From positions 1-46,055 of IMG/VR virus record IMGVR_UViG_3300008120_007163: DNA of 46,055 bases. The stretch is one strand, 5' to 3'. The notes beneath the pieces were generated by a model. It was not told the DNA's origin. It ran no database searches and was given only the letters and a program-made list of their open reading frames with translations. The stretch comes from a virus. The position numbers and the translations under genes were made by a program. Below are positions 1 through 46,055 of the stretch, piece by piece (position 1 is the first letter of the stretch; each line of letters opens with the position of its first letter).

Positions 1-1
1 T

Positions 2-565
2 CCGTATTCGACATCGGGCGGTAAAGCCGTCGCGTTTCACTCTTCGGTAAGGATTCGATTGAAGTCGTTAGGACAAATTAAAGCAAAAAACTCAGATGGT
101 GTCGAACAGGTAGTGGGAATAAAAACCCATGCGATAGTTCAAAAGAATCGATTAGGTCCACCATTGAAAGCTGTTGATTACGACATATATTTCGAATCTG
201 GTATTGACAATTATGGCAGTTGGTTAAACACCATGAAGACATTCAAATTGGCGAATTCTGGTGGTTACTGGACGATTAAACTATCATACGAGAGTAATAA
301 GGAGCGCGACGAGAACGGTAAACCGGTATTACGAACATTCGATGGCGATGTTGTTAATCCTGAAACAGGTGAATTAAAGAAACTTGCGGGTGAATTAAAA
401 TTCAGAAGTAAAGACTTTGGGCAGTGGATGGATGCAAATACTGAATTGCGTGAATGGATCTATGATATGATATGCGATCGTTTTGTGATGACGTATAAAG
501 TGAACCGTGATTTTGGCGTAGATGATATTGTAGTTCAGGAAGACTTCTTAGGAGAAAACGATTAA
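2..565 (+). CDS. uvsX: UvsX/RecA-like recombinase, C-terminal part (cut by window edge)
   Basis: The frame is open from the first bases of the window, so the start lies upstream; a TTG at 59 is an internal codon, not a start. The first visible residues read STSGGKAVAFHSSVRIRL, which matches the DNA-binding loop and following strand of RecA/UvsX recombinases. The remaining 168 or so residues contain the acidic C-terminal part usual for phage UvsX. The protein would coat single-stranded DNA and drive strand exchange for recombination-dependent replication and repair. The P-loop is outside the window. It is followed by a promoter at 580-611, so the next gene probably starts a new transcript. Confidence 0.85.
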   Translation, partial: PYSTSGGKAVAFHSSVRIRLKSLGQIKAKNSDGVEQVVGIKTHAIVQKNRLGPPLKAVDYDIYFESGIDNYGSWLNTMKTFKLANSGGYWTIKLSYESNKERDENGKPVLRTFDGDVVNPETGELKKLAGELKFRSKDFGQWMDANTELREWIYDMICDRFVMTYKVNRDFGVDDIVVQEDFLGEND

Positions 566-579
566 TTAATTAGTAATTA

Positions 580-611
580 TTTGGAATTCTCAAAAAAGAT
601 TCTTATATTTG
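580..611 (+). promoter_or_regulatory. Bacteroidota-type promoter P1
   Basis: TTTGG at 580-584 and TATATTTG at 604-611 are 20 bases apart (TTG to TA), matching the Bacteroidota primary sigma factor pattern. The bases after TTGG read AATTCTCA, an extension shared with the other promoters here. The ATG at 636 follows after a 24-base A/T-rich leader. Confidence 0.75.
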
Positions 612-635
612 ATTTTAAATTAAAATTGAAAATTT

Positions 636-902
636 ATGAAAGGTAAAGGTTATTTATTTGAAGTTGCGGCAATAGGTTATTTGCGCAATGATGAAGGTGA
701 TATTATAGATACAGATATTTTGTATCCTATCACGAGCATCCTATCAAAGGATTATGAATCTGCAAAATTTGAATTGACTCGCAGATTGTCTGATGATGCT
801 GTTGAAAAATATGGTTCAAATAATATTGATTTGATTGTACGTAGTATTTCAAGTAATGTCATATCATTGACATCAGGAACAACAACCAGCATAACATTTT
901 AA
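636..902 (+). CDS. hypothetical protein, 88 aa
   Basis: I do not recognise this gene. It encodes a small, mildly acidic protein with no membrane segment and no cysteine motif. It is the first gene behind promoter P1 and ends three bases before the exonuclease gene, so it is likely co-transcribed with the exonuclease and helicase. The ATG at 636 is the first start codon after the leader. Confidence 0.7.
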   Translation: MKGKGYLFEVAAIGYLRNDEGDIIDTDILYPITSILSKDYESAKFELTRRLSDDAVEKYGSNNIDLIVRSISSNVISLTSGTTTSITF

Positions 903-904
903 TT

Positions 905-1960
905 ATGAATAGACTCCAAGAAATGTGGACTAAATTCGGAGATGAATTAGGTACGCCAAGAGGTAAAGATGACCATGTATTGATTATAGATGGATTGAAT
1001 ACATTCATCCGAGTATTCAGTGCCGTGCCTGCATTGAACGATGACGGTATGCATGTCGGTGGAGTTATCGGTTTTTTAAAATCAGTAGGTGCGAATATCC
1101 GCCAGTTTCAAGCAACTCGATGCGTTGTCGTTTTCGATGGGACTGGCGGATCTCAGCGCCGCAGAAAACTATATCCTGACTATAAATCGAATCGTAAAAA
1201 TAAAACGAAAATGAATCGATTCGACGAGTTTGCCGATTTAGTTGATGAACAGGCATCGATGAAAGCACAGTTTAGACGCATCGTCGATTATTTCGACACA
1301 CTACCAATAACAGTAATATCGATCGATAACATCGAAGCCGATGACGTTATCGCTTACATAACAAAGCAGTATTATGAAACGGCCGACAATAAAATAACTA
1401 TTGTATCAACAGATAGAGATTTTATTCAGTTAGTGAACGAACGTACAAAGGTTTGGAGTCCCGTAAAGAAAAAATTATATACAGAAGAAAAAATTCAAGA
1501 AGAATTTGGAATTCTACCAAAAAATTACTTACTTTACAGAATGTTGTCAGGAGATGCATCTGATAATATAAATGGCGTTGCCGGTATCGGTTTACCTACA
1601 CTTTTAAAACGGTTCCCATCACTGGTATCAGAACCTTGTACTGTAGACCAATTACTCGAAAACGCATCTAAACAGATCGCCGAAGGTACACGTGTAAAAA
1701 TATACAATGCATTATGTGAGAATAGAGATCTGATCGAACGTAATTATAAACTGATGCAGTTAAACGATGTCGATATCGCAGCGACTAACAAATTGCGTAT
1801 AGGTGAATTAATGGATTCGCCAGTGAACAAAATGAATACTAAGACGTTTAAGAGATTGTTTTTAGAAGACAAACTATATGCGAATATTAAAGACGTGGAT
1901 TCATGGTTAAGAGATACATTTAAACGTTTAGACATATATGCGGGAGCAAAAATTAGCTAA
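905..1960 (+). CDS. rnh: 5'-3' exonuclease, T4 RNase H / FEN family
   Basis: This is a PIN-fold flap/5'-3' exonuclease, expected to remove RNA primers and 5' flaps on the lagging strand. The metal-binding acidic residues are visible in family order: D29 in LIIDG, D78 in VVFDG, E144/D146/D147 in IEADD, D170/D172 in STDRD, and D217/D220 in SGDASD. The last group leads into the helix-three-turn-helix DNA-binding segment (NGVAGIG, about 224-230). At 351 residues it is a little longer than T4 RNase H. Its 3' end overlaps the helicase start by 23 bases, suggesting translational coupling. Confidence 0.88.
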   Translation: MNRLQEMWTKFGDELGTPRGKDDHVLIIDGLNTFIRVFSAVPALNDDGMHVGGVIGFLKSVGANIRQFQATRCVVVFDGTGGSQRRRKLYPDYKSNRKNKTKMNRFDEFADLVDEQASMKAQFRRIVDYFDTLPITVISIDNIEADDVIAYITKQYYETADNKITIVSTDRDFIQLVNERTKVWSPVKKKLYTEEKIQEEFGILPKNYLLYRMLSGDASDNINGVAGIGLPTLLKRFPSLVSEPCTVDQLLENASKQIAEGTRVKIYNALCENRDLIERNYKLMQLNDVDIAATNKLRIGELMDSPVNKMNTKTFKRLFLEDKLYANIKDVDSWLRDTFKRLDIYAGAKIS

Positions 1961-3323
1961 TTACGGCTACAAATTTCAGACTAAAATAATCGCATCTATA
2001 ATGACGGATACTGCATTCGTCAGTCAGATATACGATCTTATAAAATTGGAATATTTCGATTCCGAGTCGGTGAAATTTATCGTTGACCGTGCATTAGAAT
2101 ATTTCAAGAAAAACAAGAAGATACCGACATTAGATGTATTGAAAGTCTTTATCGATAAAGTCGATGACGAGTTGTTAAAACAAGAAATTGTTGCAACACT
2201 GAAAGATGCAGTCAAATGTGTGAACGAAACCGATTTAGATTTCATAAAATCTACAACACTCGATTTCTGTAAAAACCAGGAATTGAAGTCTGCGATATTG
2301 GAATCTGTTGAACATTTAAAAAATGGTGATTATGATCGAATAAAACAATTAGTCGATGCTGCAATGAAAGTTGGTATGGATACTGACATCGGTATGGACT
2401 ATTTAGAGATGATCGAACAACGATACATGGAGGATTCACGTTCACCGTTATCAACTGGGTGGCCTGTTGTCGATGAGATAATGAAAGGTGGTTTAGCACC
2501 TGGTGAATTGGGTGTTGCTATTGCACCTTCCGGGGCAGGTAAATCCTGGTTATTAGCAGCAATAGGTGCTAACGCGATGCGTAACGGCAAGACCGTTGTA
2601 CACTATTCATTGGAACTAAGCGAAAACTATACCGGTTGGCGATACGATTGTATATTGTCAGGTATTAGTTTAGATAAAATAAGTCTTCATGTCGATAAGG
2701 TAAAAACTGCACTGAAACAAATCGCAGGACAGCTGATTATAAAATGGTATCCTACAAAATCGGTATCACTGATGGGATTGCGTTCACACCTTACTAAGTT
2801 ACGAATGTTAGGAACAGAACCAGATTTAGTGATAATCGATTATGCGGATCTATTAAAGTTTGGAAATAGTAAACTTGCAAAGCATGAGATACTCGAAGCA
2901 TTGTATGAAGAACTTAGAGGATTTGCAGGTGAAAACAAAGTTCCTATTTGGACAGTATCACAGTCGAATCGTGAAGGCTTAAATACCGATATTATCGAAG
3001 CGGACAAAGCAGCCGGTGCATACGCAAAAATATTTCCGGCAGACTTTGTTATGTCGTTGTCAAGAAAGGCTCAGGATAAATTGTCGAATACGGCAAGACT
3101 ACACATAATCAAAAACCGTTTCGGTATAGATGGTGTTACATTCCCAGTATACATGGACACATCACGTGGTGTTATTAACGTACATTCAGAAACAAGCACA
3201 CAGGGAAAAGAGGTATCAAATACAATGAGCACCGACACAGAATACGATAGACGACGTTTGCAGCAAAGGTTTAATCAGTTAAATAATTTAACGTCAGATA
3301 CGAAAGCAAGTAATTTATTTTAG
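1938..3323 (+). CDS. 41: replicative DNA helicase, DnaB/T4 gp41 type
   Basis: This hexameric helicase unwinds DNA ahead of the polymerase and recruits primase. The N-terminal 150 residues are helical, as in gp41. The RecA-type motor follows: Walker A APSGAGKS at 196-203, the LSLEL-like H1a region (YSLELSE) near 224-230, Walker B DLVIIDYADLL with D301, and the Q-rich motif VSQSNR near 345. Its 461 residues are close to gp41's length, so the gene looks intact. It overlaps the exonuclease gene by 23 bases. No primase was recognised in this window. Confidence 0.9.
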   Translation: MREQKLANYGYKFQTKIIASIMTDTAFVSQIYDLIKLEYFDSESVKFIVDRALEYFKKNKKIPTLDVLKVFIDKVDDELLKQEIVATLKDAVKCVNETDLDFIKSTTLDFCKNQELKSAILESVEHLKNGDYDRIKQLVDAAMKVGMDTDIGMDYLEMIEQRYMEDSRSPLSTGWPVVDEIMKGGLAPGELGVAIAPSGAGKSWLLAAIGANAMRNGKTVVHYSLELSENYTGWRYDCILSGISLDKISLHVDKVKTALKQIAGQLIIKWYPTKSVSLMGLRSHLTKLRMLGTEPDLVIIDYADLLKFGNSKLAKHEILEALYEELRGFAGENKVPIWTVSQSNREGLNTDIIEADKAAGAYAKIFPADFVMSLSRKAQDKLSNTARLHIIKNRFGIDGVTFPVYMDTSRGVINVHSETSTQGKEVSNTMSTDTEYDRRRLQQRFNQLNNLTSDTKASNLF

Positions 3324-3353
3324 ATACTTATTATTATAAAAAACGGAGAAAAA

Positions 3354-3713
3354 ATGTTCATATACAAAGTTACACACACGCCATCTGGCGAATACTATAT
3401 CGGTATTTCGAAGCAAGATAAAGGTAAATTCAACGATACAATCGACATCGATCCGATGAAATTTTTTAACGTATACGAAAGTAATGGTAACGGTAGAAAC
3501 CGTATGGCAGTATGCGCAAAAACAATGTTAGCACACGCCGAAGAACTTTCAGAGATAGAAAAACGTGCAGCAGAAATTGCTAAAAGCAATCAATCGAATC
3601 CTAAGTTTTTAGGTTTGAAATTGAAAACAAAAGCGGAAGAATTGGAATCGGCTAAACCGAAAGTGACAACGAAAACAACGTCGGCGCCTTCCGCTCCTAC
3701 TGATACCCAGTAA
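3354..3713 (+). CDS. small protein with degenerate GIY-YIG-like N-terminus
   Basis: Residues 2-18 (FIYKVTHTPSGEYYIGI) resemble the first two strands of a GIY-YIG nuclease domain, including the YYIG half. The catalytic Arg and Glu that should follow are not obvious. After about residue 55 the chain becomes a lysine- and alanine-rich helix and then a Thr/Ser/Pro-rich tail, unlike a homing endonuclease. At 119 residues it is probably not an active full-length nuclease. It lies between helicase and nrdB; an A-rich leader (AAAAAACGGAGAAAA) precedes the ATG. Confidence 0.5.
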   Translation: MFIYKVTHTPSGEYYIGISKQDKGKFNDTIDIDPMKFFNVYESNGNGRNRMAVCAKTMLAHAEELSEIEKRAAEIAKSNQSNPKFLGLKLKTKAEELESAKPKVTTKTTSAPSAPTDTQ

Positions 3714-3792
3714 CATTTTAACACATATCAATTTATTATAAATCGATAGTAGAATATTGATAACTAAAAACTCGTCTATATGACAAACATAT

Positions 3793-4608
3793 TTGAAGGC
3801 AAAACGTGCAATGTTGGCAATATCACACGTAGAACATGCAGTGAAAACATTTTGGGCACGACTCGATATGCGTATGGACAAACCGGAGATTGCGTTTGTC
3901 GGCAGTTGTTTTGCCGGTAATGAAGTGGTACATTCGTTTGCATATGCGGAACTGCTTAAGGAGTTAGGTTTAGACGAGGATTTTCAACAACTGATGGATA
4001 TACCGGCAATTCATGACCGCACTCGTTATTTGAAAAAATATTTAGAGGGCATCAATTCACGTTCGAACAAAGAGTTTACGAAATCATTGATCTTGTTTAC
4101 ACTACTTGTTGAGAACGTGTCGTTATTCAGTCAGTTCTTAATCGTATCATCGTTTTCGAAATATAAAAATAAACTGAAAACGATACATAAAATTATCAAT
4201 GCAACTGCTCGCGAAGAAATAATCCATGGAAAATTTGGTAGTAATTTAGTTAATATTATCAAAAAAGAAAATCCTGACTGGTTCGATGCGGAGATGGAAG
4301 ATAAAATTCGACGTAATGCTCGTAAAGCATTTGCAGCTGAGATGAAAGTATTGGATTGGATATTTGAACACGGCGAATTAGATTTTCTACCAAGAAACTG
4401 CATCGATGAATTTTTGAAACTACGATTCAATAATAGTTTGGAACTGATAGGATTTTCACCAGAATTCGAAACCGATGAGAATCTATTAGAAAAATCCGAC
4501 TATCTCACAAACATGTTGTTAGCCACAGCCGATTTCGACTTTTTCGATCAACGAAGCGTCGATTATGCGAAAGGTAAAGATTACAGCGAAGACTCATTAT
4601 TTGATTAA
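3793..4608 (+). CDS. nrdB: ribonucleotide reductase small subunit NrdB, N-terminus missing
   Basis: This is the di-iron, tyrosyl-radical subunit of class I RNR. All metal ligands are visible: E14 in HVEHAVK, E44 and H47 in NEVVHS, E107 in LLVENVS, E142 and H145 in EEIIH. The radical tyrosine is Y51, four residues after H47. The frame begins with a TTG at 3793, and the 50-60 residues that normally precede the first ligand are absent. In another frame an ATG at 3780 encodes MTNIF, the usual N-terminus of Bacteroidota-type NrdB, so a deletion has probably joined the start out of frame. The nrdA gene follows 13 bases later. Confidence 0.85.
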   Translation: MKAKRAMLAISHVEHAVKTFWARLDMRMDKPEIAFVGSCFAGNEVVHSFAYAELLKELGLDEDFQQLMDIPAIHDRTRYLKKYLEGINSRSNKEFTKSLILFTLLVENVSLFSQFLIVSSFSKYKNKLKTIHKIINATAREEIIHGKFGSNLVNIIKKENPDWFDAEMEDKIRRNARKAFAAEMKVLDWIFEHGELDFLPRNCIDEFLKLRFNNSLELIGFSPEFETDENLLEKSDYLTNMLLATADFDFFDQRSVDYAKGKDYSEDSLFD

Positions 4609-4621
4609 AAAACGGAATAAC

Positions 4622-6148
4622 ATGCAACTCGAAAAGTTTGATTGGCTAACTGATGACTCTCGTACCTTTTTAGATAGAGGATATATAGAAGGTATCACTG
4701 CCGAAGAGCGGTACATGCAAATAGCAAAACGTGTAGGTGAGATTAGCCAAATAAACGGTATTGCTGAAAAAGTATACGAATATTCGAAACGCAATCTATT
4801 GTCGTTTTCGTCACCGATTCTGAGCAATTTCGGTAATAATAAAGGTTTACCGATATCTTGCAATTTTGGAGTTGTCGATGACACACTGCATTCGATATTG
4901 CATGGTATGTATGAGATGGGCATACTTGCAAAAAATGGTGCAGGTACTGCGAAAAACTTATCGGCTATTCGACCATACGGTTTAAAATACGGAAAAGACA
5001 AATCAGGTATTTCTGAAGGCCTCATATCTTGGCTAACCGAATACAGTAATATTATTGCGAAGGTAAGTCAAGGAGGTATGCGACGTGGGTTCCTCACTGC
5101 ATATTGTACTGTCGAACATCCTGAAATCGATTGGTTTTTAGATGTCGGTGCAAACGGTGATGTTAAAAAGTCGCCAGGATACGGCATTCAAAACATAACT
5201 ACCGGTGTGACAATACCGAAGGGTTGGATCGATGCAATGCGTGCAGGTGATAAAGATAAACGAAAAACCTACGCCAAAATTTTGAAACGTAGAAGTGAGA
5301 TCGGATTTCCTTATATTCTGTTTGAAGATAACTGCGATGACCAGAAACCTCAAGTATATGTCGACAAGGATATGCGTATATTCACAAGCAATATTTGTAC
5401 CGAAGTTATCGAATATTGTGATTCGGAAAAGGAATTTACTTGTTGTTTGATGTCACTGAATGCTGCAAAATTCGATGAATGGCCTGACGATCTCGTATTC
5501 GTTGCGAATATCATACTCGATTGCGTTATAAGTGAATATATCGCCAAAGGATCTGAAATGCAAGGTTTAGAAAAGGCGGTCAAGTTCGCAACTGAACATA
5601 GAGCAATTGGTGTAGGCATTTTAGGTTTCCATGACTATTTGCAAAAGAAAATGATTCCATTCGGCAGTTTGGAATCGTATCAAACAAATGCTAAAATATT
5701 CAAAAAGTTAAGAGACGAATCGGATTATGCAAGTAGATGGATGGCAGAGCAATGGGGCGAACCTGAAATGCTAAAAGGATACGGACTGCGAAATACGACA
5801 CGTATCGCAATTGCACCTACTAAATCGTCATCATTCATCATGGGACAACTTTCACTTTCAGTTGAACCGATTAAGAGTAACTATCATGAAAAGACAGACG
5901 TGTTTAAAACGTTTTCTGAAGTTTCTCAAGTCGATGTAATTAAACTTGCAGCACAACGTCAGAAATTTATCGACCAGGGTCAATCTATAAACATAATGAT
6001 ACATCCTGACACTCCACCTAAGGATGTGAGTAATCTTGTATTACTTGCACACGATGAAGGTATAAAGACACTGTATTATCAGTATTCAATTAATGCAGCA
6101 CAGAAGTTCAATGAGAATTTAATGGTATGTAGCGCGTGTGAGGCATAA
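4622..6148 (+). CDS. nrdA: ribonucleotide reductase large subunit NrdA, short form
   Basis: This catalytic subunit reduces ribonucleotides to deoxyribonucleotides. I chose ATG 4622 because the protein then begins MQLEKFDWLTDDSRTFL, like short NrdA proteins, and starts just after nrdB ends. Visible residues are C80 (LPISCNFG), the active-site N257/C259/E261 (SNICTE), C274/C275 as partner cysteine, the radical-transfer tyrosines Y485/Y486 (LYYQ), and the C-terminal redox pair C503/C506. There is no N-terminal ATP cone, so dATP inhibition is probably lost. At 508 residues it is short; about 40 residues seem absent near 5870-5900, in frame. Confidence 0.9.
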   Translation: MQLEKFDWLTDDSRTFLDRGYIEGITAEERYMQIAKRVGEISQINGIAEKVYEYSKRNLLSFSSPILSNFGNNKGLPISCNFGVVDDTLHSILHGMYEMGILAKNGAGTAKNLSAIRPYGLKYGKDKSGISEGLISWLTEYSNIIAKVSQGGMRRGFLTAYCTVEHPEIDWFLDVGANGDVKKSPGYGIQNITTGVTIPKGWIDAMRAGDKDKRKTYAKILKRRSEIGFPYILFEDNCDDQKPQVYVDKDMRIFTSNICTEVIEYCDSEKEFTCCLMSLNAAKFDEWPDDLVFVANIILDCVISEYIAKGSEMQGLEKAVKFATEHRAIGVGILGFHDYLQKKMIPFGSLESYQTNAKIFKKLRDESDYASRWMAEQWGEPEMLKGYGLRNTTRIAIAPTKSSSFIMGQLSLSVEPIKSNYHEKTDVFKTFSEVSQVDVIKLAAQRQKFIDQGQSINIMIHPDTPPKDVSNLVLLAHDEGIKTLYYQYSINAAQKFNENLMVCSACEA

Positions 6149-6164
6149 AAAATAACGAGAAATA

Positions 6165-6196
6165 TTTGGAAATGTCAAAAAGTTTATCTATATTTG
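6165..6196 (+). promoter_or_regulatory. Bacteroidota-type promoter P2
   Basis: TTTGG at 6165 and TATATTTG at 6189-6196 have the same 20-base spacing as the other copies. The ATG at 6224 follows a 27-base leader ending in AGAGAAAACG. Confidence 0.75.
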
Positions 6197-6223
6197 TATT
6201 ATGATTTTAAATAAGAGAAAACG

Positions 6224-6595
6224 ATGAATAAGTTTACATATAAAGATTTCAGATTCATATTGAATGATAGGAATGGTGACGGATTTTATAGACCTAAATC
6301 AGTTGACATACTATTGACATACGAAAACACATCGGATCGTATTACCGAAGAAATTGATATTCTAATTAAAAACTCGATTGATTTACTGAATGGTGGTTTA
6401 ATCATATCGAACAAAGATGAGAATTTCGAGTATATGATGGGGATCTACAAGAATGGCGTATTCGATTGTATTGCGGTAGCAACAGAACCGGAAGAGTTAA
6501 CTATGGAAAACTTGGACTGGTTAGAACGCGAGTTTTTCACTTACTTAAATGATAGTCAAGAATTTAATATAACACATTTATTTATTAACACTTAA
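6224..6595 (+). CDS. hypothetical protein, 123 aa
   Basis: Not recognised. It is an acidic, soluble protein with alternating strand and helix character and no catalytic signature I can name. It is the first gene after promoter P2, between ribonucleotide reductase and the 217-residue gene that precedes the deazaguanine cluster. Confidence 0.7.
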   Translation: MNKFTYKDFRFILNDRNGDGFYRPKSVDILLTYENTSDRITEEIDILIKNSIDLLNGGLIISNKDENFEYMMGIYKNGVFDCIAVATEPEELTMENLDWLEREFFTYLNDSQEFNITHLFINT

Positions 6596-6604
6596 ATCTA
6601 ATTT

Positions 6605-7258
6605 ATGCACACGTTAGCAAAAAATCAACATCACAACACGAGATTGATTTATGATTTTTTAGAAAAGGCGTATCCTGGTGGTAAACCTTCATTTCACAAA
6701 TTAGTAGAGGACAACATCATCAACGGCACACAACTGATCGAACTTGCAGTCAGTCGTGTTAACGATATCGAAATGTGTCCTGTTGGTTACAACCGTGATT
6801 TAGTAGACGATTCAGATGTAAAGACAGTAACTATTTTAAAAGACGAATCGATAAAACGCACAGTTTTAAAGGACGGTAGAAAACGACGTTATAAATCGGT
6901 ATCATATGTTGCTAAGATTGCTGATGTCGATAAAAAATACGGCGTTCTTCGTGTGATTGCATGGAACCCGTTTGCAGAAAAATATCACTATTTTAAAATA
7001 CCACCTTCGGCAATTTTAGGTTTGAAGAAAGTCACAATGACATTCGATCCTGCAAACGATTTCGAAGCAACCGGTAAATATTCGAAATACGAAGTATCAT
7101 CATTCGATGAGGTTGGTAGTAAATTAACACTGCGTGAAGTTGTAGACACTATTGTTTGCAATATTACACCGGCAAATATCGATTCTAAAATCGATCAATT
7201 ACTCGAAATGATTACAAACGATAGTATTTCACAAATCAAAGAAAAGTTTTTGAGTTAA
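6605..7258 (+). CDS. hypothetical protein, 217 aa
   Basis: Not recognised. The N-terminal 65 residues look helical and basic. The middle (about 75-135) is a strand-rich, lysine/arginine-rich region, LKDGRKRRYKSVSYVAKI, followed by VLRVIAWNPFAEKYHYFKI, which could be a nucleic-acid-binding domain. The C-terminal 40 residues are helical. It lies nine bases after the preceding gene and ends directly before a small basic gene and queE. Confidence 0.65.
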   Translation: MHTLAKNQHHNTRLIYDFLEKAYPGGKPSFHKLVEDNIINGTQLIELAVSRVNDIEMCPVGYNRDLVDDSDVKTVTILKDESIKRTVLKDGRKRRYKSVSYVAKIADVDKKYGVLRVIAWNPFAEKYHYFKIPPSAILGLKKVTMTFDPANDFEATGKYSKYEVSSFDEVGSKLTLREVVDTIVCNITPANIDSKIDQLLEMITNDSISQIKEKFLS

Positions 7259-7259
7259 T

Positions 7260-7421
7260 ATGAAACCTAAAAAAGTCAGCCCGAAAGATATTTTCGACTG
7301 GGAAGATTTAGATGCGGTATCGGCAATAACCAACATAAAAGATAAGATATCGCAAAAAATAAATAGAATTGAAAAACAGTTTTCTAAAAAAAAGAAACCT
7401 AAAAACAAGTTAGATGCGTAA
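7260..7421 (+). CDS. small basic protein, 53 aa
   Basis: This short frame starts with an ATG one base after the previous stop and overlaps the queE start by eight bases, so it fits the operon perfectly. The product begins MKPKKVSPKDIFDWEDLDAV and ends in a run of lysines (KKKKPKNK). No family was recognised. Tight packing is the main support for it being real. Confidence 0.55.
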   Translation: MKPKKVSPKDIFDWEDLDAVSAITNIKDKISQKINRIEKQFSKKKKPKNKLDA

Positions 7422-8202
7422 CAAATCAATAGAAGATTTCGACAAGACGCTACCAATTGTAGAGGTATACACTGCTGTACAGGGTGAAGGCTCAAGAGCA
7501 GGTATGCCGACAATTGTGATACGTACAACAGGTTGCACACATCGATGTTGGTTCGGTGAACAAGGTGGTTGGTGCGATTCTTGGTATACATCGATTCATC
7601 CTGAAAAGGGTAAATACACTATCAATGATATTATCAAAATATATGATGCAAATCCTCATATTTCAGAAATGATGCTGACAGGAGGCGCACCGACAATGCA
7701 TCCTGCAATTGTAAATACACTAAATAACTTTTGTCATGAACGTGGCATTGTAATGACAATTGAAACAGAGGGTTCTCATCGGATAGATTTCACAGACAAG
7801 CCTATTGGTTTAGTTTCAATATCACCTAAATTCAGCAATTCAGTACCTAAATTAGGTATTAAAACTCCTCAGGGTGCAACGGTAGACCAGAAGATGATCG
7901 ACCAGCATAATAAATTCAGATTGAATTTCGATGCGATTAAATACAACATGGAAACGCATACAGATTATCATTTGAAGCCTGTTGTGAATCCGATTCAAGA
8001 TCCTGAAATTTGGTCTGAAGTTCAAACGTTTTTAGACGAGTTAGGCGCACCTAAATCGAAAACTTATATTATGCCTCCTGGCGACAACAGAGCGGCACTG
8101 TTTTTAAGTTATGGTGATGTTATGAATTTTTGTAGAGACACTGGTTATAATTTTACAGGCAGACCTCACATAATTGCCTTTGACACTGAAAGATGCGTAT
8201 AA
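7414..8202 (+). CDS. queE: 7-carboxy-7-deazaguanine synthase QueE (radical SAM)
   Basis: QueE rearranges 6-carboxy-tetrahydropterin to 7-carboxy-7-deazaguanine, a step towards preQ0. The substrate-binding start VQGEGSRAGMPTIVIR is clear (22-37). The radical-SAM cysteines are C41, C45 and C54; the spacing CX3CX8C is wider than the usual CX3CX2C because of the insert WFGEQGGW. The next motif reads LTGGAP at 89-93 where most QueE proteins have GGEP. At 262 residues it is slightly long. It shares a cluster with folE, queC and dpdA, which points to DNA modification rather than tRNA queuosine. Confidence 0.88.
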   Translation: MRNKSIEDFDKTLPIVEVYTAVQGEGSRAGMPTIVIRTTGCTHRCWFGEQGGWCDSWYTSIHPEKGKYTINDIIKIYDANPHISEMMLTGGAPTMHPAIVNTLNNFCHERGIVMTIETEGSHRIDFTDKPIGLVSISPKFSNSVPKLGIKTPQGATVDQKMIDQHNKFRLNFDAIKYNMETHTDYHLKPVVNPIQDPEIWSEVQTFLDELGAPKSKTYIMPPGDNRAALFLSYGDVMNFCRDTGYNFTGRPHIIAFDTERCV

Positions 8203-8203
8203 T

Positions 8204-8566
8204 ATGAAAATGATACCAATAACAAAAGTAACGGGCTATACGATTAACATATACGTCGGTTTGAAATGTAAACAGACCGGCGTTATTCGCCCAATACAAG
8301 ATGCGGAAAAGATCGCTCAAAAATGGGTAGATCGTGTAGGTCAGTGTGTAACTGTAACGCCGACCCGGTATGTTTACACAAATGGTGCCGAAGACGGTGC
8401 AATTATCGGATTTATACACTACCCAAGATTCCAATCAGATCGAGTCAAACTTAAATCGCAAGCATTAGAACTTGCCCATGAACTCATGTACGGATTAGAC
8501 CAGTGCCGCGTATCGGTCGATTTCCCTGATGAGACATTAATGTTAACAAACGGTAAATACAAATAA
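8204..8566 (+). CDS. conserved phage hypothetical protein, 120 aa
   Basis: ATG 8204 lies one base after the queE stop; an upstream in-frame ATG at 8174 lies inside queE and is unlikely. The protein has strand-rich segments (VTVTPTRYVYTNG, GAIIGFIHYPRF) and a C-terminal helix followed by RVSVDFPDETLML. Its position after queE suggested QueD, but the zinc-binding histidines of QueD are absent. Function unknown. Confidence 0.6.
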   Translation: MKMIPITKVTGYTINIYVGLKCKQTGVIRPIQDAEKIAQKWVDRVGQCVTVTPTRYVYTNGAEDGAIIGFIHYPRFQSDRVKLKSQALELAHELMYGLDQCRVSVDFPDETLMLTNGKYK

Positions 8567-8567
8567 G

Positions 8568-8834
8568 ATGATAGACACTTTTTTAGATTCGTTAGGATGG
8601 GTATCGACTGTTCTAATCCTATGCGGATACTATTTCAATTCAGTCGATAAGAGAAAAACTGCATTTGTTACATGGATAGTCGGAGACTTAGGATGGGTCG
8701 TATACGATGTATTCATCATGAACTGGAGTCACATGGTTCTTAGTTTTGTAATTATCGTACTGAATTTGTACGGTATGTATGTTGGAGATTATTTTAAAAC
8801 AGATAAAACAGATTCTGATGTCGTTGGAAATTAG
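8568..8834 (+). CDS. small integral membrane protein (PnuC/PQ-loop-like)
   Basis: The 88-residue protein has three hydrophobic segments at about 7-22, 32-50 and 56-75, with KRK on a short loop. The pattern FVTWIVGDLGWVVYD followed by a hydrophobic helix and LNLYGMY resembles the repeat unit of PnuC or SWEET-like transporters. This is a fold resemblance only; the substrate is unknown. It starts one base after the previous stop. Confidence 0.55.
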   Translation: MIDTFLDSLGWVSTVLILCGYYFNSVDKRKTAFVTWIVGDLGWVVYDVFIMNWSHMVLSFVIIVLNLYGMYVGDYFKTDKTDSDVVGN

Positions 8835-8841
8835 TAGAAAC

Positions 8842-9201
8842 ATGTCATTACGCGAGTATACGAGTCTTACAGGTCGTACAAACGCACCATTGAATAAACC
8901 TTACTCCGACCTCACATCACTGCACATGGTGATGGGAATGGCAACCGAAGTAGGCGAACTTACCGATCAATTTAAAAAGAATTTAGCATATGACAAACCG
9001 ATCGACTGGTTCAATGTCGAAGAAGAATTGGGAGATCTTTTATGGTACATTTCCGAGTTTTGCAATGCGAATAAGATCGATCTGACACATGTATTGGCTA
9101 AAAATATTGCGAAGTTACGTGCAAGGTATCCTGAGAAATTCACAACCGATAACGCAATCAATAGAAATTTAGATGCTGAACGTGAAATGCTTGAAGGATA
9201 A
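8842..9201 (+). CDS. MazG-like NTP pyrophosphohydrolase
   Basis: This is an all-alpha NTP pyrophosphatase, expected to hydrolyse (d)NTPs, possibly including non-canonical ones, or to affect host alarmone levels. The metal-binding motifs are present: EVGE with E36/E39, and EEELGD with E61/E62 and D65. I chose ATG 8842 because it follows the previous stop at 8834; an in-frame ATG at 8818 would add eight residues inside the upstream gene. About 119 residues is normal for single-domain MazG-like proteins. A promoter for the next gene begins one base after its stop. Confidence 0.82.
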   Translation: MSLREYTSLTGRTNAPLNKPYSDLTSLHMVMGMATEVGELTDQFKKNLAYDKPIDWFNVEEELGDLLWYISEFCNANKIDLTHVLAKNIAKLRARYPEKFTTDNAINRNLDAEREMLEG

Positions 9202-9233
9202 TTTGGAATTCTCAAATATTTTTCGTATGTTTG
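9202..9233 (+). promoter_or_regulatory. Bacteroidota-type promoter P3
   Basis: TTTGGAATTCTCAAA begins at 9202 and TATGTTTG lies at 9226-9233, a TAnnTTTG match with the usual 20-base spacer. It drives denV at 9253 and probably the folE-aminotransferase-queC-dpdA-polymerase run behind it. Confidence 0.75.
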
Positions 9234-9252
9234 TGCATACAAAATTTATAAT

Positions 9253-9726
9253 ATGGCAAGAGTGAATGTTGGTGTCAATCCTATGTTTCTATCAGACCAG
9301 CACTTAATTGCAGAATCTGTAGAGATCACAATGATAACAGGCAGTTTTCGTAAGAACGAGTATCGTATAGTTTCAGAGATACCTAAACAATTTTCATTAG
9401 GTAAAGGTCACATGAACTTTTTCAAAGACAAGTTATTGTATCTTAAAGATAGACTCGATTCAGTCAACACTGAGATGAAACGCAGAGGTTTTAATGCGAC
9501 AACTCAAATCGACAATGTGATTACAGAGGCACCTAAAAAGTATCTGAATAACTGGAAACCATCGTATAAAGATTCAGTAGATATACGTCTACGAATTGCA
9601 TCAAGATTGCACACACGAACCAACGGTAAACCTGGTCAAGGGTTTTATCGGTATAGTCGTGTAGCCATTCCAAATATCGACAATTTTTCACGTAACGTTA
9701 TAAAATCAAAATTGCACTATGTTTAA
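9253..9726 (+). CDS. denV: pyrimidine-dimer DNA glycosylase, T4 DenV type
   Basis: This UV repair enzyme cleaves the glycosyl bond at pyrimidine dimers and nicks the abasic site. The N-terminus [20 protein letters not shown] aligns with T4 endonuclease V, including DQHLIAE and the catalytic glutamate at residue 24 (VEI). [12 protein letters not shown] and KRRGFN near 57-80 also match. T4 uses the amino group of Thr2 for the Schiff base; here residue 2 is alanine, which still provides a free amine once Met is removed. Its last eight bases overlap folE. Confidence 0.85.
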
Positions 9727-10351
9727 TGACAAAATGTTAAAATACGCAAATAGCAATGTTCCGTTCACTGAGGATGAACGTAAATCGATGATCGACGATG
9801 CTGCAAAGGCATACGAGGTATTTATGGACACATTGCGTATCGATTGGCGAAATGACCCGAATAGTTCAGATACACCAAGACGTGTAGCAAAATCATTTAT
9901 CAACGATTTGGCTGAAGGGTGTTATACGAATGCACCGAATATTACAGCATTCGATAATGTAGATTGTTATGATGGCATGGTATTTCAAGGTAATATCGAT
10001 GTCAAATCGATCTGTTCACATCATCACTTACCGTTTGTAGGTAGAGCGCATGTCGCATATTTACCAGGTGATAAGGTAATTGGGTTATCGAAATTGAATC
10101 GTATTGTTGAATGGTTTGCACGAAGACCACAGGTACAAGAGAATCTTACAATGCAAATACATAACTATATCGATTCGGTTTGTGGTGGAAATAAAGGGGT
10201 TGCTGTTGTCATTGAAGCGAATCATATGTGCGCATGTATCAGAGGGGTACGTCACGATTCTACAATGATGACGAGTAAACTAAGCGGTGCGTTTCTCAAC
10301 ACACATGAAGTACGAGACGAGTTTTATTCATTTATAAATAGGTTGAAGTAA
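9719..10351 (+). CDS. folE: GTP cyclohydrolase I
   Basis: FolE turns GTP into dihydroneopterin triphosphate, the first step of 7-deazaguanine synthesis. The zinc site is visible as C99 with H102 in [10 protein letters not shown] and C171 in [29 protein letters not shown] (122-141) is the family signature. At 210 residues it is full length. It overlaps denV by eight bases and the aminotransferase by one base, so the genes are translationally coupled. In this context it supplies the deazaguanine pathway rather than folate. Confidence 0.93.
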
Positions 10352-11337
10352 TGAAAGATCTATTCAGTCCTGGTCCAGTGAATTCAAGGTGGTATATCGA
10401 AATCGACTTCCATCACAGATCGAAACAATTTCATAATCTATATGAGGACAAATGCGATCTAATTCGTGATTCGTATTTCAGTATGGATGATGCGGACTAC
10501 GATGTGATTCTTACACAAGGGTCTGGTACGTCGGCAATTGAAACTGCGGTTAACGGATTAACGGCTTTTAGAAATGTATTAATACTTTCAAACGGTACAT
10601 TTTCAGAAAGGATAGTTGATATGTGTACACGTGTAAGTCGCAATGCAAATATAACTGTCGCTACAAATGAAACCGATGCGATGCGTAAACTGGAGACCGG
10701 CAAATTCGAAGTATTCATTTGTGTTTGTTTTGAAACGAGTGTATCGAAGAAAAATAAGATTGATGCACTGATTGAAGAATGTAATAGGATCGGTGTTATA
10801 AGTATCGTCGACATGGTATCTGCCTTAGGATTTTACGATCCTACACCGGCATCGGTAATCTGTTCAAGTACTGCGAAAATATTACGTGGTTTACCAGCAC
10901 TTGGAATATTGGCGTATCGTAAAGAAATTGAAAAACTGATAGATGGTTCGACTGGATTCTATTTGAATTTTAGAAGATACATCGATTCGAAACGTAATAG
11001 AGAAACACCTCACACTACAATGTTACCTCAAATTTTGAGTATCGATGCGAACAATTTCTGTACAAAGGAACAGATCGAAGAAAATTGTGCAGCGATAAAA
11101 GATAACGGTGCATATCAATTTTTAGGTGAACGAGTTGCACCTGTATTGACATTTGCATTTAACGACAAACGAGTGATGCGGAATGTAATCGACGAAATTC
11201 AGAAACATGATATTAACATATACTATAATTCAGTGTATATGAAAGATAAATTTCAGATCGGTATGTTTAATCATGCAGTTGAAAAATACGAAAATCTAAA
11301 CAAGATAATACAAAAAGCATGCAACAAAAAATATTGA
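10351..11337 (+). CDS. class V (PhnW-like) PLP-dependent aminotransferase
   Basis: The fold signatures are the N-terminal SPGPVN (6-11), the phosphate-binding TQGSGTSA (55-62), D154 in IVDMVSALG that contacts the PLP ring, and the PLP lysine K176 in SSTAKILRGLPALG. That last motif resembles the SxxKxxxGxPG pattern of 2-aminoethylphosphonate and serine-glyoxylate type aminotransferases. At 328 residues it is slightly short. It overlaps folE by one base and queC by 19, so it is embedded in the deazaguanine operon. Its substrate cannot be read from sequence; by context it may add an amino group to a 7-deazaguanine intermediate or side chain. Confidence 0.8.
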   Translation: MKDLFSPGPVNSRWYIEIDFHHRSKQFHNLYEDKCDLIRDSYFSMDDADYDVILTQGSGTSAIETAVNGLTAFRNVLILSNGTFSERIVDMCTRVSRNANITVATNETDAMRKLETGKFEVFICVCFETSVSKKNKIDALIEECNRIGVISIVDMVSALGFYDPTPASVICSSTAKILRGLPALGILAYRKEIEKLIDGSTGFYLNFRRYIDSKRNRETPHTTMLPQILSIDANNFCTKEQIEENCAAIKDNGAYQFLGERVAPVLTFAFNDKRVMRNVIDEIQKHDINIYYNSVYMKDKFQIGMFNHAVEKYENLNKIIQKACNKKY

Positions 11338-11960
11338 TCGAAATATCAGGAGGTGCAGATAGTATGTTAGCTGCATTGAAAGCAATCGACAAGTACGGAA
11401 CTGGTTGTGAATATCATGGCGTGTTTCTTAACTACGGTCAAGTGCCACTTAATATAGAATGGAAAAAGGCCCGTGCATTTTGCGATCGTATGGGAATAAC
11501 ATTGCATGAGATTGTATCACGTGGACTGTTTACGACAGGTACAGTCAATGGTGAGCATAATGTCGGTGAGGTTTCAGATGTGTATACACCTTTACGTAAT
11601 TTAGTAATAGGTGCAATTGCAGCATCTCTTGCAGAACGTTTAGGTGCATCTGTAATTGTATCAGGCAGTAAAACATTGAATCTTGACGGTACGCCTTGGT
11701 CGTTTACTGATTCGACATTAGGATTCTATTTACATATGGATGCGATGCTGAACTATTTGACGCACGGTAAAATAAAAACAGATCCTATACTAATGGAAAA
11801 CCGTAATACAAAGATGACAAAATGGGAAGTATACGATGAATTGAAAGCATACGGGTTTACCATAGATGATATGTGGAACTGCTTCAATTCAGACACAGAA
11901 AAGTGCGGACACTGTAATAATTGTAAAACATTAAATGAATATATAAATGCAAGATCGTAG
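11319..11960 (+). CDS. queC: 7-cyano-7-deazaguanine synthase QueC
   Basis: QueC uses ATP and ammonia to convert 7-carboxy-7-deazaguanine to the amide and then the nitrile preQ0. The PP-loop is SGGADS at 10-15, and the zinc site is C188, C196, C199 and C202 (CGHCNNC). At 213 residues it is a normal single-domain QueC with no fused amidotransferase. It overlaps the aminotransferase by 19 bases and dpdA by 14. The product could be inserted into DNA by DpdA. Confidence 0.9.
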   Translation: MQQKILIEISGGADSMLAALKAIDKYGTGCEYHGVFLNYGQVPLNIEWKKARAFCDRMGITLHEIVSRGLFTTGTVNGEHNVGEVSDVYTPLRNLVIGAIAASLAERLGASVIVSGSKTLNLDGTPWSFTDSTLGFYLHMDAMLNYLTHGKIKTDPILMENRNTKMTKWEVYDELKAYGFTIDDMWNCFNSDTEKCGHCNNCKTLNEYINARS

Positions 11961-12669
11961 TTTATTTTATTTTCCTGCTTGTAGTGCAGGACCTATTGCG
12001 GCAGCAATGAAAAAAGATCAGTGGACGCCGAACCGTAAATTGTCGTTCAGATACTATTCAGATGAGTATCCTGAGGAATATCGTATACCTGCATATCTCA
12101 CAACAGCCGGACACTGTTATAAAACTGAAAACTATATCGAAGCATTCGGTTTTCCTAAAAGTAGTACGATATTCGGTGACTCTGGTGGTTTTCAGATCGC
12201 CATGGGTAAACTGCAATACACAGACGAATTACGTCACAGAATTTTTAGATGGTTGGAGGACAATTCAACAATAGCTGCAAATTTAGATATACCACCCAAA
12301 GTAACTAAGTCGGGCCACTTCGATGAATGTTTGGATATTAGTTACAATAATTTCAAATACTTCGAACAGAACCAAACTGGTAAGGTCAAGTTTCTAAACG
12401 TTCTTCAAGGTTTGACCGAACAGAAATATTCTGCATGGTATAATAAGGTAAAGGGTTTTGAATTTAATGGATGGGCCATAGGTGTTGCTCAACGTACTGC
12501 ACCGTTGTATCAAATCTTAGCATCGACAGTTGTACTGATGGAAGGTAAAGAACACGAAAATAAAAACAACGAGTGGATTTCAAGCGAAATTCGGTGGCAT
12601 GTTTATACCAAGAGGATGGAACTGGCAAGTCATACACGTTCCAAGAGACATCACACTGAAAGGTGGTAA
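11947..12669 (+). CDS. dpdA: DpdA-type 7-deazaguanine DNA transglycosylase, N-terminal frame
   Basis: This TGT-fold enzyme exchanges guanine in DNA for a 7-deazaguanine base. The barrel motifs are visible: D78 in FGDSGGFQ, D114 in NLDIPP, VLQGLTEQKYSAWY near 152-165, and GWAIGV near 176. The frame then runs into unrelated sequence after about ENKNNEWI (near 12576) and stops at 12669. The family resumes in the +1 frame at about 12580. The second catalytic aspartate expected after GWAIG is not seen in either frame, so a segment may be missing as well as the frame shifted. It overlaps queC by 14 bases. Confidence 0.8.
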   Translation: MQDRSLFYFPACSAGPIAAAMKKDQWTPNRKLSFRYYSDEYPEEYRIPAYLTTAGHCYKTENYIEAFGFPKSSTIFGDSGGFQIAMGKLQYTDELRHRIFRWLEDNSTIAANLDIPPKVTKSGHFDECLDISYNNFKYFEQNQTGKVKFLNVLQGLTEQKYSAWYNKVKGFEFNGWAIGVAQRTAPLYQILASTVVLMEGKEHENKNNEWISSEIRWHVYTKRMELASHTRSKRHHTERW

Positions 12670-13033
12670 GATCGACTATTCACAAGGTGGTATATTTCCT
12701 CCAGTGAATAATAAAATCGGTGAGATCTTACGTGAGGAATATAAAGATACCGATATTATCGGTCAGTTCAAGTCAGAAGCATATGCTGCAATTGTACTCT
12801 ACAATCTGTCGGTATTCAAAGATACTCAGGAATTACTACACAATTTGGTTAGATGTGATGACTATTTCCAAGAACAAATCTTACCAAAAGATATTTTTAG
12901 AAACCTTAAACTGATCGATAAGATTATAAAATCTGACAATCCAAGAAAAGAGTTTCAACGAATGTTACCTAATTTATCTCAACAACGTCCTGTTGGTTCA
13001 ACGACAGCCGGTCAACACACATTTTTCGTATAA
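12599..13033 (+). CDS. dpdA: DpdA-type transglycosylase, C-terminal frame
   Basis: This frame is open from 12539 and has its first ATG at 12599; residues just upstream (FQAKFGG) already look like protein rather than random translation. It begins MFIPRGWNWQVIHVPRDI and ends with a helical domain (SEAYAAIVLYNLSVF, LLHNLVRCDDYF). It is best read as the C-terminal part of DpdA displaced by +1. Whether translation starts independently at 12599, the ribosome shifts frame, or the gene is broken cannot be decided here. Its last base overlaps the polymerase ATG. Confidence 0.65.
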   Translation: MFIPRGWNWQVIHVPRDITLKGGKIDYSQGGIFPPVNNKIGEILREEYKDTDIIGQFKSEAYAAIVLYNLSVFKDTQELLHNLVRCDDYFQEQILPKDIFRNLKLIDKIIKSDNPRKEFQRMLPNLSQQRPVGSTTAGQHTFFV

Positions 13034-15651
13034 TGTATAGATCGATATATTATGATGAACGGAAAGAGAAGATACATTTGTGGGGCGATGGTGAACACAA
13101 CGATGTAGGTTACACGGTTCATGATTATGAACCTTATGCGTATATGATTGACCGTGATGGTGATTCAATTACTATCGATGGTTATCGATGTAAAAAGGTG
13201 AAAGACTGGTCAGATGATTCAATTAAAATGGGCCTTGTATACGAGCATAACGTATCACCTGCAACAAGATTCCTTATTGATCGTTATGCAGATTCAGATG
13301 AGGTGTCGAAAGATACTAAAATACTATACATCGACATAGAGGTTGCCAAAGAAGAAAAGTACAGTACACCAGAAGATGCAGACAATACAGTCACTGCGAT
13401 AACCTATTTCGCCACCGGAGATCCTCACTATACATGTTTATTGTTAGATACGCATAGAGACGCACAGGAATACATGACAACGATCGATATAAATGGTGCA
13501 TCGGTTACTGCTAAAATCAAGACATATAAAAACGAACGTGATGTGTTGATGTCGTTCATGAACGCATATCAAAAAGTCGGTCACAATATAATCACTGGTT
13601 GGAACGTAGAGTTTTTCGATATGCCGTATTTGTATAATCGAATTGTAAAAATATTCGGTTACGATGTTGCGAACTCGTTAAGTCCTGATGCTAAACTTGT
13701 AAAAAAGAAATTCACAAACAGTGGTGAACTGATATCGATTGCAGGTGTTACGGTGCTTGACTATTTGAATCTCTATAAAAAATTCACATATATCGAACAA
13801 TCGAATTACCGTTTGAATACAATTGCGAAGTTCGAATTGGGGCGTGGTAAGGTAGAATACGAGGGCGATTTGGACCATTTGTATAATACCGATATTGTGA
13901 AGTTTGCCGAGTATAATATTGTAGACGTCGAATTGGTTGTAGCATTGGAAAACAAATTAGAACTGATTATGACTGCGTTAGGTCTATGTCATAAAGGACA
14001 TTGCGCACACCAGGATATTCAGTTCACAAGCGCATATTTGGATGGCGCAGCCCTTACGTATTGTAGGCGTAACGGATTAATCGCTTCGGCAAATAAATCA
14101 CAACGTGAAGACCAAGCACAAGGAGCCTTTGTTAAACAACCTACACCAGGACTATACAAATGGGTGTATGATTTGGACCTAACGTCACTGTATCCGATGA
14201 ATATGATTACCTTGAATATTTCACCGGAAACAAAATATTGTAAGATACATGGTTGGGACGAAGAGGAATATGTTAAGGGTACAGAACGCACGTATCGATT
14301 AGAGTTTTATCGTGACAACACAGTCACTGGCGAATTCGACGATTTCTTTAAAGTGAAAAAAACGACTGAGACTGAAATTGTCGGATCTGCTGCACTGAAA
14401 CAGTATCTTATCGATAACAATCTATCAGTAGCATCGAACGGTGTCACATACACATTAGAGAAAGATGGCGTAATACCTGCAATTCTAAAAGTATGGTTCG
14501 ACGATAGAAAAAGATTCAAGGATCTACGTAAAGAGGCAGAACGCGATGGCGACATGAAACTTGCCGCATATTACGATCGTAAGCAGTTAATTACAAAAAT
14601 CTTGCTTAACTCGTTTTATGGTGTATTGTTACTGCCGTCATTTAGATTCTATGATAAGGCAAATGGTGAAGCGGTTACGTTAACTGGGCAGTCGGTTATT
14701 CAGTGGGCAACGAGAGCAGCCGATTTCTTTTACAACAAAGAATTAGGAACAACGGACAAGTCGTATTGTATATACACCGATACGGATTCGATATTCGAAC
14801 CTCTTGAACCGTTGTTTGTTCACCGCCACGGCGTAATGGAATCTTATACTGATGATGAAATTGTTGCGAAATCGAAAGACATAATAAATGATGTGCAGAC
14901 ATTTGTTAACGGTTCGTATTCAGCATACGCAAAACGGTATCATAATGTCGATACTCATAGATGGGATATTAAGCAAGAGCTGATTGCGAAACGTGCATTT
15001 TGGGTAGGTGCGATTAGTACAAAAACCAAACAGTTCGAAGGTGTAAAGAAACGTTATGCACAATGGATCGTCGACAAGGAAGGCCATCGAGTTGACCATA
15101 TGGATGTGAAAGGGTTAGATGTAGTGCGTTCAAGTTTCCCTGAAAAGTTCAGATCATTCATGGATGAGATATTGCGTGATATATTACACGACGCCGATAA
15201 AGAATCGATGAATGAAAAGGTGCGTAAATTCAAATCGAAATTGAATTCGGTCGAAATACACGAACTGATGTTGCCGACCGGTGTAAAAGATGTAGAAAAA
15301 TGGCATACTGGAATATTTGGTAAACGCCAAAAAGGTACTCCTGTACACGTAAAGGCCGCAATGAATTATAACGATTTATTAGATTTAGATAAGAATTACA
15401 CAATACCTCATATACAGGACGGTGAAAAAATCTTGTGGGGCTATCTAAAACAGAACAAGTATAATTTCGACACGATGGCATTGAAAGGTTTTGAAGATCC
15501 TAAAAATATACGAGACTTTGTCCATGCACACATCGACAGAGATGCGATATTTGAAAGCGTGTTGAAAACAAAACTAACGAATTTCTGGTTAAGTTTAGGA
15601 TGGGGTGAAATTGTTCTCAACGATCTGTCAAATAAATTTTTTAAATTTTAG
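13033..15651 (+). CDS. 43: DNA polymerase, family B (T4 gp43 type)
   Basis: This is the replicative polymerase with proofreading. The exonuclease motifs appear in order: YIDIEVAKEE with D101/E103, then GWNVEFFDMPYL near residue 193. The polymerase motifs are DLTSLYPMNM near 380, KILLNSFYG near 520 and YTDTDS near 581. At 872 residues it is close to T4 gp43 and shows no gap. Its ATG overlaps the dpdA stop by one base, so the modification genes and the polymerase share a transcript. It is followed by promoter P4. Confidence 0.95.
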   Translation: MYRSIYYDERKEKIHLWGDGEHNDVGYTVHDYEPYAYMIDRDGDSITIDGYRCKKVKDWSDDSIKMGLVYEHNVSPATRFLIDRYADSDEVSKDTKILYIDIEVAKEEKYSTPEDADNTVTAITYFATGDPHYTCLLLDTHRDAQEYMTTIDINGASVTAKIKTYKNERDVLMSFMNAYQKVGHNIITGWNVEFFDMPYLYNRIVKIFGYDVANSLSPDAKLVKKKFTNSGELISIAGVTVLDYLNLYKKFTYIEQSNYRLNTIAKFELGRGKVEYEGDLDHLYNTDIVKFAEYNIVDVELVVALENKLELIMTALGLCHKGHCAHQDIQFTSAYLDGAALTYCRRNGLIASANKSQREDQAQGAFVKQPTPGLYKWVYDLDLTSLYPMNMITLNISPETKYCKIHGWDEEEYVKGTERTYRLEFYRDNTVTGEFDDFFKVKKTTETEIVGSAALKQYLIDNNLSVASNGVTYTLEKDGVIPAILKVWFDDRKRFKDLRKEAERDGDMKLAAYYDRKQLITKILLNSFYGVLLLPSFRFYDKANGEAVTLTGQSVIQWATRAADFFYNKELGTTDKSYCIYTDTDSIFEPLEPLFVHRHGVMESYTDDEIVAKSKDIINDVQTFVNGSYSAYAKRYHNVDTHRWDIKQELIAKRAFWVGAISTKTKQFEGVKKRYAQWIVDKEGHRVDHMDVKGLDVVRSSFPEKFRSFMDEILRDILHDADKESMNEKVRKFKSKLNSVEIHELMLPTGVKDVEKWHTGIFGKRQKGTPVHVKAAMNYNDLLDLDKNYTIPHIQDGEKILWGYLKQNKYNFDTMALKGFEDPKNIRDFVHAHIDRDAIFESVLKTKLTNFWLSLGWGEIVLNDLSNKFFKF

Positions 15652-15659
15652 TGAAAATA

Positions 15660-15691
15660 TTTGGTTATCTTAAAAAAAATACGTATATTGG
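15660..15691 (+). promoter_or_regulatory. Bacteroidota-type promoter P4
   Basis: TTTGG at 15660 and TATATTGG at 15684-15691 have the usual 20-base spacer; the second element has one mismatch to TAnnTTTG. It lies 15 bases before the sliding-clamp ATG at 15707. Confidence 0.65.
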
Positions 15692-15706
15692 TTTAAATTA
15701 AATTTT

Positions 15707-16447
15707 ATGAAAAAGGAAAAGTTAGTAAATTTTATAAGCAAGTATTCATTAGGTGGTCTTTGTAACCAGGTCAGAATCACGTCGAAGGATCGTAAATTAT
15801 TGACAAGTTTTGCAACAGACCAAAAGGATCTATTAGGGTTTGTTGTTGTAAATGATGTCGATGTGAAACATCCTGGTGATACGACTCTTGGCGATGAATT
15901 CGAGTTCGGTGTATTCAACACAACGACAATATCGAAAATATTATCGGCAATGCAAACCGAAGTTGAGGTATCGTTTAATCAAGACTTAGGTAAAGTGGTA
16001 TCAATGGATATAATCGATGACATTATGTCAGGTCAGATAATGTTAGCCGATTTGGATATTATTGAAACACCACCTTCGATAAATCAATTGCCACCTGTTG
16101 ATGTGAAATTGAATGTTAATTCGATAACAATCGATCAGTATATCAAAGCAAAAAACGCATTGCCTGATAGTGAGGTTGTGGCATTTATTCAAGATGGTGA
16201 CGATGTGAATTTAGTAATTAACTATGCAGAGCACAACACCGATAAGATTACATTGGCACTATCAGTCGACTCGATTGACGGATCTATACCTGCAATGAAA
16301 TTCAATTCGAATACGATAAAAGAGATATTTGCAGCGAATAAAGACTGTACGACAGGTAGTATCGAATTAAGTTCACAAGGTCTGATGACAATTAAATTTG
16401 CAGGTGATGGATTCAGTACAAAGTATTTATTAGTAATGATACAATAA
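15707..16447 (+). CDS. 45: sliding clamp, T4 gp45 type
   Basis: The 246-residue product has the strand-helix-strand repeats of a processivity clamp, with FEFGVFNTTTISKIL near 64-78 and a C-terminal end of hydrophobic strands (YLLVMIQ). Its position directly after polymerase and near the clamp loader supports this. The clamp tethers polymerase to DNA and in T4 also activates late promoters. It has its own promoter, as expected for a protein needed in larger amounts than polymerase. Confidence 0.72.
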   Translation: MKKEKLVNFISKYSLGGLCNQVRITSKDRKLLTSFATDQKDLLGFVVVNDVDVKHPGDTTLGDEFEFGVFNTTTISKILSAMQTEVEVSFNQDLGKVVSMDIIDDIMSGQIMLADLDIIETPPSINQLPPVDVKLNVNSITIDQYIKAKNALPDSEVVAFIQDGDDVNLVINYAEHNTDKITLALSVDSIDGSIPAMKFNSNTIKEIFAANKDCTTGSIELSSQGLMTIKFAGDGFSTKYLLVMIQ

Positions 16448-16457
16448 AAAGGAAGTT
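16446..16457 (+). promoter_or_regulatory. AAGGAAGTT leader (possible ribosome binding site)
   Basis: The bases AAAAAGGAAGTT directly precede ATG 16458. The same AAAAGGAAGTT-ATGG string precedes the gene at 19615. Purine-rich sites like this are uncommon among the A/T-rich leaders elsewhere in the window. Confidence 0.4.
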
Positions 16458-17030
16458 ATGGTAGAAACAGGCAAGTACAATGTTTTATATACGAGTGGTG
16501 AAATCGAAACGAGAATCAAATCGATGGCGACACATATAAACTCGTATCATAAAGAAAGCCCACTTAAAAGTACATGGGTATGTGTTTTAGATGGAGGGTA
16601 TCGATTCTTCAGTGATATTACACGATATTTAGCATTCGATGCGCATGTAGACTTTTGTAAAGTTACCTCTTACACTGGTACTGAAAAATCAGGAAACACA
16701 CGATTACAACGTTTCACTGATGCAGACGGCAACGACTTACATATAGAACCTAACCAGCGCATTTATATATTCGACGATATTGCAGATAGTGGTGAGACCG
16801 CAAAACTTATTGCAGAATACTACGAGGCAAACGGCGCACCGGTCGAATTAGTATTATGCACATGTGCAAGACGTAAAACGACACCGGTTGAAGAACTGCG
16901 AAAATATTATTCAGAAGTTTGGAGTTTATTCGAATTAGAAGACGAATGGTTGGTTGGATATGGTATGGATAATCCTCATGGTTATATGCGACAGATTCCG
17001 TCAATACTAAAAATGAAAAACGATGATTGA
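16458..17030 (+). CDS. phosphoribosyltransferase, hypoxanthine/guanine type
   Basis: The PRPP-binding loop IYIFDDIADSGETA (102-115) is diagnostic of type I phosphoribosyltransferases. Near the N-terminus VCVLDGGYRFFSDI (41-54) corresponds to the first loop of HPRT. WLVGYGMDNPHGYMRQIPSI near 164-183 matches the purine-binding tail (VGYGxD) of hypoxanthine-guanine enzymes. It would salvage purine bases, perhaps those released during host DNA breakdown or guanine released by base exchange in DNA; the latter is my inference. Confidence 0.82.
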   Translation: MVETGKYNVLYTSGEIETRIKSMATHINSYHKESPLKSTWVCVLDGGYRFFSDITRYLAFDAHVDFCKVTSYTGTEKSGNTRLQRFTDADGNDLHIEPNQRIYIFDDIADSGETAKLIAEYYEANGAPVELVLCTCARRKTTPVEELRKYYSEVWSLFELEDEWLVGYGMDNPHGYMRQIPSILKMKNDD

Positions 17031-17181
17031 ATTTTTAAGACATGCGACTGGATTATGCGGTGAAGGTCATCCCAATTTACTATTAGGTGCCGGTGGTTTA
17101 GTTGTAGCGTATCGTTATTGTTGGTGTTGGTTACGTATGAAATTCGATTCGAAACACGAGTGTACGCATGACAAAGAATAA
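17023..17181 (+). CDS. small membrane-associated protein, 52 aa
   Basis: ATG 17023 overlaps the phosphoribosyltransferase stop by eight bases, and the stop at 17181 overlaps the next gene by 14. The product begins MIEFLRHATGLCGEGHPNLL and continues with a hydrophobic segment (LLGAGGLVVAYRYCWCWL), then a short polar tail. The GLCGExHPNLL pattern followed by one membrane helix resembles small conserved phage proteins. Function unknown. Confidence 0.6.
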   Translation: MIEFLRHATGLCGEGHPNLLLGAGGLVVAYRYCWCWLRMKFDSKHECTHDKE

Positions 17182-17383
17182 GAAATTCAAAAAAGGTCAG
17201 TTAGTACAACATATCGACGATGGTCGACTTTTCATATTCGTTAAATACGCGGCACCTAAAAGAGCACATTTAGTCGAGTTAGACAATTACGGTGACCCTG
17301 TTGGTATTATATTAACAGAACACCGATATTTAGAGACACCTAAAAAGTATCCTGACACATTCAAAATTGTATTAATAAATTAA
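17168..17383 (+). CDS. hypothetical protein, 71 aa
   Basis: Not recognised. The protein starts with a lysine-rich segment and continues in short strands (GQLVQHIDDGRLFIFVKY), suggesting a small beta-barrel such as an SH3-like fold. This is inferred from sequence texture only. It overlaps the upstream small gene by 14 bases. Confidence 0.6.
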   Translation: MTKNKKFKKGQLVQHIDDGRLFIFVKYAAPKRAHLVELDNYGDPVGIILTEHRYLETPKKYPDTFKIVLIN

Positions 17384-17400
17384 GCATTAAAAATAGTTTT

Positions 17401-17619
17401 ATGAGAACAGATGGACAAATGTATTTTCGAGTAGATGTAGAGATTAAGTCAGAATCGAATACCGGAAAGTACAAAAAAAGTACCGAACAGTATTTGACAT
17501 TGGCAACAGGAGTTACTGAAGCAGAAGCACAGGTAATTAAAAATTTCACGACAGTAGGTGATATTCGTGATTATCGCGTGAAGAATGTTTCAGAAACCAA
17601 AATTGTCGAAGTTGTATAA
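17401..17619 (+). CDS. DUF4494-like protein, 72 aa
   Basis: The pattern is a first strand (YFRVDVEI), a polar linker, then STEQYLTLATGVTEAEAQVI and a final strand. This resembles DUF4494 proteins, which I know mainly from Bacteroidota and their phages; the (S/T)EAEA helix is the best match. Function unknown. The resemblance supports the proposed host. Confidence 0.55.
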   Translation: MRTDGQMYFRVDVEIKSESNTGKYKKSTEQYLTLATGVTEAEAQVIKNFTTVGDIRDYRVKNVSETKIVEVV

Positions 17620-17632
17620 TTTCTAACAACGT

Positions 17633-18685
17633 ATGAACATATTTGTTATAGATAATGCATCAGGTGGTTTGTCATACGATATTCGATGGCAACTTGTTTG
17701 TGACGAATTACGTACACTTGAAAATGTAGAATCGGTAACCTTTATTAAAGGGCACCGTAACAAAGATTACATGTTTAGTAATTTCTATTCTGCATCGACA
17801 CTATCTACGAATATGGTTCACCATTTGCGTAATTACGCCAAAAAAGGATCTGTATTCATTTTTCCGAACGCACGAGACCCTCTAACAATTACACTAAAGG
17901 AATACAGTGAAGCATTCGATCTTGATTTTAAATTGATAGGTTTTTGGAACGATGGTTCTTTCTATCAACATGGAGATCTAAGAACAAAATTGCGTGGCAA
18001 AAATTACGACTGGTCCGACAGGTTCGAAAGATCTTTAGTTGCATGTTACGACTATAATCTTGTGACTGTCGAATCGAAACTACACACTTTCCGGCGAATC
18101 TATAGTGGTAGGTGGCAAAATAAAATAATGTTTTGTCCCCTACCCTTTAGTTCTGTAGTCGATAATATTCGAAAGAGTGTTGCGGATTATGACATTGTAA
18201 AAGAAGATTTGATCGTAATGAATACGACGCCTGATTCTACACATGACATCAAATTATTTGAGGCACTGCAAAAAGAATTCACGTCATTTGCGTTCATAAA
18301 TTTATATCAAGCGAATCTATCACCGGCAGAATATCGAAAAGTTTTAGCACGTGCAAAAATATTGTTTTCGATAAATCAGGCAGATTCGGATCCGTATTAT
18401 GTTTTAGAATCGATGGTGTTAGGATGTATACCAATATTACCTGATATACCGATTTATGCAGAACTGTATAATTCCAAATGGTTGTATCCAAATAAATTGA
18501 CCAGGCCACCTTATATAAATTTCATTCGTGAGGGTGAAATTATACGAGAAAAAATTTGGAATATTCAGGAAAATTACGTAAATTTGAATATTGCAGAAGA
18601 GACTGAAAAAATCATTGAACGGCATTTCAGTTCAGATACATTTAAACAAATAATAAAAAATTTAGCAGAATGCAAGAAAACGTAA
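17633..18685 (+). CDS. glycosyltransferase, GT-B-like
   Basis: The C-terminal half carries the usual GT-B acceptor-loop signature: RKVLARAKILFSINQADSDPY followed by LESMVLGCIPILPD, near 235-270. The N-terminal half has Rossmann-like strands (NIFVIDNASGG, VFIFPNARDP). At 350 residues it is a complete single GT-B enzyme. It lies among replication genes, 3 kb before the main glycosyltransferase island, and its 3' end overlaps the clamp-loader gene by 16 bases. A DNA-base glycosyltransferase is possible but not shown. Confidence 0.68.
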   Translation: MNIFVIDNASGGLSYDIRWQLVCDELRTLENVESVTFIKGHRNKDYMFSNFYSASTLSTNMVHHLRNYAKKGSVFIFPNARDPLTITLKEYSEAFDLDFKLIGFWNDGSFYQHGDLRTKLRGKNYDWSDRFERSLVACYDYNLVTVESKLHTFRRIYSGRWQNKIMFCPLPFSSVVDNIRKSVADYDIVKEDLIVMNTTPDSTHDIKLFEALQKEFTSFAFINLYQANLSPAEYRKVLARAKILFSINQADSDPYYVLESMVLGCIPILPDIPIYAELYNSKWLYPNKLTRPPYINFIREGEIIREKIWNIQENYVNLNIAEETEKIIERHFSSDTFKQIIKNLAECKKT

Positions 18686-19605
18686 TTACACACTCGTTAT
18701 GGACAGAGAAGCATCGTCCACATAAATTAGCCGATTATATCGGCAATGAAAACCTAAAAGAAACTGTCCAACGTTATATCGATCAGGATGATATTCCTCA
18801 CTTGTTATTACATGCAAGAGCAGGTACCGGTAAAACAACATTAGGTAAGATAATCACAAACACAATCGATTGCGATGTGTTATATATCAATGCATCAGAT
18901 GAAAACAATGTCGATACTATACGTACAAAGATAAAATCCTTTGTATCGAGTGTAGGTTTCAAGAAGTGGAAAATTGTGTTTCTTGATGAGGCCGATTATC
19001 TAACACCAAACGCACAGGCAGTACTGAGAAACATGATGGAGCAGTACTCAAGAAAGTCACGGTTCATATTGACATGTAACTATCCTGAGAAAATAATCGA
19101 TCCGATTCAGAGTCGATGTACAGTATTCGAAGTCTATCCACCATCTAAAAAAGATGTAGCGATTCGTCTTGTCGATATATTGAAACAGGAAAATGTGCAG
19201 TTCGATATGAAAGATGTCGGTATAATTATAAATAACAGTTATCCTGATATTCGTAGAGTCATCGGTTCAACACAACGTCAAATCGTCAATGGTGAATTGA
19301 AATTGACAAAGCAATCTGTGATGGAGGTCGATTACATGAATAAGATTTTAGATGTGTTGAAATCGAAATCTACATCAAAGGACATGTTTACAAATATCAG
19401 ACAGATTGTTGCTGATAGTAAAGTCAGAACGTTCGATGATTTATATCGATTCCTGTACGATAATATCGAACAGTATGCAAAGGAAGGAACTCAGGCGGCT
19501 ATAATACTTGAAATTGCAAAAACAATGCGTGAAGATGCAATGTGTGTCGATAAAGAAATCAGTATTATGGCTATGTTTATTGGTATAATCTCACATTTAA
19601 AATAA
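18670..19605 (+). CDS. 44: clamp loader large subunit, T4 gp44 type
   Basis: This AAA+ ATPase opens the sliding clamp. Motifs: Walker A ARAGTGKTT at 49-57, Walker B VFLDEADYL with D106/E107, sensor 1 LTCNYPEKI near 135, and the SRC arginine finger (IQSRCTVFE) near 147. At 311 residues it is close to T4 gp44. It overlaps the preceding glycosyltransferase gene by 16 bases. Confidence 0.92.
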   Translation: MQENVITHSLWTEKHRPHKLADYIGNENLKETVQRYIDQDDIPHLLLHARAGTGKTTLGKIITNTIDCDVLYINASDENNVDTIRTKIKSFVSSVGFKKWKIVFLDEADYLTPNAQAVLRNMMEQYSRKSRFILTCNYPEKIIDPIQSRCTVFEVYPPSKKDVAIRLVDILKQENVQFDMKDVGIIINNSYPDIRRVIGSTQRQIVNGELKLTKQSVMEVDYMNKILDVLKSKSTSKDMFTNIRQIVADSKVRTFDDLYRFLYDNIEQYAKEGTQAAIILEIAKTMREDAMCVDKEISIMAMFIGIISHLK

Positions 19606-19614
19606 AAGGAAGTT
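19604..19614 (+). promoter_or_regulatory. AAGGAAGTT leader (possible ribosome binding site)
   Basis: AAAAGGAAGTT directly precedes ATG 19615, identical to the leader of the gene at 16458. Confidence 0.4.
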
Positions 19615-19875
19615 ATGGATTTACACGGAATTTCACCGGCACAATTATTATCACAGTCGACACCGGAAGTTTGTTCGAATTGCGATGGTAGGTTTTTCGC
19701 ACAGACATTCATGTTTCGACGTGTTTCAAAAATTTTAGTCGGGTCGCCACAAGACCAACTGGTGCCGATACCGGTTTTCAGATGTGACGACTGCGGTACA
19801 CCAATTGGTGATATGATGCCTGACGAAGACCAATTAGTTAATGATACTAAATTGATAGACCTTGGCGAAAACTAA
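19615..19875 (+). CDS. zinc-ribbon protein between the clamp-loader subunits
   Basis: Two CxxC pairs, C20/C23 (CSNC) and C57/C60 (CDDC), are spaced as in a zinc ribbon. The rest is short and polar, with an acidic C-terminus. I do not recognise a named family. It sits between the two clamp-loader genes and overlaps the second by 14 bases, so it could contact the replisome, but this is inferred from position alone. Confidence 0.65.
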   Translation: MDLHGISPAQLLSQSTPEVCSNCDGRFFAQTFMFRRVSKILVGSPQDQLVPIPVFRCDDCGTPIGDMMPDEDQLVNDTKLIDLGEN

Positions 19876-20341
19876 TACTGTAAAAGGTAAAACAATATTC
19901 GACCTACTAAGCTGTCTATTCGATAAAAAAACGAAATGGGACGATCTATCAGATGTTGACCAGAAGCAATTCAGTCCGTATATGATAAATCGTTTCATTT
20001 CAATGGATCCTGATTATATCGAAACGGTAAACTATTTACAACAATATACACTTACCGGTATGCGACCTAAGGATGTTTACAACTTGTATCTTGATTTACT
20101 ACCTAAAAAGAAGTTTTGGGCAAAGTATATAAAATCAAAATCAGAAGAGGATAGTAAAATATCGAAAAGACTTATAGAATTTTTGTCACAGCAAGAACAA
20201 TGGTCGACATCGGAAACCTACGATAATTTGTCGTTCATATTCGAATCGGCAAACGGAACACAGATACTAAAAGACTACTTGAGAATGTATGGAATCAGTG
20301 AAGCAGAAGCAATTAAAGTATATGGTATACCTAAAAAATAA
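19862..20341 (+). CDS. 62: clamp loader small subunit, T4 gp62 type
   Basis: The 159-residue helical protein has the phage gp62 pattern: an N-terminal TIFDLL segment, then FSPYMINRFISMDPDYIETV near 39-58, and a YNLYLDLLPKKK motif near 75-86. It completes the clamp-loader pentamer with gp44. The start overlaps the zinc-ribbon gene by 14 bases. Confidence 0.82.
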   Translation: MAKTNTVKGKTIFDLLSCLFDKKTKWDDLSDVDQKQFSPYMINRFISMDPDYIETVNYLQQYTLTGMRPKDVYNLYLDLLPKKKFWAKYIKSKSEEDSKISKRLIEFLSQQEQWSTSETYDNLSFIFESANGTQILKDYLRMYGISEAEAIKVYGIPKK

Positions 20342-20346
20342 TCAAG

Positions 20347-21303
20347 ATGAGTCTTACGTATGCAAGTGGCGTATTCGGTTTAGTTGTGGAAAAAGAAATC
20401 AACTGGGAAACCGAAAAAATCGTATCGTTTAGTCAATACACGAAATATAAAAAATGTCCCAAACAGTGGGAGTTGCGATACGTAAGAAAACATAAAGTAC
20501 CTTCACAATCGATAAGTTTTGTATACGGTACTGCAATGCACCGTGTATTGCAAGAATTCATTCATGCATGTTATGTACGAGCCGTAAAGGTTGCAAACGA
20601 AATGGATCTCAGCAAACGTCTTATGGAGTTGATGAAAGAAGAATATCAACTTGCAGTAGAGCAGCACGGTTCACATTTTTCGACCAAAGAGGAACTTGCT
20701 GAATATTATAAAGATGGTTGTGAAATATTACGGCACATAAAATCTAAAAGAACCGCATACTTTTCAACAAAAGGTGTCAGTTTAGTCGGTGTAGAATTAC
20801 CGTTGACAGTTACCGCAGATCCGAAACGGCCGACTGTATTATTACAACAGCATTTAGATTTGGTGTTTTACGATAAGACATCGAAGCGATATACGATATT
20901 AGATATAAAGACTGCTAAAAAAGGTTGGAATAAATGGAAACGTCAGGACAAAACGACTACAGATCAATTGGTGTTATATAAAAAACATTTCTGTGAAAAG
21001 TTCAATATCGATCAAGATAAGGTCGATATTGTATATTTTATATTGCGCCAAAAGATCGATGAAGATAGTTTATGGCCTATAAAACGTGTCGCTCAGTTTT
21101 CACCAGCATCCGGCAAAGTTTCGATGCGGTCACTCGAAAAATCGTTTCAAGAATTTATCGATTCATGTTTCGATAAGGACGGTAATTATATCGATAAGAG
21201 TCATCCTGCTTTTATGGGAAAGGGCGGATTCAATTGCAGATTTTGTGAATACGAAGAGATGACTGATTTGTGTCCAAGAGAAAATAGAATCGAACATGTA
21301 TAG
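20347..21303 (+). CDS. PD-(D/E)XK nuclease with four-cysteine cluster (RecB/Cas4-like)
   Basis: The nuclease core is visible: H65 in YGTAMHRVLQE, E150 in GVELPL, D171 in QQHLDLVFY, D186-I-K188 in ILDIKTA, and a QxxxY motif at 207-211. Cysteines C37, C297, C300 and C309 are arranged one before and three after the nuclease core, as in iron-sulfur-stapled Cas4/AddB nucleases. Such enzymes process DNA ends. It follows the clamp-loader gene by five bases and overlaps the SLOG gene by eight. A role in recombination-dependent replication or host DNA degradation is inferred. Confidence 0.82.
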   Translation: MSLTYASGVFGLVVEKEINWETEKIVSFSQYTKYKKCPKQWELRYVRKHKVPSQSISFVYGTAMHRVLQEFIHACYVRAVKVANEMDLSKRLMELMKEEYQLAVEQHGSHFSTKEELAEYYKDGCEILRHIKSKRTAYFSTKGVSLVGVELPLTVTADPKRPTVLLQQHLDLVFYDKTSKRYTILDIKTAKKGWNKWKRQDKTTTDQLVLYKKHFCEKFNIDQDKVDIVYFILRQKIDEDSLWPIKRVAQFSPASGKVSMRSLEKSFQEFIDSCFDKDGNYIDKSHPAFMGKGGFNCRFCEYEEMTDLCPRENRIEHV

Positions 21304-21703
21304 TATTGCGATAATCGGAAGTAAAGATTATGTCCGTGAAAGTAAAGTCGCTTCGTTTGTCAAACGGATACGCGACCAATTCGGCAATACCGCAACTATA
21401 CTATCAGGTGGCACCGACCAGGGTGCTGAACGGTGGGCTAAAAAATACAGTTTAGATTTCGGTTTGCGCTATAAAGAATACAATCCGTCATTCACTGGTC
21501 ATAGGATGTATTCTGCACTGAATGAAGAATATTACGGCAAAGGTTTTCATCCGAGTCACTATTATGATCGATATCGAAGAATGTTAGATGAAGCCGATCG
21601 AATTGTGGTATTTTTACCGAATCCGAATCGCGTTGAAAAAGAAATCGAATACGTTTTAAAACTTGCCGAAAAGAAAAAAATAAGTTCGATTATCGTAAAT
21701 TGA
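21296..21703 (+). CDS. SLOG/DprA-like Rossmann protein
   Basis: The N-terminus IAIIGSKDY and the following ILSGGTDQGAERWAKKYS (35-52) are the paired motifs of the SLOG superfamily (DprA, YspA, LOG). The C-terminal half continues with an ADRIVVFLPN strand and helix. SLOG domains bind nucleotides or nucleotide-like ligands and are found in DNA uptake, base release and anti-phage signalling. The 135-residue protein has no partner domain. Its start overlaps the nuclease gene. Confidence 0.72.
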   Translation: MYSIAIIGSKDYVRESKVASFVKRIRDQFGNTATILSGGTDQGAERWAKKYSLDFGLRYKEYNPSFTGHRMYSALNEEYYGKGFHPSHYYDRYRRMLDEADRIVVFLPNPNRVEKEIEYVLKLAEKKKISSIIVN

Positions 21704-21740
21704 TAAGTTTAGAAAACATATTTATTAAAAAAAGTTTCAT

Positions 21741-23246
21741 ATGCAGCTACCAAAATTGAAAAAAGTTTCAGAAAATCAACTGAAACGGCCGAAAATACTT
21801 TTGCTAAGCGACGACCTATTCACAACGTCAGGTATTGCTACAATGTCAAAAGCATTTGTTTTCGGTACTGCTGACCGGTACAATTGGGTACAGTTAGGTG
21901 CAGCAATAAAGCATTACAATCATGGACAAGTATTTGATGTCAGCGATCGTGTACGTGAAGAAACCGGTATCCAAGATCCATATCTGAAAATATATCCGAA
22001 TTCCGGTTATGGCGATCCTGAGACATTACGAAAACTTATAGAGATCGAAAAACCAGATGCGATAATGCACTTTACCGATCCTCGTTTTTGGACATGGTTA
22101 TATCAGATGGAACACGAGATTCACCATGTATATAAGATTCCATTAATATACTATGCGATATGGGACAATTTTCCGTATCCGTTATGGAATCGATCTGCTT
22201 ATGGTTCATGTGATTTGATTATGGGAATCAGTAAACAGTCACATCTCATTCATAATAAAGTACTCGAGTATGCAGGTATCAAAACGCACGATATCGATAC
22301 CGATGTAGATTTGGCGAAAGAGTATCGACCTGGTGATGTATTAACAAGTTATGTTCCACATGGTATCGATTCGACAGTATATCGTCCTATACTACCAGGT
22401 GATGCCGATTTCGAAGAGTATACACATTTCTATAAAGAATTCCATAAACAGAACAAATCGAAATTTGTAGTGTTCTGGTCGAATCGAAATATACGAAGGA
22501 AAAATCCTTCCGATCTGATACATGCGTTCGCAATGTTCTTGAAAATGCTTAGCCCTGAGAAACGTGAAGACTGCGTGTTATTGATGCATACAGCACCACA
22601 AGATCCGAACGGTACCGATTTAGTTGCAGTGAAACGAATGGTTGCACCTGATGCTAAAATTCTATTCAGTGTTGAGAAACTATCGAACAAGCATTTGAAC
22701 TACTATTATAACCTTGCGGATGTGACAGTCAATATCGCATCGAATGAGGGGTTTGGTTTATCATCAGCCGAGTCGATAATGGCAGGAACACCGGTAATAA
22801 ATAATGTCACTGGCGGACTACAAGACCAGATGCGATTCAAAGACAGCAACGGTAATTGGTTTACACCAGATTCACAAATCACATCGAATCACAGAGGAAC
22901 ATATAGAGAATGCGGTGAATGGGCGTTTCCTGTATGGCCTTCGAATATTTCGATCCAAGGATCTTTGGCGACACCTTATATTTTCGACGATCGTGTACAT
23001 GATGCCGATTTAGCAGAAACGCTATTCGATGTCTATAATATATCACGTGAAGACTTGAAGGCAAGAGGTAACAGTGGTAGAAACTGGCTAATGTCTGAAG
23101 AATCTGGTATGTCGGCGAAATCGATGTCTGATGGCATTTCAAAGGGCATCGATACGGTATTGCGAGTTTGGAAACAGCCTGAGGCATACAAACTTTACAA
23201 AGTCGACGAGACACCTAAAATAACCGAAACTGGAATAACAATATAA
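21741..23246 (+). CDS. glycosyltransferase, GT-B fold (GT4-like)
   Basis: This is the first gene of the main glycosyltransferase island. The donor-binding motif NEGFGLSSAESIMAGTPVI begins near residue 335, with the EX7E pair typical of family 4 enzymes. VFWSNRNIRRKNP near 238-250 is the usual start of the C-terminal Rossmann domain. The first eleven residues (MQLPKLKKVSE) look like an appended peptide; a similar string ends the next gene. At 501 residues it is a full-length enzyme. Substrate unknown. Confidence 0.8.
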   Translation: MQLPKLKKVSENQLKRPKILLLSDDLFTTSGIATMSKAFVFGTADRYNWVQLGAAIKHYNHGQVFDVSDRVREETGIQDPYLKIYPNSGYGDPETLRKLIEIEKPDAIMHFTDPRFWTWLYQMEHEIHHVYKIPLIYYAIWDNFPYPLWNRSAYGSCDLIMGISKQSHLIHNKVLEYAGIKTHDIDTDVDLAKEYRPGDVLTSYVPHGIDSTVYRPILPGDADFEEYTHFYKEFHKQNKSKFVVFWSNRNIRRKNPSDLIHAFAMFLKMLSPEKREDCVLLMHTAPQDPNGTDLVAVKRMVAPDAKILFSVEKLSNKHLNYYYNLADVTVNIASNEGFGLSSAESIMAGTPVINNVTGGLQDQMRFKDSNGNWFTPDSQITSNHRGTYRECGEWAFPVWPSNISIQGSLATPYIFDDRVHDADLAETLFDVYNISREDLKARGNSGRNWLMSEESGMSAKSMSDGISKGIDTVLRVWKQPEAYKLYKVDETPKITETGITI

Positions 23247-23257
23247 ATAGATACACT

Positions 23258-24568
23258 ATGTCAGATAAAAAAATAGTTTTTGCAGGACCTGTAAGTACAC
23301 GAAGTGGTTATGGCGCAAGGTCAAGAGATATATGTAATGCGTTAATCGAATTAGGATACGACTTGAAAATTGTGCCGTTGGCATGGGGCTCAACACCTAT
23401 GAACGCGTTAGATGATGTCAAGGATAAAGAAATCATTGCACGTCTTCATAACGGCAATTTAGAAACTCAGCCGGATATTTTCATACACTGCACAATACCG
23501 AACGAGTTTCAGACCATTGGTAAATACAATATCGGCATCACTGCCGGTATCGAAACCGATAACTGCGCACCTGAATGGATTGACGGATGTAATCGTATGG
23601 ATTTAGTATTGACAAGTAGCGAACATTCAAAACGTGTGTTCGAAACGATACAGTACGAAAAACGCGATAAACGTACAAATCAGGTCATGTCAACGATACG
23701 ATGTACGAAACCGGTTCAAGTATTATTTGAAGGTGTTGACACTACGGTATTCCGCAAACTCAAAGAACTCGATACGGAAAGTAACATAAAGAAAACTTTA
23801 GATGCGATACCTGAAAAGTTTGCATACTTGTTTGTCGGTCACTGGTTACAAGGTGATTTGGGGCATGATCGAAAAGATGTAGGTATGCTTGTGAATACGT
23901 TTTTAAGTACGTTTGTAAACTATCCGAAAAACGAAAAGCCTGCACTGATATTAAAAACAAGTATGGCAGGATTTTCACTGATTGAACGAGAGGCGATCGA
24001 AAATAAAATAAATCAAATACAAGAAATTATACGTGACCGTGGAGTCGCCGGAGAGTTTCCATCAATCTATTTACTGTATGGTGATTTAAGCGACAGTGAA
24101 ATTAACGAGTTATATAATCATTCGAAAGTGAAAGCAATGGTGTCATTTGCTAAAGGTGAAGGTTTCGGCAGGCCTTTATTGGAATTTACAACGACAGGTA
24201 AGCCGGTTATAACATCAAATTGGTCAGGTCCATTAGATTTCTTAAATGCAGATTATTCGTATCTTTTACCTGGTAGTGTAAATAATGTACACGAATCCGC
24301 AGTGAACAATTGGATAATCAAAGATTCGAAATGGTTTACAGTGAACTATGCGTTTGCGGCAAAAACATTAGAACAGTGTTTCAAATCGTACAGTTCTGCA
24401 TTGAAGCGCACATCGCCACATAAAGACTATACGCTGAGTAAATTTACTCTAAAAAATATGAAAGAAAAGTTGCAAGAATATTTGGAAAATACAAATAAAA
24501 ATGCTATAATGCAAAATGAACAGCCTAAAAAATTAGTATTACCTAAATTGAATAAAGTAACGAAATGA
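23258..24568 (+). CDS. glycosyltransferase, GT-B fold (GT4-like)
   Basis: The N-terminal Rossmann start is FAGPVSTRSGYGARSRDI (8-25), and the donor-binding motif GEGFGRPLLEFTTTGKPVI begins near residue 300. The 436-residue protein ends VLPKLNKVTK, echoing the N-terminal LPKLKKVS of the gene upstream. It starts 11 bases after that gene and overlaps the next by four. A transferase acting on a surface or protein glycan is likely, but the substrate is unknown. Confidence 0.78.
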   Translation: MSDKKIVFAGPVSTRSGYGARSRDICNALIELGYDLKIVPLAWGSTPMNALDDVKDKEIIARLHNGNLETQPDIFIHCTIPNEFQTIGKYNIGITAGIETDNCAPEWIDGCNRMDLVLTSSEHSKRVFETIQYEKRDKRTNQVMSTIRCTKPVQVLFEGVDTTVFRKLKELDTESNIKKTLDAIPEKFAYLFVGHWLQGDLGHDRKDVGMLVNTFLSTFVNYPKNEKPALILKTSMAGFSLIEREAIENKINQIQEIIRDRGVAGEFPSIYLLYGDLSDSEINELYNHSKVKAMVSFAKGEGFGRPLLEFTTTGKPVITSNWSGPLDFLNADYSYLLPGSVNNVHESAVNNWIIKDSKWFTVNYAFAAKTLEQCFKSYSSALKRTSPHKDYTLSKFTLKNMKEKLQEYLENTNKNAIMQNEQPKKLVLPKLNKVTK

Positions 24569-25176
24569 GTAAAAAAATAAAAATAGATCCGAAAGAAGAA
24601 CGGCCTGCTAAAGTAAAAGCAGGGTACGATGAGAAATCACCGCTCACTGGTAACTACAAAGTATTAGTTGAAAAGGTGGATTTTGAAACTGACGATCCGA
24701 ATATACCTAAAAACGACACGTATAAAATTTGTATGGAAACCGGCTACCAAACATATTGGAATGCGTGGAAAGTCGAAAACGAAGACATGCTTTTACACAT
24801 AGAAAAGCAAATGCCTTCGAAAATTGCAAGTCATAAATTTGTAGACTCGAATGGTCATGTATGGTATCCGATGGTAACATTTAGTTATTTTGCAGCCTTG
24901 CATCCACATATCGATGCACAGAATCAGTTGTATTGGGCAGTGTCTGATGTGAAACCGGTTACTGATGATTCTGAAATGGAGACCCATCAGATAATCAAAT
25001 TGCCAGTAGAAACAAATAAAGGCATGAGTCTTGGACTGTTTAAAATCTTAAATACGCCTACAAAAGTTTGGAGTATGTACGAGTTCGACCAGGCCTTAGA
25101 TTTTTACGAACAGATAGTTCAGAATTGGATCGATGAAACCAAAGCAAAAAACACACAAACCAATGAGCAAACGTAA
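24565..25176 (+). CDS. hypothetical protein inside the glycosyltransferase island
   Basis: Not recognised. The 203-residue protein is rich in tryptophan and tyrosine (TYKICMETGYQTYWNAWKVE near 51-70; WYPMVTFSYF near 98-107) and has a helical C-terminus. It overlaps the previous gene by four bases and the next by 14. An accessory or target protein for the transferases is possible by position only. Confidence 0.6.
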   Translation: MSKKIKIDPKEERPAKVKAGYDEKSPLTGNYKVLVEKVDFETDDPNIPKNDTYKICMETGYQTYWNAWKVENEDMLLHIEKQMPSKIASHKFVDSNGHVWYPMVTFSYFAALHPHIDAQNQLYWAVSDVKPVTDDSEMETHQIIKLPVETNKGMSLGLFKILNTPTKVWSMYEFDQALDFYEQIVQNWIDETKAKNTQTNEQT

Positions 25177-25900
25177 GACTATTTTTAGAAAAGAGCATCC
25201 GAACATAAGTTATGCGATACCGGTATGCAACGAGCATGAGGAATTGGAACGTTTGCTTCTACAATTACGAGACTTTGTCGATACTGAAGACGAGATCGTA
25301 ATCCAGTGTGATTTAGGCAATACGACACCTGAAGTCACTGCTGTAATCGAAACGTATAAAGACACATTTAGATGTCCGGTCAAACGCATCGATTTCGCAT
25401 TAGATGCGGATTTTTCCAAATTCAAAAATAATCTCAAAGCGAATTGCTCAAAGGAATACGTTTTTCAGATCGATGCCGATGAAACATTAGGCGACGGATT
25501 ACTGATGCACTTGCCGTTACTATTAAAGGAGAATGCCGGTATCGATATATTCTGGTTGCCAAGAATCAATATAGTTCAGAATCTGACCGAAGACTATGCC
25601 CGTCAACAGAACTGGCGAGTTGACCGTATCGGCTTTCCTGTAGCGAAAAATTACGACCATTTAGTTGTTAATTATCCTGATGTCCAACAAAGATTGATGC
25701 GTAATCTACCAGAAATTCAGTGGAAAAATCGTGTACATGAAATGGTCACCGGGTACCGCTCACATTTGAATTTAGGGTCAATGGAAGTATCAGATCATTT
25801 CGCTATTGAAGATGTGCAGAATTGGTGCCTAATTCATATCAAAACGATAGAACGTCAACGGAAACAAAACGAATTTTACGAAACATTAATTAAAGGATAA
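25163..25900 (+). CDS. glycosyltransferase, GT-A fold (GT2-like)
   Basis: I chose ATG 25163; an upstream ATG at 25133 would overlap the previous gene by 44 bases. The chain begins a GT2-like domain at SYAIPVCNEHEELERLL (16-32) and carries the metal-binding DxD as D104-A-D106 in FQIDADETLG. NRVHEMVTGY near 192-201 resembles the acceptor-side loop of small GT2 enzymes. At 245 residues it is a single domain without membrane segments, so it acts on a soluble acceptor. Confidence 0.75.
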   Translation: MSKRKTIFRKEHPNISYAIPVCNEHEELERLLLQLRDFVDTEDEIVIQCDLGNTTPEVTAVIETYKDTFRCPVKRIDFALDADFSKFKNNLKANCSKEYVFQIDADETLGDGLLMHLPLLLKENAGIDIFWLPRINIVQNLTEDYARQQNWRVDRIGFPVAKNYDHLVVNYPDVQQRLMRNLPEIQWKNRVHEMVTGYRSHLNLGSMEVSDHFAIEDVQNWCLIHIKTIERQRKQNEFYETLIKG

Positions 25901-25903
25901 CTG

Positions 25904-26905
25904 ATGTCAAAACCTACAGTATTAATAACGGGTGTAGCAGGTTTATTAGGGAGTCGATTAGCAGACTATCTAATCGAAAACGATATTGCAACCGTTATCG
26001 GTATCGACGATCTATCTGGTGGGTATCATGAGAATATCAATAAGGATGTCGTATTTTATAATATCAAACTGAATTCAGCGCCGCCCGCTGTCGATCAGGT
26101 ATTCAGTACGCATCGACCAGATTATGTTTATCATTTTGCTGCGTATGCTGCCGAAGGGTTATCGCCATTTATACGAGTTTATAACTATCAGAACAATTTG
26201 ATATCGACAACTGTCGTTGTCAATAACTGTATAAAATACGAAGTAAGAAGACTCGTATTCGCATCATCAATGGCAGTATACGGCAACAATAAAGCGCCAT
26301 TCAGTGAAGATTTGCAACCTGCACCGATTGACCCGTATGGTGTAGCAAAGTATGCATGTGAGATGGATATACAAACAGCAGGTCGTCAACACGGTTTAGA
26401 CTGGTGTATAATACGGCCGCACAATGTATACGGTATTAAGCAGAATATATGGGACAAGTATCGTAACGTTTTAGGTATATGGATGTACCAGCATCTAAAT
26501 GGTCATCCGATGACAATTTTCGGTGATGGTAAGCAGAAACGCGCGTTTTCATATATAGATGATTCGGTTGCATCTCTATGGAAAGCCGCAATAGAACCCA
26601 AAGCATCAAAGGAAATTATAAATTTAGGTGGTATACATGAAACAACGATTAATGAAGCAGCTGCCACATTAATTAAAATTATCGGTGAAGGCGAAGTTCA
26701 GCACTTAGAAGGAAGACATGAAGTCAAGTATGCGTGGTCGACATATCAAAAATCGATTGACATTTTAGGATTTGAACATCGAACCGATTTGGAAACTGGA
26801 CTTACCGAAATGTGGAACTGGGCTAAAACGAAACCTATGAAGACTCGAATGGTATGGGATGCGTATGAAATCGAAAACGGATTATATGATTTTTGGAAAA
26901 AATAA
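25904..26905 (+). CDS. NAD-dependent nucleotide-sugar epimerase/dehydratase
   Basis: This extended short-chain dehydrogenase resembles UDP-glucose 4-epimerase. The NAD-binding GxxGxxG is G10/G13/G16 (TGVAGLLG), the acidic residue D35/D36 follows the second strand, and the catalytic triad is S121 or S122, Y145 and K149 (YGVAK). IIRPHNVYG near 163-171 is the usual sugar-binding loop. It is the only sugar-nucleotide enzyme seen in the island, so the phage remodels a host sugar rather than making one from scratch. It starts three bases after the GT2 gene. Confidence 0.85.
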   Translation: MSKPTVLITGVAGLLGSRLADYLIENDIATVIGIDDLSGGYHENINKDVVFYNIKLNSAPPAVDQVFSTHRPDYVYHFAAYAAEGLSPFIRVYNYQNNLISTTVVVNNCIKYEVRRLVFASSMAVYGNNKAPFSEDLQPAPIDPYGVAKYACEMDIQTAGRQHGLDWCIIRPHNVYGIKQNIWDKYRNVLGIWMYQHLNGHPMTIFGDGKQKRAFSYIDDSVASLWKAAIEPKASKEIINLGGIHETTINEAAATLIKIIGEGEVQHLEGRHEVKYAWSTYQKSIDILGFEHRTDLETGLTEMWNWAKTKPMKTRMVWDAYEIENGLYDFWKK

Positions 26906-26908
26906 ATT

Positions 26909-27340
26909 ATGCGAATAACAAATATAGATACACTGTCTGCGCTATTAGATCGATTAGTTACAGAACGTATAAAGCACTATTTTTTTAGTAAAGACGGCTT
27001 AACCGAAAAGGTACTGCATCAAGAACAAGTCATCTCGTCGATTCGAAATAAAATAAGAGAGGTTTTCGAAGAGATAATCGGAGAGAACGGTTATCAGTAT
27101 ATCGGTGAATTACGTACATTCGACGAGAATTCGATTGTTGAAGAACTCGAACAGTTAATTGTAAACGATATTAATATTGGTGAAGCAGACCGTGCAAGAT
27201 TAGAACAAGTTAAAAGTGAGAAGCCCGATATCGAAGTTCTGACACGAAACGAAAAACGTTTAAGGAAGGCGAACGAGGGCCGTGCATCAAATAAAAATAA
27301 AATCGACTATTTTGTCGGCGAAATATTTAAAAAAAGATAA
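26909..27340 (+). CDS. hypothetical helical protein, 143 aa
   Basis: Not recognised. Largely helical and charged, with a likely coiled-coil tendency between 30 and 60 and a basic, lysine-rich C-terminus (NEKRLRKANEGRASNKNK). It starts three bases after the epimerase gene and precedes a broken small gene. No enzymatic motif is visible. Confidence 0.6.
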   Translation: MRITNIDTLSALLDRLVTERIKHYFFSKDGLTEKVLHQEQVISSIRNKIREVFEEIIGENGYQYIGELRTFDENSIVEELEQLIVNDINIGEADRARLEQVKSEKPDIEVLTRNEKRLRKANEGRASNKNKIDYFVGEIFKKR

Positions 27341-27348
27341 GGGAGTCT

Positions 27349-27547
27349 ATGAGTGTATATTCAACAATCGACGAATCATTTGAAAAACCCGTGACAATAT
27401 AGGTTTCACCACGACGCAGTTCTCAAAAAAAGAGATGTAGATCGTGCTGCAACTGAATTTCTAAAAAATAGTACTGAATGGATTACGGAATATCGGTCCG
27501 ATGATAATCCTGGTATATTAATAATTAAAAGAATATCGAATGCCTAA
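27349..27547 (+). pseudogene. small gene interrupted by a +1 frameshift
   Basis: ATG 27349, preceded by GGGAGTCT, opens MSVYSTIDESFEKPVTI and then meets TAG at 27400-27402. The +1 frame reads on from 27395 as YRFHHDAVLKKRDVDRAATE and continues to a stop at 27545-27547, overlapping the next ATG by eight bases. That second part has no start codon. Removing one base near 27400 would give one 66-residue protein. Natural-looking protein on both sides supports a frameshift; a programmed slip at the TAG cannot be excluded. Confidence 0.5.
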
Positions 27548-28442
27548 AAAAATAGTTATTGCCCCAGTATTTTGTGATAGTCATCTAATAAGGTATCAAA
27601 TCGATAATATAGTCGATACGATCGATCCTGATTATATAATCTATAATGAAGGAATGTTCCCACAAGGACCAGAAGGGACTACCGTAGTCGATGATCGATT
27701 TATCGAAGAATTCACTTTAGACGGACATCGTGGTTTCGACTATGCAGAATTGAAACAAATTGTTGAAGATGCACAATATAAATATCCGAACACGAAAATA
27801 ATACTTAATGAGATGCAGTATCCTGAAACTGCAACAGCACCGGAATGCTATTATTTAGCATGTTCAAACTTTAAAGAATTAGGTATAGATATTGCAGAGG
27901 GCGACCTGATCTTTCCGTTTGAAGGTGATGTATTCCATCATGAAGATGCAAAGTCGGACATCGAAAACTATTGTAAACAGTTGACACCTAATACCGGATT
28001 CAGAAGTAACTGGATCGATTTTATCGAAAATCAATACTACGCTGAAAAATCACAATGGATACGTTATAAAAAATCTGCAGAAGATACCAAATCAAGACGA
28101 GTCTGCATATGTTACGGCACAGAGCAGTTCTACCGTGATGTGTTATTGAATTTCATGACACAGAAATATCCAATGTTATATCCGACCGATCTTGTAACCT
28201 ACCATTATGCATGGTGGAGACCAGAAAAATACAGAGATTTGCGTTATGCACAACTAAACCGTGCCGGTGAATATTGGAAAGATTTCGATTCGGCTTTATA
28301 TAAAATACACAATGCGAAAGGTAAGGATATAGGTGACGTGATATTAAGGCCACACTTGTCGGAAAATCTTTCACATCGATACGCGTGTTATGTCGATATC
28401 GAACATCCTAAACATGTAAAACAACACGTCAATTATATATGA
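27540..28442 (+). CDS. putative glycosyltransferase-like protein, 300 aa
   Basis: The N-terminus KIVIAPVFCDSHLIRYQIDN resembles GT-A type enzymes, and GDLIFPFEGDVFHHEDA near 121-137 could be the metal-binding region. A late YHYAWWRPEKYRDLR segment near 221-235 supplies conserved-looking aromatics and histidine. No full family signature is visible, so the call rests on fold resemblance and on lying inside the island. It overlaps the broken small gene by eight bases and the next gene by four. Confidence 0.45.
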   Translation: MPKKIVIAPVFCDSHLIRYQIDNIVDTIDPDYIIYNEGMFPQGPEGTTVVDDRFIEEFTLDGHRGFDYAELKQIVEDAQYKYPNTKIILNEMQYPETATAPECYYLACSNFKELGIDIAEGDLIFPFEGDVFHHEDAKSDIENYCKQLTPNTGFRSNWIDFIENQYYAEKSQWIRYKKSAEDTKSRRVCICYGTEQFYRDVLLNFMTQKYPMLYPTDLVTYHYAWWRPEKYRDLRYAQLNRAGEYWKDFDSALYKIHNAKGKDIGDVILRPHLSENLSHRYACYVDIEHPKHVKQHVNYI

Positions 28443-29101
28443 AGCCTGCATTTATTGTAACGGTACATCAAAGTGCGCAGTATAGACCAAATGGTCATGC
28501 GCTACTCGATACGTACATAAGTTCACTATCGGATAATCTTAAGTTGGAATACGATTTATTCATATTAGAAAACGCATCCGAAAACCCATATACATTTCCA
28601 AAAAATTCACATTACCGATATTTTCCTGACCAACAAGGCGGTATGACACGATGTTGGAATGAAGGTGTGCGAATGGCAATTGAAAACGGCAATGATGTAT
28701 TTTGTGTGACAAACGAGGATTTAATTTTTAACGACACTATTAATAATCTATTTCGAGTTATAGAGGCTCACTCTGAAAGAGATCGATCAGTATATGGGCC
28801 GATATGTGACAATCGAACTACATTCCCACCACAGAGACGAAATACGTGTTCGCATACAATACGCGACATCACAGGCAATCAGTATCCGATTCATGGTTGG
28901 TTCACCGCGTTCAATAAAGAATACTATAATACCTACAACGTAAATGGAAATATTTTCGACCCTGCACTTAAATGGCGAAAACAGGAATGTTTTCAAGAAA
29001 ACAATTGGAAGAAAGGCGCTAAAAGTTTTGTGGTAGATTCTTGTTTGGTGCATCATGAACATATTGGATCTTGGAGAAAACCAGAAAAAATAATAAAATA
29101 G
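28439..29101 (+). CDS. glycosyltransferase-like protein, GT-A type
   Basis: Short, 220 residues. The start AFIVTVHQSAQYRPNGHALLD is typical of GT2-like proteins, and FCVTNEDLIFND near 93-104 occupies the place of the DxD (here NED). The central GGMTRCWNEGVRMAIE near 66-81 matches the conserved helix preceding that motif in GT2 enzymes. Substrate unknown. Overlaps its upstream neighbour by four bases. Confidence 0.6.
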   Translation: MKPAFIVTVHQSAQYRPNGHALLDTYISSLSDNLKLEYDLFILENASENPYTFPKNSHYRYFPDQQGGMTRCWNEGVRMAIENGNDVFCVTNEDLIFNDTINNLFRVIEAHSERDRSVYGPICDNRTTFPPQRRNTCSHTIRDITGNQYPIHGWFTAFNKEYYNTYNVNGNIFDPALKWRKQECFQENNWKKGAKSFVVDSCLVHHEHIGSWRKPEKIIK

Positions 29102-29109
29102 ATAATACA

Positions 29110-30108
29110 ATGCAGAAAAAACCGAAAACAAAAATAGCAATAGGTTGTTTAATACAGTGGTATGAAGTAGACATCATTGAATCGTATCTATCTACATTGC
29201 GTGAAGCGATTACGGTATTCGATTCGGAACACAAAAACGAGGGGCGCGTACACGTAGATCTGTGCGTATGTTCCGATACTTCGTTAGAAAAATGTGTAAG
29301 CACTGAGGTATTGAATCAATCAGTAAATCGAATTGTTGAACTTGCAGATCGTTACGATTTTGAAATATGCGTAATAAATGATCTGTATACAATAGCCGAT
29401 TATCGACGTGAATTCAATACCATGTACTGCGACTCGCACGATGTACTTGTATGGGGCGAATCCGACATGCTTGTACCGGTGACTATGTTTTCCTCAATTC
29501 ATTCACTGCATCAAACGGTATCCGATCAAACACCGAAATATATTGCAACATTCGCATCGTGCAAAATGTGGGACGCGAGTTGGGCCCCTTTAGAGCACCC
29601 GTCGTTTAATCTTAAAAAACATTCCGACGACCCGAAAGACTGGTGGAGTGTACGTTATACAAATACAGTTGAAGACATGGAACGTATAAATAATCTCCAT
29701 GAAACAACCGATATCGAAACGATACAGCCTTTCAAATTTAACGGTTGTGGATTGGTGATATCTTCAGAAATTGTGAAGGCCGGTGTAAATATACCGAAAG
29801 CAGTATTCTTTGTACATGAGGATACGGCATTTCTGTTAGCACTTTCGAAATGCATACCGGATGCAACACAATATCATTTCAAACATATCTACTTGCCGCA
29901 TAATCGGAAGCATCCTAATAAGCGCGCAAATATTTTAGGGGAAGAAGGTATCGATAAAAACAATATTGGACTACTGAGAAAATCGCACTGGTGGTATCCG
30001 ATAGCAAATCAGTATTCGGAATTGAATTGTTACAATCTATATACGCCTAATTATCGATTCAAAACGTGGAAAGACGTATTTGCTCAAAACCCTGAAAATA
30101 AAAAATGA
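29110..30108 (+). CDS. putative glycosyltransferase-like protein, 332 aa
   Basis: ATG 29110 lies just after the previous stop; an upstream ATG at 29071 would overlap that gene. The N-terminus (KIAIGCLIQWYEVDIIESYLS) and LVWGESDMLVP near 115-125 suggest a GT-A domain with ESD in place of DxD. FFVHEDTAFLLAL near 237-249 resembles the later acidic motif of such enzymes. The family was not named with confidence. It overlaps the next gene by four bases. Confidence 0.5.
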   Translation: MQKKPKTKIAIGCLIQWYEVDIIESYLSTLREAITVFDSEHKNEGRVHVDLCVCSDTSLEKCVSTEVLNQSVNRIVELADRYDFEICVINDLYTIADYRREFNTMYCDSHDVLVWGESDMLVPVTMFSSIHSLHQTVSDQTPKYIATFASCKMWDASWAPLEHPSFNLKKHSDDPKDWWSVRYTNTVEDMERINNLHETTDIETIQPFKFNGCGLVISSEIVKAGVNIPKAVFFVHEDTAFLLALSKCIPDATQYHFKHIYLPHNRKHPNKRANILGEEGIDKNNIGLLRKSHWWYPIANQYSELNCYNLYTPNYRFKTWKDVFAQNPENKK

Positions 30109-31046
30109 AAATAGCATTCTTCAGTGAACTTCCATTCACGGGTAAAACCGATAGATCTCATGCAAACATGCGAACCGAATTTGCTTGGTTCGCTGCATTA
30201 AATGCAACACATGTATCGTTTAGAGATATTAAATCTCACAATCAAAACTACGATTTAGGAATCGTTATATTTCCAAAAAAGTTAGCAGATTGGACCGATA
30301 TCGATGTAGTTTCTGAAATTCGTAAATACTGCAAACGTACTGCATTTATGCAAGAAGGTCCGAGTTGGTATTTTCAGGATTTGCCATTAGAACAGAGTCT
30401 GTGGTTTTATGAACAGATGATGTCGGTCGATGTTGTATTTGCACATAACGATGCAGATTTGCGCTACTATTCAGGCCTATTAGAAAAGCCGTGTTATATT
30501 AATCCGGCACTGATGATCGAAGATCTATTAACGAATCTACCTAACATTACACGAGAAAACGCAATCATCGGTGGCAACTTTGTTAGATGGTATGGCGGAT
30601 TCGATTCTTACTTAGTCGCTCAACATTTTGAAAGTGAAATATGGGGCCCTCAAATGGGACGAATGCAAACAGAGGAAAAGGGTATTGTAGGTTTAAATCA
30701 TTTACCGTATCTTAATTGGAAGGATTGGATAGTACAGTTGAATCGTTTTAAATACGCAGTTCACATGATGCCGGTATACGGTGCAGGTACATTCAGTTTA
30801 AATTGTGCGTTTTTAGGCATACCGTGTATAGGAATTAATTATAATGATACCCAACGTTTGTGTTTTCCTGATCTGTCAGTTGACCCCAACGATTTACCCA
30901 AGGCGAAATATCTTGCTGCAAAACTAAAAAATGATGTGGACTTTTATAATGCCATGTCTGCAAGTTCTAAAATATACTATAAGCAGCATTTTTCGGAGAC
31001 GGTATACCTGCAACATTGGCAAGATATAATCGCCAGTTTAGATTAA
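30105..31046 (+). CDS. glycosyltransferase, GT-B-like
   Basis: The N-terminus KIAFFSELPFTGKTDRSHAN is a Rossmann start, and the C-terminal YGAGTFSLNCAFLGIPCIG near 225-243 is the donor-binding loop of GT-B enzymes, though without the usual EX7E glutamates. At 313 residues it is compact. It overlaps the previous gene by four bases. The substrate is not predictable from sequence. Confidence 0.6.
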   Translation: MKIAFFSELPFTGKTDRSHANMRTEFAWFAALNATHVSFRDIKSHNQNYDLGIVIFPKKLADWTDIDVVSEIRKYCKRTAFMQEGPSWYFQDLPLEQSLWFYEQMMSVDVVFAHNDADLRYYSGLLEKPCYINPALMIEDLLTNLPNITRENAIIGGNFVRWYGGFDSYLVAQHFESEIWGPQMGRMQTEEKGIVGLNHLPYLNWKDWIVQLNRFKYAVHMMPVYGAGTFSLNCAFLGIPCIGINYNDTQRLCFPDLSVDPNDLPKAKYLAAKLKNDVDFYNAMSASSKIYYKQHFSETVYLQHWQDIIASLD

Positions 31047-31062
31047 ATAAAAGTATTATATT

Positions 31063-31848
31063 ATGAATGTATTATTTTGGATTGCTGTTAAAAGTGAAAA
31101 CTCTGTTATATCTCAAAAGCACGGCAATTTCGAGTATTTCGAATATTCGAAACGAACTTGGCAATATTGGTGTGAACGTAACGGCGTATTATTTTATGAA
31201 TACGACCATACCGAATACGACACTACTGAACACAAAGTTACATGGACTCGTTGGTTCGACGTATTTGACCAATTAGATACTGCTGGTATAGATTACGAGA
31301 AAATTGCAGTAATCGATGCAAGTACAATGATTAGATGGGATACTCCTAATTTTTTTGAACTCACTAATAATGAGTTAACTGCATTCCAATCATTAGAAAA
31401 TGTTAGATGGATAATGGAGGGCGTCGATGCATATTCTGAATTGTTCAACTCATTCGACTTCGATTATAAAAAGTATGTATCGTGCGGGTTTCAGATCTTT
31501 ACAAAACAACATAGGATCTTTTTAGAAAAATTACGTCAATTTTATTTGGATAATTACGAAAAAATTCGTATATTGGAATCGACTGTAAAACGTGGTACAG
31601 ACCAGCCGATCTATAATTATATGCTTCAAATTGAAAACATTGATGTGAATAGAGACCTACCAAAATCGTATTGGTTGATGCACTTGAATCGGTTTGGCTG
31701 GTTAGGATCTAACTGGCAACTCGCTGAAGATCTTACACCGTATTTTATAAAGTACGGGTACATTTGGGTGTATAGCGGGTTCGACCGAAAACTGAGAGAA
31801 AAATTGATGTCGCATACATGGGATATAATAAAAGAACATTATGAGTAA
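31063..31848 (+). CDS. GT-A glycosyltransferase paralogue with altered DxD
   Basis: This 261-residue protein resembles its downstream neighbour along most of its length: both have a DxxTxIxxDxPN segment, an aromatic YKKYVSCGFQIF-type strand, and a DQPIYNY or DQPVFNF motif. In the neighbour the metal site is DSD; here it is D85-A-S87, so the second aspartate is lost. It may bind donor differently, be a partner subunit, or be inactive. It overlaps the neighbour by eight bases, consistent with tandem duplication. Confidence 0.65.
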   Translation: MNVLFWIAVKSENSVISQKHGNFEYFEYSKRTWQYWCERNGVLFYEYDHTEYDTTEHKVTWTRWFDVFDQLDTAGIDYEKIAVIDASTMIRWDTPNFFELTNNELTAFQSLENVRWIMEGVDAYSELFNSFDFDYKKYVSCGFQIFTKQHRIFLEKLRQFYLDNYEKIRILESTVKRGTDQPIYNYMLQIENIDVNRDLPKSYWLMHLNRFGWLGSNWQLAEDLTPYFIKYGYIWVYSGFDRKLREKLMSHTWDIIKEHYE

Positions 31849-32581
31849 GAACGTAATTTTTATGATAAATATCGTTCAAGACGAACGAAGTAAAAACCAA
31901 GGATACGAGTTTTCTATAAACAGTTGGAAACGTTATGCAGAAACTAATTCGTGTGAACTGTTTGTTTTAAATCAACACATCGATTCCGAATATATGAAGC
32001 CGCAATGGATAAAGATGTATATTCTTGACATCTTAGATAGTAATAATATCGATTACGATCAGGTGTTATATGTAGATTCGGATACAATTATCAAACCTGA
32101 TGCGCCGAATATATTTGATTTGAGTGAGAATAAATTTTGTGCTGTTGCAAATTACGGAGATTATGATTGGGTGTTGCGCAGCATTGAAAACTATTCAAAA
32201 GAACTTTTTGATAATTATAGCTTCCCTTATTATAAATATTTTAATTCGGGTGTGTTATTATTCAATAAAACGCATAAAGAGTTTTTTAAACAGATTCAGA
32301 ATTTTTATGAATCGAATCATTCAAAGATACTATGGATGCAAAAAAACTATGGTGTGGGTAATGACCAACCGGTATTCAATTTTTTTGTTAATAAATACCT
32401 CTATGAAGACTTCAAATTGTTGGGATACGAATGGAATATGCAAGACCTAAATAGGTCTGAACTGATTGGTGACGATCTGCTATTTACAAAATACGGATAC
32501 ATTTACCATTTCAATTGCGGTATTAAACCGAATCCTGGTGTTTGGTTAGAAAAAACATATAATAAATTGTATATAAAGTAA
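31841..32581 (+). CDS. glycosyltransferase, GT-A fold (GT8-like)
   Basis: The metal-binding DxD is D79-S-D81 in YVDSDTIIKPDAPN, followed by YFNSGVLLFNKTHKEFF near 128-144 and NDQPVFNFF near 171-179, all in the order seen in GT8-type enzymes. At 246 residues it is a single catalytic domain. It is the intact member of a tandem pair with the gene upstream. Confidence 0.72.
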   Translation: MSKNVIFMINIVQDERSKNQGYEFSINSWKRYAETNSCELFVLNQHIDSEYMKPQWIKMYILDILDSNNIDYDQVLYVDSDTIIKPDAPNIFDLSENKFCAVANYGDYDWVLRSIENYSKELFDNYSFPYYKYFNSGVLLFNKTHKEFFKQIQNFYESNHSKILWMQKNYGVGNDQPVFNFFVNKYLYEDFKLLGYEWNMQDLNRSELIGDDLLFTKYGYIYHFNCGIKPNPGVWLEKTYNKLYIK

Positions 32582-32588
32582 GGTAAAA

Positions 32589-33785
32589 ATGAAAATCAGT
32601 CTTATATTACCGTCGCGTAATAACTTGAAATATTTAAAATGGGCATATGAATCGATTCGAAAAAATCAAGGATCTCATGAGGTCCAAATTTGCATTGCTG
32701 ATGATGCGTCCAGTGACGGAACGGCTGCCTGGTTGGCTGAGATTACTATGGATGATTCTAATGTGTCTTATATTATCAATGATAGTCCAAACCGTCTTGG
32801 TCATACGATTTTGTATGATAAACTCGTCACTAATGTAGCAAAACACGACATATGCATGATATATCATGCAGACATGTACCTTTGTCCTGGTGCATTAGAT
32901 GAGATAGAACGCTTGATGCAGCCGAAAACTATTGTGTCACTTACTCGTATAGAACCACCTCTACACCCACCAGGACCTGAAAAGATACTAAGAGATTTCG
33001 GTACTGAACCGGAAGACTTCAAAGAATCCGAGTTGTTAGAAGACTTGAAAAATCATCCGTTATATATAAAAAATAAAACAACTGAAGGTGTATTCGCACC
33101 GTGGGCATTTTGGAAAACCGATTTTTTAGAGATCGGTGGGCATGATTGGTTATACGCACCACAATCGAAAGAAGACTCTGATATATTCAATCGTTTCCAT
33201 TTAAACGGAATCCGTTTTGTACAAACATGGCAAGGCTTCGTATATCATATGACATGTAGAGGCAGTCGCCGAAATACTACAGACGGTGCTCCGAATATTC
33301 ACACAAACAATCCTGAATGGGAAGCACAGAATATGCGTTCGACACGTAACTTTATTCGTAAGTGGGGTCACTTTGTGAAACACGATGAATACATGAAACC
33401 GATAGTACCACCTAAATACGACATCGGTATCGTATTGAAAAATGGTGCTGGTATACTGCCTGTATTGGAACCGTGGTGTTCGAAAATCTATGTGGAGTCG
33501 AAATATGAATTGGTTGCAGATTCCTATATACGTTCCGAACAGACTAACACACGTTACGATTTAGCAGGCCGTGTAAAGTGGGACGATACGATTTTCAGTG
33601 ATGTTGTAATCGAAATCGATGAGCGCACATTCACCGAACAAGATTTCGTGTTTTTACAATCGATATCGGAAATACTTGCAAGCGAACCCGATATAACTGG
33701 AACTTTCGAATTAGGTACAATGCGTATTCAGATTCGTAAATTAGTAGACAGTTCACAAGATCTAATTAAAGTAACCAACGAATAA
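32589..33785 (+). CDS. glycosyltransferase family 2 with C-terminal extension
   Basis: The start is a classic GT2 domain: ISLILPSRNNLKYLKWAYES (3-22), then CIADDASSDGTAAWL (36-50), with HADMYLCPGAL near 94-104 in the DxD position and GGHDWLYAPQSKEDSD near 186-201 as the acceptor-side acidic motif. After about residue 275 a separate domain of about 120 residues follows (PPKYDIGIVLKNGAG onward), which I cannot name. It closes the glycosyltransferase island. Confidence 0.78.
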   Translation: MKISLILPSRNNLKYLKWAYESIRKNQGSHEVQICIADDASSDGTAAWLAEITMDDSNVSYIINDSPNRLGHTILYDKLVTNVAKHDICMIYHADMYLCPGALDEIERLMQPKTIVSLTRIEPPLHPPGPEKILRDFGTEPEDFKESELLEDLKNHPLYIKNKTTEGVFAPWAFWKTDFLEIGGHDWLYAPQSKEDSDIFNRFHLNGIRFVQTWQGFVYHMTCRGSRRNTTDGAPNIHTNNPEWEAQNMRSTRNFIRKWGHFVKHDEYMKPIVPPKYDIGIVLKNGAGILPVLEPWCSKIYVESKYELVADSYIRSEQTNTRYDLAGRVKWDDTIFSDVVIEIDERTFTEQDFVFLQSISEILASEPDITGTFELGTMRIQIRKLVDSSQDLIKVTNE

Positions 33786-33786
33786 C

Positions 33787-34026
33787 ATGATATACTATCT
33801 ATTACTGCCTGGTGATACAGAGGCAGATACAGTCAACGACACAAATATATTAGGTGAGGTATCGTTCAAACGATTCAAGAAATCTGGTGGATTAGATGTG
33901 TTGATTAAAATAACAAAGGAGCGTCCTGATCTCATCGAACAGTTACGTATATATGATGAGAAATCGAAACGATATACTGTAGATGAATTCCTTAATATTT
34001 TAGAAAAATATACTAATTATAAATAA
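33787..34026 (+). CDS. conserved T4-like phage hypothetical protein, 79 aa
   Basis: The N-terminus MIYYLLLPGDTEADTVNDTN and the later RIYDEKSKRYTVDEFL match a small hypothetical protein I associate with T4-like phages. It contains no catalytic motif I can assign. It starts one base after the GT2 stop. Confidence 0.65.
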   Translation: MIYYLLLPGDTEADTVNDTNILGEVSFKRFKKSGGLDVLIKITKERPDLIEQLRIYDEKSKRYTVDEFLNILEKYTNYK

Positions 34027-34035
34027 AGAAAGCCT

Positions 34036-34530
34036 ATGTATTATTTCGATAATCGTTTATTAGCACAATATTTAGCCACTGGTGTTGACGTTAAAGTGTA
34101 TGTCGACGGCGTATACTATGTATTAGCAAGTGCTGAAGACGTTAGCAATCCGGTCGTCGGTTATGGTTATGACCTCAACGGCAAAACATTCGAATTCGAC
34201 TATCGTGGAATCGAACACATACTTGTAAATGGTGTGCCGATCGACATGGAACAATTAGAAAAAGCCTATAAAGGCGGCGACGAGAAATCGAAAGACGGTG
34301 AAGCGGAAGCCGATAAGACCGAACCAAAAAAAGATGAGAAAGAAAAGAAGGAATCGATTAGTATAGGTGACTATGTGCAAAATGTCGATTTTACACGACC
34401 TGAATTTTTAACGAAAGGTTCGGTTGTACTTGTCGAATGGGGTTGGGTCACATACGAATACTATTCAGATGATGCTAAACGTCTAACACGTAGAACCGTG
34501 CATGAACGAATGGTTAAAAAAATTGGTTAA
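34036..34530 (+). CDS. hypothetical protein with charged linker, 164 aa
   Basis: Two folded-looking parts are separated by a strongly charged, low-complexity linker rich in lysine, glutamate and aspartate at about 77-106. The N-terminal part is strand-rich (VDVKVYVDGVYYVLA), and the C-terminal part (GSVVLVEWGWVTYEYY) also. This suggests two small domains on a flexible tether. Function unknown. Confidence 0.65.
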   Translation: MYYFDNRLLAQYLATGVDVKVYVDGVYYVLASAEDVSNPVVGYGYDLNGKTFEFDYRGIEHILVNGVPIDMEQLEKAYKGGDEKSKDGEAEADKTEPKKDEKEKKESISIGDYVQNVDFTRPEFLTKGSVVLVEWGWVTYEYYSDDAKRLTRRTVHERMVKKIG

Positions 34531-34586
34531 ACAGCGTTTTAATATTTTTAGGTTTCATACTTATATGAAATTTAGGAAAATGTTTT

Positions 34587-34757
34587 ATGAAACCGAAATT
34601 AGAGAGTGTGATAAAAGTGTATGATGACTATACGATCGGGTATATTAGATACGGTAGCATCAACATTTGGGCTTCATACGGTCCGTTAACGGATGCGATG
34701 TATCGTCTAACTGCAAAACTTAAAGAATTTAACGAACGTTATCGTTTCTATAAATAG
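34587..34757 (+). CDS. hypothetical protein, 56 aa
   Basis: This short frame begins MKPKLESVIKVYDDYTIGYI and ends ERYRFYK. It fills the space between two larger genes, ends nine bases before the next ATG, and has protein-like composition. Just upstream, TTTCATA-CTTA-TATGAAA at about 34553-34570 is a small A/T-rich hairpin that could be regulatory. Function unknown. Confidence 0.55.
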   Translation: MKPKLESVIKVYDDYTIGYIRYGSINIWASYGPLTDAMYRLTAKLKEFNERYRFYK

Positions 34758-34766
34758 TTCTATACC

Positions 34767-35081
34767 ATGTCGAAGAAATGCAATTCTTGTAACTCTGATA
34801 GTATCAGACTCTATTTACCGAATATCGAATTCACCGATTCGCAGTATGGCACAATCAAACAGACACTACTGACTGTAGGCGAATTCCATGACATACAGGC
34901 CGAAGGTACAATCGTATCGCTTAAAATGCAGCGAATGATGCTACGCTCAAAAATTATATCCTCTGTGTCGGATTCGATAATATACAGTGGTGAAGAAACG
35001 ACCGCTAAAAAATTGCAAGAAGCACTGCATGTACAAGGCATACGGTCCTATATTCAAACATCAAAAGATTTAATAAAATGA
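34767..35081 (+). CDS. hypothetical protein with N-terminal CxxC, 104 aa
   Basis: C5 and C8 (KKCNSCNSD) could form half of a zinc site, but no second pair follows, so an assembled ribbon would need a dimer. The rest is a mixture of helix and strand with no named motif. It overlaps the membrane-protein gene by four bases. Confidence 0.6.
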   Translation: MSKKCNSCNSDSIRLYLPNIEFTDSQYGTIKQTLLTVGEFHDIQAEGTIVSLKMQRMMLRSKIISSVSDSIIYSGEETTAKKLQEALHVQGIRSYIQTSKDLIK

Positions 35082-35386
35082 GTACGTTATTCGCAACATT
35101 TGTATGGCTAATGGTTGTATACGGAATCACGCAAATCGTAGCCGATGCCGGTATAACACGGCCGCTTAAGGATCGAATGCTTACACTACCAGTGCTATCG
35201 TTCGTAGCAAGAATGATGGATTGTTTTCTATGTGCAAGTGTGTGGGTGTCGTTCTTTGTATCGTTATCGGTTTGGAGTCCAACTGCAACGGTGTTCGAAT
35301 CGGATGCCCAGTTCTTTTTAGACGGCATGTTTGGTAGTGCGTGTCTATGGTTTTTACGTGGAATCGAATCACTATTGCACGATTGA
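35078..35386 (+). CDS. small membrane protein with CFLC motif, 102 aa
   Basis: Hydrophobic segments lie at about 3-22 and 48-66, with a third weaker one near 80-96. The second contains C49 and C52 in MDCFLCASVW, like the cysteine pair of DUF1360-type membrane proteins. Function unknown. One base separates it from the next start. Confidence 0.6.
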   Translation: MSTLFATFVWLMVVYGITQIVADAGITRPLKDRMLTLPVLSFVARMMDCFLCASVWVSFFVSLSVWSPTATVFESDAQFFLDGMFGSACLWFLRGIESLLHD

Positions 35387-35387
35387 T

Positions 35388-35906
35388 ATGCCGTTAATTA
35401 AAAATAAAGCCTTGAATTTAACTGAGCGTGAAATACGTTATGCGATGGCTAACTCGCGCTCAAATAAAGAAGCATCGCGCTTTATAGGTTGTCATTTCGA
35501 TACGTATCGGATCTATGCAAAACGTTATATCGACGAGGAGACCGGCAAAACTTTATGGGATCTTCATAAAAATCCTTCAGGTAAGGGCGTGCCTAAAAAC
35601 AATGGGACCTTGTTTTTTAAAAAGGACATCTTCGAAATTTTAGACGGCAAGCATCCGAAGTATAATCGTGGTATATTAGCCCGTCGCATAATCGACGAGT
35701 GCGTATTCCCCGAAGAATGTGCGGTCTGTGGATTTAATGAAAAACGGATAACCGACTATAAAGTCCCACTGATCTTAATATGGAAAGATGGTGACCTGAC
35801 AAATCACAAACGCGAAAACTTAGAGTTCATTTGTTACAATTGTTATTTTTTAACATACGATGACGTTTTCCATAAAACGGAACGTGTAAATTTTAAAGGT
35901 TATTGA
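35388..35906 (+). CDS. HNH-like zinc-binding phage protein, probably not catalytic
   Basis: ATG 35388 was preferred; an upstream TTG start at 35331 lies inside the previous gene. An N-terminal helix-turn-helix-like region (NSRSNKEASRFIGCHFDTYR) is followed by two zinc-type pairs, CAVC and CYNC, and a NHKRENLEFIC stretch typical of HNH proteins. The catalytic histidine expected in the LxLDH position is replaced (PLILIW), so nuclease activity is doubtful. I recall similar proteins in T4-like phages of other hosts. Confidence 0.62.
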   Translation: MPLIKNKALNLTEREIRYAMANSRSNKEASRFIGCHFDTYRIYAKRYIDEETGKTLWDLHKNPSGKGVPKNNGTLFFKKDIFEILDGKHPKYNRGILARRIIDECVFPEECAVCGFNEKRITDYKVPLILIWKDGDLTNHKRENLEFICYNCYFLTYDDVFHKTERVNFKGY

Positions 35907-35907
35907 T

Positions 35908-36240
35908 ATGCGTATAGAGACAGCAGATGACATCTACTCGGTAATTACAACGAATACACCAGACACAATTTTCGCCAAAAGAATTTGGGAAGGTTTAGCC
36001 AATGCATTTTATCAACTTGCATTAAATGACCCGTTATATGATAGTAAAAAGAAACTGGAAACTGTACTTGAATTGGCAAAACAGTATGATGTACAGGTGC
36101 CATCAGATCAATATCGTCACGTAGAAAATTTCATGAAAGCCTCACTTGAAACCGGTGGAACTTTCGATTCAGAACGTATAAAAGACTTAGAATATGAATT
36201 TAGTAGAACTGTCAGCCGCGAGAGCGCAGAAAATTTATGA
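35908..36240 (+). CDS. hypothetical protein, 110 aa
   Basis: Not recognised. It is mainly helical and acidic at both ends. Its last 47 bases overlap the start of the next gene in another frame. No functional motif is visible. Confidence 0.6.
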   Translation: MRIETADDIYSVITTNTPDTIFAKRIWEGLANAFYQLALNDPLYDSKKKLETVLELAKQYDVQVPSDQYRHVENFMKASLETGGTFDSERIKDLEYEFSRTVSRESAENL

Positions 36241-36421
36241 GTATGGAGAGATCGCATATGAAATTCGCCTATTAGAGCAAAGACTCCGAATAGCGGAAAT
36301 GCAACAAAACCAAATATTAGTTGTTTTAGAGTCATTAGAGCAACAAATCGATAATTTAACAGAAAAAACAGAAATTTCTGAAAAAAAAGACGAAGAAAAT
36401 TTGGAAAAGTCGAAAAAATGA
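36194..36421 (+). CDS. small coiled-coil protein, 75 aa
   Basis: Residues 20-60 show heptad-like spacing of leucine, isoleucine and valine (EIRLLEQRLRIAEMQQNQIL), indicating a coiled coil, followed by a lysine- and glutamate-rich tail. The 47-base overlap with the upstream gene is unusually long, so the true start may be further downstream. A weak promoter for the next gene lies over its 3' end. Confidence 0.5.
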   Translation: MNLVELSAARAQKIYEYGEIAYEIRLLEQRLRIAEMQQNQILVVLESLEQQIDNLTEKTEISEKKDEENLEKSKK

Positions 36422-36431
36422 TATATATTAC
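36400..36431 (+). promoter_or_regulatory. weak Bacteroidota-type promoter P9
   Basis: TTTGGAAAAGTCGAAAA begins at 36400, and TATATTAC lies at 36424-36431 with the same 20-base spacing. The -7 element departs from TAnnTTTG at two positions, so it is weaker than the other eight. ATG 36456 follows after 24 bases. Confidence 0.4.
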
Positions 36432-36455
36432 AACATATTTATAAACAATTATATT

Positions 36456-36662
36456 ATGGACACATTACTTGTATACGTACCAAAAGACACACTATCAGAA
36501 ATCATTAATGCAGACGGTACTATTAATAGGCCTGATGAATTTTGGTTATCGAAACCGGATGGTTGGTCGAACGACAAGTTGAGCGCGCTAAATATATCGG
36601 CGTCAACTTACTCGGAATGGACACGTTCAGACCTTAAACGTAAGGTACTTTTAAAAGGTTAG
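36456..36662 (+). CDS. hypothetical protein, 68 aa
   Basis: Not recognised. The product (MDTLLVYVPKDTLSEIINAD onward) is rich in serine and tryptophan. A weak promoter precedes it, and an inverted-repeat arm begins just after its stop. Confidence 0.55.
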   Translation: MDTLLVYVPKDTLSEIINADGTINRPDEFWLSKPDGWSNDKLSALNISASTYSEWTRSDLKRKVLLKG

Positions 36663-36699
36663 AGATCGTTATATTGGAAATACGCAACCTCAGTGGTGC
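36663..36699 (+). repeat. left arm of an inverted repeat flanking hsp20
   Basis: The arm includes GGAAATACGCAACCTC at 36676-36691. Its reverse complement, with one extra C, lies at 37210-37226. Weaker pairing extends outward through AGATcGTTATA on this side and TATAACATCT on the other. Confidence 0.6.
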
Positions 36700-36755
36700 A
36701 ATTTTAATTATTTATTAACCGCCGATCTTAGTGACGGCACAAACATTGGAGTGAT

Positions 36756-37181
36756 ATGAGTACACGACTATTATTAGGGGATACACACCCCTTTGACATT
36801 TTGTTCAAAGACCTATTTAAAGACACTGAAAACTTTGTACCAGCGTATGCTACGAAACCACCTCATCCGTTAGATATCTACGAGACAAAGGATGGACTGG
36901 TATTCGAAGTGGCATGCACCGGTATTGAAAAAGACGCAGTTCGCATCAGCACTGAAGATCGTGATGTTATAAAAATCACGTATGAAAAACCGAAAGAAGT
37001 CGACAATACCGAAATCAATTATATCCACAAAGGTATTGCGAAGCGCTCATTTAATTTAGCGTATAAGGTTGCATCAAAATACGATTTAGAGGGTTCTACA
37101 GCTAAAATGGAAAATGGTTTATTGACAATCACGATTCCGTATGCTGAGGCATCTAAGCCAAGAACTCTGAAAATCGACTAA
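36756..37181 (+). CDS. Hsp20-type small heat-shock protein
   Basis: Small heat-shock proteins hold unfolding proteins in solution; T4-like phages sometimes carry one. The alpha-crystallin domain runs from about residue 40 (PLDIYETKDGLVFEVACTG) to the C-terminal GLLTITIPYAE, and the chain ends KPRTLKID. The N-terminal arm is short (FDILFKDLFKDTENF). At 141 residues it is a typical size. Imperfect inverted repeats lie on both sides, suggesting the gene arrived as a cassette or is controlled by the repeats. Confidence 0.85.
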   Translation: MSTRLLLGDTHPFDILFKDLFKDTENFVPAYATKPPHPLDIYETKDGLVFEVACTGIEKDAVRISTEDRDVIKITYEKPKEVDNTEINYIHKGIAKRSFNLAYKVASKYDLEGSTAKMENGLLTITIPYAEASKPRTLKID

Positions 37182-37201
37182 TCAACACAAATCAGTTTTA
37201 G

Positions 37202-37237
37202 CAGTACCAGAGGCTTGCGTATTTCCGTATAACATCT
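37202..37237 (+). repeat. right arm of the inverted repeat flanking hsp20
   Basis: GAGGCTTGCGTATTTCC at 37210-37226 is the reverse complement of the arm at 36676-36691, except for one inserted C. The arm sits between hsp20 and the SleB-type gene. Confidence 0.6.
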
Positions 37238-37246
37238 AAACCGATT

Positions 37247-37720
37247 ATGAAAAGAATACTTTACACATGTATAACGATAGTCTTGCTATCGATTTCGGTA
37301 CCGACGAGTACTGATACCAGCGCATCATCTTCGGTTGCGCTTTATTATTATCGTTTTCTTGAATCGAAACAGTCGGAAATCGATCTGTTGTCACGTTTAA
37401 TCAATTCCGAATCCGGTACTGAAACATTCCACGATAAACTTATGGTAGGCAGTGTTGTACTGAATCGTATGCGTAAACGTTCAATCGACATGCAGTCGGT
37501 CATATTCGAACCGAATCAGTTCTCAGGAGTACATGATGACGGTTTCACACGTACTGCGGAAAGTGACAGGGCAGCAATGATGCTAATTATCAGTGGACCA
37601 ATCGATACCTCAGCGATCTATTTTCTCAATCCTGATGTCTCTACGAATCGTTCTTGGGTACGTAAAGTAATGCGAAGAGAACTGGTTGTAGAAAATAAAA
37701 ATCATTTTTTCTATAAATAA
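37247..37720 (+). CDS. secreted SleB/CwlJ-type cell-wall hydrolase
   Basis: A signal peptide is visible at about 1-26 (MKRILYTCITIVLLSIS, then small polar residues). The hydrolase domain follows: LLSRLINSESGTE with E55 as probable catalytic glutamate, VGSVVLNRM near 67-75, and FEPNQFSGV near 87-95. This pattern belongs to the SleB-type peptidoglycan hydrolases. Exported by the host secretion system, it could act as an endolysin that needs no holin. A promoter lies just beyond its stop. Confidence 0.78.
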   Translation: MKRILYTCITIVLLSISVPTSTDTSASSSVALYYYRFLESKQSEIDLLSRLINSESGTETFHDKLMVGSVVLNRMRKRSIDMQSVIFEPNQFSGVHDDGFTRTAESDRAAMMLIISGPIDTSAIYFLNPDVSTNRSWVRKVMRRELVVENKNHFFYK

Positions 37721-37752
37721 TTTGGATATCTGCGATATAGTTTCTATATTTG
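37721..37752 (+). promoter_or_regulatory. Bacteroidota-type promoter P5 (probably leaderless)
   Basis: TTTGGATATCTG at 37721 and TATATTTG at 37745-37752 have the 20-base spacing. The ATG of the UVDE gene is at 37757, only four bases after the -7 element, so the transcript probably starts at or next to the start codon. Confidence 0.7.
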
Positions 37753-37756
37753 CAGT

Positions 37757-38794
37757 ATGATACGACACATAGGTTACGCATGCGTTAATACGCAACTCCA
37801 AGCAAAAAAAGTAAAGATGTCAACTGCAAGAAAATCGACAATCGATGCAGGCGGCGAAGAGGTAATTACCGATCTCATACTTTCAAATTTAGACTCGTTA
37901 TATAAGATACTCGAGTGGAATCACAAGAAGAAAATCAAATTCTTCAGAATGGGATCCGAACTGTTTCCTTGGTTAGGTACATACGATATTCGTAAGTTCA
38001 AACGATTCGACGAAATCGAATACAATGCAGGATTTGTAGGCGAGTACGCCCGTGAGAAACGCATGCGACTGACATTTCATCCTGGTCCTTTTAATGTACT
38101 ATGTTCGCCTAATGAGGAGGTTGTAGAAAAGACTATCAAAGAACTTGACGCTCACAGTGAGATATTCGATCTCATGGGATTTGCGCCGAGTTTCGACAAC
38201 AAAATAAATATACATGTCGGTGGTGCATACGATGACAAAGAAGCGACACTCAAGAGATGGGTTCAGAATTGGCGCCGACTCAAAGATAGCACAAGACAAC
38301 GGGTAGTTGTTGAGAATGACGACAAGTCTTCGATGTTCGCAGTTACGGATCTGATGCAACTGCACAAAATGTGCAACAAAGAATTGCCGATAACTTTCGA
38401 TTTTTTTCACCATAAATTTCACACTGGTGGTATGACCGAAAATGAAGCGTTAGATGCTGCTGTATCAACATGGCCGAAGGGTGTTGTACCTGCAACACAT
38501 TACAGTGAATCAAGGCGTGAAGAAAAGGTCAAAATTATCACTGACATATTTCGTAACAATCGTATACCTTGGGAAGACTTAGAAAAATGGCCTACATTCA
38601 AAGAAGCGTACGATTTTTACAGTCACATCAAATACCAAGCACATTCCGATTATGTCGACGGTCCGATCGATTCACACGGTCACACTATCGATGTCATGAT
38701 CGAAGCGAAGATGAAAGAGCAAGCCGTGTTCGGGTTACGCGATGCAGATACAGTACGAAAGTTACGTGCAGAAACACCATTATTAAATGGATAA
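37757..38794 (+). CDS. uvsE: UV damage endonuclease, UVDE family
   Basis: UVDE nicks DNA 5' of UV photoproducts using a TIM barrel and metal ions. The N-terminus MIRHIGYACVNTQL is the usual first strand. Metal-ligand residues are visible in FHPGPFNVL, NIHVGGAYDD, VVENDDKSS, TFDFFHHKFH, PATHYSESR and SHGHTIDVMIEAK. At 345 residues it is full length. It is the second UV repair enzyme in the window besides DenV. Promoter P5 is so close that the mRNA may lack a leader. Confidence 0.88.
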   Translation: MIRHIGYACVNTQLQAKKVKMSTARKSTIDAGGEEVITDLILSNLDSLYKILEWNHKKKIKFFRMGSELFPWLGTYDIRKFKRFDEIEYNAGFVGEYAREKRMRLTFHPGPFNVLCSPNEEVVEKTIKELDAHSEIFDLMGFAPSFDNKINIHVGGAYDDKEATLKRWVQNWRRLKDSTRQRVVVENDDKSSMFAVTDLMQLHKMCNKELPITFDFFHHKFHTGGMTENEALDAAVSTWPKGVVPATHYSESRREEKVKIITDIFRNNRIPWEDLEKWPTFKEAYDFYSHIKYQAHSDYVDGPIDSHGHTIDVMIEAKMKEQAVFGLRDADTVRKLRAETPLLNG

Positions 38795-38811
38795 AAAAAA
38801 TTAAGAAAAAG

Positions 38812-38843
38812 GTTGGAATTCTCAGAAAAAGAATCTATATTTG
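38812..38843 (+). promoter_or_regulatory. Bacteroidota-type promoter P6
   Basis: TTGGAATTCTCAGAAA at 38813 and TATATTTG at 38836-38843 have the usual spacing. The following leader (TAATTAAAAATCAATATTATG) is nearly the same as after P7 and P8. Confidence 0.78.
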
Positions 38844-38865
38844 TGTATAATTAAAAATCAATATT

Positions 38866-39975
38866 ATGTTAGACTTACAGACAGCATTACAAGAGACACG
38901 GAGCATGACGGTTCCGATGACCCAAATTCGTGTTCGATCACGAAAAGAACTCGAAATCAACGGTAAAGTATTACCGATGAGCGACACTGCGTTTAAAGAC
39001 CTACTGAAATTAGTTGGACTTACGCATAAGACAGTCAATCACCTCAACGAGAATTTGGCACAGAACGCCGGGTTTGCAATTGTTAAAGAATTGATGCGTG
39101 CAATGTCACAGACAAAAGGAAACATCTCACTGGTCATCAACAAGGAAGACAAAGAGATCAAACGAATCTGCAAAGAGGGTGACCTATCAGGTTCCGAAAC
39201 GTCAATTGCACCGGGTACAATTCAAGACATGATTAGTTACGCACTCGACAAATCGGATCGAGTCAAACTTTCAAACACATTTGTATCCGATGGCGGCACA
39301 AAGGTTGCGTTTAATCTTAAATGGGATAACCCGATAGCACTCACACTACCAGGTGAAGACATTTCATTCGGTAAACAAATCGTTTGGGATCTACTCGGAC
39401 CAACCGCAATAAGCGATTTTGTTGAACGACAGATCTGTACTAATGGCATGACCGGAATCGTACCAGGTAAGGCGCAGTTTTTAGATGCATCGACAACACC
39501 TTCAGAATGGTACAAACAACTTTACGAAGACCTTGTGAATCCGAATAAGGATAAGATAGTTCACTATCAGGATCGTATAGCCGATGCAGTTAATTCGAAT
39601 TTATCTGTATACGAATACAATAAGATCAAATCACACCTTATGGAAAACTGGAGTGGTGACGGTGAGCGTATCACACGATATTTAGGTGATGAGAGTTGGA
39701 AAACCGATTATATAAATAAAGGTATCAAACTCGACACTTTGAATGTATCACAACTGAGAAACTGTCCGACTCCGGTAAATAGTTGGGACGCAGTCAACTG
39801 TCTCACCGACATGGCATCACATAGTTACACGACTCCTGTATCGGATCGAGTCAAACGAGATACACAGAGACTTGCCGGTAAATTCATCAACAAAGGATGG
39901 GATTCGAACCAACAGATTTTCAACACACCGACATATAAGGTAACGAAACCTGGCGGTTATTTTTCGATGAATTGA
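38866..39975 (+). CDS. DUF932-like phage protein
   Basis: The 369-residue protein has PMSDTAFKDLLKLVGL near 37-52 followed by a helical stretch, and later strand-rich parts (FVSDGGTKVAFNLKW, FVERQICTNGMTG). This order resembles DUF932 proteins found on phages and plasmids, whose function is not established. It has its own promoter P6 and ends just before a strong terminator, so it is a single-gene transcript. It is probably expressed early and strongly, by promoter quality. Confidence 0.5.
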   Translation: MLDLQTALQETRSMTVPMTQIRVRSRKELEINGKVLPMSDTAFKDLLKLVGLTHKTVNHLNENLAQNAGFAIVKELMRAMSQTKGNISLVINKEDKEIKRICKEGDLSGSETSIAPGTIQDMISYALDKSDRVKLSNTFVSDGGTKVAFNLKWDNPIALTLPGEDISFGKQIVWDLLGPTAISDFVERQICTNGMTGIVPGKAQFLDASTTPSEWYKQLYEDLVNPNKDKIVHYQDRIADAVNSNLSVYEYNKIKSHLMENWSGDGERITRYLGDESWKTDYINKGIKLDTLNVSQLRNCPTPVNSWDAVNCLTDMASHSYTTPVSDRVKRDTQRLAGKFINKGWDSNQQIFNTPTYKVTKPGGYFSMN

Positions 39976-39993
39976 TTGATTTTTGATTACATA

Positions 39994-40020
39994 GGGTGGG
40001 GGAAACCTCACCCATTTTTT
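39994..40020 (+). terminator. rho-independent terminator after the DUF932-like gene
   Basis: GGGTGGGG (39994-40001) pairs with CCTCACCC (40006-40013), with one G-U pair, around a GAAA loop, followed by ATTTTTT. The preceding TTTTTGATTACATA also precedes the terminator at 42473. Confidence 0.85.
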
Positions 40021-40037
40021 AAAATTAAAACAAAAAA

Positions 40038-40268
40038 ATGAAAAGTTTAGGATTTGTATTCGGATTTTTAGCATCACTGGTGTTCTTATTGTTTGCGGCC
40101 GCAGTGATATTCGCATACCCGATTATGTTTTGTTGGAATTACGGTGTCGTAGCAGCTGTCGACGGTGCAAATAAGATCGACTTTTGGCAGGCACTTACAC
40201 TGTTTTTAGTGTTCCGATTACTTGTCGGAAACTCTTCACGTTTAGAAACCGACTCGAAAAAAAAGTGA
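40038..40268 (+). CDS. small membrane protein, 76 aa
   Basis: One strong hydrophobic segment at about 5-32 and a second near 50-63 flank a polar loop containing WNYGVVAAVDGANKIDFWQAL. A lysine-rich C-terminus (SKKK) follows. It lies right after a terminator and has no clear TAnnTTTG promoter, so it may rely on read-through. Function unknown. Confidence 0.6.
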   Translation: MKSLGFVFGFLASLVFLLFAAAVIFAYPIMFCWNYGVVAAVDGANKIDFWQALTLFLVFRLLVGNSSRLETDSKKK

Positions 40269-40296
40269 AAAAAATCGAATCTTTTTTAGGGAAAAG

Positions 40297-40328
40297 GTTG
40301 CCTAATTCAGAAAAAGACTCTATATTTG
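40297..40328 (+). promoter_or_regulatory. Bacteroidota-type promoter P7
   Basis: TTGCCTAATTCAGAAA at 40298 and TATATTTG at 40321-40328 have the usual spacing. The TTGG extension is TTGC here, but the CAGAAAAAGA part matches P6 closely. Confidence 0.75.
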
Positions 40329-40350
40329 TTATGTAATTAAAATCAATATC

Positions 40351-40920
40351 ATGAAACAAAAAATGACAATCAAAATCGACGGAATCGAATTTCAGATTCC
40401 TGCGAAATCGTTGCAAAAAGATTACAACGGTAACGACATCATCAGATTAGGCAGTACAGAATCTGCATCGATCTTGAAACAGTATGTTAAAAAGAAGTAT
40501 CCTTCACTTGAAACGTGGAGTAGTTCAGACAAGTATGCAGGTGGCGAATCGGCTACGATTTGGGTTTGCAATACGGATGGAACCGCAGTTCCAAACGAGA
40601 TCTACAAAGACATCGATTGGTTTTCAAAAAATCTTGAGGCTGGTACTTTCAACGGTATGGAAGACATTTACGAATACAAAAACGACAGCGTCACCGACAC
40701 TGGTATACCGATTACAAACTACACAAAATATGTGTTTGTGAATAACAGACCGAAACACGGTTCGCCACTGAGCATTATGCAGTCATTGAAAGGAATGATG
40801 GCAGGCGAATACGACTTTGGAGTTGTGGATTTGCAAACTGCAATCGCTAAAATGAAAAGGTTCGGCTACAAAGATGCGGAACTCGATAAAGGTGTTAACT
40901 TGTTAATCGCATTGTCATGA
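40351..40920 (+). CDS. LPD29-like domain protein, 189 aa
   Basis: A central region (about 45-115) reads ILKQYVKKKYPSLETWSSSD, then KYAGGESATIWV and an acidic NGMEDIYEY. This order resembles the LPD29 domain, found in large polyvalent phage and plasmid proteins. The protein stands alone here and has its own promoter. It overlaps the nucleotidase gene by four bases. The domain call is from memory and tentative. Confidence 0.45.
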   Translation: MKQKMTIKIDGIEFQIPAKSLQKDYNGNDIIRLGSTESASILKQYVKKKYPSLETWSSSDKYAGGESATIWVCNTDGTAVPNEIYKDIDWFSKNLEAGTFNGMEDIYEYKNDSVTDTGIPITNYTKYVFVNNRPKHGSPLSIMQSLKGMMAGEYDFGVVDLQTAIAKMKRFGYKDAELDKGVNLLIALS

Positions 40921-41399
40921 GTAATAAGAGTAATAAAATAAGAGTGTTTGTCGACATGGACGGTGTACTTGTCAACTTCGAAAAGTCGTTTAAAGAGTAC
41001 CTTAAAACATGTGGACCGACACTGCACAACATGTACCAATATAATCCTGATTTGATACCAGGTATATTTAGAGACGCGGAACCGATGCCTGGTGCAATCG
41101 AAGCAATACAAAAACTACATCGAACTGGACTGTACGATTTATGTGTCGCCACAACATCGCCTTGGGACAATCAGTCAGCAGCTGCCGACAAGATGTTTTG
41201 GATTCAGAAATATTTCGGTGAAGAGTTCTACAAAAGTATGATTATCACGCATCGAAAGGATATGCTTAATGGCGAGTATCTCATCGACGATAGAACGGTA
41301 AACGGCGCATCGGAATTCGATGGTATGTTGATACAATTCGGAACCACACAATATCCTGACTGGGAAACAATTTTACAGAAAATTTTCAAAATTAACTAA
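40917..41399 (+). CDS. 5'(3')-deoxyribonucleotidase, HAD family
   Basis: The catalytic motif is FVDMDGVLVNF at 11-21, with D13 the nucleophile and D15 the general acid. GLYDLCVATTSPW near 72-84 supplies motif II, and a K and acidic GEYLIDDRTVNG near 119-130 supply motifs III-IV. At 160 residues it fits NT5C-type phosphatases that dephosphorylate dNMPs. It would adjust deoxynucleotide pools alongside MazG and ribonucleotide reductase. The next promoter starts just after its stop. Confidence 0.82.
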   Translation: MSNKSNKIRVFVDMDGVLVNFEKSFKEYLKTCGPTLHNMYQYNPDLIPGIFRDAEPMPGAIEAIQKLHRTGLYDLCVATTSPWDNQSAAADKMFWIQKYFGEEFYKSMIITHRKDMLNGEYLIDDRTVNGASEFDGMLIQFGTTQYPDWETILQKIFKIN

Positions 41400-41404
41400 A
41401 AAAG

Positions 41405-41436
41405 GTTGGAAATCTCAGATAAAGTTTCTATATTTG
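41405..41436 (+). promoter_or_regulatory. Bacteroidota-type promoter P8
   Basis: TTGGAAATCTCAGATA at 41406 and TATATTTG at 41429-41436 have the usual spacing. The following leader matches those of P6 and P7 almost base for base up to the ATG at 41460. Confidence 0.78.
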
Positions 41437-41459
41437 TTTTGTAATTAAAAATCAATATT

Positions 41460-41867
41460 ATGTTATTTATTAAAACAAACAAGCCTTACAAAGAGCTAAA
41501 CAGCGAAGATGTTGTCGACTCGACAAATCAACCATTAATGGAAGCATCACTTATTTGGGATTCGGAAACCGAACAGTGGATAGTGCGATTCGGATCCGAA
41601 AAAAAGGTCATCCGTGACGTGATATACAGAGCAGCACAGAGATCTTCCGAAGAGGAGTTAATCAAGATCGACTTCGCTACATCAAGAGCAAGCAGGATAC
41701 CTGCCAACCGACTACAGAAGGAAACAAAGATGCAACAGGTATCAGAACCAGCAGTCACAGTATTCGATCCGGATTCGGTAGAAGTTGAAACGACACGTTT
41801 GAAAGACATAAATTTCGATCCTCGTATGTTTCAACCGATTCGAACCGGCAATACTATCCTGGTTTAG
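41460..41867 (+). CDS. RadA-like ATPase, N-terminal fragment
   Basis: The 135-residue product ends VETTRLKDINFDPRMFQPI-RTGN and stops at 41867. The sequence before the stop looks like the entry to a RadA/RecA-type ATPase (IxTGxxxL). The Walker A P-loop that should follow is absent. Downstream, another frame resumes with the second half of such an ATPase, so this is best read as the N-terminal part of one gene with an internal, out-of-frame loss near 41845-41866. It has its own promoter P8. Confidence 0.6.
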   Translation: MLFIKTNKPYKELNSEDVVDSTNQPLMEASLIWDSETEQWIVRFGSEKKVIRDVIYRAAQRSSEEELIKIDFATSRASRIPANRLQKETKMQQVSEPAVTVFDPDSVEVETTRLKDINFDPRMFQPIRTGNTILV

Positions 41868-41914
41868 GTGAGATCGATTTCCTTTACATCGGCAACTATG
41901 TAACGAATCCTGAT

Positions 41915-42448
41915 TTGAATATTAAACCTTATCAGGCACTTATTTCGGTTCTTAATCAGGGTTGGGATTTGGTTGTCATGGATTCACTTGTAGAGGTTCA
42001 ATCAATGGTGCAAGAAGATTTGGCACTGCCTCAAAAGAAAGCCGAAAAGTGGATGCTTGATTTGATGAAGACGCACAATTCAGGACATAACAAGAAAAAC
42101 ATTTACACTGCGTTTTTATGTATTCAACAGAAAAATAAAGGCGGATCGTATGTCGGTTCAAAAAGACTTGAACATATGACCAGTGCGTTCCTTGAATTGT
42201 GTTGGGACAAAAAGGAAAAAGGTAAGCGGTACATGATGTTCGAAAAGAACAGGAAGGGTAAAGAAAAGGTAAAACTTTATTACAACTTTGCAAAAGAAGG
42301 TGGACTTGTTTACGATGAGGTCAGACACACCAAAGAACTTCAGATACTCGAAAGACTGCAAACGACATCAGAGTTCGCAATCGATGAACTGACACCGAGC
42401 GACTTGGAAGCGTTATGGGCGGACTTTGCAGAAGAAACGATAGCATAA
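41915..42448 (+). CDS. RadA-like ATPase, C-terminal fragment without P-loop
   Basis: The frame is open from inside the upstream gene, where it reads YYPGLGEIDFLYIGNY, but no start codon exists before TTG 41915. It contains the Walker B strand DLVVMDSLVEVQ near 18-29 and FLCIQQKNKGGSYVGSKRLE near 67-86, the counterpart of the RadA motif ending GSxAGPxxLEH. The P-loop is missing from both frames, so ATP binding is impossible as written. A strong terminator follows. Confidence 0.6.
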   Translation: MNIKPYQALISVLNQGWDLVVMDSLVEVQSMVQEDLALPQKKAEKWMLDLMKTHNSGHNKKNIYTAFLCIQQKNKGGSYVGSKRLEHMTSAFLELCWDKKEKGKRYMMFEKNRKGKEKVKLYYNFAKEGGLVYDEVRHTKELQILERLQTTSEFAIDELTPSDLEALWADFAEETIA

Positions 42449-42472
42449 TTTTTGATTTTTTGATTACATATG

Positions 42473-42502
42473 AAGGGAGGCAAACAGTTGTCTCCCTTTT
42501 TT
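42473..42502 (+). terminator. rho-independent terminator after the RadA-like gene
   Basis: AAGGGAGGCAA pairs with TTGTCTCCCTT (11 pairs, one G-U) around an ACAG loop, followed by four to six T residues. It is preceded by TTTTTTGATTACATA, as at 39994. Confidence 0.9.
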
Positions 42503-42516
42503 AAAAAACACCCAAT

Positions 42517-42891
42517 ATGAAAGCAGAAGTATTAGTTATATGTGACCCTGAATTCAGCGAGTATAAATTACTGATTGAAAATTTAGATCGTTATTTAGAA
42601 CCGCTAATCGAATTCCCAACTGAAATCTGTTTACACTTCGATTACGATACCAAAGTCGTCGAAGATATTATCGATTACGCCCGTGTTAGGCGATTCGACT
42701 TTAAAGCAAGTACACAAGAACGCACAATATATGAACGAGAATCGATCGACAGTATTATTCAAAAGTACGATTGCGCAATCGTATTCGCCGAAGCACATAA
42801 CCACAACACGCGCGTATTGACCGATGGATTCCGCAGAAAAGATTTCAAATTTCGACTCGTAAACTATTTGAAATCCAATACAAATAACTAA
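42517..42891 (+). CDS. hypothetical protein, 124 aa, Rossmann-like
   Basis: The pattern VLVICDPEFSEYKLLIENLD, then EICLHFDY, then KYDCAIVFAEAHNHNTRVLTDG suggests alternating strands and helices like a small Rossmann or SLOG-type fold. No signature loop confirms it. It is the first gene after a terminator; no clear TAnnTTTG promoter was found in front. Confidence 0.55.
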   Translation: MKAEVLVICDPEFSEYKLLIENLDRYLEPLIEFPTEICLHFDYDTKVVEDIIDYARVRRFDFKASTQERTIYERESIDSIIQKYDCAIVFAEAHNHNTRVLTDGFRRKDFKFRLVNYLKSNTNN

Positions 42892-42910
42892 TTATTAAAA
42901 AAGAAAAGCA

Positions 42911-43156
42911 ATGGCACTCGTAAAAGTTACAAAACAAATCGTTTCGGATCCTGAATCTATTAAAGCAATGTATACATTGTTTGAAAATGTTGAGGAACTG
43001 AATAATGACCCACATTCGTTATATAAGATTTTCAGAGTTAAAGGGCAGGGCTTGCCGAACTCCGATAAATACATAAAATTAGAATTTGTACGGACTCTTC
43101 AAGGAGAGACTCGAATCAAATCATGGGAGTATGCAGACGAACTAACAGGACTATAA
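42911..43156 (+). CDS. hypothetical protein, 81 aa
   Basis: Not recognised. The product begins MALVKVTKQIVSDPESIKAM and ends immediately before the kinase gene with no gap. An AAAAAAGAAAAGCA leader precedes the ATG. Confidence 0.55.
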   Translation: MALVKVTKQIVSDPESIKAMYTLFENVEELNNDPHSLYKIFRVKGQGLPNSDKYIKLEFVRTLQGETRIKSWEYADELTGL

Positions 43157-43864
43157 ATGAAACTTTTAGACATTCTTAGAGGCACAGACAGTAAACTGAA
43201 TGAAGGTGTATACGATCCTTCAATATTTAAAGCGTTCTTTTTAGCAGGAGGACCAGGTTCAGGAAAATCGTTTGTATCAGGCAAAGTGACTGGCGGTCAC
43301 GGACTTCGATTCATAAATAGCGATACATTTTTTGAGAAACTGCTACGCGATGCAGGCTTATCAATGGACTTGGAATATTTGAAACACGAAGTTCCTGATG
43401 ATTATGAAAAGGCGATGCGACATCGTGAAGACGCGAAACAGTCGATGTATCGTACTGAAGCGAATTTCTTAGAGGGTCGACTCGGCGTTATATATGACGG
43501 CACTGGTGACGACTACGAGAAGATAAAAGGTTTGCGTGAGAAGTGTGAAAATATGGGATATGACACCTATATGATTTTTGTCAATACATCACTCGATATT
43601 GCATTAGGTCGTAATGCTGCAAGGGAAAGATCGGTTGCGGTAGATATTGTGACTGATAGTTGGCAAAAAGTTCAGAATAATATGGGCAAGTTTCAAAACC
43701 TGTTCGGTAAATCGAATTTCATAATTGTCGATAACAACGTATTCAATGAAAATCTTCTAAGTAAGGTTTGGAAACAGATTATGGGCATGGTACGCACACC
43801 GGTAAAAAATCCGATCGCCAAAGACTGGATACGTACACAATTACAGATGCGAAAACGCAATTAA
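43157..43864 (+). CDS. P-loop kinase, zeta-toxin-like
   Basis: The Walker A loop GGPGSGKS is at 31-38. It is followed by GLRFINSDTFFEKLL near 49-63 and VIYDGTGDD near 111-119, typical of zeta-toxin/polynucleotide-kinase-like proteins, and the arginine-bearing NAARERS near 153-159. It would phosphorylate a nucleotide, sugar-nucleotide or nucleic-acid end; the substrate cannot be told. At 235 residues it is complete. Confidence 0.72.
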   Translation: MKLLDILRGTDSKLNEGVYDPSIFKAFFLAGGPGSGKSFVSGKVTGGHGLRFINSDTFFEKLLRDAGLSMDLEYLKHEVPDDYEKAMRHREDAKQSMYRTEANFLEGRLGVIYDGTGDDYEKIKGLREKCENMGYDTYMIFVNTSLDIALGRNAARERSVAVDIVTDSWQKVQNNMGKFQNLFGKSNFIIVDNNVFNENLLSKVWKQIMGMVRTPVKNPIAKDWIRTQLQMRKRN

Positions 43865-44086
43865 ATGCAAACTGAATTAAAGAAAAAACCGGATATATGG
43901 GTCGTGTATAAAGGTACACGAAAAAATGCAAAAGCTCAAATACAATGTTTCGAAAATGTCACAATCGACGAAATACTGACACCGGGTAAACGTAAACCTT
44001 TACTGCCGGATTCTTATGAAATTTTGGATATTGGCATCGGTGATAGTTTCGGTGAACATTATAAAACCAAATATAAACTCGAATAG
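43865..44086 (+). CDS. hypothetical protein, 73 aa
   Basis: Not recognised. It is a small basic protein starting at the base after the kinase stop. The text PDIWVVYKGTRKNAKAQIQCF suggests beta strands. It precedes the histidine kinase by eight bases and may share its transcript. Confidence 0.55.
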   Translation: MQTELKKKPDIWVVYKGTRKNAKAQIQCFENVTIDEILTPGKRKPLLPDSYEILDIGIGDSFGEHYKTKYKLE

Positions 44087-44094
44087 GTCGATGA

Positions 44095-45366
44095 ATGTAC
44101 AATAATATTAAATTAGTGAAGATATGGACAATGGTCACAGGTATAATGCTTGTGGCCTTTTTTGTTCTATTCACATTACAGGTATTAGAATTTCATCCGA
44201 ATACATTATCAAATCTTCGACTGATTTACATGCTGTATATTGCAATTGTTATACCGTTAGCTATGTCAATATATAATATTGTGAAGGCATATAATATTCA
44301 GGATGCCTATCAAAAACTGAAACTTAAAGCAGTAGAAAAAAGTAATGTGACTGCAATTTTCGACACAGATGGGAAAATACTTTCAGTAAATCAAAATTTC
44401 TCTGATATTTTAGGCTACAAGTCTGATGTGCTGAAACAGATGTGCCATATAGACCTATTGCCCAAACAATACGCCATATCCGATGAATACCGTATATTAT
44501 GGGATACGATGATTAAAGGTGAAACTGTATCTGGTGATTTTTTGCGAATAGGATCTGACGGTAAAGAATTCTGGTTTAATGGTTATTATACCCCAGTTCG
44601 CAATGCGATTGGGATTTACGAAACGATCGTGTTTATTGCATCTGACCAAACTGCATTAAAAAATGGTGAGATAGAGATTGAACAAAAAAATGCGTACCTA
44701 AGACATGCAGCACGTATATTACGACACGACATGCACTCGGGTATAAATATTTACATGCCCCGTGGCGTAAAAGCGTTGCGAAGAAAATTAACACGTGATG
44801 ACATTGATAGACTGAAGATCGACGGTCCAATGAAAATGATTGAAGCAGGACTTCAACACACACAAAAAGTTTACGAGGGTGTTAAAGAATTCACCAATTT
44901 AATTAAAGACGATTCAGGGTTAGAAACTGAATACTACGATTTAGCGAAAATACTGAAAGCGTTCTTAAAAGGTACATCATATCAAAAAGAAGTAGTGATC
45001 GATAAACTATGTGTCGTAAAAGTAAATGATGCGCTGTTTTGCACTGCAATCGATAATATTATACGCAACGGCTTAACATACAATGATAGTGCTACGAAAT
45101 TTGTCAAGATATATATGAAAAGTGATGTTTTGTGTATAGAGGATAACGGCCGTGGAATGACACCGGAAGAGTTTGTATACTTGTCTAAACCGTACATGCG
45201 CAGGGAAAATCAAAAAGAAACTGGCACCGGTTTAGGTTTGAGTATTTGTGTGAGCATTCTTAAGGAGCATGGATTTACAATCGATTCAGAACGTATCGAA
45301 ACCGGTACTGTTGTGAAAATAAAACTGAAAGGTATTAAAGATGATAGAATCGCTACTATTAGTTGA
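44095..45366 (+). CDS. membrane-bound PAS-domain sensor histidine kinase
   Basis: Two hydrophobic segments lie at about 11-32 and 42-64, so the sensor part sits in the host inner membrane with only a short loop outside. A PAS domain follows (about 80-185: AIFDTDGKILSVNQNFSDIL). The dimerisation helix has ILRHDMHSG with phosphoacceptor H211. The ATP-binding domain shows the N box (AIDNIIRNGLTYN, near 318-330), G1 box DNGRG (350-354) and G2 box GTGLGLS (377-383). All catalytic boxes are intact. It overlaps the response regulator by 26 bases, indicating coupled expression. Confidence 0.9.
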   Translation: MYNNIKLVKIWTMVTGIMLVAFFVLFTLQVLEFHPNTLSNLRLIYMLYIAIVIPLAMSIYNIVKAYNIQDAYQKLKLKAVEKSNVTAIFDTDGKILSVNQNFSDILGYKSDVLKQMCHIDLLPKQYAISDEYRILWDTMIKGETVSGDFLRIGSDGKEFWFNGYYTPVRNAIGIYETIVFIASDQTALKNGEIEIEQKNAYLRHAARILRHDMHSGINIYMPRGVKALRRKLTRDDIDRLKIDGPMKMIEAGLQHTQKVYEGVKEFTNLIKDDSGLETEYYDLAKILKAFLKGTSYQKEVVIDKLCVVKVNDALFCTAIDNIIRNGLTYNDSATKFVKIYMKSDVLCIEDNGRGMTPEEFVYLSKPYMRRENQKETGTGLGLSICVSILKEHGFTIDSERIETGTVVKIKLKGIKDDRIATIS

Positions 45367-45778
45367 TGACGAAGATCTGTTTCACTTAGTTTTCGAAGAC
45401 GCCTGTAGTATTTTAGATATAACACTTACATTAGAGGCATTGAATTCAGCCGATGAAGCATCGAATCGATTTAAAAACTGGTTTGAAACTGGAGACAAAA
45501 AATCACGGCCTGAATGTGTTTTTGTCGATCTGAACATGATAGGATCGACGTTTGACGGTATCGAATTGGTGAATAAAATAAACAATAGTTACGGTAATGG
45601 TGTAGTGATTGGAATTATATCGTCCTCTTCAGATAACATGGAAATCGAAAAGGCGAAAGCAGCAGGCGCCCAATTTTGGATTGTGAAATCTGACGATATC
45701 GAACCAAGACTTGAACGATTTCGAAAAGACTATGCAGGATATCGAAACCGTACACAAGCGTTTACAATATACGAATAA
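45341..45778 (+). CDS. stand-alone response regulator (receiver domain only)
   Basis: The 145-residue protein is one receiver domain: acidic pair D9/D10 in LLVDDED, phosphoacceptor D63 in VFVDLNM, conserved serines in GIISSSSD near 91-98, and K116 in FWIVKSD. No DNA-binding or enzymatic output domain follows, so it would act by protein contact or as a phosphate sink, like CheY or Spo0F. It overlaps the kinase gene by 26 bases and is two bases from the next gene. Confidence 0.9.
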   Translation: MIESLLLVDDEDLFHLVFEDACSILDITLTLEALNSADEASNRFKNWFETGDKKSRPECVFVDLNMIGSTFDGIELVNKINNSYGNGVVIGIISSSSDNMEIEKAKAAGAQFWIVKSDDIEPRLERFRKDYAGYRNRTQAFTIYE

Positions 45779-45780
45779 AC

Positions 45781-46055
45781 ATGTACATCAAGAAAAAAGG
45801 TTCTGAAACACGCAGTGTATTACTGCAACTTGCAAACGAGAGACGCGTATATATTGAAGGCCCTATACTCAAGGTTTTAGAAGCCGAAGAAGGCGATATC
45901 GAATTCGCCGAGTATTTAAACAACTGCATTGAGCGCGATTTGACTGCAAGACGCAAACGTTTGCAAGTAACAAAACAAGTACAAAAACAGAATACCGAAC
46001 TGGCGACTGCTTCTGAAGAAAAAGCGAAATTGTTAGCCGATTTAGAGATAGCACT
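45781..46055 (+). CDS. coiled-coil protein downstream of the response regulator (cut by window edge)
   Basis: ATG 45781 opens a frame to the window end: MYIKKKGSETRSVLLQLANE, then IEGPILKVLEAEEGDIEFAE, then a long basic-acidic helix (RLQVTKQVQKQNTELATASE) typical of a coiled coil. It starts two bases after the response regulator stop, so it belongs to the same operon. It may be an accessory or second signalling protein; the remainder must be seen to decide. Confidence 0.7.
   Translation, partial: MYIKKKGSETRSVLLQLANERRVYIEGPILKVLEAEEGDIEFAEYLNNCIERDLTARRKRLQVTKQVQKQNTELATASEEKAKLLADLEIA

Follow-up and report, generated by a model that had tools for sequence, protein, structure and literature searches.

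The stretch of viral DNA analysed here in full—46,055 nucleotides of the IMG/VR record IMGVR_UViG_3300008120_007163, hereafter the window—ends on its plus strand with three closely packed genes. The first encodes a histidine kinase (HK) of 423 residues (44095..45366), composed of two transmembrane (TM) helices followed by PAS, DHp and HATPase domains according to Pfam (PAS_4, HATPase_c), AF2 and Foldseek. The second, a receiver-only response regulator (RR) of 145 residues (45341..45778), was recognised from Pfam Response_reg and viral homologues and overlaps the HK gene by 26 nucleotides, 4 nucleotides being the commonest overlap in the relatives (148/193). The third gene starts at position 45781, two nucleotides past the RR stop, and is cut by the window edge (45781..46055), so that the 91 codons inside the window cover an N-terminal domain and the start of the coil of a putative membrane effector, as judged from alignment, TM prediction and AF2 models of relatives.

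The remaining part of the window consists of phage genes, i.e. those for a family B DNA polymerase, ribonucleotide reductase, DnaB-like helicase, exonuclease, clamp loader and endolysin, the nearest cultured DNA polymerase being that of Microcystis phage Mel-JY01 (38% identity). The endolysin candidate, a Hydrolase_2 protein (37247..37720, plus strand; PHROG endolysin E 8.6e-15, Pfam Hydrolase_2 E 3.1e-13), is located 6.4 kb upstream of the HK gene and is thus not adjacent to it, the 3' side of the three genes lying beyond the window. Additional window genes encode a QueE-like radical SAM protein (7414-8199; phrog_2076, E 3e-47), hinting that the phage may possess 7-deazaguanine chemistry, a UvdE-type UV endonuclease and an Hsp20 protein (37757-38794 and 36756-37178, respectively), as well as, upstream of the HK gene, a P-loop kinase resembling zeta toxin (AAA_33, Zeta_toxin; 43157-43864). 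Copies of the last one, 45-49% identical, occur in two other viral contigs, both without the three genes described above.

Concerning the sensor kinase, its Pfam matches are HATPase_c (E 3.9e-13) and PAS_4 (E 1.7e-9), no match to HisKA being obtained in Pfam for the window protein. The N-terminal TM hairpin is predicted by hydropathy at residues 13-31 and 41-59 (44131..44271; AF2 helices 2-30 and 38-83), the PAS sensor domain, delimited by Pfam and by a profile search against the PDB, spans residues 85-189 (44347..44661), and the phospho-acceptor histidine H211, embedded in the motif LRHDMHSGIN (codon 44725..44727), is kept in 96/96 distinct homologues covering that position. The N box (N321/N325), G1 box (D350-G354) and G2 box (G377-G381) are likewise present, and the box residues are invariant across 101 distinct aligned homologues, barring gapped fragments and a single G377E. 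The AF2 model comprises the TM hairpin, PAS, DHp and catalytic (CA) domains and finds LOV/PAS histidine kinases as its top Foldseek matches (E 5e-18). Pfam, residues and fold thus agree on a sensor histidine kinase with a DHp histidine and N, G1 and G2 boxes, in line with the preliminary description of this DNA, where a phage-encoded membrane kinase with four intact boxes had been proposed.

With regard to the signal, the profile of the PAS domain retrieved from the PDB the structures 3ewk, a 'Sensor protein' (E 4.9e-28; E 5.5e-6 with the single sequence), and 8dik, an aerotaxis receptor (E 4.4e-16); the two belong to MmoS and Aer, respectively, whose PAS domains are of the flavin type. By this profile search, the window PAS belongs by sequence similarity to the Aer/MmoS type, and since these are its closest domains by sequence, redox or respiratory state would be the likeliest signal, this being offered as a reasonable guess only. 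The kinase core is nearly constant among the relatives and the N-terminal sensor part varies: two TM helices are combined with a different PAS domain in the kinases of contigs L112, L123 and L129, or fused straight to the kinase core without any PAS in L116, L125, L135, L141 and L149; TM helices are absent from the kinase of L083 and the first kinase of L060, and the kinase of L082 contains three PAS domains. Judged from these sequences, the sensor is modular with an exchangeable PAS domain. In one phage, represented by contig L060 (7002-9990), two kinases of the HK family lie immediately downstream of a GH19 endolysin. One is soluble and has a PAS domain, the other lacks PAS and has a signal-like N-terminus, and a predicted secreted protein of 202 residues is encoded between them.

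The RR matches Pfam Response_reg (E 1.2e-8) with no output domain, and its residues D9, D10, D63 (codon 45527..45529), S94 and K116 (codon 45686..45688) do not vary among 84 distinct homologues, one of them gapped. It therefore contains the acidic pair, phospho-acceptor aspartate, serine/threonine and lysine that characterise a receiver; its PDB match to the solved two-component regulator 3ilh is a weak one (E 8e-6). The earlier reading of an overlapping receiver-only regulator with intact D63 and K116 and without a DNA-binding domain is thereby confirmed. Because the catalytic residues are invariant, HK and RR look like an active pair that would be capable of autophosphorylation and phosphotransfer.

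The visible part of the third gene is 37-68% identical to full-length relatives, the complete phage representatives of which have 180-218 residues in the alignment. They share a layout of a small N-domain, a long helix or coil of variable length and a C-terminal two-TM hairpin, with the motif EGNxxK in the N-domain, a basic stretch RRKRLxVTKQVQxQN and an almost invariant second TM helix; the motif WSNxFGILLTNxFSIxGTIMGVK is near-invariant. Two TM helices are predicted in 45/46 relatives scanned, the sole exception being the bacterial protein of contig L082. In the AF2 model, obtained for a single chain (mean pLDDT 84, pTM 0.36), a helix of residues 38-158 is followed by a four-residue turn and the TM2 helix (163-195). 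The preliminary description of a downstream coiled-coil gene thus holds for the visible part and is incomplete, since the full-length relatives end in the hairpin. An attempt to extend the gene beyond the edge by an exact 21-mer yielded no contig.

No family match for the third protein was found in Pfam or PHROGs, holin and antiholin families included, and Foldseek returned no PDB match below E 0.001, its one viral match being an uncharacterised protein of an uncultured Caudovirales, 48% identical. In descriptive terms, the protein would suit a holin or antiholin: such proteins are small and phage-encoded, have between one and three TM helices and belong to lysis modules, and the third protein, with its two predicted TM helices, is small and has lysis genes as neighbours in most groups. 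As modelled, it is a membrane effector without a named family, holin and antiholin both being possible roles of the hairpin. Two further predicted membrane proteins were observed around this gene. In at least six RR groups (L022:10435-10932; L014:7040-7540), RR and the third gene are separated by the gene for a multi-TM protein of 166-167 residues with no clear family, and in at least eight the third gene is followed by one for a short protein in which a TM segment is predicted (family f15; L068:6143-6457).

The RR search retrieved 364 IMG/VR viral contigs, the best 80 of them at 70-77% identity over the whole protein, and the searches with the third protein and HK retrieved at least 518 and at least 553 viral contigs, respectively. 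Used as separate queries, the three proteins all recover the same three-gene unit. Among 194 HK loci examined, which were drawn from overlapping searches and are not all from different contigs, all three genes are present in 191, the contig end intervenes in the remaining three, and exceptions do not occur. HK, RR and the third gene therefore form a closed, obligate unit, and chance is ruled out since the unit is conserved in hundreds of contigs. Median dN/dS is lowest for RR (0.073), followed by the third gene (0.087) and HK (0.116). It is considered very probable that an active HK-RR pair is combined here with an obligate third gene. One HK was also seen on a viral contig of 297 kb (L269), and the unit therefore reaches jumbo-phage genomes.

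In cultured phages, no unit was found among 50,697 records with two RRs and one third protein as queries, and the HK matches there are low-identity and partial, covering kinase or PAS only. Within 84,980 bacterial and archaeal species, close RR relatives are confined to two contigs, L082 and L083, and the latter is viral as it carries a terminase. Since the unit runs up to the window edge and its third gene is truncated there, one might suspect that this end of the contig was acquired from a host or was misassembled. This explanation is rejected as almost certainly wrong: the G+C content is even over the whole window with no shift at the HK-RR end, the same gene order recurs in hundreds of viral contigs, and the unit is nearly absent from bacterial genomes. 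Both checks proposed at the outset—the search for the three-gene order in related phages and the inspection of this contig end for host DNA—gave an answer in favour of the phage, the related contigs also carrying hallmark genes near the unit (e.g. gp25, baseplate wedge or terminase).

The same distribution bears on the possible target of the RR. Stand-alone receivers often work in phosphorelays, and together with the weak resemblance to 3ilh this might suggest that the RR acts on a kinase, phosphatase or phosphotransfer protein of the host, the third protein being merely a membrane anchor. Such a target is nevertheless highly unlikely, given that the RR never occurs without its own HK and third gene on contigs long enough and that only the two contigs mentioned above, one of them viral, represent its close relatives in cellular genomes. 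The hijack of a host phosphorelay, raised in the preliminary description, is unsupported for the same reasons, i.e. the conservation of HK, RR and the third protein as a closed set and its near-absence from bacterial genomes.

The non-viral relative, L082, reads as a Bacteroidetes chromosome (a MAG) and contains a chromosomal version of the unit (L082:5709-9087) consisting of the triple-PAS kinase, an RR 67% identical to the phage RRs and a third-protein fusion, in which the N-domain and coil are joined to a HisKA-HATPase kinase that replaces the hairpin. A unit of this type is absent from the other 394 genomes of the class searched. Because L082 links the N-domain and coil to a kinase, these parts look like an input module listening to the RR, and the hairpin like the output used by phages. 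This fusion, albeit a single example, is the best available evidence that the RR probably acts on the third protein. The earlier proposal that the regulator acts through the product of the next gene is accordingly regarded as probable, the three genes always being found together.

Many contigs place the unit next to genes of host lysis, such as Phage_holin_4_1 proteins (above the cut-off) and endolysins of the PG_binding+Amidase_2 and GH19 types, accompanied by DUF5675 proteins, phrog_3000 and Rz-like (spanin-like) proteins. phrog_3000, recurring near the unit (L049:15816-16370; L060:5570-6163), is a candidate lysis protein because of its relatedness to the endolysin family phrog_33083. Of 22 large records containing a member of one of three lysis families, 17 have it within 4 kb of RR, in comparison with a mean of 4.0 and a maximum of 12 under random placement (0 of 20,000 trials reaching 17), this being a crude null model applied to related contigs that are not independent. 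With one record per group, the values are 11/15 observed versus 2.6 expected, and a lysis protein of the reference set occurs within 4.5 kb in 28 of the 50 RR groups with enough flank. The preliminary description, right about the kinase-regulator pair and probably about its partner, had missed both this usual lysis-module setting and the membrane nature of the third protein. Since the unit sits in the lysis modules of most phage groups, the hairpin most likely acts on a holin, and this gene context makes a step in lysis control moderately likely.

Three T4-like groups (L002, L005 and L021) have no recognised lysis gene close to the unit, which lies there between baseplate genes and a directly upstream gene that, from its appearance by eye, is presumably gp55-like. 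That neighbour might suggest a tuning of late transcription, in which the membrane protein or the receiver would sequester the late sigma factor; this is very improbable, however, the gp55 assignment having no support in PHROGs and most groups having no such neighbour. A rather unlikely alternative, although less so than the preceding one, is a response to, or exclusion of, superinfection: HK would detect another infecting phage, or the disturbance that such a phage causes in the membrane, and the envelope would be altered by the third protein so that DNA entry is blocked, with the lysis genes adjoining the unit only because all of them are late accessory membrane genes. A small membrane protein without a holin family match would suit such a role, as would the distance of the unit from recognised lysis genes in four T4-like or large records, whereas the finding that no other recognised neighbours are as common as lysis genes, in phages that otherwise differ, argues against it. 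Lysis inhibition after superinfection would join this idea with that of lysis timing.

The lysis-timing reading, favoured here with moderate confidence, is that of a phage-owned two-component pathway, the RR of which acts on the membrane effector to time or block lysis. By means of its TM hairpin and exchangeable PAS domain, the membrane-bound HK would sense some condition of the infected cell. The invariant catalytic residues suggest that it would then autophosphorylate on H211 and hand the phosphate to D63 of the RR. The obligate unit, the 4-nt overlaps and the kinase fusion of L082 point to the N-domain of the third protein as the site on which the RR may act. In terms of the predicted structure, the signal could travel along the long helix to the two-TM hairpin and change its packing in the membrane; the hairpin would finally trigger, delay or block the action of the holin, so that the state of the host would set the time of lysis. 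Doubt arises because the third protein matches neither a holin or antiholin family nor a PDB fold, because the T4-like units have no recognised lysis gene close by and the recognised endolysin of the window is 6.4 kb away, and also because no RR was seen in phages related to that of the window by DNA polymerase. It should be pointed out that in these relatives, several at 41-76% identity and most of them short fragments, neither RR nor the third gene was found, and that the one contig with a DNA polymerase identical to that of the window stops, by its coordinates, before the HK-RR region.

Among known systems, the orthodox PAS-kinase two-component systems of the YF1/FixL type share the TM-PAS-DHp-HATPase arrangement with all boxes, as well as the two aspartates, serine and lysine of the receiver, and Foldseek groups the phage HK with the LOV/PAS-FixL kinases. 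The phage unit differs in being encoded by a virus, in the lack of an output domain in its RR and in the invariable presence of a third, membrane protein that belongs to no known family. Staphylococci and streptococci have LytSR (LytST)-LrgAB, which resembles the unit in outline, small membrane proteins of the holin/antiholin type being controlled by a two-component system. LytR is a DNA-binding regulator, whereas the phage RR consists of the receiver only and does not qualify as one, and the effector is a different protein. In Streptococcus mutans, lrgAB is reported to be affected by oxygen and glucose (PMC3507848).

In T4 lysis inhibition, the phage senses its surroundings and delays lysis via membrane proteins (PMC11413866, PMC8385771); unlike in the phage unit, the antiholin RI, one of two along with RIII, binds the holin T directly, without kinase, receiver or phosphate. 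The vibriophage VP882 also times its lysis by a host-state sensor, under quorum-sensing control (PMC7790227), but it employs a VqmA-type receptor-transcription factor with an anti-repressor and not phosphotransfer. LytSR-LrgAB, T4 lysis inhibition and VP882 are, by analogy, the closest functional parallels, and the unit is assigned to none of them. In pelagiphages, histidine kinases occur next to curli genes (PMC9599517); that kinase is phage-encoded too, but it is located upstream of a type VIII secretion cluster, and the accessible part of the source mentions neither a receiver nor a membrane effector. No published description of the unit was found in the literature covered, which was partial and exclusive of bioRxiv preprints. 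The kinase and regulator families are thus known, and the novelty is the obligate, phage-specific three-gene pathway, the unnamed family of membrane effectors and the strong link to lysis genes.

The usual accounts of lysis timing invoke either a holin clock that is fixed or an antiholin that senses directly. Based on the above results, it may tentatively be proposed that a widespread class of phages times lysis post-translationally, by host physiology, via a modular redox/energy sensor kinase, a stand-alone receiver and a new membrane effector family triggering or restraining the holin. The absence of the unit from cultured phage records and the lack of a family name for its effector make this a concrete, testable system. 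If the proposal is true, a complete phosphotransfer pathway in lysis modules of hundreds of uncultured phages would imply that many viruses take decisions on the basis of measurements of their host, and the modular sensors would reveal the signals to which phages listen.
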